Origin: an uncultured Ruminococcus sp.
GTDB taxonomy: Bacteria; Bacillota; Clostridia; Oscillospirales; Ruminococcaceae
NCBI GenBank assembly: GCA_900315755.1
Contig: ONAI01000013.1
Location: 1-33,957 of the forward strand
Reading direction: 5' to 3'
Length of the DNA: 33,957 nt
Below are positions 1-33,957 of this stretch, one piece after another. Made by a program: the position numbers and the translations under genes. The notes beneath the pieces are model-generated. The model was not told the origin of the DNA and ran no database searches. It saw only the letters and a program-made list of their open reading frames with translations. Each line of letters starts with the position of its first letter. The first letter of the stretch is position 1.

Positions 1-2200
1 CGCCTTCTTCCTCAGGAGTTCTGATAGTTTCTGCCGTACCCGAAGCCTTAGTCATTGAAGTGCCTGCCTTGAATGAAACAGTATTCTCAGGAGCGATCCA
101 TACGGTATTTCCGCTGCCGCCCTTACGTATAGGAAGAGCGCTTGCGCCGGTAGTCTGACAGCTTGCAGGGAATACCTGATCTGCCTCGGATTGCAGCCAC
201 GTCGGCACAAGGCTGCTGTACTTGCCTGATACGCCGGAGTTAAGACATACCTTGTACTGTGCGAGCGGCCATACATTATCCGATACCACGATAGGATCAT
301 CAATGTCGCTGTCAGGAGGGTTTTTACCCATTTTTTTAACGGTAGCGTAGGTGCGCTTGATAGTGAGGTGGTGTTTCTGACCGTAATCCTCACAGTTGAT
401 AGTATAAGTAACATTCGGGCTTATTTCGAGAACATTGTCGTTTTCCTCGATGTAAGCAGTACCCTCGTCGTTGTGCAGACCGTAAGTCGGCTGCCACTGT
501 GCAGCGGCAGGGATACCCTGAACGTAGTTCTCATTGATTATAGTACCCGGCATCTGACCGATAGTGTAGATACCGCCGCTGTCGTGCAGACGGTTAAGGC
601 AGTTGATAACGCGGTTATAGCAGATCATATTATTGCGTGAAGTTTTACTGTCCTTGAAATTACACCAGCCCCAGCCCATGTGGATACCGTTGTAGGCGGT
701 CTTTTCAATAGTGTTGCTGAGTATCTTTACGGAATCGGTGTAATAAGCGGTGATAGCAGCGCATCCGCCGAATCCGTGGACAACGCTGATGTCATAGAGC
801 ATATTCTGCGAGATGACGTCGTTTGTACACAGACCTTCAACGCCGACAGGGAATTTCTCATGGTTGTTCCATGAAGCGTCGCCGATGTAAATATGCTGCG
901 GATGACCGATAGTGATACCGCTTGAAGTGATGTCTGTGATGTAGTTGCCGGTGACGTTTGAGTCGATAACGTCGTTATTCATGGAGATACCGTCAGCGCC
1001 GGTATGCTTTACAACGTTGCCGGTGAGGTTTATTGAACTGCTGTTTGTGATGTGTACAGCAGCCGGAAGAGTATCAGCCATTTCGTATTTATACTTATGC
1101 CAGTCTGAATCGGCAAAGGCTGTATACGACTGTGCTGCCTGACAGGTCGTTTTACCGTGAGAGCCAGCTACGTTGGTAAGCTGGAAATCGGTATTTGCAA
1201 AGGTTATTCCGTTGAAGTCGAGACCTGTAACGCGGTCACTGGTGGAATCGCCCTTGATGACGATAAGCTGGTCTGCGAAAGGTGCTTCAACGTCGGCAGT
1301 GGACATATCTTCACCCTGCCGCGGATAATAGTAAAGCACTTTATCGGTCTTATCAAAGTAGAATTCGCCGGGGTCATTGACGAAAGAGAATGAGTTGTAG
1401 ATCGTATGTGTACCTTTAACGGCAAAGCCTGCGTTCCAGCCGGGGGTCTGAGCGATAGCACCGTAAGGCTGCTGGAGCAGGAGAGTGAGAGTACCATTGT
1501 TGTATTTCACATCTCTTGTGCATACTATATTTTCGTTCCATGTTGTACCGTTTATGATCTCAAGGTCATCGAAATTTGAAGGTATGCGCGGAATGTCATT
1601 TGCATTGTAGTCGATACCGTCGCTTTTTTCGCCGGATGCCCATGCCCAGTCAGCCTGACCGGCTGTTATTCTGTAACTTCCTGAGCCTCCCTTTGACTGC
1701 ACTGTAACGCTGCCCATATTGGCACGTTTGTCGTTTACGTAAAGGTTGCGGAGCTTATAGTCGCGGTCGAGAGGGGCGGAGTAGAGCTTATCATTGTACT
1801 TAGTCCAGCCTGTGACCTTCTTAGCGCCGTTGATGACCGGAGTTTCCCCCGGATAAGCCTTATAAGAGATACGGTAGCCGTTAGTGGCTGAATCCCGCTT
1901 ATCGAACTCGATAGCCTCAGTGATACGATAGTCACCACCGCGCAGATACACGGTTATGTTGCCGGACATATCGCTGTTGATCTTTCTTACAGCGTCTCTT
2001 GCGGCGGATATAGTAGCGAAAGGCGAGGTGAAAGAGCCGTCGCCGGAATCGTTTCCGTCCGGAGAAACGTAGAATACAGTAAGATCATCCCCTGAATCGT
2101 TCTTGCCAGCTGCGATAGACACCGCAGAAACGTTTACGGTCATAGCGGCACTCAGAAGCAGTGCGATACCAGACCTTAAAAAGTATTTGGCTTTGTTCAT
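1..2200 (-). CDS. Secreted right-handed beta-helix protein, GH141-like (C-terminus cut off by window edge)
   Basis: About 733 residues are visible and the frame is still open at base 1, so the C-terminus lies outside. The start at 2200 has AAAGGAGG just upstream. Residues 1-31 form a lipoprotein-free signal peptide (Lys near the N-terminus, then LRSGIALLLSAAMTV). The mature protein opens with FYVSPDGNDSGDGSFTSPFA, the usual opening of secreted parallel beta-helix carbohydrate-active enzymes. It continues with Asn/Ile/Gly-rich coils such as VIDSNVTGNYITDITSSGI and a His/Asp-rich stretch (LHDSGGIYTIGQMPG). This layout fits GH141 (known members include an alpha-L-fucosidase and a xylanase); GH120 or an unclassified beta-helix enzyme are alternatives. 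It is probably extracellular and acts on plant polysaccharide side chains. A dockerin could follow in the missing part. The family level is reasonably sure, the substrate is not. Confidence 0.75.
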   Translation of the reverse strand, partial: MNKAKYFLRSGIALLLSAAMTVNVSAVSIAAGKNDSGDDLTVFYVSPDGNDSGDGSFTSPFATISAARDAVRKINSDMSGNITVYLRGGDYRITEAIEFDKRDSATNGYRISYKAYPGETPVINGAKKVTGWTKYNDKLYSAPLDRDYKLRNLYVNDKRANMGSVTVQSKGGSGSYRITAGQADWAWASGEKSDGIDYNANDIPRIPSNFDDLEIINGTTWNENIVCTRDVKYNNGTLTLLLQQPYGAIAQTPGWNAGFAVKGTHTIYNSFSFVNDPGEFYFDKTDKVLYYYPRQGEDMSTADVEAPFADQLIVIKGDSTSDRVTGLDFNGITFANTDFQLTNVAGSHGKTTCQAAQSYTAFADSDWHKYKYEMADTLPAAVHITNSSSINLTGNVVKHTGADGISMNNDVIDSNVTGNYITDITSSGITIGHPQHIYIGDASWNNHEKFPVGVEGLCTNDVISQNMLYDISVVHGFGGCAAITAYYTDSVKILSNTIEKTAYNGIHMGWGWCNFKDSKTSRNNMICYNRVINCLNRLHDSGGIYTIGQMPGTIINENYVQGIPAAAQWQPTYGLHNDEGTAYIEENDNVLEISPNVTYTINCEDYGQKHHLTIKRTYATVKKMGKNPPDSDIDDPIVVSDNVWPLAQYKVCLNSGVSGKYSSLVPTWLQSEADQVFPASCQTTGASALPIRKGGSGNTVWIAPENTVSFKAGTSMTKASGTAETIRTPEEEG

Positions 2201-2388
2201 TTTAAACCTCCTTTAAAGAATTGCACCAATTGATATGTGAACGATATATTAATTCTATGTACAATTTTAATATATTTTATACATTAACACAACTAACGAT
2301 TTGCATATTAGGTGGACAAAACGCATATTTGTGGATGAAAATATAGTATAACTAAATCAGTGACTGATCGTTTTTTATGTTAATCAGC

Positions 2389-2430
2389 AAAAAAATCAGC
2401 CATAGAGAATGTCAGGCATCCCTATGGCTG
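2389..2430 (-). terminator. Intrinsic terminator of the cysteine synthase gene
   Basis: On the minus strand the arms CAGCCATAG (2430-2422) and CTATGGCTG (2405-2397) form a 9-bp perfect stem, followed by ATTTTTTT. It lies about 20 bp after the cysK stop codon. The same outer stem sequence, CAGCCATA/TATGGCTG, is found in the terminator of the GH9 gene at 19921-19957. Confidence 0.85.
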
Positions 2431-2452
2431 TTAAGAGGTCCGGAGACTTATA

Positions 2453-3379
2453 TCATTCAAAAAGAGGTGTTGAGAAATAACGCTCGGCAGTATCCGGAAG
2501 AATGGTCACTACTGTTTTGCCCTCACCGAGCTTTTCTGCGAGCTTCAGTGCAGCGGCTACATTGGTACCGCTTGAGATACCGCACATTATACCTTCCATA
2601 GCAGCGAGTTTTTTTGCGGTGGAGATAGCGTCCTCATCTGTTACGATGTGGATGTGGTCGTAGATGTCGGTATTGAGGATAGACGGGATGATGCCGTCGC
2701 CGATGCCCATTTGCAGGTGTGTACCGATAGTACCGCCTGCGAGTATAGCAGCGTGTTCAGGTTCAACAGCCCATATCTCCATATCCGGGTTCTGAGATTT
2801 GAGAGTTTCTCCGATACCTGTTATCGTACCGCCTGTACCTATACCTGAGCAGAATCCGTCGATCCTGCCGGCAGTCTGTTCGAGTATTTCGAGTGCTGTG
2901 AAGTATTTATGAGCGCGGGTGTTGTTGATGTTCTCGAACTGCTGAGGAACGAACACATTAGGATCGTTTGCAGCCATTTCAAGTGCGGTATCGAGACATT
3001 TCTGTATGCACTTACCGATGTCGCCGTCATCATGGATAAGTATGACCTCAGCGCCGTAGTGTTCAACGAGCTTGCGGCGTTCTTCGCTTACGGAATCCGG
3101 CATTATGATGACTGTTTTGTAGCCTCTGACAGCACCGACGAGAGCCAGACCGATCCCCTGATTTCCGCTGGTAGGCTCGACGATGATCGTATTCTTATTG
3201 ATCCTGCCTTCTTTTTCGGCATTTATTATCATATTGTAGGCTGTTCTGGTCTTTATAGATCCGCCGACGTTAAGGCCTTCAAACTTTACAAGTATTTCCG
3301 CATTGCCTTTTTTGTTTATGCGGTTAAGCCTTATCATAGGTGTATGACCGATAGCTTCAAGTACATTATTATATACCAT
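2453..3379 (-). CDS. cysK: Cysteine synthase (PLP-dependent O-acetylserine sulfhydrylase family)
   Basis: This 308-residue protein is the usual length for a fold-type II PLP enzyme that makes L-cysteine from O-acetylserine and sulfide in the cytoplasm. The PLP lysine lies in the segment GLNVGGSIKTRTAYNMI. The substrate loop reads PTSGNQG, the phosphate-binding glycine loop reads GIGTGGTITGIG, and the C-terminus has GISSGTN and LPDTAERYFSTPLF. Two positions differ from the textbook enzyme: KTR replaces KDR after the PLP lysine, and TSGNQG replaces TSGNTG. It may therefore belong to a divergent clostridial clade, and a cystathionine beta-synthase-like role is not excluded. The start has GGAG nine bases upstream. 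It is transcribed alone, with its own promoter (3419-3447) and terminator (2389-2430). Confidence 0.88.
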   Translation of the reverse strand: MVYNNVLEAIGHTPMIRLNRINKKGNAEILVKFEGLNVGGSIKTRTAYNMIINAEKEGRINKNTIIVEPTSGNQGIGLALVGAVRGYKTVIIMPDSVSEERRKLVEHYGAEVILIHDDGDIGKCIQKCLDTALEMAANDPNVFVPQQFENINNTRAHKYFTALEILEQTAGRIDGFCSGIGTGGTITGIGETLKSQNPDMEIWAVEPEHAAILAGGTIGTHLQMGIGDGIIPSILNTDIYDHIHIVTDEDAISTAKKLAAMEGIMCGISSGTNVAAALKLAEKLGEGKTVVTILPDTAERYFSTPLFE

Positions 3380-3418
3380 TGTGAAATACTCCGTTTCTAA
3401 TATAGTGCAACATAATAC

Positions 3419-3447
3419 ATTATATCACAATACAAAGAAAAATGCAA
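3419..3447 (-). promoter_or_regulatory. Predicted sigma-A promoter of cysK
   Basis: On the minus strand, TTGCAT (3447-3442) is separated by 17 bp from a perfect TATAAT (3424-3419). The -10 box lies about 40 bp upstream of the cysK start. No terminator with a clear T-run was found between the preceding operon (ending at 3525) and this promoter, so some read-through is possible. Confidence 0.7.
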
Positions 3448-3524
3448 CAATCATATCGGACAATATGTCGATCAGAAATGATGCTGCATTGAAATAAGCA
3501 CATAGCTGTAAAAATATATAATTG

Positions 3525-5471
3525 TTACAGTTTCTGATACCTTGCCATAAGCGACATAAGATCGTATTTGCACATATCGGGCAATTTCTTCATTAGCTCT
3601 TCCTGCGTAACAATACACGGATTTCGTCTGAAGCGGTCACTTCTTTCATCGCATCTCCAGCCGATAGAAGCCATGTAGCAGCACCAGCGGCGGTGTTCGA
3701 GGGATGCAAGCGAATATGCAAAGCTGTCCTTTTTGATCTGTTCGAGCAGTTCCTGTTCAGTACCGTTCATGCGCCAAGCCTTACCGGTATACTGCATGAT
3801 CAAGCCTGACGGACCAAGAAGCTGTTCAAGCTTATTTTTGAGTTCAACGCCGTTTTCGGCGGCGAGTCTTGGGATAATATCGTTTTTTACCTCATCATGA
3901 TACGCAGCAGCCTTGCTTGAAAGTCTGCGGAAAAGACGTATTTTGTTCCATTCCTTTTCCGCATCAGCATCAGAATTATCAGCTGTACCCGTATCGTCCG
4001 CAGAGATAATGGAGATGTTGTTGTAGAAGTGGTTGTATTCCTTTGCACGTTTGTCTATCTCGCGGTTGATTATCATATCGAGAGTGATAACACAGCTTCT
4101 GTCGTCGATGAGTGAGACATCAGCAAGGAGTCCAAAAGCGTCAGAGATATATCCTGCCAGACGGCGGTCGGAATCCATTCGCATGAGTATCGGTATATGA
4201 GCAGAATGTTCGCAGAATATCTCCTCTATCTGCATCACGCAGTTGACTGAAAGGTCAACGTCCTCAAGGGTGATCACAGCATAGGTGTAGGGATCAGTTT
4301 TTGTGTTCTGACGGATATGATTGTAGAAATCGTTGTACTTAGCGTTCATGGAGTAGAAATTTATCTCCATATGACCGTCGGCGGCAGAACTCTTCATAGT
4401 AAGCTTTGTGTCCGAAAAATCGAAGGTATCTTCACTGAACTGGTTCATGAAGATGTGCTTTTTAGAGTCTATTTCGGGATCTGCAACGTCTATTACTATA
4501 CGGTTGCACTCATGGACAACTCCGAGGTTCATAGCCTGCAATACAGCTTCCATTCCGAGTGTTCCGAGACCGACTACAAGCAGATGAACATTCCAGTCAT
4601 GCAGGGGCGTATCGCTGTTTTTATAGACCGTATGCAGTGGTATTTCGCTGTACATTTTGTGTATCTGCATTTCAGGCAGTCCGATGAGTTCGAGGTCGAA
4701 GAAAGCCTCAGTACCGGACGTTTTGTCGTAGTATTCAGCGATAAGGCGGCTTATGCCGTCCTCTTCGCAGCGGCATGAGATCTTTGCGCCGCCCGGAAGC
4801 TTTATACGTGACGGATCATCCGCTTCATTGAGTCTGAAAAGCTGTAACAGGGAGAAATTGCGTATTGAAGAGTCCTCGAACAGGATCACATTCTTAGCTT
4901 TTTCAGCGTATATCTTTTCAAGGAGATCCGGCAGTTCCGATTCATTAGCTTTCAGAACGTCGATCATATGCAAGATATAGCCCTTTTTGTTCAGGCGGTA
5001 GAACTCATCCGCAGCAATATTTTCGGCAGTTATGATGTGTACACAGTTCTTTTTCAGATCAATGCTTTTGTTATTGCGCAGCATCGACTTCACATCGCTG
5101 TTATAGCCGAAGATCAGGATATGTTCGCAGTTTTTTCCTCTTCGGAAGTTGATTATAAGGCGAAGTATCCTTTCAAGGAATTTGTACATGAAAGAGATCG
5201 TACAGTAAGGTGCAGTGAACACTGCGATACAGTAAAGATAACCGACTGATTTGTTAAGGATAGTTGGTTCGCTGTTCATGTAGCTCACAACGTCCTTTAT
5301 CGTAACAGTGGCTTTGAAGCCGAAAGCATTGATGCTGTTCTGGAGTACGAGAAGCAGCTTGAAAAACAATTCATACGAGCTGTAATACAATGCACCCTGT
5401 ACAGTGGCGATAAAGAACGACAATATCGCTAATATATAGAGAAAACGAGGTTTATTGTCCTTGCTTTTCAT
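3525..5471 (-). CDS. Membrane protein with two TrkA-N-like Rossmann domains and a C-terminal RyR-like domain
   Basis: The protein has 648 residues. Hydrophobic segments at about 9-30 and 76-100 make a small N-terminal membrane unit with a possible extra half-helix at 34-50. A Rossmann-like strand with FGYNSD follows at about 117-125. A second has a clear dinucleotide-binding glycine motif, VVGLGTLGMEA (299-309). The last 65 residues hold ASLEHRRWCCYMASIGWR, which matches the LEHxRW core of bacterial RyR domains. The layout resembles K+ channel proteins with RCK/TrkA-N domains, but no TVGYG-type selectivity filter is visible, so channel function is unproven. Its ATG overlaps the TGA of the TIR gene (ATGA), with GGAGG 8 bases upstream inside that gene, so translation is probably coupled. 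In known families RyR domains are thought to sense nucleotide-type ligands; a signal-sensing partner of the TIR protein is inferred. Confidence 0.72.
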   Translation of the reverse strand: MKSKDNKPRFLYILAILSFFIATVQGALYYSSYELFFKLLLVLQNSINAFGFKATVTIKDVVSYMNSEPTILNKSVGYLYCIAVFTAPYCTISFMYKFLERILRLIINFRRGKNCEHILIFGYNSDVKSMLRNNKSIDLKKNCVHIITAENIAADEFYRLNKKGYILHMIDVLKANESELPDLLEKIYAEKAKNVILFEDSSIRNFSLLQLFRLNEADDPSRIKLPGGAKISCRCEEDGISRLIAEYYDKTSGTEAFFDLELIGLPEMQIHKMYSEIPLHTVYKNSDTPLHDWNVHLLVVGLGTLGMEAVLQAMNLGVVHECNRIVIDVADPEIDSKKHIFMNQFSEDTFDFSDTKLTMKSSAADGHMEINFYSMNAKYNDFYNHIRQNTKTDPYTYAVITLEDVDLSVNCVMQIEEIFCEHSAHIPILMRMDSDRRLAGYISDAFGLLADVSLIDDRSCVITLDMIINREIDKRAKEYNHFYNNISIISADDTGTADNSDADAEKEWNKIRLFRRLSSKAAAYHDEVKNDIIPRLAAENGVELKNKLEQLLGPSGLIMQYTGKAWRMNGTEQELLEQIKKDSFAYSLASLEHRRWCCYMASIGWRCDERSDRFRRNPCIVTQEELMKKLPDMCKYDLMSLMARYQKL

Positions 5472-8400
5472 TCAGCAGCCTCCTGCACCTTTTCAGACAT
5501 CTTATCAAGGTATTCGCCTGCGGTCTGGATGAGCTGATTTGTGGTATAGATAGGGTACCAGCCGACTTTATCGCTGTACAGGTCGCTTGCATAGACGATG
5601 CTCTTTCCTGATGGTGCAGCCTGATAGCCGTCGATCTGATAGCGGCACTTGAATTTATCAAGGTCGATCAGCCATGCAACTCCGTTTTTCCAGATGACGT
5701 ATAAGTAGCCCTTATCAGCGGAAGCGGACACATTCAGACGTGCAGCGTCTTTGCCGTTCAGACCTGAAACGAGAGCATCACCATAGTCCTCAGGTGTGTC
5801 AAGCTTAAGCTTTCTGCCGGTATAACCGTTTGAGTTCATCTCATAGAGACCGGAATCACGGCAGAGAACACCGAAGGTATCATCGCTGAGCGGAATGACT
5901 GATAACGGCTCCTGCGAAGTAGAGGAAAGATCAACGGAATTGGTAAGTTCTCCTGTCTGAGCATTATAAAGCTTGACCGTGCGGTCGCTGAAGAATACTC
6001 CGATAGTATTGTCGTCCTGCCAGAACATTCTGTAAATGTTAAGACCGGTATCCGGATGACATTCAAGCGCAAGATTTGTATTTTTGCCGTTGACAGGATC
6101 ACGTACTTCTGCGATGAGCTTTCCTGATGAGCGCTCTTCGAGGAGTACAGCAGCCTTTCCGCTGCGGTACTCTGTATATTCGTCCAGAATGTCGAAATCA
6201 TCTTTATCAACGGTAGACAGCTTGACAGTCTTGTCAAGACCTACGTATGCTGCACTTCTTTTATCCTTCGGGATATAAACTGCACCGCCGCCGGCTGCAA
6301 ACAGCTTGATATTGTTCGGATCGAACTCAGGCGGATCAGCTATTTCCTCGCATACATCTGAGCCGGTTTTTAATATAACAAGCTTTTTCTCTGCTGCACC
6401 ATTAGGGTTGAATACTGCTGCGATGATTGAGGTGTTGTCGACGAATACAGCATCTGATAATGATAGATCTGTGAGAGCGCTTATCGCAGTGATCTCATCC
6501 TTATCAGAGTTATAGAAGTAATAATTGTTTTTTAACAGGTTGTTCTCGTTATACTTATTGTTTTCATACCATGTGGCGCTGACGAGTGCATAAGTACCAT
6601 CCGGAGATGTACTGATTATTCTGTATTTGTGGTCGAAATCATCGGCTTTGAGCTTTGTATAAGACGGATTCTCAGCAGTATACTGAATGTACGCTGTGCT
6701 TGAATAGCTTCCGGCTGTAACGTACTTGTTTCTGCTGTAACTGCAAAGATTGAATCCCATATTGAAATTCTGTGTACGGTAGGCTGAATTCTGGTTATCG
6801 CTGGCGGTATATGATGCAACGTTGAGCGTGTACTCGATACCGTCCTCGACAGTTATCATAATAAGACCTGTTCTTGTGAACGAAGTATCAACGATATGAC
6901 TGTCAAGAGTGATAGTTCTGATAATATTGCCGGTATCATAGTTGATGAGCACAATATCAATGTTTGTAACGATCGCAAGAATATCGCAGCCTGCACTGGT
7001 ATTTTCATTCTTAAAAAGAAATTTCTTGGCATCAGGAGTTATCTTCAGCTGCACTTCTGTGCTCCATTTTTCTTCAGATACGTCACTATCGAAGCGTCTA
7101 AGTGAGGTAAAGCTGTTGAGGGATTTGCTGGAGTTGAATGAAACGAGTGCATCATCATCAATGAAGCAGATGCTGCCGTTTGTAAGGAGATTTGCGTATT
7201 CGGGGCTGATTTCGATGCTCTTTTCGGATTCAGCAGCATCGTTGCTGAGAGTGTAGACGTTTATGCGGTTATCCTTATTGTTGTAAATGTAGAGCTTGTT
7301 GTTTTTAACGCACTGTATCTCGTTGTTGATTTCGAAATCATATGCGGTAGCGCCGAGAACTGAGAGATCGGCAGTAATAGTGATATTGCCTGTTTCGCGG
7401 TCGATGACTTCAAGGAGGATTCTTTTGCCGGCGATAGGTGTGCCGTCGGGCATGGTATTTGCTTCATGATATACACGCAGGATGTGTTCATCATCTTCAG
7501 CTATGCTGACATAGGAATACGCTTTATCAGAGGCTTCAGCGCACCATTTTACTTCACCGGTAGCGCCGTCGAGACGCCATACAGTACGGTCGGAATTGCA
7601 GATATAAACGTCGCCGCCTGTACCGGGTTCATCGTCTGTGAGGTTATGTACATAGTTTTTGTAGACCTTGCCGAGGACAGGGGTTATCTCATATGAAACG
7701 CTTCCCGGAGCACTTACATTTTTCATGACAGTGCCGGTCTTATCGGTATCAATATCTAAATAAGCGTCAAGACGGTTGGAGCTTTCCTTTTTGGAAGCGA
7801 ATTCAGGATCAGCCGGAGAGATCTTTTTTATGAGCTTTCCTGTTTCCGGATCCCAGAAGTAAACTCCGGTAGCGTCAGTAGATACGATCGACTTTCCGCC
7901 GCCCATGAATGAGATATTTTCAACAGCGGAATCATGTTTTAGTGCAAGACGCGGTATTATCTGCTCGCATCTGAACATTCCGAGCTCGCGTGAAAGGGCG
8001 TACTCAGCCTCAGGGATAGCAGGTTTGTCCTCGCCTTCCTTAGGGAGAGCGGCAACAGCCTTCTGAATAGCGGGGATGAGATCGCTCTCGCCGTAGTATT
8101 TTTCGGATTCGGCAGCAAGGTGACCTGCATTTTCAATGAGGAGGTCCTTGTTTTTCTTCTCGATCTGTTCATTTTTAGCCTCGATCTGTTCGTTCTTGTT
8201 CTTGATCTCGCTGTTTTTCTTATTGATAGTGACAGCAGAAACAAGACTGATAACGGTTATAACGGAAAGGACTCCCGAAACGAGACCAAAGACTTGCATC
8301 CTTCGGCGGGCTTCACGTTTTTTCTCACGCTGGTAGAGGTCGTTGAAATCGCATCCGATAAGAGGCGCAGCTATTCTCAGGTATTCGGTGTTGAGCTTCT

Positions 8401-8881
8401 TCATGGACTCTTTCAGCGTATCAGCCTTGATATTCGCAGCAAGAGGCTCTACCTCTACCTTTACCTTGACTTCCTGACCGTTCTCATCGGTCGTAGTGAC
8501 TTCGTTGTATTGCAGAAGCTCCGGAAAGGCTTCCTTAGGCTCTCCGGCAACGAGAAGTGTAATGATGTTCTGATTAGTATTGCCATGGAGCTCGCGGAAA
8601 CGCACGAGTTCCTGCATACACCATTTTGATTCTGTGTATTTAGGGGAGCATATCACTATCAGGTATTCTGAATTCTCGATCGCGTTGCGGATGTCCTCAC
8701 TCAGATCGGAGCTTGTCTGGAGTTCGGAAACATCGCGGAAGATACGCCAGTTTCCTTTTTCTTTACCGAGATTCTTCGGAGGTTTGTATGATTCAAGCAG
8801 TTTCTGGAGTTTTTCTGCTGCTTGCATATCAGGTTCGAGATGACGGTAGCTTATAAAAGCTTTATACTTATAATCGCTCAT
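5468..8881 (-). CDS. TIR-domain protein with transmembrane helix, coiled coil and large beta-propeller-like region
   Basis: The product has 1137 residues. An N-terminal TIR domain starts with YKAFISYRH (6-14), continues with WRIFRDVSELQTSSDLSEDI and has SKWCMQEL (86-92), where Glu91 sits at the position of the catalytic glutamate of NAD-cleaving TIR enzymes. The extension RIAAPLIGCDFNDLYQRE (169-186) is typical of this TIR class. A membrane helix spans about 196-219, then a charged coiled coil at 220-252 (repeats of NEQIE and KNE). From about 290 to the end there are many beta-strand repeats such as YFWDPETGKL, like WD40/YVTN propellers. No NTPase module is seen, so it is not a classical STAND protein. 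ATG 8881 is preferred over the TTG at 8929, because the predicted promoter places transcription start near 8928. It is the first gene of a two-gene operon. NADase activity is inferred from the motif, not shown. Confidence 0.8.
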   Translation of the reverse strand: MSDYKYKAFISYRHLEPDMQAAEKLQKLLESYKPPKNLGKEKGNWRIFRDVSELQTSSDLSEDIRNAIENSEYLIVICSPKYTESKWCMQELVRFRELHGNTNQNIITLLVAGEPKEAFPELLQYNEVTTTDENGQEVKVKVEVEPLAANIKADTLKESMKKLNTEYLRIAAPLIGCDFNDLYQREKKREARRRMQVFGLVSGVLSVITVISLVSAVTINKKNSEIKNKNEQIEAKNEQIEKKNKDLLIENAGHLAAESEKYYGESDLIPAIQKAVAALPKEGEDKPAIPEAEYALSRELGMFRCEQIIPRLALKHDSAVENISFMGGGKSIVSTDATGVYFWDPETGKLIKKISPADPEFASKKESSNRLDAYLDIDTDKTGTVMKNVSAPGSVSYEITPVLGKVYKNYVHNLTDDEPGTGGDVYICNSDRTVWRLDGATGEVKWCAEASDKAYSYVSIAEDDEHILRVYHEANTMPDGTPIAGKRILLEVIDRETGNITITADLSVLGATAYDFEINNEIQCVKNNKLYIYNNKDNRINVYTLSNDAAESEKSIEISPEYANLLTNGSICFIDDDALVSFNSSKSLNSFTSLRRFDSDVSEEKWSTEVQLKITPDAKKFLFKNENTSAGCDILAIVTNIDIVLINYDTGNIIRTITLDSHIVDTSFTRTGLIMITVEDGIEYTLNVASYTASDNQNSAYRTQNFNMGFNLCSYSRNKYVTAGSYSSTAYIQYTAENPSYTKLKADDFDHKYRIISTSPDGTYALVSATWYENNKYNENNLLKNNYYFYNSDKDEITAISALTDLSLSDAVFVDNTSIIAAVFNPNGAAEKKLVILKTGSDVCEEIADPPEFDPNNIKLFAAGGGAVYIPKDKRSAAYVGLDKTVKLSTVDKDDFDILDEYTEYRSGKAAVLLEERSSGKLIAEVRDPVNGKNTNLALECHPDTGLNIYRMFWQDDNTIGVFFSDRTVKLYNAQTGELTNSVDLSSTSQEPLSVIPLSDDTFGVLCRDSGLYEMNSNGYTGRKLKLDTPEDYGDALVSGLNGKDAARLNVSASADKGYLYVIWKNGVAWLIDLDKFKCRYQIDGYQAAPSGKSIVYASDLYSDKVGWYPIYTTNQLIQTAGEYLDKMSEKVQEAAE

Positions 8882-9437
8882 TGTTCCACCCATTTCATAA
8901 TTGAAGTTGTACTGAGTTATGCTCAGCAACTATTATTTTAACATATTCTGCATTATTTTGCAATAGGAAAAAGTATTATGCAATGGAAATATGTACAGCA
9001 GGGACGAATTTTTAATGAGAAAAATTTACACTATATTTTTCTCTGTGCATCTTGAATTTTTTGTATCAATATGCTATTATATATATAATAAACCCTCGGA
9101 TGCACTCAAATCAGTATATTCAGCTTTGCATAAATACCTTCTCAAAGCTGTTTGCAGCAAATACATCAGCTGATATTCTACCATTTTATAATCATATCGC
9201 TCCTTTGAGAAAAATCGAAGGAGTATAGTTTTACTAAAAATTTTTTCAACCAACAGTATTATAAAAGCAACAAAATACAAGAGGTGTTGGTTATCATTAA
9301 CATTCCGGTTCGTTAAATCGGACGGGGAAGAGTTAGTTGTATATTATGAGAAAGATACAACAGTCAGTAATTTATTATCATAATATGGCGGTTTCCGGAT
9401 TACTCGCCGGATATATCGTGTGGAAAGAGGAATTTGG
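8882..9437. other. 556-bp gene-free region between the divergent TIR operon and STAS gene
   Basis: The region is AT-rich and has no convincing gene. It holds the TIR promoter and leader (8882-8963), a 10-bp perfect palindrome ATCAGCTGAT (9165-9174), an inverted repeat with arms AACCAAC (9248-9254) and GTTGGTT (9286-9292), and an inverted repeat CTCCTT/AAGGAG near 9200-9223. A 40-codon open frame at 9346-9468 overlaps the STAS gene start and has no well-placed ribosome binding site. The signals could be regulatory for the plus-strand gene; none was recognised as a known RNA. Confidence 0.5.
8935..8963 (-). promoter_or_regulatory. Predicted promoter of the TIR operon
   Basis: On the minus strand, TTGCAA (8963-8958) lies 17 bp upstream of TAAAAT (8940-8935). 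Transcription would start near 8928, leaving about 47 bases of leader before ATG 8881. A short hairpin, CTGAG-CATAA-CTCAG, falls inside this leader. The -35 box is weak (4 of 6). Confidence 0.5.
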
Positions 9438-10631
9438 ATGGATTTTTCAACAGCTAATCACAAGTTGACAATTTACCTTAAAGGAAGCTTGGATTCTGCA
9501 CATTCAGACAGGATCGAAAAAAGTGTAAGAGAGATATGCGATGATAACATCGGGCTTCCGCTGGTATTTGATATGTGCAGAGTTGATTATATATCGACCG
9601 AAGGCATCAGAACTCTGCTGAGATTCAGAAACTCGGATGATGAGAAAATTCATGTCATAAACGTATCTAACAGCTTATACGAACTCTTCATGGCAGGCGG
9701 TTCGGGGGATATGTTCGAGATACGCCGCAAGCCGCGTACTCTGTCGCTGAAAGGGCTTAAACTTGAGGCAAGCAGCGATTCGATAAAGCTTTACAGAGTT
9801 GACGAATATTTCTGGCTGAAGGTCAATCTGAAGAAGAATACCATTGATGATATTGATAATGAGAATATTATTGCGCGTTCAGCGTTCATAAACGGCATAC
9901 CGGCAGAAATTGCCTATGAGATAGTATATACTGAGGAGGGCTGCGGTCAGCTTTACGAGCTTTCGGATGCACATATGCTTGCAGCTGCACTCTATCTCAA
10001 TCCTGATAAGATAAGCTACTATACCCGCGTTTTCGCCGGATTTATGAAGGATGTACACTGCACTGAAATGGAAGGCGCTGATTTGCCGGATGCTAAGAGA
10101 GAATTGCAGTATGCGCTTGAAAAATCAAAGAAGTATTTTTCCGAAGAAGACTATAACATGATGTATGATCTTCTTGCAACTATACCGGATAAGAACACCT
10201 TCCTTTACGGTGATTTCGATACTGAGGGAATAATGCTGAAATACGGCTCTCCGTTCTTTGTGGATTTTGCAAATGCCCATGTTGGACATCCTGTTTTTGA
10301 TCTCGCCGATATTTACATAGCCTACTGTATGAACGAGGAAGATACCTCAATGCTTACACTTAACGGAAGCTGGTACGACGGAACAGGCTTTACGGATGAT
10401 ATGCGCGAATCGCTTTTCCGGACTTTTATTTCCGAGTATTTCCCGTGCAGTGAAGAAATAAGGCATAAGCGCGTAGAGTTCATAAGAGGGATAGCTTATC
10501 TCAAGCTTATACTTGCGCCGGCTGTGGACAACGAAACGGTAACAGAGGAAATGATGAAGCCTCACAGACGTTTTGCAAGGATGTACCTGATGAACGATGT
10601 TTATGATCTTATAGGCAAGCTTGATTTCTGA
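9438..10631 (+). CDS. STAS domain fused to an aminoglycoside-phosphotransferase-like kinase domain
   Basis: The start is ATG 9438, with AGAGGA 7 bases upstream; the in-frame GTG at 9420 has none. The product has 397 residues. Residues about 1-95 look like an anti-sigma-factor-antagonist (STAS) domain: LVFDMCRVDYISTEGIRTLL carries the usual D/S/xEGxxxLL pattern. The C-terminal half resembles APH/choline kinase folds, with YGDFDTEGIML where families have HGDLHxGNIL, and FVDFANAHVGHPVFDLADIY matching the IDxxxAxxGxPxxDLA metal-binding segment. The Brenner histidine is Tyr and the conserved Asn is Gly, so activity may be altered or lost, although both catalytic and metal Asp positions remain. It probably acts in a phosphorylation-linked signalling switch in the cytoplasm, with unknown target. 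It is transcribed alone. Confidence 0.72.
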   Translation: MDFSTANHKLTIYLKGSLDSAHSDRIEKSVREICDDNIGLPLVFDMCRVDYISTEGIRTLLRFRNSDDEKIHVINVSNSLYELFMAGGSGDMFEIRRKPRTLSLKGLKLEASSDSIKLYRVDEYFWLKVNLKKNTIDDIDNENIIARSAFINGIPAEIAYEIVYTEEGCGQLYELSDAHMLAAALYLNPDKISYYTRVFAGFMKDVHCTEMEGADLPDAKRELQYALEKSKKYFSEEDYNMMYDLLATIPDKNTFLYGDFDTEGIMLKYGSPFFVDFANAHVGHPVFDLADIYIAYCMNEEDTSMLTLNGSWYDGTGFTDDMRESLFRTFISEYFPCSEEIRHKRVEFIRGIAYLKLILAPAVDNETVTEEMMKPHRRFARMYLMNDVYDLIGKLDF

Positions 10632-10742
10632 AAGATATGAAAAATGAATCTGAATTACACGGCCACGGCATAATATATAACTAATTGTATATATTGACCA
10701 AAATATTACAAGAGTGTATCGGTAATACGTTTATTCGACACA

Positions 10743-10771
10743 TTGACTTTTTTTCAAGATAATGTTATCAT
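10743..10771 (+). promoter_or_regulatory. Predicted sigma-A promoter of the U32-like gene
   Basis: TTGACT (10743-10748), a 17-bp spacer and TATCAT (10766-10771) make a strong promoter about 45 bp before the start at 10818. AAGGAG (10801-10806) is the ribosome binding site. The following gene uses many C-ending codons (CTC, ATC, TAC) and AAG, as expected for high expression. Confidence 0.7.
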
Positions 10772-10817
10772 TAAATTACTTTGAATAGTTTTAATTTATT
10801 AAGGAGTTGTCAAAATC

Positions 10818-12269
10818 ATGAATACAGATTCAATTTCATTTGACCTTGGCTGTAATTTTGATTACAAGCTATTTGATTTTGTCGATCAGTACGACAAGAA
10901 ACACGCTATCACAAGCTTTTTCGGTAAACTCAAGCACGATGGTCTTCCGGGCGGACGTACCGCTTCTATCATCCCTGATTTCACACTTGATGAACTCAGC
11001 GATTACGTTAAGGAATGTCAGAAGCGTGATATTACATTCAATTATCTCATAAATCCTCTTTCTATGGATCAGAACGAGCTTGATCCGGTTGTCGGAAAGA
11101 AGATCAGAGACTTCATCCATACTCTTTATGATATGGGCATCAAGGCTTATACACTCAATTCACCTATCCTTGTAAAATACGTTAAGAGAGAGTTCAAGGA
11201 CGCTTTCGTTACTCTCGGTCTCTATGCTTATCCTACAACTATCCAGCATATCGAATACTGGCGTAACTGGGGCGTTGATGAGATCACTCTCGATCACGGC
11301 TTCAACAGAAAATTTGATATTCTCAGGAATCTTCTTACTCAGTATAAGGATACAGACCTTCATCTCCGTGTTATAGCTAACAATCTCTGCCTCAGAGAAT
11401 GTCCTTTCCGTCTTGCACACGGTTCGTTCGTAGGTCATTCAGATCCTGAGAAGTTCTCAATGGACTATTCTCTTGTAAACTGTGCATATAAGAAGGTAAC
11501 AAATCCGGCTGCTATACTTACAGCTGAATTCATCCGTCCTGAGGATGTTCACTACTACCGCGAGCTTGCTGAGGAGACCGGTAACAAGCACTTCTCTATC
11601 AAGCTTATCGACAGAACAAGAACTACCGATTTCCTCCATAGAGTAGTTAAGGGCTACATGGAAGAATCATACGACGGAAATCTTCTCGACATCGTAAACT
11701 GGCCTCAGGCTAAGACTATTGCAACACGTCCCGATCAGGCAAAGGACGGTATGCCCGCAGGCGCTCCTCCAATGGGAATGCCGGCAGGTGGACCTCCAAT
11801 GGGAATGCCGGCAGGCGGACCTCCTCCGTGGGTAATGGAAGGCAGACCTCCAAGACCGGGTGAGCCTGAGGAATGGGCAAAGGCACATGGTATCACAGCA
11901 CCTCCGGCAGGTATGCCAGTTGGCGGACCTCCGATCGGCGCACCTAAGATGAGATGGATGGAATTCCTCAAGCCTGAAGCTATGATGGCTTACGGAAGAA
12001 CTATGCACCTTCCTAAGATCTATGTTGACAACAAGAAGCTCGACGGCTTCCTTGAGCATTTCATCAATAACAACAACTGCGCGAAGTCACTCTGCGTAAA
12101 CGACATTCTCGAAGAAGGTCAGACCGCACCAAATGCCTGCGCTCACTGCAGCAACTGGGCTAAGAAGGTCATCTCTTACGACGAGGCAGAGGTTGCACAG
12201 TGGAAGCAGCTCTGTGCAGGTGTTCTCCATAGCATCGAGGACGGCTCTATCTACCGTGAAATGGCGTAA
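10818..12269 (+). CDS. Peptidase U32-related protein with internal Gly/Pro/Met-rich repeat and Cys cluster
   Basis: The protein has 483 residues. Its first 300 residues resemble U32-family TIM-barrel proteins (related to YegQ and UbiU/UbiV): a strand-helix series with LYDMGIKAYTLNSPILVKYV and WGVDEITLDHGF, followed by NNLCLRECPFRLAHG, which fits the Cys-containing N-C-x-x-C-x-x-R-x-x-H region. Residues about 311-377 are an unusual low-complexity insert built on PPMGMPAGG units, repeated at DNA level with a 27-bp period. The C-terminal part has further cysteines (NNNNCAKSLC, NACAHCSN), suggesting an Fe-S or zinc site. In U32 relatives such cysteines bind [4Fe-4S] and act in RNA or ubiquinone hydroxylation; proteolysis is uncertain. 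It has its own strong promoter and a terminator at 12287-12320 that may also serve the convergent DUF1858 gene. Function is not known. Confidence 0.68.
   Translation: MNTDSISFDLGCNFDYKLFDFVDQYDKKHAITSFFGKLKHDGLPGGRTASIIPDFTLDELSDYVKECQKRDITFNYLINPLSMDQNELDPVVGKKIRDFIHTLYDMGIKAYTLNSPILVKYVKREFKDAFVTLGLYAYPTTIQHIEYWRNWGVDEITLDHGFNRKFDILRNLLTQYKDTDLHLRVIANNLCLRECPFRLAHGSFVGHSDPEKFSMDYSLVNCAYKKVTNPAAILTAEFIRPEDVHYYRELAEETGNKHFSIKLIDRTRTTDFLHRVVKGYMEESYDGNLLDIVNWPQAKTIATRPDQAKDGMPAGAPPMGMPAGGPPMGMPAGGPPPWVMEGRPPRPGEPEEWAKAHGITAPPAGMPVGGPPIGAPKMRWMEFLKPEAMMAYGRTMHLPKIYVDNKKLDGFLEHFINNNNCAKSLCVNDILEEGQTAPNACAHCSNWAKKVISYDEAEVAQWKQLCAGVLHSIEDGSIYREMA
11764..11826 (+). repeat. 27-bp tandem repeat coding for PPMGMPAGG
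   Basis: The unit CCTCCAATGGGAATGCCGGC plus AGGTGGA occurs twice with one T/C change (AGGTGGA, AGGCGGA) and then decays. It stays in frame and extends as a Gly/Pro/Met-rich protein stretch up to about 11947. Copy number is likely to vary between strains by slippage. Confidence 0.75.
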
Positions 12270-12286
12270 ATTCAACTATATACATA

Positions 12287-12320
12287 AAAATGCACGTTCC
12301 AGAGCGGAACGTGCATTTTC
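12287..12320 (+). terminator. Bidirectional intrinsic terminator between U32-like and DUF1858 genes
   Basis: A perfect 14-bp stem joins AAAATGCACGTTCC (12287-12300) and GGAACGTGCATTTT (12306-12319), with loop AGAGC. T-rich sequence follows on the plus strand, and AAAAA before the stem gives a T-run on the minus strand. It sits between two converging genes. Confidence 0.85.
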
Positions 12321-12353
12321 TTTGCTGTAACTTATCCAGTATAAAGTGGAATA

Positions 12354-12554
12354 TCAGCCGTTTACCTTGTCGTTGAGAGCTTTAACGAGTTCATCGACAT
12401 TTACACCGTGTACAGCAGCAGCTTCCTCGATAGTCTCCATCTGAGAAGCAGGACAGCCGAGACAGTGCATACCTATGCTGAGAAGGATAGGTGAAACATC
12501 GGTATCAAGCTGAAGAAGTTCGCCGATCCTTGTGTCTTTTGTGATCTGAGCCAT
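12354..12554 (-). CDS. DUF1858 small redox-disulfide protein (ScdA/hybrid-cluster-associated type)
   Basis: The 66-residue protein has the DUF1858 layout: a short N-terminal helix (ITKDTRIGELLQLDTDVSPI), then GMHCLGCPASQMETIEEAA, where the CxxC pair (HCLGCP) is the family's redox or metal site, and a helix ending VDELVKALN. Relatives occur alone, next to hybrid cluster proteins, or as the N-terminal domain of ScdA/YtfE-like iron-sulfur repair proteins. A role in nitrosative stress, Fe-S handling or thiol redox is likely but unproven. AGGAGG lies 9 bases before the start. The gene is monocistronic, with an extended -10 promoter and a palindromic operator candidate at 12594-12607. Confidence 0.85.
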   Translation of the reverse strand: MAQITKDTRIGELLQLDTDVSPILLSIGMHCLGCPASQMETIEEAAAVHGVNVDELVKALNDKVNG

Positions 12555-12593
12555 AGTAATAAACCTCCTGAAAGCTTTAAAGTAGCTGGGGAC

Positions 12594-12625
12594 GTATCAG
12601 CTGATACAGATTCCCACTGATTATA
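12594..12625 (-). promoter_or_regulatory. Extended -10 promoter and perfect palindrome in front of the DUF1858 gene
   Basis: On the minus strand TGATATAAT (TATAAT at 12625-12620) is an extended -10 element. A TTGACA on the same strand is 22 bp upstream, too far for a normal -35. The perfect 14-bp palindrome GTATCAGCTGATAC (12594-12607) would lie at about +6 to +19, a classic repressor position. The upstream TTGACA is itself half of an inverted repeat, TTGACA-N6-TGTCAA (12636-12653). Confidence 0.55.
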
Positions 12626-12664
12626 TCATAGCATTTTGACACAGATTTGTCAAGTCCGGAGCGG

Positions 12665-12693
12665 TTGACATTTTCAATGGAATGTGGTAGAAT
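12665..12693 (+). promoter_or_regulatory. Sigma-A promoter of the M23 peptidase gene
   Basis: A perfect TTGACA (12665-12670) is followed by a 17-bp spacer and TAGAAT (12688-12693). Transcription should start near 12700, which rules out a start codon at 12647 and fixes ATG 12725, preceded by AGGGGA. Confidence 0.8.
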
Positions 12694-12724
12694 TTTAATA
12701 CAAATTGTAAAACAGGGGATAATT

Positions 12725-14014
12725 ATGGTGAAAAAATTTATAGGAACAGTGATCGCAGCTGTTTCAGCGGCAATGCTGATAATACCGGAGATTTCACATT
12801 CTGCGGTTTATAGCGCGTCTGCGGCGGATGTTACCGCCGTCTGGCCGCTGTCGTCGGATTATACCGAGATTACGACAACTTTTGATCCCGGACGCAACGA
12901 AGAGGATGGTACCGGACACAACGGTATTGACATCCCTGCACCGCAGGGAACTGACATCCGGGCAGTGCGCGGCGGCGAGGTAGTCCTCGCTGAATGGCGT
13001 GACGGCTACGGGAATATGATCGTCATACATCATGCTGATATAGGCGTTTACACTTTCTACGCCCACACGAATACTATCGACGTTGTTGAGGGCGATGATG
13101 TGTCACGAGGTGAGACCATAGCAACAGTCGGCAATACCGGTGCCTCATACGGCAATCATCTTCACTTCGGTATATGTGATACGCTTATCAACGGCTGGCC
13201 GGATGTAACCTTCTTTGATCCGCTTACGTATTTTGAATATACTGATGCGGATGTTCCGGACATCCCTCATGATGTTTGCAATTGCACAGACGATTATGCA
13301 GGCATATACAGAGTAGTTGACGTTGATGATTACCTCAACATGAGAAGCGGTCACGGAGTTGGCTTTTCGTTGGTAGGCAAGATACCGGCAGGAGCTGAGG
13401 TCAGGGTAACGAAGGCGGACGGCTCATGGGCGCACGTTGAGTACGAGGGCGTTACTGGTTATAGTTCGATGTATTACCTTGAAAGGATAGAACTTCCGGA
13501 GAGCGGAATGAAAATTGATGCTCAGACCGTGCCGCCGGAAAAGCATATGTGCGGCGACTACTTCTATGTTAAGGGCATTATTACCTCTAATCTACCGATA
13601 AAGAGAGTATGGGGCGGAGTCTATACAACTGATAATGTACCTACTGATGTATACTGCGAGGACACTCCGGATACAATCAGTTATGACCTTTCAGCTTATT
13701 TCGATTATCTTCTTGAATTTGACAAGCTTCCGGAAGGGGAGTACATTTACCGTATCGAAGCTGAGGATTCAGAAGATAACAAGTATGTGCTGATCGAATC
13801 GGGATTTAAAGCGGAGCTCATACATCCGGCAGGTGATGCCGACCTCGACGGTGAACTTACTATCGCAGATATTGTGACCTTTCAGAGCTTTCTCCTTGGA
13901 AAGTCTGAACTCAACCAAAAGCAGTACAAATATACCGATATGAACGGCGACGGTAAGTGCAACGGATATGATCTGATCTTGTTAAAGCGTGAATATTTTG
14001 GAAAAATGGCATAA
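12725..14014 (+). CDS. Secreted M23 peptidase with SH3 domain and C-terminal dockerin
   Basis: The product has 429 residues. A signal peptide covers about 1-34 (MVKKFIGTVIAAVSAAMLII). The LytM/M23 zinc metallopeptidase domain has His65 and Asp69 (HNGID), FYAHTN and HLHFG (His145, His147), the complete zinc and catalytic set for cleaving peptide crosslinks in peptidoglycan. A bacterial SH3 domain follows (about 193-252, LNMRSGHGVGFSLVG, typical of wall binding), then an Ig-like beta-sandwich (about 258-365). The last 60 residues form a type I dockerin with duplicated calcium loops, DADLDGELTIAD and DMNGDGKCNGYD. The dockerin implies docking on a cohesin of the cellulosome or cell surface, unusual for a wall peptidase. 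Start selection follows the promoter and ribosome binding site. Confidence 0.9.
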   Translation: MVKKFIGTVIAAVSAAMLIIPEISHSAVYSASAADVTAVWPLSSDYTEITTTFDPGRNEEDGTGHNGIDIPAPQGTDIRAVRGGEVVLAEWRDGYGNMIVIHHADIGVYTFYAHTNTIDVVEGDDVSRGETIATVGNTGASYGNHLHFGICDTLINGWPDVTFFDPLTYFEYTDADVPDIPHDVCNCTDDYAGIYRVVDVDDYLNMRSGHGVGFSLVGKIPAGAEVRVTKADGSWAHVEYEGVTGYSSMYYLERIELPESGMKIDAQTVPPEKHMCGDYFYVKGIITSNLPIKRVWGGVYTTDNVPTDVYCEDTPDTISYDLSAYFDYLLEFDKLPEGEYIYRIEAEDSEDNKYVLIESGFKAELIHPAGDADLDGELTIADIVTFQSFLLGKSELNQKQYKYTDMNGDGKCNGYDLILLKREYFGKMA

Positions 14015-14069
14015 AGTCTGCGCGGAAACATTAGTAATTTGTTTAGTGTGGAGAAAAAGCATACGGCGC

Positions 14070-14098
14070 TTGATATTTTTTCTACAATGTGATATAAT
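14070..14098 (+). promoter_or_regulatory. Sigma-A promoter of the ThrE-like gene
   Basis: TTGATA (14070-14075), 17 bp, then a perfect TATAAT (14093-14098). Transcription starts near 14105, so the hairpin at 14103-14129 would form the very 5' end of the transcript. Confidence 0.75.
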
Positions 14099-14102
14099 AT
14101 TC

Positions 14103-14135
14103 TTCCGGTGAACTTATTGCTTGCCGGAATTTTTT
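14103..14135 (+). promoter_or_regulatory. 5'-end hairpin with T-run in the ThrE-like leader
   Basis: TTCCGG (14103-14108) pairs with CCGGAA (14124-14129), extended by wobble pairs to 9 bp, and is followed by TTTTTT (14130-14135) and the ribosome binding site AAGGAG. It looks like an intrinsic terminator yet lies between promoter and gene. It may be an attenuator, an mRNA-stabilising 5' hairpin, or chance. Confidence 0.4.
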
Positions 14136-14150
14136 ATAAGGAGTCTGAAA

Positions 14151-15473
14151 ATGAGTAAATTCAGAAAACAGCATATGCCGATAGAATGGCATGATGTGGT
14201 GGACACTGAAAATATACAGCCGGCTGTTGAGGCAACTCTTAGAGAGAAGTCGCTGCTTGTAGGAAGAGTAGGACTGATGATGCTTTCAGTCGGAACGGCG
14301 GCATGGCGCGTCAGAGCGTCGATGAACAAGATCTCCCGTGCGCTCGGGATAGTGTGTGTGGCTGATATAGGACTCCTTTCAATTGAGTATACCTGTATGG
14401 AATCAGGCGAGACTTTTACAAATGCTCTTTCGCTCAGCACAACAGGAATCAACACCGATAAGCTTACAGAACTTGAAGCATTTTCTGACGGATTTGCAGA
14501 ACGTGCGGACAGGTATTCAATAGAGCAGTTCCACACGATACTTGATAAATTCCAGTCAATGCCGGCAAATTATAAAGCGATAAATCTTGCGCTGGCGGCT
14601 GCACTTGCCTGCTGCGGGTTCACATTTCTGCTCGGAGGCGGTTTAGTTGAAATGATACTTGCGTTTTTCGGCGCAGGTGTCGGACAGTTCGTGCGTAAGA
14701 AGCTTATAGATCAGCATATAACTCTTCTTGCAAATGTTACGGCAGGAGTTGCGGCTGCCTGTACTACATATGTGCTGCTGATGAAAGCAGCAGAATCGCT
14801 GCTGGATGTCTCGGCGGTGCATCAGGCAGGATATATATGCTCAATGCTGTTCATAATACCGGGATTTCCGCTGATAACCGGCGGTCTTGACCTTGCAAAG
14901 CTGGATATACGCTCGGGGCTTGAAAGAATTACATATGCTGTACTGATAATCGGTATGGCAACGCTGACTGGTGCAATGCTCGCGTATGCGTTCAGATTCC
15001 ACCCCTCGGAGTTCACTGAACAGGCAATAGACGACAGGCTGAAGATAGCGTTCCGTCTGATAGCAAGCTTCTGCGGAGTATACGGCTTCTCATTTCTTTA
15101 CAACAGCAAGCGTAAAATGGCATTCACCGCAGGACTTATCGGTATGGTAGCCAACACTCTCAGGCTTGAACTCATAGACTTCACGAGTATCCCCGTACCT
15201 ATGGCGGCATTTATCGGCGCACTTTCGTCAGGTCTTCTGGCTTCGCTGATAAGAGAAAGGACTGTTTATCCGCGTATTACGCTTACAGTGCCTTCGATAG
15301 TAATTATGGTGCCCGGAATGTTCATGTACAAAGCAGTGTATTATCTGGGCAATAACGATATGACCTCGGCTTCGCTCTGGTTTGGAAAAGCGATACTCAT
15401 AGTAGCTTCACTTCCGCTTGGAATAGTATTTGCGCGAATATTCACAGATAAGAATTTCCGCAAGAGCAGCTGA
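14151..15473 (+). CDS. ThrE-like threonine/serine exporter family membrane protein (both halves fused)
   Basis: ATG 14151 follows AAGGAG by 8 bases; the in-frame TTG at 14121 lies inside the leader hairpin. The 440-residue protein begins with a cytoplasmic domain of about 140 residues (MSVGTAAWRVRASMNKISRA-like, the DUF1212 part of ThrE), with about ten membrane segments after it. The second half (from about 290) matches the DUF3815 part, including VPSIVIMVPGMFMYKAVYYL. ThrE proteins export threonine and serine with the proton gradient. Many Firmicutes carry the halves as two genes; here they form one chain. Its substrate is not shown by the sequence. It is transcribed alone and ends before a bidirectional hairpin. 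Confidence 0.83.
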   Translation: MSKFRKQHMPIEWHDVVDTENIQPAVEATLREKSLLVGRVGLMMLSVGTAAWRVRASMNKISRALGIVCVADIGLLSIEYTCMESGETFTNALSLSTTGINTDKLTELEAFSDGFAERADRYSIEQFHTILDKFQSMPANYKAINLALAAALACCGFTFLLGGGLVEMILAFFGAGVGQFVRKKLIDQHITLLANVTAGVAAACTTYVLLMKAAESLLDVSAVHQAGYICSMLFIIPGFPLITGGLDLAKLDIRSGLERITYAVLIIGMATLTGAMLAYAFRFHPSEFTEQAIDDRLKIAFRLIASFCGVYGFSFLYNSKRKMAFTAGLIGMVANTLRLELIDFTSIPVPMAAFIGALSSGLLASLIRERTVYPRITLTVPSIVIMVPGMFMYKAVYYLGNNDMTSASLWFGKAILIVASLPLGIVFARIFTDKNFRKSS

Positions 15474-15480
15474 ACATAAG

Positions 15481-15516
15481 AAAAAGGCAGATACTTCTCA
15501 TGTATCTGCCTCTATT
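15481..15516. terminator. Bidirectional terminator between ThrE-like and ArsC-like genes
   Basis: AGGCAGATAC (15485-15494) pairs with GTATCTGCCT (15502-15511), a perfect 10-bp stem with a 7-base loop. On the minus strand it is followed by TTTTT, making it a strong terminator for the cobO-ArsC operon. On the plus strand the trailing sequence is only moderately T-rich. Confidence 0.8.
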
Positions 15517-15521
15517 ATTGC

Positions 15522-15872
15522 CTATTTAAGCAGGGAAGTCCATTCGCTTTCTTTGAAGCCGACAAGCACTTTTCCGCCGTTTATGAGCAGAGGACGCTTC
15601 ACAAGCATACCGTCACTTGCAAGCAGATCGAGCTGCTCGTCTTCGGACATATCCGGAAGCTTGTCTTTGAGTTCCAGCGAACGATAGAGCATACCGCTGG
15701 TGTTGAAGAACTTTTTCAGCGGAAGTCCGCTTGATCTGTACCACTCAGCGAGCTCCTCACGCGAAGGGTTATCAGTTTTTATGTCGCGCAGATCGTAGCT
15801 GATACCGTTTGAATCGAGCCATTTCTGCGCTTTCTGACAGGTCGTGCATTTGGGATAGCAAATAAACAGCAT
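15522..15872 (-). CDS. ArsC/Spx-family thioredoxin-fold protein
   Basis: The protein has 116 residues, the normal family length. The N-terminal CYPKCTTCQKAQKWLD has a CxxC pair (CTTC) in the thioredoxin-fold position, and the C-terminal half has the family's RPLLING and VGFKESEW segments. Relatives include glutaredoxin-coupled arsenate reductases, YffB and the Spx/MgsR transcription regulators. The CxxC pair and the absence of an ars operon fit a YffB/Spx-like reductase or regulator better than a dedicated arsenate reductase. It lies 15 bases after cobO with AAAGGAG as ribosome binding site, so it is co-transcribed and ends at a strong terminator. Confidence 0.85.
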   Translation of the reverse strand: MLFICYPKCTTCQKAQKWLDSNGISYDLRDIKTDNPSREELAEWYRSSGLPLKKFFNTSGMLYRSLELKDKLPDMSEDEQLDLLASDGMLVKRPLLINGGKVLVGFKESEWTSLLK

Positions 15873-15887
15873 AGTAATTCTCCTTTG

Positions 15888-16400
15888 TTAGTATTCGATG
15901 CCTTTTCTGGCTGTAATGCCCTTCTGGTACGGGTGCTTTACCGCCGTGATCTCGCTTATGTAGTCAGCGGCAGATGCGAAGCTTTCCGGCGGCTTGCGTC
16001 CGGTGAGTATGACCTCGCAGTTACGGGCTGTCTCAGTAAGTGTATACGCCTTTTGTCTGTCAACGAATCCCTTTTCGTAAGCATCGAGGAATTCGTCAAG
16101 AATGAGCATATCTGCACCTCCGGATGACGCGGTTCTGAGGGCATCATCGAGCATATCTCCGAGTTCGCAGGTGAGGGCAGCGAGCTCTTCCTCGTTCATC
16201 AGGAAAGTGAATTTATCACAGCATCTGCACGTTCGGACAGTAATATTTTCAAGCGAATCCAGAACTCCTATCTCCGAGGAACTGCCGTTTTTCAGAAACT
16301 GCACAAAGTATACCCTCATACCTGCGCCTGAAGCGCGTACAGCAGCCCCGATCGCGGCAGAGGTCTTGCCCTTGCCGTTTCCGCAATAGATCTGAAGCAT
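15888..16400 (-). CDS. cobO: Cob(I)yrinic acid a,c-diamide adenosyltransferase
   Basis: The 170-residue enzyme belongs to the CobA/CobO/BtuR family, which transfers the 5'-deoxyadenosyl group from ATP to cob(I)alamin precursors or to salvaged corrinoids. The P-loop is GNGKGKTSAAIG (residues 7-18). The family signature follows: VYFVQFLKNG, ADMLILDEFLDA and ILTGRKPPESFASAADYISE, ending with HPYQKGITARKGIEY. It is cytoplasmic. No other cobalamin gene is nearby, which fits salvage rather than de novo synthesis. It is the first gene of a two-gene operon with the ArsC-like gene and is divergent from the HAD gene. Confidence 0.93.
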   Translation of the reverse strand: MLQIYCGNGKGKTSAAIGAAVRASGAGMRVYFVQFLKNGSSSEIGVLDSLENITVRTCRCCDKFTFLMNEEELAALTCELGDMLDDALRTASSGGADMLILDEFLDAYEKGFVDRQKAYTLTETARNCEVILTGRKPPESFASAADYISEITAVKHPYQKGITARKGIEY

Positions 16401-16417
16401 AGTATCACCTCAAATAT

Positions 16418-16446
16418 ATATTACCACAATGGGACAAACATTTCAA
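16418..16446 (-). promoter_or_regulatory. Predicted promoter of the cobO operon
   Basis: On the minus strand TTGAAA (16446-16441), 17 bp, TAATAT (16423-16418). Its -35 box is only 6 bp from the -35 box of the divergent HAD promoter, so both could share a regulator or polymerase competition. Confidence 0.6.
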
Positions 16447-16452
16447 GTCTTA

Positions 16453-16481
16453 TTGACAATACTGTGACAAAGCATTATAAT
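16453..16481 (+). promoter_or_regulatory. Perfect consensus sigma-A promoter of the HAD gene
   Basis: TTGACA (16453-16458), a 17-bp spacer and TATAAT (16476-16481) give a 12-of-12 match. The ribosome binding site AAGGAGA lies before ATG 16512. Confidence 0.85.
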
Positions 16482-16511
16482 AGTATTTAGTTTTGCAGAA
16501 GGAGATTTTGG

Positions 16512-17300
16512 ATGTCCAGCATAATATTTTTCGATGTAGACGGCACTCTCATAACCGAGGATGCACGTATGATAATTCCGGAAAGCACTCGTTATGCCAT
16601 TACGGAAACACGTAAAAAAGGCAATCTGACTTTTATCAACTCAGGCAGGACTGCGTTCAATATCAGTCCTAAGGTGAGAGCGCTTGGCTTTGATGGCTGC
16701 ATCTGCGGATGCGGTACTTACATTGAGTACAACGGTGAAGTTATATTCCGCAACAAGCTTGAACAGGACTTCTGCCGCGAAGTTGCTCAGTTCATGAGAC
16801 GATGCAGAGTAACTCCGGTCTATGAGGATACCGACGGTTACTTCTTTGATGATAAACTGCCGATTACTGATGATCTTGCTGATTTCCTTGAGAATTTTGT
16901 TGAAAGCGGTATAGATGTCTCAGGACGTGTTGAAGACAGCGATTTCACATTCGATAAGTTTGTTATCTGGAAGAACGATGAATGTGATTTTGAACTCTTT
17001 GAGCGCGAGACATCTAAGCATTTTTCTATCATCGACCGCGGAAACAGATTTTTCGAGATAGTACCGCTTGGCTATTCTAAGGCAACTGCAATTGATATGA
17101 TACTGAAAAGACTTTCAATACCTATGGAAAATGCCTATGCGATAGGTGACAGCATGAATGATCTTACTATGCTTCAGGCAGTACCGAACAGTATAGCAAT
17201 GGGCGGCGCGGAGCTGCTGTACCCCTATGTTTCATATGTTACCGCTCCGATAGAAGAGGACGGTATCCTGAAAGCATTGAAGCACTACGATCTTGTATAG
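16512..17300 (+). CDS. Cof-type HAD superfamily phosphatase
   Basis: The 262-residue protein has the HAD motifs in order: FFDVDGTL (6-13, Asp8 nucleophile and Asp10 acid/base), the Ser of motif II in INSGRT, a motif III Lys in GYSKATAIDMIL, and GDSMNDLTML (motif IV). The long C2-type cap between motifs II and III is that of the Cof/YbiV/YidA group, which removes phosphate from sugar phosphates, flavin or PLP. The exact substrate cannot be told. It is cytoplasmic and monocistronic, under a perfect consensus promoter. Confidence 0.9.
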   Translation: MSSIIFFDVDGTLITEDARMIIPESTRYAITETRKKGNLTFINSGRTAFNISPKVRALGFDGCICGCGTYIEYNGEVIFRNKLEQDFCREVAQFMRRCRVTPVYEDTDGYFFDDKLPITDDLADFLENFVESGIDVSGRVEDSDFTFDKFVIWKNDECDFELFERETSKHFSIIDRGNRFFEIVPLGYSKATAIDMILKRLSIPMENAYAIGDSMNDLTMLQAVPNSIAMGGAELLYPYVSYVTAPIEEDGILKALKHYDLV

Positions 17301-17339
17301 CAAATGACGCTCTGACCGGAAAATTTACCGAAAAAGCAC

Positions 17340-17368
17340 TTGCAATTTTGGTGAAAATGTAGTATAAT
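17340..17368 (+). promoter_or_regulatory. Predicted sigma-A promoter of proC
   Basis: TTGCAA (17340-17345), 17 bp, perfect TATAAT (17363-17368). The transcript would start near 17375 and carry a leader of about 85 bases. Confidence 0.75.
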
Positions 17369-17398
17369 AATTTTTGAGTTATGCGACTGCTGTAATAT

Positions 17399-17444
17399 CC
17401 GGCAGCGTGACAATATTCTGATACAGCGGTGCTGCCGTGTATCA
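17399..17444 (+). promoter_or_regulatory. proC leader with two mutually exclusive hairpins
   Basis: One fold pairs CGGCAGC (17400-17406) with GCTGCCG (17431-17437), 7 bp perfect. The other pairs TGATACA-g-CGG (17419-17429) with CCG-TGTATCA (17435-17444), loop TGCTG. They share bases 17431-17437 and cannot form together. The second ends right before the AAGGAG ribosome binding site (17446-17451). No T-run follows, so any control would be at translation or RNA stability. Confidence 0.45.
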
Positions 17445-17459
17445 TAAGGAGATAATCAT

Positions 17460-18266
17460 ATGAGTAAGATAAGTATAGGTTTCATCGGTGCCGGAAATAT
17501 GGGCACTGCAATTATGAAGGGCATCGCTTCAAGCAGTCTTTCAGGTGACGTTCAGCTTTATGCGTTTGATCCGGACGCCTCTAAGGTAGAAGCACTTTCA
17601 GAGTTCGGAGTAAAGCAGGCTGAGAGCGAAGCAAGTCTCACAGCTGAGTGCAAGTATGTATTCCTTGCGGTAAAGCCTCAGATAATAGAAGGTGTACTCG
17701 AAGCTGCTGCAAAGGGCGCAACAGCGGATACGGTTTTCGTATCTATCGCAGCCGGTATCACTGATGAATTCGTAGCAAAGAAAACCCTTCCGGAGGCAAA
17801 GGTAATACTCGTTATGCCTAACACTCCGCTTCTTCTCGGCGAGGGCGCTTCCGCACTCTCACGCAACGACAGGGTAACAGATGAAGAGTTCGGGATTATC
17901 CTCAATATCTTTAAGATCTGCGGAAAGGCTGCTGTTATTTCCAAGGACAAGATGAAGGAGATCATTGCTATAAACGGCAGCAGTCCGGCGTTTATATACC
18001 TCTTCGCTAAGGGCTTCATCGACTATGCTGCATCTGTCGGTATTGACAGCGCTGCTGCTACTGAGCTTTTCACCCAGAGCCTTATCGGTTCTGCGAAAAT
18101 GATAACCGATTCCGGCAAGACTATTGATGAACTCATAAAAATGGTGTCCTCTCCGGGAGGTACAACTCTTGCAGGTCTCGACAGACTTTATGAGGGCGAG
18201 CTCACTAAGGTAGTGAATAACTGCTGCGAAAGCTGCACCAAGAGAGCTTACGAGCTTTCAAAGTAA
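17460..18266 (+). CDS. proC: Pyrroline-5-carboxylate reductase
   Basis: This 268-residue enzyme makes the last step of proline synthesis, reducing pyrroline-5-carboxylate with NAD(P)H. It has the Rossmann motif GFIGAGNMGTAI (7-18), FLAVKPQ, the VMPNTP loop, INGSSPAFIYLF where most relatives have GSGPAY, and the C-terminal signature MVSSPGGTTLAGLDRL. Length and all motifs fit a complete enzyme. The start has AAGGAG 8 bases upstream, and the leader can form two alternative hairpins. It is followed 52 bases later by a SpoIIM-like gene on the same strand without a terminator, so it may be the head of a three-gene transcript. Confidence 0.95.
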   Translation: MSKISIGFIGAGNMGTAIMKGIASSSLSGDVQLYAFDPDASKVEALSEFGVKQAESEASLTAECKYVFLAVKPQIIEGVLEAAAKGATADTVFVSIAAGITDEFVAKKTLPEAKVILVMPNTPLLLGEGASALSRNDRVTDEEFGIILNIFKICGKAAVISKDKMKEIIAINGSSPAFIYLFAKGFIDYAASVGIDSAAATELFTQSLIGSAKMITDSGKTIDELIKMVSSPGGTTLAGLDRLYEGELTKVVNNCCESCTKRAYELSK

Positions 18267-18318
18267 GTTCTAATCAGACAAGCTTACGCATATCCTTGAA
18301 CAGAAAGGATGATGCGGA

Positions 18319-18915
18319 ATGAAATGTATAGGAAATCTCACAGGAAGTCAGAGCAGGAGGGCACTCAATACGCTGCTTTGTCTGGTTGCAGTAGCGGGAG
18401 TTATCTCGGGAGCGGTATACGGTGCATCCCATAATGCCGCGGAAAACGTACTGCTCAGCCAGAATTATCTGGCTTTCCTGAAAGGCAGAGGTGCGCTGTG
18501 TATCATACGTGATACCTTCATCGTATCGGCTGCTTATATTGCCGTTGCTTACCTTGCGGGACTGTTTGCGTTCGGACAACCTTTGGGTGCGGTGCTTATG
18601 ATATACCGCGGATTCGGCGCAGGAGCGTCCTCGGCAATGCTATACAGCACTTACGGTACAGCAGCGGTGACAAAAGTTTTTGTAATGCTTCTGCCATACT
18701 CAATGGCTGTGATAGCTGTATCTGTCGTCACGGTCAGGGAGCTTATGAGGGCTTCCGGAAGCGTACTCAGAATATGGCTGACCGGTGAAAACAGAAACGA
18801 AAAAGTGATCGACCTCAGGCTTTACAGTCTGAAATTCGCGGTATTGCTAATAATATCGCTTATATTATCATTAGCCGAGGGAGCACTGTATCTCGTTTAC
18901 AATGCGGTCGGCTGA
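18319..18915 (+). CDS. SpoIIM-like integral membrane protein
   Basis: The 198-residue protein has about five membrane segments (21-40, 65-83, 89-105, 120-145, 172-195) and a segment FGQPLGAVLMIYRGFGAGAS, which fits the conserved central FRGFxxG part of the SpoIIM family. SpoIIM works with SpoIID and SpoIIP in septal peptidoglycan remodelling during engulfment. The true spoIIM in sporulating Firmicutes is about this length, so it may be it; family paralogues with other roles exist. AAAGGA lies 9 bases before ATG 18319. No sigma-E-type promoter was seen here, and it probably follows proC in one transcript. Confidence 0.65.
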   Translation: MKCIGNLTGSQSRRALNTLLCLVAVAGVISGAVYGASHNAAENVLLSQNYLAFLKGRGALCIIRDTFIVSAAYIAVAYLAGLFAFGQPLGAVLMIYRGFGAGASSAMLYSTYGTAAVTKVFVMLLPYSMAVIAVSVVTVRELMRASGSVLRIWLTGENRNEKVIDLRLYSLKFAVLLIISLILSLAEGALYLVYNAVG

Positions 18916-18934
18916 AAATGGAGGAATGTTTAAT

Positions 18935-19864
18935 TTGAGTCAGTTGAACAACGAACACGGAAGTTCAGAAACAGCCGGGTACAGTTCGCCGAAGAAAAAG
19001 ACCGGTCTCAGGCTTTTCTTCGACATACTTGGAAGAAAATTCTGGCAGCTTGCCGGACTGAATCTTCTCTACTTTCTGTTCTTCATGCCGCTTCTGCTGA
19101 TAGTTCCGGCAATAAGGTTTATTCCGAGCGATGCGGGCGTACTGATAGCTATGCTGGTTCTGGGAATGACCTTTGCGATAATCATAGGTCCGGCAACAGC
19201 AGGTATGACAAAGGTGCTGCGCTGCTACCTTATCGAGAAGCACACTTTTGTAGTAAGAGACTTTTTCAGAGCTTTCAGGGCGAATTTCAAGAAAGCCTCG
19301 ATAATAGGCTTCATCGACTGCATTATTGTACTTTCGGCAATTGCCGCAGTACAAGTTTATCCGGCACTTGCAGTGCAGATGGGTACAAAGCTGCTGTATG
19401 TCCCGATGGTGATAACTTACAGCGTGGTGCTTCTGGTGCTGATGATGAACTATTACATCTACCTTATGCTTGTTGCAACAAGTTTGTCGCTGAAAAATCT
19501 TATAAAGAATTCGTTTGCGCTTGCGTTTGTTTCGATGAAGAGTAATCTGCTGACAACTCTGTTCCTTGTGCTGATACTTGCTTTCATGTATCCTATCCTG
19601 CTTTATGCGATACCGCTGTTTATGACGCTCCTGCCGTTCTTTCCGGCAGCGTTTATGGGATATATTATCTGTTTCAACAGCTATCCTGTGATACAGAAGT
19701 ATGTCATAAATCCGTATTACGCAAGCATCGGAGAGATAAATCCCGAACTCATGGGACTTGCCGATGAGTTCGATGATGAGGACAGCGAGATGTTCGAGAA
19801 ACTCGACGAAAAAGAACGTGTTATCGAAAAAAGAAAAAAAGGAAATGGCAAACGCATTTCCTGA
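18935..19864 (+). CDS. DUF624 (YesL-like) membrane protein
   Basis: The protein has 309 residues and about six membrane segments, with the DUF624 pattern: a first helix pair after LGRKFWQLAGLNLLYFLFF, the small turn GPATAGMTKVLR (the most conserved part), and FFRAFRANFKKA. The C-terminal 45 residues are charged and cytoplasmic. YesL-family genes often sit beside carbohydrate uptake or degradation genes, but the role is unknown. Start choice: GGAGG at 18920-18924 is 10 bases before TTG 18935 (MSQLNNEHG), whereas ATG 18926 is only 1 base away and ATG 18902 overlaps the previous gene without a site. The start is therefore uncertain within 33 bases. A strong terminator follows. Confidence 0.78.
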   Translation: MSQLNNEHGSSETAGYSSPKKKTGLRLFFDILGRKFWQLAGLNLLYFLFFMPLLLIVPAIRFIPSDAGVLIAMLVLGMTFAIIIGPATAGMTKVLRCYLIEKHTFVVRDFFRAFRANFKKASIIGFIDCIIVLSAIAAVQVYPALAVQMGTKLLYVPMVITYSVVLLVLMMNYYIYLMLVATSLSLKNLIKNSFALAFVSMKSNLLTTLFLVLILAFMYPILLYAIPLFMTLLPFFPAAFMGYIICFNSYPVIQKYVINPYYASIGEINPELMGLADEFDDEDSEMFEKLDEKERVIEKRKKGNGKRIS

Positions 19865-19877
19865 TAAATGTAATGAA

Positions 19878-19909
19878 GGGTGCGGTAATTATTTACCGCA
19901 CTCTTTTTA
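19878..19909 (+). terminator. Intrinsic terminator of the proC/SpoIIM-like/DUF624 transcript
   Basis: GGGTGCGGTAA (19878-19888) pairs with TTACCGCACTC (19893-19903), 11 bp with one wobble and a TTAT loop, then TTTTTAT. Confidence 0.87.
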
Positions 19910-19920
19910 TGTCCACATAC

Positions 19921-19957
19921 AAAAAAACAGCCATAAGGATGTGATTCCTTATGGCTG
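19921..19957 (-). terminator. Intrinsic terminator of the GH9 cellulase gene
   Basis: On the minus strand CAGCCATAAGGA (19957-19946) pairs with TCCTTATGGCTG (19939-19928), a 12-bp perfect stem, then TTTTTTT. It lies 13 bp after the GH9 stop. Confidence 0.88.
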
Positions 19958-19969
19958 TTGTATTAGCTT

Positions 19970-22837
19970 TTACTTCTTTTTAGCAGGTGTAAGGTCGTCG
20001 ATAAGCTTGATCGAGAACTTCTGTACGAGAAGCGCATCCTTAAGATCAAGACCGTTGCCGTTGTTTTCAACGTCTGCATTGATCTCGCCCTTAGCAGTGA
20101 TCTTGTCTGCGCTTGTGCCCTTAACGCCGTACTTCTTAGGATTGAGGTAATCCTGCATGATAAGTACAACATCGGACATATTTACTTCGCCGTCGCAGTT
20201 AGCATCGCCCCATACTGTCTTGTCTGAGCCGGATGTGCTGTCTGGTTCAGGTGTAGTGCCGTCTGGCTCAACGCCCCAGATAAGCTTGTCGTCAGCATAA
20301 ACTGTGATCTTATCAGTGATCTCAGCAGCATCGTTTACATCAGCGAATGAAACGAGGTCGGAGTAACTGTAATCGTTTGAAGAATCCCACTCTACGTCCT
20401 CATAGGTTTGGAGATCCTGCTTGTAGCCGAGAGCGAACTGGAATACACGGCTTCCGTAGAAGTCACAGTCCTTCCACTGCATTTCAACGTAGTAAGTACC
20501 ATTGTCATCGTACTTTGTAGGAGGCGTGAACTTGACCTCATTCTTGTTATTGGAGTAGCCTTTTTCCTGATCGTAGTCGATACGGTAGTAGATATAGTCT
20601 TCAGGCTTGTAGCCGGCATCGACAAGTTCCTTGATATTGAAGTAATATCTTGCCTTGAGGTTGCTTTCAAATCTTGGCGGATTAATAGTTCTGTTGTAAA
20701 CAACGACTTTAAGCTGAACGCTTCCTGTCTGTTCCTGATTCTTACCGCCGGCAGCGTAGAGACCTACCGGGATCGGATTGCCGTCCTCGTCGATCTGATC
20801 GTAGCCTGCGTAAGCGTTCTTGGACATATCAAAGTCAGGCTTGAGGTAATTCTGTTTTTCGTATTCCTTGCCCTTAGCACCGTAGAAGTGGTAAAGACCT
20901 GCAAGGTCGCCGCAGAAGCCTGCGTTGTAGTCGTCGGTAACTTCGTTGTAGATGTAGTCCTTAGTTTCGTCGTGGTGGTAGTCTTTGAGGTCAGGACCGC
21001 CTACGAGAGCGCCCCAGAGAGTGTGGATCTGGTTGATCTGACTTTCCTGGCTCTGCTTAGCGGAGCAGTGTGATGAACGGTGGTGAGGCTGAGTAGCATA
21101 GCTCTTATCGTAGCCTACCTCGTATGAGTAGCCCATCGGGTTATTTCCGAGGATGTATTCCATCTGAGCCTTAGCCCATGGAAGGAAGGTCTCATCGCCG
21201 GTAGTCTTAGCGTAAACGCAGGCACAGAGACCGGCAGCGGTGTTGTAACGTGCAGAACCGTAACCGGAAACAACAGCCCAGCCCTTAGGTGACTTGGCAA
21301 TAAAGTCGCTGCTTGTATCGCTGTCCGGGAGATCAGGGATCTGATCGCAGGTCATAGGAGTATTCCAGAGGAAATCGTCCATACCGAAGTATTTATGACC
21401 GTGAACAGGCTCATAGCCCCAATCGGAGCAGTCAACGGACTTGGTGCAGCCCGACCAGTATTCGAGGTTATAACGGAAGATGTACCAGTCGCGGGCAGTG
21501 TTGGTGATAGGAGCGAGCTTAGCGAAAACGCCGCCCCATACAGTATCCCAGCAGTGAACCCAGATGTTCTGCCAGCAGTTGCCGGTATCAGTGATGATAC
21601 GCTTCATATAGCCTGTGTAAGGGTGAGCGCCCTTAGCGTTTTCTGTTTCCTCATCAACGCTGATGATAGCTTTGATGTAGTGATCGTAAGCATCCTCTTT
21701 GACTTTATCAACAGTCTTTGGAGCGTTGTCCTCAGCGAAAGCGACCTCTGCATAGTAGAGCCATACAGCAGCCCATGAGAGCTCATCGTAGTCGTAGCTT
21801 GAGTGGTAGAAACCGCCGTCGTATCCGAGAACGAGTGATGCCGGAACAGAACCCGGCTCCCATTTTTCCTGATGTGTCTTGACTGCGAACTCATAGAGTG
21901 CCTTTGCATACTTGAGATTCTCAGCAGCATATCCGGGATCAGTATCCTTGAAGTTGAGGTAGTTTATAGCGAGAGAAGCGGAAGCACCTGCACACTGGTC
22001 AGGGGCTGGCATCTCTTCAGTTGCGAAGTAAGCAGGTCTCTTAACAGCACAGCTTGATGAAGCAACAACAGTGTTATCGACCTGAAGCTCAGGAGCGCAC
22101 CAGTAGTTATGGTCGTTGTTACCCTCACCGACCTGATAGCAGTAAGCAACAACGTTATCATCATCATCAAGGAAAGTTGCCTTCATGAAGTAGTCGTTGA
22201 TCCAGCGCATTTCGTCCTCAATATGCTTCTGGAGACCCATGTCAATGTAGTCCTGACGGAACTCATAGTAGCCCCAGCCGACTGTTGAAGCGGAGTAAGT
22301 TCCCGGCAGACCGAACTTTACGTGGTCGCCGGCATCGTGCCAGCCGCCTGTAAGATCGAGAGTGCCGTTACCATCCGGATCGAGGTATTTGCGGTTCTTC
22401 TCGATGAACTCCTCAGACATTGTAACGCCTTCGTAAAGACCTTTAGCCTCGCTGAGACCGCCGTCACCCTTACCTTCACCGATAGGCTGTTTATCCTCTT
22501 TTTTATCCTGATCCTTGCCGTTCTGAGAACCGTCATTCTGGGATTCGCCGTAAAGCTCCGGCATAGGATTAAGCGGCTGGAGAGGGATCTCAGCATCCTT
22601 AACGTGGCAGTTGCCTCGCCATGAGTAATAACCGTCTTCTGCAACCTTATCGCCGCACTTATTAGCGTCGTAGAAGCATAGCGCAAGCTGAAGAGCTTCC
22701 TGGAAGTTGTCGTAGTTATTCGGTTCTTTCTCGTTGATGTAGGCAGCGTTCACGGAATTTACCGGGATCGCAGTAACGAGCATAGCCGCAGTTGAGAGGC
22801 AGGCTAACGATCTTTTAAGCAGATCAAACTTTTTCAT
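19970..22837 (-). CDS. GH9 cellulase with CBM3c and C-terminal dockerin
   Basis: The secreted 955-residue enzyme starts with a signal peptide (about 1-31). The GH9 domain (about 40-670) has GGWHDAGDHVKFGLP with the catalytic base Asp168/Asp171, the HHRSSH motif, and NEVTDDYNAGF with the acid Glu. An extra charged linker (about 98-130, rich in Asp, Lys, Gly) interrupts the N-terminal part of the catalytic module. Residues about 700-845 match CBM3c (LKARYYFNIKELVDAGY), which gives processive endoglucanase activity to GH9 enzymes. A Pro/Thr/Ser linker leads to a dockerin with calcium loops GDANCDGEVNMSD and INADVENNGNGLDLKD (about 880-945). It cleaves beta-1,4-glucan and docks to a cohesin-bearing scaffold. 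The start has AAAGGAA upstream. It lies 21 bp after the YerC-like gene with no terminator between. Confidence 0.95.
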   Translation of the reverse strand: MKKFDLLKRSLACLSTAAMLVTAIPVNSVNAAYINEKEPNNYDNFQEALQLALCFYDANKCGDKVAEDGYYSWRGNCHVKDAEIPLQPLNPMPELYGESQNDGSQNGKDQDKKEDKQPIGEGKGDGGLSEAKGLYEGVTMSEEFIEKNRKYLDPDGNGTLDLTGGWHDAGDHVKFGLPGTYSASTVGWGYYEFRQDYIDMGLQKHIEDEMRWINDYFMKATFLDDDDNVVAYCYQVGEGNNDHNYWCAPELQVDNTVVASSSCAVKRPAYFATEEMPAPDQCAGASASLAINYLNFKDTDPGYAAENLKYAKALYEFAVKTHQEKWEPGSVPASLVLGYDGGFYHSSYDYDELSWAAVWLYYAEVAFAEDNAPKTVDKVKEDAYDHYIKAIISVDEETENAKGAHPYTGYMKRIITDTGNCWQNIWVHCWDTVWGGVFAKLAPITNTARDWYIFRYNLEYWSGCTKSVDCSDWGYEPVHGHKYFGMDDFLWNTPMTCDQIPDLPDSDTSSDFIAKSPKGWAVVSGYGSARYNTAAGLCACVYAKTTGDETFLPWAKAQMEYILGNNPMGYSYEVGYDKSYATQPHHRSSHCSAKQSQESQINQIHTLWGALVGGPDLKDYHHDETKDYIYNEVTDDYNAGFCGDLAGLYHFYGAKGKEYEKQNYLKPDFDMSKNAYAGYDQIDEDGNPIPVGLYAAGGKNQEQTGSVQLKVVVYNRTINPPRFESNLKARYYFNIKELVDAGYKPEDYIYYRIDYDQEKGYSNNKNEVKFTPPTKYDDNGTYYVEMQWKDCDFYGSRVFQFALGYKQDLQTYEDVEWDSSNDYSYSDLVSFADVNDAAEITDKITVYADDKLIWGVEPDGTTPEPDSTSGSDKTVWGDANCDGEVNMSDVVLIMQDYLNPKKYGVKGTSADKITAKGEINADVENNGNGLDLKDALLVQKFSIKLIDDLTPAKKK

Positions 22838-22858
22838 TGGAACATTTCCTTTCTGTAA

Positions 22859-23161
22859 TTATTTTAGCAGATTCTTATTTTTGAGTCTGTCAAATACAAT
22901 ATTGTAGCCATCGTTGCCGTCTTTGAGGGAACGGTTCACGCGGCTGATAGTTGCGGTGCTCGCACCTGTTTCAGTAACGATGCTGTTATAGACTCTGTGT
23001 TCATCGAGAAGCTTAGCGACATGAAGGCGCTGAGCGAAGGATTTAAGCTCGATACTTGTACACAGGTCGTCGAAGAACTTATAGCAGTCATCAACAGATT
23101 CAAGTGTGAGGATAGCTTCAAAGAGCAGATCCATGCTATCGGATTTGATTTTATCGATCAT
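22859..23161 (-). CDS. YerC/YecD-type TrpR-like regulator
   Basis: The protein has 100 residues and a TrpR-like fold: helices around LFEAILTLESVDDCYKFFDD and LKSFAQRLHVAKLL, then a helix-turn-helix read as SIVTETGASTATISRVNRSL. Family members are DNA-binding regulators of unknown effector. ATG 23161 is preferred over TTG 23173 because TTGGAG lies 7 bases upstream. It is the first gene of the operon with the GH9 cellulase, so it may be under the same promoter and could regulate that promoter itself; this is inferred from order only. Confidence 0.85.
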   Translation of the reverse strand: MIDKIKSDSMDLLFEAILTLESVDDCYKFFDDLCTSIELKSFAQRLHVAKLLDEHRVYNSIVTETGASTATISRVNRSLKDGNDGYNIVFDRLKNKNLLK

Positions 23162-23215
23162 ATTGAACTCCAATCTGCCATATGGCGTAAGAAAATAAAC
23201 GATTTTATACTTTAC

Positions 23216-23244
23216 ATTTTAACACATTATTACGCAAAAGTAAA
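23216..23244 (-). promoter_or_regulatory. Predicted promoter of the yerC-like/GH9 operon
   Basis: On the minus strand TTTACT (23244-23239), 17 bp, TAAAAT (23221-23216). Both boxes have mismatches, so it is a moderate promoter that might need activation. Confidence 0.5.
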
Positions 23245-23459
23245 GGCTTTTGGTAAAAAAAGTGATAAGAAAACGTATGAGATAAAACAATTTACTTAAA
23301 CTTACACCTTTGTGTATATCATACCATATTATTAACTAATTGTAAAGATTATTTTGTGAACTTAGCAAAAAATAGCCGATTCATACAAAATACAGCAATA
23401 TATCGTATGCATAGTAGCTAAAAATGAACTTTTGCAGGGCTTAAATTACGCATAGAATA

Positions 23460-23495
23460 GCCCTGACTTGAAAATGAATTGATTTAAGTCAGGGC
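23460..23495 (-). terminator. Possible terminator hairpin after the phospholipase-like gene
   Basis: A 10-bp perfect stem (about 13 bp with a wobble) lies 13 bp after the stop codon on the minus strand, but only CTATTCTATG follows instead of a T-run. It may be a weak or factor-dependent terminator, or an RNA 3'-end protector. Confidence 0.45.
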
Positions 23496-23507
23496 GGGAT
23501 GTGTTAA

Positions 23508-24560
23508 TTATTTAATTGGATATGTATAGAGTTTATCTTTTAACGGATTGAATGCTCTCAGCTTGTTTTTCTTGATAACGAGGGCTCGTCCCTTTTGCTG
23601 GTCGCTGACAGGGGAGAATGTGAAGCTCCCGTTTTTACGGTGAGCCGCTCTGAAAACTGAGGCGTCTTCTGCAAACAGAAACTTGCAGGTATACGGCTGA
23701 CCGCCGTCCAGAAACTCGATACCCTCAGGAGTTATCCGTGCGGTCAGCGGAGGGCAGCCGCGGAACAGATCGAACTTCATACCTTCAGTGATATAGTGAG
23801 CCTCATCAGGGGACTTGCTCATATCCTCGAAGAAGCGGAAAAGAAAGGCAATAACTGCCTTTTCGGCTGAGTATATCCTGTTTGTGATGCAGGTTACGGG
23901 ATCGGTGAGCAGCTGTATGGGTTCACTTGCCTCGTCCTTGACTATCTTGTTGAGAACATCGCCGAAGCAGTTTCTGTCGTCGAAGAGGTGCAGGTCATCC
24001 TCACTGAACTCCTGTTCATCGACGTTATCAGGATACATCATTTTTGCGAGATCCTCGTAGGATTCGTGTATCATTTTCTTTGAGGAATAGTAGGTCATAC
24101 GAGTTGCATGAGGCAGACAGCAGATGTCCTCAAGCATATGGAGAGCGCGTCCGAGATGTTCGGCGGCAGGCGTATCGAAGCCGGCTTTCCACAGGGTAAG
24201 TGCCATAGTGTAGTCTTCTTCGAGCATAGTTCTTGCACTTTTGGAGAAAAAGCTGATACCGTTTTTGTAGTAGCCGCCTTTGGGAGAAAGCTTTCTGCCG
24301 GCAGCATTTGAGCCGCAGTAATAGTGTCTTCCCATACCCTTTTCGTAATCGCCGGGACGGTCGGGAGCACACGCGCGGTCTATGATAATATCGAGCTGTG
24401 GCTCAAAGAGCTTCTCAGCTTCTGGAACGAATCTGTAAAGGACAGGGAGAGTGCGGAATATCAGGTTTTTATGTACTGATCTTACCTCAGTGACCTTGAT
24501 TTTTGAGTATTTATCCCATAGCGAGTGCATATTAGCAGCAGCAGCTTTCCACTTTCCCAT
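23508..24560 (-). CDS. Zinc-dependent phospholipase C-like protein, no signal peptide
   Basis: The 350-residue protein has a central part matching the zinc-dependent PLC family: RHYYCG (His79), HLGRALHMLEDICCLPHATR (His135, His141, Asp145, His151) and HESYE (His165, Glu169). The spacing of H-x3-D-x5-H equals the PLC motif, although the Pro is shifted by one and the neighbours differ. Known members are secreted and hydrolyse phosphatidylcholine. Here no signal peptide is visible and the N-terminus MGKWKAAAANM is not a mature Trp1-type start, so an intracellular or non-phospholipase role is possible. The last 100 residues look like a beta-rich domain. It lies 33 bp after the DUF4317 gene in one operon. 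Confidence 0.6.
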   Translation of the reverse strand: MGKWKAAAANMHSLWDKYSKIKVTEVRSVHKNLIFRTLPVLYRFVPEAEKLFEPQLDIIIDRACAPDRPGDYEKGMGRHYYCGSNAAGRKLSPKGGYYKNGISFFSKSARTMLEEDYTMALTLWKAGFDTPAAEHLGRALHMLEDICCLPHATRMTYYSSKKMIHESYEDLAKMMYPDNVDEQEFSEDDLHLFDDRNCFGDVLNKIVKDEASEPIQLLTDPVTCITNRIYSAEKAVIAFLFRFFEDMSKSPDEAHYITEGMKFDLFRGCPPLTARITPEGIEFLDGGQPYTCKFLFAEDASVFRAAHRKNGSFTFSPVSDQQKGRALVIKKNKLRAFNPLKDKLYTYPIK

Positions 24561-24593
24561 GATGATTCTCCTTTTGTAATGTGAATACTCAGA

Positions 24594-25724
24594 TCAGCTG
24601 AGGGTTACAGGAAGTCCGTTTATTTCGATAGTCGGATCGTCGATGTCGATAAGCAGACATCTTCTGCCCTCAACAACGCTTGTACGTACCTTGTCAGCGG
24701 CAGAAGGCTTGATGTTCACCGTTATGCCGGGGGAAGTGAGCACGGTCTTGGATTCGACAATATTGGATGCTGTGAGAGGTGCATCGCCGCATATCTTCTG
24801 GTAAACAGGCTCGATCATCTGGACACGCTCTTCCGGCAGACCGATGTCGGTGAGGATGTCCTTGAGAGCGGTGTTGTCGATGACGGTCTTGTCGGTGTCG
24901 TCCTTGTTCTCGTCAACGACTTCCTGTATCTTTTCATTGACGGTCTTGATGAGCATATAGTCGAGGTCATCACCGACAACGTTTTTGAGGATATTCTGGA
25001 AGCTTGCCTTTTCGTTCTCGGCGGACATCACGAAATTGCATCCGAGAACGTCATTGATGAACGATATATTCGGTTTGTTAGCGGACTTTGTGTAATACAT
25101 AACGTGGTTGACATCGGTGCTTCTGTTGCTGAATACAGGGTAGAGGAAGCCGTCCGAAGGAGCCTTGCTGATTATGAGTTCAGTGTTCACTTTTTTCAGT
25201 ATCTCGTTGTTGAAAGAATCGAAGATGAAGCCGTCGCTGCTCGTATTTACGGGACATATAGCTGTGAGGAGGTACTTGTATATCTCGTCCTCGCCGTCAG
25301 CGAATTCATCATTTTTGTCTTTTTTGCGGATAGTATAGCAGCAGAAAGCGGTTATCACCGCATACGGACCTTCGTAAACGAAGTTATTGGCGATATGATT
25401 GAGGTAGTCCTCACAGACAGTTTCGTCCTTGAGTTCGGATTTCAGCAGGGAATAGAGGACAGCCTGCGGCTTGCCCTCGTCGTAAGCCTCATTTGGAAAC
25501 TCATACTCCACAAAGGACTTGCCAACGTTGGTGTTCAGGACTTTTTTCAGTGTTTCGTCGTATACATCATGTTCCTCAACTGACATCGTAAGGCAGGAGT
25601 TGATGTTCTGGTATCTGAGATTCTTTTCAGCGTCAACGAAGGCTGTGAGTATCCTTTCCATGATGAAAAATCCGCTTTTATCGGAAAAATTCTTTTTGAG
25701 TTCGGCAGTTTCTTTTTTGTTCAT
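24594..25724 (-). CDS. DUF4317 protein
   Basis: The 376-residue soluble protein has the family's N-terminal MNKKETAELKKNF and an acidic, mixed alpha/beta body. It has no signal peptide, membrane segment or known catalytic motif. DUF4317 proteins are common in clostridia and have no known function. It is the first gene of an operon with the PLC-like gene, under a good promoter at 25755-25783. The start has AAAGGAA upstream. Confidence 0.8.
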   Translation of the reverse strand: MNKKETAELKKNFSDKSGFFIMERILTAFVDAEKNLRYQNINSCLTMSVEEHDVYDETLKKVLNTNVGKSFVEYEFPNEAYDEGKPQAVLYSLLKSELKDETVCEDYLNHIANNFVYEGPYAVITAFCCYTIRKKDKNDEFADGEDEIYKYLLTAICPVNTSSDGFIFDSFNNEILKKVNTELIISKAPSDGFLYPVFSNRSTDVNHVMYYTKSANKPNISFINDVLGCNFVMSAENEKASFQNILKNVVGDDLDYMLIKTVNEKIQEVVDENKDDTDKTVIDNTALKDILTDIGLPEERVQMIEPVYQKICGDAPLTASNIVESKTVLTSPGITVNIKPSAADKVRTSVVEGRRCLLIDIDDPTIEINGLPVTLS

Positions 25725-25754
25725 GATTATATTCCTTTCTTTTAGTCAATTACC

Positions 25755-25783
25755 ATTATAACGCATCTGCGGAAAGAATTCAA
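25755..25783 (-). promoter_or_regulatory. Promoter of the DUF4317 operon
   Basis: On the minus strand TTGAAT (25783-25778), 17 bp, perfect TATAAT (25760-25755). The -35 box is 3 bp from that of the divergent pnuC promoter, so polymerases could not bind both at once. Confidence 0.75.
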
Positions 25784-25786
25784 GTC

Positions 25787-25815
25787 TTGACAAGTTATGG
25801 TATGTGTGGTATAAT
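25787..25815 (+). promoter_or_regulatory. Perfect consensus promoter of pnuC
   Basis: TTGACA (25787-25792), 17-bp spacer, TATAAT (25810-25815), 12 of 12. Transcription starts near 25822, giving a leader of about 97 bases before TTG 25919. Confidence 0.85.
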
Positions 25816-25821
25816 TTAGCG

Positions 25822-25904
25822 GTAAATAACTGGCTGCCACCGGGCAGAAGCATTCATGAGCATCGTAAGGTCATAGAAGATGTTCTGTGAGTGCTTGTTT
25901 TTTT
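25822..25904 (+). promoter_or_regulatory. pnuC leader with internal intrinsic terminator (attenuator or riboswitch candidate)
   Basis: A small hairpin CTGCC-ACCG-GGCAG (25834-25847) directly precedes a terminator: AAGCATTCATG (25848-25858) pairs with TGTGAGTGCTT (25886-25896), 11 bp with wobbles, extended by CATC/GATG, and then GTTTTTTT (25897-25904). The ribosome binding site GGGAG (25907-25911) and TTG start follow. A 6-codon frame starts at ATG 25856 (MSIVRS, stop at 25874-25876). The aptamer was not recognised as TPP, preQ1, cobalamin or SAM. Confidence 0.6.
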
Positions 25905-25918
25905 GTGGGAGTGATCGT

Positions 25919-26626
25919 TTGATAAAGTGGATAAACGGCTATTTCAGCCGATTTGAGAAGATATTATGGTTAGGCTCTGTGACAGTTACAGTAGGTTCGT
26001 ATTTTGCGTTTGAGGGCTCGGATGTCCTGACGCTTACAGCCTCGCTTATAGGCATGACCTCGCTGATATTTTCGGCAAAGGGACATTTCATCGGACCTCT
26101 TCTTGCAGTCGTATTTGCTCTGTTCTACGGCTATATTTCCTATACATTCAGGTACTACGGTGAGATGCTGACCTATCTCGGTATGACCGGACCTATGGCA
26201 CTGCTCGCTTTTATCTCATGGGTGAGAAGTCCGTTCAAGGGGAATCGTTCGGAAGTCACTGTCAGGAAGGTCGGAAGGAATGAGCTTCTGCTCATGGCAG
26301 GTCTGAGCGCTGCGGTCACGGTCGTGTCCATGTACCTTCTGAAATGGCTCGGGACTTCAAATATGATACCGAGCACGTTTTCGGTGACTACCAGCTTTAT
26401 CGCGGTATACCTCACAGAGCGCAGAAGCCCGTATTTTTCGCTTGCTTATGCGTTCAACGATATAGTGCTGATCGTACTGTGGCTGCTTGCGGCACTTGAA
26501 GAGATACGCTATGCGTCGGTAATGATATGCTTTGCGGTATTCCTTGTAAACGATATTTACGCCTTTATCAACTGGAAAAATATGGAAAAGCGTCAGCTGG
26601 ATATTGGAAAAAAAGAGAAAATTTAG
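25919..26626 (+). CDS. pnuC: PnuC-family nicotinamide riboside (vitamin) transporter
   Basis: The 235-residue protein has seven to eight membrane segments and PnuC features: WLGSVTVTVGSYFAF early, the central WLGTSNMIPSTFSVTTSF, and a C-terminal YAFNDIVLIVLWLLAALEE with the substrate-binding Asn/Asp/Trp residues, then NDIYAFINW. It takes up nicotinamide riboside or a related vitamin by facilitated diffusion, trapped by a kinase. The start is TTG 25919 because GGGAG lies 7 bases upstream; ATG 25880 would be inside the terminator stem. The gene is controlled by a perfect promoter and a leader terminator. Which vitamin is carried cannot be told from the sequence; PnuT or PnuX relatives are alternatives. 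Confidence 0.85.
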   Translation: MIKWINGYFSRFEKILWLGSVTVTVGSYFAFEGSDVLTLTASLIGMTSLIFSAKGHFIGPLLAVVFALFYGYISYTFRYYGEMLTYLGMTGPMALLAFISWVRSPFKGNRSEVTVRKVGRNELLLMAGLSAAVTVVSMYLLKWLGTSNMIPSTFSVTTSFIAVYLTERRSPYFSLAYAFNDIVLIVLWLLAALEEIRYASVMICFAVFLVNDIYAFINWKNMEKRQLDIGKKEKI

Positions 26627-26635
26627 CGTTATATG

Positions 26636-26664
26636 TTGAAATCCAAAATGAAATGTGGTATAAT
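26636..26664 (+). promoter_or_regulatory. Promoter of the HD-GYP gene
   Basis: TTGAAA (26636-26641), 17 bp, perfect TATAAT (26659-26664). Transcription starts near 26671, about 20 bp before ATG 26692. Confidence 0.75.
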
Positions 26665-26691
26665 CAAATAGTAATGTATTGATTTCATCGG

Positions 26692-27618
26692 ATGGAGAAA
26701 ACTGGAATTATGGAAATCATTATAAACGTGCTTCTTATACTCGGAATAGCACAAATGGTCGTGAATCTTGTCAGGTATATCGAGTTCCTTCACGGAATGA
26801 AGGACGTTCTTACGTCAGGCAGCGGCAAGAGGATACATATCTGGAAAAAGGTAGCACTGTTCCTGATAACGTTCTTCCTTATCGGTTATATCGGGATCTT
26901 CCTGATGCAGAAGGCTGATCTGCTGATGGCTTGCATAATGTTTGGCGGAGCGGTCTTTGTTTCGATTATGATATTTATTGTCCTCAGGATAATCGGACTC
27001 GTCAAGGAAAGAAGTATTGACGTGGCTGAGGTACTCATCGGCGTTATTGATGCGAGAGATCCTAACCTTGACGGACACAGCCGTCATGTTCAGAACCTTA
27101 CTATGCTCTTCTTTGAGTATATACCGGTGCATCTTAAACGTGATATTAACAGTGTAAGCCTTGAATATGCCGCTCTTATGCACGATGTCGGAAAACTCGG
27201 AGTGCCTGAAAGCATCCTCAACAAGCCGGCAAAGCTTACAGATCAGGAATGGGTCATAATGCGGAAGCATCCGGAGATAGGAGTTAAGATACTCTCTCCG
27301 CTGACGTCCTTCAAGAACATCATGCCGTGGATATTATATCATCATGAGCGTGTAGACGGCAAGGGCTATTATGGTCTCAGCGACAGCGAGATACCTCTGC
27401 CGGCAAAGATAATAGCGATAGCTGATACTTATTCGGCGATCACTATGCGGCGTTCATACAAAGATCCGAGAACTCATGAGGACGCAATTAGAATAATCCA
27501 AGAAGTCGCCGGAACTCAGCTTGATAAGCAGCTTGCTGATATATTCTGCGCTATCCCGAAGGAAAAGCTCATAAAAGCTGCACCTGTGGCGGTAGAATCT
27601 GAATGGTACAAAAACTGA
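26692..27618 (+). CDS. Membrane HD-GYP-type c-di-GMP phosphodiesterase
   Basis: The 308-residue protein has three N-terminal membrane segments (about 8-26, 53-71, 77-103) and an HD-GYP domain: GHSRHVQN, MHDVGKLGVPESILNKP (His164-Asp165), KHPEIG, HHERVDGKGYYGL (217-229) and IAIADTYSAIT. The name motif GYP reads GYY and one residue is missing before the GL, a small variation. Such enzymes hydrolyse c-di-GMP to GMP with a di- or tri-iron centre. Converging with the GGDEF gene suggests local control of the c-di-GMP pool. The start is ATG 26692, or ATG 26710 with GGAG 12 bases upstream. Confidence 0.88.
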   Translation: MEKTGIMEIIINVLLILGIAQMVVNLVRYIEFLHGMKDVLTSGSGKRIHIWKKVALFLITFFLIGYIGIFLMQKADLLMACIMFGGAVFVSIMIFIVLRIIGLVKERSIDVAEVLIGVIDARDPNLDGHSRHVQNLTMLFFEYIPVHLKRDINSVSLEYAALMHDVGKLGVPESILNKPAKLTDQEWVIMRKHPEIGVKILSPLTSFKNIMPWILYHHERVDGKGYYGLSDSEIPLPAKIIAIADTYSAITMRRSYKDPRTHEDAIRIIQEVAGTQLDKQLADIFCAIPKEKLIKAAPVAVESEWYKN

Positions 27619-27629
27619 CATAAAAGTTA

Positions 27630-27656
27630 AACCGGAAGCTGGGCTTCCGGTTTTTT
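27630..27656. terminator. Bidirectional terminator between HD-GYP and GGDEF genes
   Basis: AACCGGAAGC (27630-27639) pairs with GCTTCCGGTT (27643-27652), 10 bp with a short loop, then TTTT. On the minus strand it is followed by TTAACTTTTA, so it can also end the GGDEF transcript, which stops at 27667. Confidence 0.83.
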
Positions 27657-27666
27657 ATATTCCTGA

Positions 27667-28740
27667 CTATAATTTCAGCTTAGCAGCTGCTTTCATACGG
27701 CTTTTGTCCTCATACATGATTGCATCGACCTGCTTTAATACTTCATCGAAGTCCATGCCCTTCTTATACTCGCCGTATCCGGCTGCGATACTGTAAGACT
27801 TTGCTTCGACGCTGAGTTTCAGTTCCGCGATTATTTGCTCTGCAGTTTCTTTGGTAGTATCAGGACAGAGTATCTCAAATTCGTCTCCGCCAAGACGGTA
27901 GAATCTGCACTTCATCGGAAGAATACTCATAGCTGTTTCAGCAACTGTAAGTATAGCCTTATCGCCCTCATCGTGACCGAGAGTGTCGTTGATCTGTTTC
28001 AGACCGTTGAGATCCATAGATATAACTATCATCTGATGCTTTTGGAGATCCTGAATATCCTTGTAGAAGGAATGTCTGTTAAGCGCGTTCGTGAGGGCGT
28101 CTCTTGTGAGTGTCTGCGTTATAAAGAACAGGTAGTAGAATACCGAGCACAGAACAGCCATACCGCTTACGAGGAATTTGAATTTATAAAGAGTGTTGAG
28201 CAGAACTGCCGCTATAACAGATAAACTTAGTACAAATATGAATATACTCTCATCCCTGAATCCGAGACGGTATTTGCTTACAGAGGATGCAAGCAGTATA
28301 AAAAGGTAAATGCCGCTGAGGAAATAAGGTATCGCAGCGAGAGGACCTAACGTGAAATAGCCGTCATCGTTTACGTAAAAGACAGCACCGTTGAATATGC
28401 TTATAAAGCATAGAACAGTATTGAATAGAGCGAGAATACGTATTGTAAGCTTAATTCTGTTACCGAAAATGTTAGCGAGGTAGATGAAAGGGATTATTAC
28501 CGGACCGCTTATCGAATAGCTAACAGCATATGAGAATTTCATAAGCGGTATAAATTCAGTTTTTCCGCGGCAGACCTCGCCGATTATATTTGCGGAAAGC
28601 ATCAGGAATGAGATCACGCAGGCGATAAGGAAAGGTGCTTTTCTTTTGCTGTTAATGGTTGAATTGAACAATATAAATACCACCAGAGTAACATCTGCAA
28701 CGACTATGATATAACTCATCTGGATAATGTCTTTCAGCAA
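27667..28740 (-). CDS. Membrane diguanylate cyclase (GGDEF protein)
   Basis: The protein has about 357 residues. Roughly seven membrane segments fill residues 5-205, then comes a GGDEF domain: DALTNALNRHSFYKDI, SMDLNGLKQINDTLGH, and the intact RLGGDEFEIL (GGDEF at about 284-288), so the cyclase should be active and make c-di-GMP. No RxxD inhibitory site is seen five residues before GGDEF, which predicts no feedback inhibition. The membrane part (7TM-type sensor) is likely to read an unknown signal. Start choice: GGAGG is 8 bases before TTG 28740, whereas the GTG at 28749 directly abuts it. The promoter is at 28781-28809. Confidence 0.88.
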   Translation of the reverse strand: MLKDIIQMSYIIVVADVTLVVFILFNSTINSKRKAPFLIACVISFLMLSANIIGEVCRGKTEFIPLMKFSYAVSYSISGPVIIPFIYLANIFGNRIKLTIRILALFNTVLCFISIFNGAVFYVNDDGYFTLGPLAAIPYFLSGIYLFILLASSVSKYRLGFRDESIFIFVLSLSVIAAVLLNTLYKFKFLVSGMAVLCSVFYYLFFITQTLTRDALTNALNRHSFYKDIQDLQKHQMIVISMDLNGLKQINDTLGHDEGDKAILTVAETAMSILPMKCRFYRLGGDEFEILCPDTTKETAEQIIAELKLSVEAKSYSIAAGYGEYKKGMDFDEVLKQVDAIMYEDKSRMKAAAKLKL

Positions 28741-28780
28741 TGATCTCACCTCCGAAACTACAAATCATACTATATTATGA

Positions 28781-28809
28781 ATTATAACATATTTTTTGGA
28801 TAAAATCAA
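28781..28809 (-). promoter_or_regulatory. Promoter of the GGDEF gene
   Basis: On the minus strand TTGATT (28809-28804), 17 bp, perfect TATAAT (28786-28781), about 40 bp before TTG 28740. Confidence 0.7.
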
Positions 28810-28851
28810 CGATAAAATGTAAATAATTCTGTCCGGGTAAAAATATGCAAG

Positions 28852-28880
28852 TTATATTGTCCGTGAACTGCACATACAAT
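28852..28880 (+). promoter_or_regulatory. SigE-like sporulation promoter of the SpoIID-like operon
   Basis: TTATATT (28852-28858), 14 bp, CATACAAT (28873-28880). This matches the Bacillus/Clostridium sigma-E pattern (ATATT, 14-15 bp, CATACANT) with one mismatch in the -35. Transcription would start near 28887, at the ribosome binding site AGGGAGG, giving a very short leader before ATG 28902. No sigma-A promoter is seen in this gap for the plus strand. Confidence 0.6.
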
Positions 28881-28901
28881 ATTTGCAGGGAGGCGATAAC
28901 T

Positions 28902-29651
28902 ATGAAAAGAGACGATCTTGAGTCTCAGGCTGAAAGATACAAGCGGGAAATAATGGATCTTTACAGCAGGAATGCTCCGGTGCAGAACGAACCGGACAAA
29001 TCAGATCAAAGCGATACTGCGGAAGAAGCCAATGAGACCGAAGCTCCGGAAGAATACATAATGCAGCTGCCGGATGACACAGCGTATTCAGACGATATTG
29101 ACGATGAAGAAGAGGATTCCGCCGAGGATTTCAATGTACGCTATCCTGAGCCGGATCTTTCCGAACTCAATACTGATTACGGAATGTCTGAAACGAATGA
29201 TAATACACCGCCGGAGTATGTTTCGGAAGAAAGTCTTGGAGATTCTGTCGGTTATGTTATAGTGAATGTACGCACAGGCGATGAATCGCAGGCGATTGCC
29301 GGTGCGACTGTGCTTATATCAGCGATAGTCGCCGGAAACCGGATGATAATAGCATCCGGAGTTACCGATCAGAACGGTACAACATCCAGATTTGAAGTGC
29401 CTGTACCTGCGCTTTCGCTTTCTCAGTCGCCTGATACCGAAAAAAGACCTTATAACCTCTTTGATGTAAGCGTCACGGCTGAAGGCTTTTTCAATGCGAG
29501 AAGCGTAGATGTGCCGGTATTTTCGGGGATAACGTCCATACAGAATTTCAACATGATACCGGTACCGCTTATGATGGATCCGAGAGACGAGACAGTTACC
29601 TATTTCAATCAGGAGCCGGATTACCGCGGCGGATATAATCAAGGAGGCTGA
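28902..29651 (+). CDS. Acidic protein with C-terminal beta-sandwich (carboxypeptidase-regulatory-like), first gene of SpoIID-like operon
   Basis: The 249-residue protein starts at ATG 28902 with AGGGAGG. It has no signal peptide. The first 110 residues are highly charged and probably unstructured (MKRDDLESQAERYKREIMDL, then a Glu/Asp-rich stretch). From about 115 a beta-sandwich follows, with VNVRTGDESQAIAGATVLIS and GVTDQNGTTSRFEVP, like carboxypeptidase-regulatory or Cna B-type repeats. Such domains decorate surface or coat structures. It precedes the SpoIID-like gene by 3 bases. With the SigE-like promoter, a mother-cell spore protein is the best guess. Confidence 0.55.
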   Translation: MKRDDLESQAERYKREIMDLYSRNAPVQNEPDKSDQSDTAEEANETEAPEEYIMQLPDDTAYSDDIDDEEEDSAEDFNVRYPEPDLSELNTDYGMSETNDNTPPEYVSEESLGDSVGYVIVNVRTGDESQAIAGATVLISAIVAGNRMIIASGVTDQNGTTSRFEVPVPALSLSQSPDTEKRPYNLFDVSVTAEGFFNARSVDVPVFSGITSIQNFNMIPVPLMMDPRDETVTYFNQEPDYRGGYNQGG

Positions 29652-29654
29652 GAT

Positions 29655-31052
29655 ATGCTTAGCGGAACTCCATTTATACCAGAAACTATCACCGTGCATC
29701 TCGGAACTCCCGATTCATCAGCGCCGAATGTAACGGTAGACTTTGCTTCATACGTCAAGAACGTAGCATCAAGTGAGATATTCCCCACATGGCCGGAAAG
29801 CGCGCTCCGTGCGAATATCTACGCCATAACATCATTTGCGCTCAACAGGATATATACCGAGTGGTACAGGGCGAGGGGCTATGATTTCGATATAACTGCA
29901 ACAACTCAGTACGATCAGAAATTCATAAACGGCAGGGAATATTTCCAGAACATAAGCTATCTTGTGGATGAACTGTTCAATGATTACGTCAGCAGACAAG
30001 GTGCGGTAGAGCCTCTGTTTACAGCGTTCTGCAACGGTACTACCGTTACCTGTTCAGGGCTTTCCCAGTGGGGGACTGTCACACTTGCGAATCAGGGACT
30101 TACTCCATATGAGATACTGCAATACTACTACGGAGATGATATTGATATTGTGAAAAACGCACCCGTAAAAACTGCAATGCCCTCTTATCCGGGCATAGAA
30201 CTGAAACTCGGATTGGCAGGGAATGATGTAAGGACATTGCAGATACACCTGAACAGAATATCCGGAAACTATCCTGCAATACCCAAGATCCCGGCAGCAG
30301 ACGGTATTTTCGATGCTGCGACTGAATCCGCTGTAACTAAGTTTCAGGAAGTATTCGGACTTGATCCGAACGGTGTCGTTGACAGTGCGACATGGTACAG
30401 GATAGCCTATATCTACACCAGCGTCAAGAGGATAGCCGAGCTTGATTCCGAGGGAGTAAGGTACGAGGAGATCGAGAATAAGTATAGCGAGGATCTGAAG
30501 ATAGGTATGCAAAGTATCGAGGTGAGTATGCTGCAATACTACCTTGCTGTTATAGGCGCTTATTACGAAGCAGTGCAGCCGGTAGAGATAACGGGATATT
30601 TCGGGGAGAATACCGAACGATCAGTTAAGTCCTTCCAGAGAGTGTTCGGACTTCCGCAGACAGGAGAAGTCGACCGTGCCACAAGGAACGACCTCTACCG
30701 CGCTTATCAGGGCATTGTGGAATCAGTACCGCCGAAGTATACCGCAGTTGCGCTCTATCCCGGAACAGTTCTGAGGGAGGGCGATTCCGGAGAATCCGTG
30801 CGGATAATACAGGAGTATCTCACGCTTATAAACCGTACCTATCCAAACATACCGGCGGTAAATAATACCGGGTATTTCGGACCTGTTACAAAGCGCTCGG
30901 TCATAGAATTCCAGAAGCAGTTCGGGATAAATCCATCCGGTCTTATCGGCGCTGTTACATGGGATAAGATAGCCGAGATATATTCGGATCTGAAATACGG
31001 CTTCGATAAGCGTCCATACCAGAATCCGGGATATACGATAACCAGCGAATAA
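29655..31052 (+). CDS. SpoIID-like domain with three PG_binding_1 repeats
   Basis: The protein has 465 residues and no signal peptide or membrane segment. Residues about 12-165 resemble SpoIID: VDFASYVKNVASSEIFPTWP with Glu41 at the position of the lytic transglycosylase glutamate, LRANIYAITSFAL, and SGLSQWGTVTLANQGLTPYE, equal to the family's GxSQWGA..A..G.xYxxIL motif. Three peptidoglycan-binding repeats follow (about 184-252, 282-352, 370-445), each with a DG/YFG-x-T and VxxFQxxFGLxxxG core. Classical SpoIID is membrane-anchored with an outside domain; this protein would stay in the cytoplasm, as many spore coat proteins do. GGAGG lies 7 bases before the start. A cortex or coat role is inferred. 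Confidence 0.78.
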   Translation: MLSGTPFIPETITVHLGTPDSSAPNVTVDFASYVKNVASSEIFPTWPESALRANIYAITSFALNRIYTEWYRARGYDFDITATTQYDQKFINGREYFQNISYLVDELFNDYVSRQGAVEPLFTAFCNGTTVTCSGLSQWGTVTLANQGLTPYEILQYYYGDDIDIVKNAPVKTAMPSYPGIELKLGLAGNDVRTLQIHLNRISGNYPAIPKIPAADGIFDAATESAVTKFQEVFGLDPNGVVDSATWYRIAYIYTSVKRIAELDSEGVRYEEIENKYSEDLKIGMQSIEVSMLQYYLAVIGAYYEAVQPVEITGYFGENTERSVKSFQRVFGLPQTGEVDRATRNDLYRAYQGIVESVPPKYTAVALYPGTVLREGDSGESVRIIQEYLTLINRTYPNIPAVNNTGYFGPVTKRSVIEFQKQFGINPSGLIGAVTWDKIAEIYSDLKYGFDKRPYQNPGYTITSE

Positions 31053-31070
31053 CCAGAGAAGGAGAGAATA

Positions 31071-31589
31071 ATGGCTTATACTAATGCACAGCGCCGGCAG
31101 CACATCATGGAGCTCCAGAAATACCTCTACGCCATATCGCTTAATAACAGTAAGATACCGCAGATAATCCCGGACGGCGTTTACGGTAAGGAGACTTCGA
31201 TAGCGGTAAGAGCATTCCAGAGGGAGTACGGTCTGCCGGAAAGCGGAAATACAGATCCCGCAACATGGAACAAGATAGTCAGGGTATACAGAAGCTATCT
31301 CGATGCTGCACCGGCAGCCTATAACGTTTTTCCGTCAGCGAAATATATAGTCAAGGACGGCGACAAGGGACAGCTCGTATATATCATCCAGACCATGCTC
31401 AATGACATCGGCGACCACTACGAAAATGCTCCGTGTGTAGAAATATGCGGCGATTACAATAACGCCACTACCGATGCGATTAAGCAGTTTCAGAAAAGAG
31501 TCGGACTCCCTCAGTCCGGGAAGGTCGACAGCGGAACATGGAATATGCTCGTTCACTGCTGTGAGCACATCGACAGAACTCTGCAATAA
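31071..31589 (+). CDS. Protein with two PG_binding_1 repeats
   Basis: The 172-residue protein has two peptidoglycan-binding repeats: residues about 9-75 (DGVYGKETSIAVRAFQREYG) and about 95-165 (CGDYNNATTDAIKQFQKRVG). It has no signal peptide or catalytic domain. The repeats are close to those in the preceding gene, so it is likely a split-off or duplicated binder. AAGGAGAG lies 6 bases before ATG, 18 bases after the previous stop. It is last in the operon and ends at a terminator. Confidence 0.85.
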   Translation: MAYTNAQRRQHIMELQKYLYAISLNNSKIPQIIPDGVYGKETSIAVRAFQREYGLPESGNTDPATWNKIVRVYRSYLDAAPAAYNVFPSAKYIVKDGDKGQLVYIIQTMLNDIGDHYENAPCVEICGDYNNATTDAIKQFQKRVGLPQSGKVDSGTWNMLVHCCEHIDRTLQ

Positions 31590-31594
31590 TTTAT

Positions 31595-31634
31595 AATGAG
31601 TGTGCGAAAATTGTCCTCGTACACTCATTTTTTG
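31595..31634 (+). terminator. Terminator of the SpoIID-like operon
   Basis: AATGAGTGTGCG (31595-31606) pairs with CGTACACTCATT (31618-31629), 12 bp with one G-T, and TTTTTT follows. Confidence 0.85.
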
Positions 31635-31663
31635 CTGAGTTATTCAAAAATTCAATTAGGGTA

Positions 31664-31692
31664 TTGACTTTTTATTTGGAATAATATATAAT
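31664..31692 (+). promoter_or_regulatory. Promoter of the CE2-like esterase gene
   Basis: TTGACT (31664-31669), 17 bp, perfect TATAAT (31687-31692), about 32 bp before ATG 31725, with AGAGGAG as ribosome binding site. Confidence 0.8.
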
Positions 31693-31724
31693 AAAATATA
31701 TGTTTATCAGAAAAGAGGAGTGAC

Positions 31725-32996
31725 ATGAACAAGAGATTGATAACCGCGATGGCGGCAGTATCAGCCTCTGCAACAGTATTGGCGACAACATCAGCTGCCG
31801 AAGTTCAATACAATGTCGATAGTGCGAGTATGCTTCTCAACACCAAGCCCTCTGAGGCGGATCAGGATACGGGAGCAGGCGAAAATCGCAGCGATCTGAT
31901 AATCATTGGTGATAATAATGCGGATAATAAAGTAATTACCACCCGTAAGTTCACTGCAACAGAGGACAATACACGCTACATCGGAAGAAATTTCTACGAC
32001 GGCGATACTCTCTGGCTTGTACAGAGCGGTTCTGCGGCAGAATTCAATGTCTGCGGAACTTCAGCCTCGGTCGTTCTGTGCGGCGATGAATATATGCACA
32101 GCGAACCCGATATGAGACCGCGCTATGCGATACTTGTTGACGGTGAGGTCGTGCGCGATTCGTTCGTTTCACGAGAGCCGGAAAGAGTAACTGTTTTCAG
32201 CGGTACTGAGCCGCGCAGCGCAACTGTGAGGATAATACACCTTTCAGAGGCGATATACGGTGCGATAGGGGTTTCCGGCATAGAAGCCGATACTTACAAT
32301 GATGATGCCGTATCGCCTACAAACAAGAAAGATGTCAGAATTGAGTTCATAGGTGATTCGATTACCTGCGGTTATGGTGTTGAGGCTGATTCTCAGTATG
32401 AACCGTTCACAACGGCAACTGAGAATTTTATGAAGTCGTATGCTTATATTGCAGCGGAAAAACTCGGCGCTGATTACAGTGCAGTTAGTTACAGCGGCCA
32501 CGGTATATACTCCGGTTATTCACCGGACGGCAGCCGTATGGCGAATTCGCTCGTTCCGCCGTATTATGATAATATCGGCTCACTGCCGTCTTATGCAGGC
32601 GCTTGGGACTTCAGCAGCGCAGCAAGCGATATAGTTGTGCTGAATCTTGGTACTAACGATGCTTCGTATATAGTAAATGATCCGAGAACGAGGTCTGAGG
32701 AATTCTCTAAAGCTTATATGGATTTCCTCGGAGTTGTCAGACAGAAGAATCCCGATGCTTATATCGTTTGCACACACGGTGCTATGGGCTATCCTGATGT
32801 GTATTCCGTTATCGCCAAGACAGTTGGGGAGTATACCGACCTTACAGGTGATAACAGGATCGTTTTCTTTGAATTGCCTGAGCAGAAACACAGCGATGGC
32901 TATGGTGCAGACTGGCATCCTTCCCGGAAAACTCAGATGATCGCAGCTGAAAAGCTTGCTGAGGAGCTGAAAACAGTCATCGGGAAGATAAAATGA
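31725..32996 (+). CDS. Secreted CE2-like carbohydrate esterase (SGNH fold)
   Basis: The 423-residue protein has a signal peptide (about 1-25) followed by a low-complexity linker and a jelly-roll domain (about 70-190) typical of CE2 enzymes. The SGNH hydrolase domain has FIGDSITCGYG (Ser212), the Gly of YSGHG, GTND (309-312) and DWHPS (Asp396, His398). CE2 enzymes remove acetyl groups from xylan or glucomannan outside the cell. No dockerin or CBM is visible, so it would be free in the medium or bound by an unseen means. The family is likely, the substrate uncertain. Confidence 0.87.
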   Translation: MNKRLITAMAAVSASATVLATTSAAEVQYNVDSASMLLNTKPSEADQDTGAGENRSDLIIIGDNNADNKVITTRKFTATEDNTRYIGRNFYDGDTLWLVQSGSAAEFNVCGTSASVVLCGDEYMHSEPDMRPRYAILVDGEVVRDSFVSREPERVTVFSGTEPRSATVRIIHLSEAIYGAIGVSGIEADTYNDDAVSPTNKKDVRIEFIGDSITCGYGVEADSQYEPFTTATENFMKSYAYIAAEKLGADYSAVSYSGHGIYSGYSPDGSRMANSLVPPYYDNIGSLPSYAGAWDFSSAASDIVVLNLGTNDASYIVNDPRTRSEEFSKAYMDFLGVVRQKNPDAYIVCTHGAMGYPDVYSVIAKTVGEYTDLTGDNRIVFFELPEQKHSDGYGADWHPSRKTQMIAAEKLAEELKTVIGKIK

Positions 32997-33088
32997 AGTA
33001 TATTGCAGCGAAATGCTGAGATATAACCGGTCCGGCAGGTGTTAAGCCGGAATCATACGAAAAATTATAGAAAAGTGAGGAAAAAATC

Positions 33089-33823
33089 ATGTTTTGCAAG
33101 AATTGTGGAAAAGAGATTCCAGACACAGCGGCTCATTGCCCGAATTGCGGTGCTGCAAATGAAGCTGCAAAGGCTGCTGAGCAGTCGGTTAAGCCAGCAC
33201 AGAATGCAGCTCCGAATCCAACAGCAACAGTAGCTGCTGCTACTGCTTCTATCGACAACGTTGCTGATAAGGCGTTCAGCATCGGCGGCGATAAGTTCAA
33301 GTTCCCGATGGTTAAGATCATTCCGCTCCTTATGGTGTTCTATGTTCTTATGGGCGTTATCGGAACTTATCACACAAACTTCATGAAGATCAAGTACGGC
33401 AAGGACGGCGACTGGTCAAGAACTTGCTTCTCACAGGTCGTTGATGATTCAAACGATGACAAGGTCAAGGATAACTACGCTGATAACGGCTTTACTTCTT
33501 TCGTAAAGTTCATTGAAGTAGTTGTTACTATCGGTGGTATTGCAGGTATTGCAGGCTTCGCTCTTATGTACATCTCAAAGAAGTATCACCTTTCAGTTCT
33601 CAGCTTAGGTGCTTCTGCAATATTCCTTTTATTAGGAAGACTCTTCCTCTTCATCGAGGCACTTTACCTCAAGGGCAACATCAAGGACGAGTATAAAGGC
33701 GATCTCAAGATAAAGGGCGGACCTACATGGTCGCTTATCTTCTGGATCCTCTTCTTAGTGATCTTCATTGCTGGTTCTTATATCACAGCTTCATCTATCA
33801 AGGACAAGTCAGAAGAGAAATAA
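33089..33823 (+). CDS. Zinc-ribbon membrane protein of unknown function
   Basis: The 244-residue protein starts with a zinc ribbon of four cysteines (FCKNCGKEIPDTAAHCPNCG), an Ala/Pro-rich linker of about 50 residues, then about four membrane segments (78-98, 145-166, 172-192, 218-236). The role is unknown; such proteins are common in clostridia. GAGGAA is the ribosome binding site. It is rich in AAG and C-ending codons, pointing to high expression. It may be co-transcribed with the CE2 gene (92 bp apart), although a hairpin TCCGGC/GCCGGA lies at 33031-33051. A terminator follows. Confidence 0.75.
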   Translation: MFCKNCGKEIPDTAAHCPNCGAANEAAKAAEQSVKPAQNAAPNPTATVAAATASIDNVADKAFSIGGDKFKFPMVKIIPLLMVFYVLMGVIGTYHTNFMKIKYGKDGDWSRTCFSQVVDDSNDDKVKDNYADNGFTSFVKFIEVVVTIGGIAGIAGFALMYISKKYHLSVLSLGASAIFLLLGRLFLFIEALYLKGNIKDEYKGDLKIKGGPTWSLIFWILFLVIFIAGSYITASSIKDKSEEK

Positions 33824-33835
33824 GTCGGATAATTG

Positions 33836-33865
33836 AAACGGGACGTTAAGCGTCCCGTTTTTTTG
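33836..33865 (+). terminator. Terminator of the zinc-ribbon gene
   Basis: AAACGGGACG (33836-33845) pairs with CGTCCCGTTT (33851-33860), 10 bp perfect, loop TTAAG, and then TTTT. Confidence 0.88.
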
Positions 33866-33878
33866 TTTATAATTAGAA

Positions 33879-33920
33879 AACCCCCAGTTTGACTGGGGGT
33901 TCAAAATAGCTTAAAGCTAT
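33879..33920. other. Tandem hairpins, possible edge of a mobile element
   Basis: AACCCCCAG (33879-33887) pairs with CTGGGGGTT (33893-33901), 9 bp, loop TTTGA. Right after it ATAGCT (33906-33911) pairs with AGCTAT (33915-33920). Subterminal hairpins of this kind are found at IS200/IS605-type transposon ends, and the next bases (AAGGCTTGAAAG) could belong to one. The window ends before any transposase, so this is a guess. Confidence 0.3.
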
Positions 33921-33957
33921 AAGGCTTGAAAGAAAAACTCCTTTTGATTATAATAAA

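What the first reader, a model, noticed from the sequence alone, without database searches (positions are those of the whole stretch)
3525..8881. Two-gene TIR-propeller plus TrkA-N/RyR membrane module: candidate immune or NAD-signalling system
The sequence shows an ATGA-overlapping operon. The first protein has a TIR domain with Glu91 at the catalytic position, a membrane helix, a coiled coil and a large propeller-like region. The second has two membrane segments, two Rossmann domains (one with GLGTLG) and a C-terminal RyR-like LEHRRW domain. TIR enzymes are known to cleave NAD or make cyclic ADP-ribose-type signals, and RyR and TrkA-N domains are thought to bind nucleotides. A model in which the TIR enzyme makes a signal that the RyR/Rossmann protein reads at the membrane is plausible and, as far as I know, not described for this pair.
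Basis: partly seen in the sequence, partly recalled or inferred. Interest (0 to 1): 0.8.

Follow-up and report, generated by a model that had tools for sequence, protein, structure and literature searches.

The report
TIR receptor paired with RyR-domain channel
A rumen bacterium carries a two-gene unit that probably works like a small immune circuit: a membrane-anchored TIR enzyme with a sensor head makes a signal from NAD, and a partner membrane protein built like a ligand-gated ion channel with a ryanodine-receptor domain reads it.

Summary
P1 (5468-8881, minus) is a TIR domain with Glu91, a membrane helix, a coiled coil and a double WD40-like propeller. P2 (3525-5471, minus) starts in an ATGA overlap; it has two membrane helices, two Rossmann (RCK-like) domains and a C-terminal RyR domain. 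A P2 profile hits only RyR domains in the PDB; its model best matches tandem-RCK channel gating rings.
P1 lies directly upstream of P2 at 25 of 25 fetched loci, mostly in different surroundings. Of 26 carriers among 100 genus genomes, 24 have both genes, 23 adjacent. A Fusobacterium record has the same pair in order; a Butyrivibrio plasmid has a probable one. More widely, 13 of 34 Pfam-RyR loci have a TIR gene within 5 kb (0.25 expected).
TIR (82%) and RyR (81%) are strongly conserved; the propeller diverges (43%).
Best reading: a Thoeris-like NAD-signalling pair with a RyR/RCK membrane reader. A 2026 preprint shows phage RyR domains bind or cleave 2'/3'cADPR. Not shown: NADase activity, ligand, channel function, phage defence. 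No defence-island context was seen. My ten library searches found no paper describing the pair.

The parts
5468..8881 (-). P1, TIR-TM-coiled coil-double propeller protein, 1137 aa, stop included
8495..8857 (-). TIR domain of P1 (Pfam TIR_2, aa 9-129)
8609..8611 (-). codon of Glu91, the predicted catalytic glutamate (24 of 24 and 11 of 11 aligned rows, window included)
8237..8293 (-). membrane helix of P1, aa 197-215; the N-side is at least as positive as the C-side in 24 of 24 rows, suggesting TIR inside and propeller outside (weak)
8087..8221 (-). coiled coil of P1, about aa 221-265
   Evidence: helix 215-264
5552..7966 (-). double WD40-like propeller of P1, about aa 306-1110; fastest-diverging part
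5468..5471 (-). ATGA overlap of P1 stop and P2 start; spacing -11 to +13 nt at 25 of 25 relatives
3525..5471 (-). P2, 2TM-RCK-RCK-RyR protein, 648 aa, stop included
5136..5453 (-). membrane part of P2, aa 7-112: TM1 7-29, helix 35-48, invariant QNSINAFGFK 44-53, TM2 71-86 and on, linker helix 93-112 (model pLDDT about 50)
4602..5135 (-). first Rossmann/RCK-like domain, about aa 113-290
4017..4601 (-). second Rossmann/RCK-like domain with VVGLGTLG, about aa 291-485
3528..3758 (-). RyR (R12-type) domain, aa 572-648; H593, W596, N617, D637 each in 26 of 26 aligned rows

Best explanation
The operon is a two-protein NAD-signalling circuit that works like Thoeris with a different reader. P1 is a membrane-anchored receptor: its diverging propeller detects a stress or invader cue and activates the TIR domain, which turns NAD+ into an ADP-ribose-type signal, most simply 2'- or 3'-cADPR. 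P2 reads that signal with its RyR domain; binding is passed through the tandem RCK-like ring to the two-helix membrane part, which opens or disrupts the membrane and halts growth. Shown here by sequence or model: the domains, the operon-like arrangement, the conserved pairing, the general RyR-TIR neighbourhood, invariance of the key TIR Glu and RyR His/Trp, the RCK-type fold. Inferred, with my odds: TIR is an active NADase 0.85; RyR binds the TIR product 0.65; propeller outside the membrane 0.6; P2 conducts ions 0.5; the purpose is phage defence 0.5.
For: Pairing: P1 homologue directly upstream at 25 of 25 loci, spacing -11 to +13 nt, mostly different outer neighbours. Genus: P2 in 25 of 100 genomes, P1 in 25 of 100, both in 24, same contig, strand and spacing in 23 (own genome included, largely the same assemblies). 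Same pair and order in a Fusobacterium vincentii record (P2 profile over positions 74-640, E 2.8e-21; TIR-TM 3.4e-61; both against the ORFs of that stretch only) and probably on Butyrivibrio plasmid pNP243. General link: 13 of 34 Pfam-RyR loci in 30 Bacillota genomes have TIR_2 within 5 kb, 11 within 1.5 kb, 0.25 expected. Co-occurrence of RyR and P1-type TIR in the class draw: 12 of 26 RyR genomes against 2.5 expected, p=3e-7; by genus 6 of 19 against 1.4, p=0.001. Constraint: TIR 82% and RyR 81% median identity against 43% for the propeller. Chemistry: phage RyR domains bind or cleave 2'/3'cADPR (PMC13232231); the H75 and W78 equivalents hold in 22 of 22 rows that I chose. Fold: tandem-RCK channels, 7vm8 1.8e-7, 4gx0 2e-6; 13 of the 22 matches at E<=0.001.
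Against: No assay. RyR is below Pfam's cut-off in P2. The phosphate-binding His100 of RyDEP is Asn617 in 26 of 26; the D117 column holds Cys in P2, and D637 is its counterpart only if the loop is shifted. No canonical potassium filter; the membrane part is modelled at pLDDT about 50, TM-scores to the RCK channels are 0.25-0.46, and 9 of 22 fold matches at E<=0.001 are other proteins. The TIR part of the P1 model is poor. P1 occurs without P2 in G230, beside a DHH gene; P2 without P1 in G291; apart in G211. 21 of 34 Pfam-RyR loci have no TIR within 5 kb found on the contig, and most class genomes with both RyR and P1-type TIR have them at different places. Of 8 plasmid records with a P1-like TIR, two have an RyR-type partner, two more that I opened show none by eye, four were not opened. 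No defence-island neighbours. Narrow spread of close relatives: 2 of 197 family genomes, 1 of 398 phylum genomes, the own genome included in both.
Confidence: 0.55

Rival explanations
1. P2 is a brake or sponge: its RyR domain binds or cleaves the TIR product, as phage RyDEP does, and so limits P1, which is itself the NAD-depleting effector.
For: RyDEP cleaves and some of its homologues sequester 2'/3'cADPR (PMC13232231). His593 and Trp596 are invariant.
Against: A brake needs no membrane helices or RCK ring; both are conserved at about 70%. Asn at the His100 position and an uncertain D117 counterpart argue against cleavage. This does not exclude a sponge.
Confidence: 0.15
2. P2 senses NAD(H) or a nucleotide through its RCK-like Rossmann domains; TIR-driven NAD loss itself gates P2 and the RyR domain has a structural role.
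For: Tandem Rossmann/RCK domains with GLGTLG; GsuK among the best fold matches. That RCK domains bind nucleotides is recalled, not from a call.
Against: RyR is the most conserved part of P2 (81% against 69-73%). RyR domains also sit by TIR genes without an RCK pair, as small RyR genes of about 100 aa.
Confidence: 0.15
3. The pair is a stress or potassium-homeostasis signalling unit, not an immune system.
For: Flanks are ordinary genes, no defence island. In genus g131 a shorter 2TM-RyR gene sits like a core gene: a related upstream neighbour in 4 of 4 genomes and the same downstream neighbour in 3 of 4, with P1-type TIR genes elsewhere in the genome.
Against: Patchy presence (25 of 100 in the genus), changing places and a fast-diverging propeller resemble conflict systems.
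Confidence: 0.3
4. The pairing is only common descent in one group, with no functional link.
For: The scan with P2, which finds close relatives only, returned 25 loci of which 22 are titled Ruminococcus; wider searches found almost none.
Against: The two genes stay together while their surroundings change; the same pair in Fusobacteriota; RyR-TIR neighbourhood 13 of 34 against 0.25 expected.
Confidence: 0.04

Closest known systems
Thoeris types I and II (ThsB TIR plus ThsA or other effector)
   Same: Two-gene unit; a TIR enzyme plus a second protein with a nucleotide-reading domain; a P1-type TIR gene elsewhere is paired with a SLOG-like membrane gene (SLOG sub-threshold in Pfam)
RyDEP, phage RyR-domain anti-Thoeris protein (PMC13232231)
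   Same: RyR (R12) domain; the His and Trp of the cADPR pocket are conserved
   Different: Stand-alone phage protein against defence; P2 is a host membrane protein in a TIR operon; Asn in place of His100
Tandem-RCK ligand-gated channels: GsuK, DMI1/CASTOR, Slo1
   Same: Two RCK-like domains behind membrane helices; best Foldseek matches
   Different: No canonical filter motif; C-terminal RyR domain added; TM-scores only 0.25-0.46
DUF4062 TIR-like NADases of STAND proteins (Swarozyc; PMC13174449)
   Same: A Sinorhizobium meliloti DUF4062-NB-ARC-TPR gene overlaps a TrkA-N/RyR gene: another NADase-like enzyme, same kind of reader
   Different: Different enzyme and sensor; DUF4062 just under cut-off (23.6 against 24.7 bits), RyR under cut-off (18.2 against 27.4)
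Animal Toll-like receptors (recalled) and Apaf-1
   Same: TIR inside with a sensing ectodomain, if the predicted topology is right; Apaf-1 among the fold matches of the propeller part
   Different: No LRRs, inverted domain order, enzymatic rather than scaffold TIR (predicted)

Membership tests
TIR domain, NADase type | Pfam TIR match over cut-off | tested here: met
   TIR_2 52.1 bits, cut-off 28
TIR domain, NADase type | catalytic Glu | tested here: met
   Glu91 in 24 of 24 and 11 of 11 rows; PDB matches include plant TIR proteins
TIR domain, NADase type | NAD cleavage | not testable with these tools
   needs assay
RyR / R12 domain (PF02026) | Pfam match over cut-off | tested here: not met
   15.7-15.8 bits on C-terminal fragments, cut-off 27.4
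RyR / R12 domain (PF02026) | profile similarity to solved RyR domains | tested here: met
   9 of 9 PDB hits at E<=1 are RyR, best 5.3e-6
RyR / R12 domain (PF02026) | ligand residues H75, W78, H100, D117 of RyDEP | tested here: inconclusive
   H and W conserved; H100 is N; D117 alignment-dependent
Thoeris type I or II | ThsA-type partner with SIR2-SLOG or Macro domain | tested here: not met
   no Pfam (E<=0.1), NCBIfam or PADLOC (E<=0.01) match in P2
Thoeris (any type) | TIR signal plus dedicated reader in one operon | tested here: inconclusive
   operon-like spacing and conserved pairing met; signal untested
Thoeris (any type) | phage defence | not testable with these tools
   needs phage challenge
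Tandem-RCK ligand-gated channel | two RCK domains | tested here: met
   by model only: Foldseek 7vm8, 4gx0, 6o7a, Slo1; two Rossmann units
Tandem-RCK ligand-gated channel | pore with selectivity filter | tested here: inconclusive
   two helices with a helix between, low pLDDT, no canonical TxGYG in the sequence

The most novel reading that the evidence does not exclude
A bacterial ion channel gated by a TIR-made cADPR isomer through a ryanodine-receptor-type domain: P1 is a Toll-like transmembrane receptor (propeller outside, TIR enzyme inside) and P2 a RyR-RCK channel that depolarises the cell. This would be a prokaryotic counterpart of cADPR-RyR signalling, with enzyme, sensor and reader modules shuffled across phyla (TIR or DUF4062; propeller or NB-ARC-TPR; RyR-RCK or SLOG-like membrane protein).
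Probability: 0.3. Interest if true: 0.95.

Novelty: new variant of a known kind. Interest (0 to 1): 0.78.

Why it matters
Whether cADPR acts directly on ryanodine receptors is an old question (recalled); the 2026 RyDEP preprint shows that RyR-type domains bind cADPR isomers but studies them as phage counter-defence. A host operon that joins a TIR enzyme to an RCK-type membrane protein ending in a RyR domain would give the host side of that chemistry. It would also add a channel-type effector to TIR signalling, and offer a small, testable bacterial model of a RyR-gated membrane protein.

Tried and rejected
Chance association: rejected; 13 of 34 RyR loci against 0.25 expected and changing surroundings. 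That estimate takes only RyR-positive genomes and assumes TIR genes are placed at random; clustering of defence genes would raise the expectation.

Defence island: 84 of 123 neighbour proteins (up to two per side of the loci; one search listed up to three) scanned against PADLOC at E<=1e-10. Of 62 families matched, the 25 shown are led by mad3 (5 of 84), mad8 (3 of 84) and then families matched by one member, mostly UvrD-helicase models. No system-specific signature. P1 itself matches PADLOC only weakly (PDC-S66, ThsB).

Cysteine content as a topology test: uninformative, since secreted-like proteins at these loci are about as Cys-rich as others (median 1.29% of 20 and 1.51% of 56; P1 propeller 1.18%).

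Empty-site test: failed, because the flanking STAS-kinase gene is not in the other 89 of 90 genomes searched. hhalign of A1 against a two-row alignment gave only a partial match. Phage records: no P2 relative. Promoter scan: 13 sites against 12.2 by chance.

Rows dropped: L025 (P2 in two frames) left out of A1 and A3; L008, L010, L012, L018 left out of the P1 alignments A2 and A4 (P1 in two frames at L010 and L018, cut by the contig end at L012; at L008 my simple ORF picker preferred an antisense ORF). The distance comparison used the 21 loci present in both A1 (26 rows) and A2 (24 rows). The RyR residue alignment used 5 of 26 P2-family rows, 15 ORFs chosen from the RyR loci, the G211 protein and human RyR1.
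Full report
WHAT IS THERE. On the minus strand, 8881 to 3525, two genes overlap by ATGA. P1 (1137 aa) has a TIR domain (TIR_2 1.1e-13) with Glu91 in SKWCMQE, a membrane helix (aa 197-215), a long helix or coiled coil, and a large mostly-beta part. The AlphaFold model (mean pLDDT 72; TIR part poor) matches WD40 proteins such as SSU-processome subunits and Apaf-1, which I recall carry two propellers. P2 (648 aa) has two membrane helices, two Rossmann domains and a C-terminal RyR-like domain. Whole P2 matches nothing in Pfam at E<=0.1 or in PADLOC and NCBIfam at E<=0.01; only C-terminal fragments reach RyR at 0.017-0.018, below cut-off.

FOLD OF P2. With 25 sequences the model has mean pLDDT 73 and pTM 0.70; the membrane part is about 50. 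Its best PDB matches are ligand-gated channels with tandem RCK domains: MtDMI1 1.8e-7, GsuK 2e-6, CASTOR 3.8e-6, Slo1 6.1e-6, at TM-scores of 0.25-0.46. Of 22 matches at E<=0.001, 13 are such channels and 9 are others, mostly glycosyltransferases and S-adenosylhomocysteine hydrolase. A family profile against all PDB sequences gave 9 hits at E<=1, all RyR domains: RyR1 chimera 5.3e-6, RyR3 and bacterial putative RyR 0.01-0.4. So the RyR assignment is sound, though distant. TM1, a helix, an invariant QNSINAFGFK stretch, TM2 and a linker helix resemble a two-helix pore, but there is no canonical potassium filter; that P2 conducts ions is inference.

CONSERVED UNIT. A scan of GTDB genome contigs with P2 (close relatives only) returned 25 loci: 12 titled Ruminococcus flavefaciens, 10 other Ruminococcus, 1 Anaerotruncus, 2 Oscillospiraceae. 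P1 lies directly upstream at 25 of 25 (in two frames at L010 and L018, cut by the contig end at L012). Spacing of P1 stop to P2 start is -11 to +13 nt at all 25. The outer neighbours are mostly unique; they are shared only within a few close sets. In 100 genomes of the genus, own included, P2 occurs in 25 and P1 in 25; 24 have both and 23 have them on the same contig and strand at the same distance. These are largely the assemblies (contig lengths agree), so the two counts are not added. Exceptions: G230 has P1 followed about 80 nt later by a DHH-family gene and no P2; G291 has P2 only; G211 has both on different contigs. In G211 and G291 the divergent P2 (44% identity in G211) lies convergent to another TIR gene. 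Outside the genus close relatives are rare: 2 of 197 family genomes and 1 of 398 phylum genomes, the own genome included in each.

BEYOND THE GROUP. Fusobacterium vincentii NZ_CP084075 has a 1018-aa TIR-TM-WD40 gene and, 3 nt later, a 608-aa relative of P2 matched over profile positions 74-640 (E 2.8e-21 against the ORFs of that stretch). Pfam does not call its RyR. On Butyrivibrio plasmid pNP243 a TIR-propeller gene is followed 320 nt later by a 604-aa gene with hydrophobic N-terminal stretches, Rossmann motifs and an RyR-like EHLRW, read by eye; this is weaker (16.6 bits to the P2 profile, no Pfam RyR). Of 8 plasmid records with a P1-like TIR, these two have such a partner; two others that I opened (a Sinorhizobium, a Novosphingobium) show none by eye; four were not opened. 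In Sinorhizobium meliloti a TrkA-N/RyR gene (6.3e-15; RyR 0.003, below cut-off) overlaps a DUF4062-NB-ARC-TPR gene (DUF4062 6e-5, just below cut-off). DUF4062 is reported as a TIR-like NADase (PMC13174449: start of abstract in the listing and passages).

RYR AND TIR IN GENERAL. PF02026 was found in 6 of 299 genomes drawn from the phylum and 26 of 391 from the class, 30 distinct genomes. Their 38 matches form 34 loci; 13 have a TIR_2 match within 5 kb and 11 within 1.5 kb, 0.25 expected for random placement; 21 have none within 5 kb. The RyR genes involved include small ones of about 100 aa and a 578-aa protein. Pfam misses P2 itself, so these loci are independent of the window's close family. 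P1-type TIR-TM genes occur in 37 genomes of a 391-genome class draw that appears to be the same one. RyR genomes have them in 12 of 26 against 2.5 expected (p=3e-7); by genus 6 of 19 against 1.4 (p=0.001, counts entered by hand; genomes of one genus are not independent). In most of these 12 the two genes are not neighbours. P1-type genes also have other partners: among 34 distinct stretches that I fetched (61 matches are listed), 11 have a DHH-DHHA1 gene beside them and 2 a SLOG-like membrane gene (some stretches are short; the SLOG Pfam match is sub-threshold and only two of the DHH proteins were run against Pfam). Two 80%-identical 2TM-RyR genes (G504, G390) lie next to another gene with a SLOG-like TGHR motif (Pfam gives no SLOG there). 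SLOG is the cADPR reader of ThsA (passages of PMC12948488 and PMC9503650). So TIR receptor, RyR reader and SLOG-like gene occur in all three pairings, the SLOG label being tentative.

CONSTRAINT. Median pairwise identity is 82% in the TIR, 85% in the segment after it (aa 131-195), 81% in the RyR domain, 69-73% in the rest of P2, 43% in the propeller. Propeller distance is 3.3 times the distance in aa 1-195 and correlates with P2 distance (r 0.93, 21 loci; shared ancestry contributes). This is what a diverging sensor with a fixed signal chemistry would give.

CHEMISTRY. PMC13232231 (results text and figure legends read; passages; methods not read) reports that phage RyR domains cleave or bind 2'/3'cADPR, with H75, W78, H100 and D117 in the pocket. 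In my alignment of 22 chosen rows the H75 and W78 equivalents are present in 22 of 22. H100 is His in 10 of 22 and Asn in P2. The D117 column holds Asp in 11 of 22 and Cys in P2, while the invariant D637 of the KYD motif is the likely counterpart if the loop is shifted. P2 is therefore more likely a binder than a glycosidase.

TOPOLOGY. The N-side of the P1 membrane helix is at least as positive as the C-side in 24 of 24 rows, which favours TIR inside and propeller outside; both sides are positive, so this is weak.

PRINT. Ten searches of the open library found no paper on a TIR plus RyR/TrkA host pair. The main text of PMC7159879 holds neither RyR nor TrkA (find). A 2015 survey by Burroughs and colleagues of nucleotide-centred conflict systems, which I recall but could not find in the library, may list such neighbourhoods; that would lower the novelty.

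VERDICT. A Thoeris-like TIR signalling pair with an RyR/RCK membrane reader is the best reading; signal, gating and purpose remain to be shown.

Noticed in passing
L146, L157, L158, L160, L161, L162, L163, L165, L170, L176, L071: TIR-TM-propeller genes of Clostridia lie beside a DHH-DHHA1-type gene of about 490-520 aa at 11 of 34 fetched stretches: a second recurrent partner, perhaps a signal phosphodiesterase.
   Followed up: partly
L155/L174 and L169: TIR-TM-propeller gene followed by a SLOG-like membrane gene (TGHRD) in two genomes of one genus.
   Followed up: partly
L111, L114, L115, L116, L118, L119, L120: Stand-alone RyR genes of about 100 aa within 1.2 kb of TIR matches; in G798 and G863 a second, larger RyR protein lies beside them.
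   Followed up: no
L181 2548-7130: Sinorhizobium meliloti plasmid: DUF4062-NB-ARC-TPR ORF (annotated start lies further downstream) overlapping a TrkA-N/RyR gene.
   Followed up: partly
window 9420-10631 (+): STAS domain fused to an APH-like kinase domain; not found in the other 89 of 90 genus genomes at E 1e-60, though present beside the pair in L004.
   Followed up: partly
window 12647-14014 (+): M23 peptidase with SH3 and dockerin domains, a cellulosome-type cell-wall enzyme.
   Followed up: no
L177, record NZ_CP084075.1: Labelled a plasmid but 2.1 Mb with one annotated feature; probably a chromosome.
   Followed up: no
L010, L018, L025: P1 (L010, L018) or P2 (L025) lies in two frames; decay or assembly error. 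Left as found.
   Followed up: no
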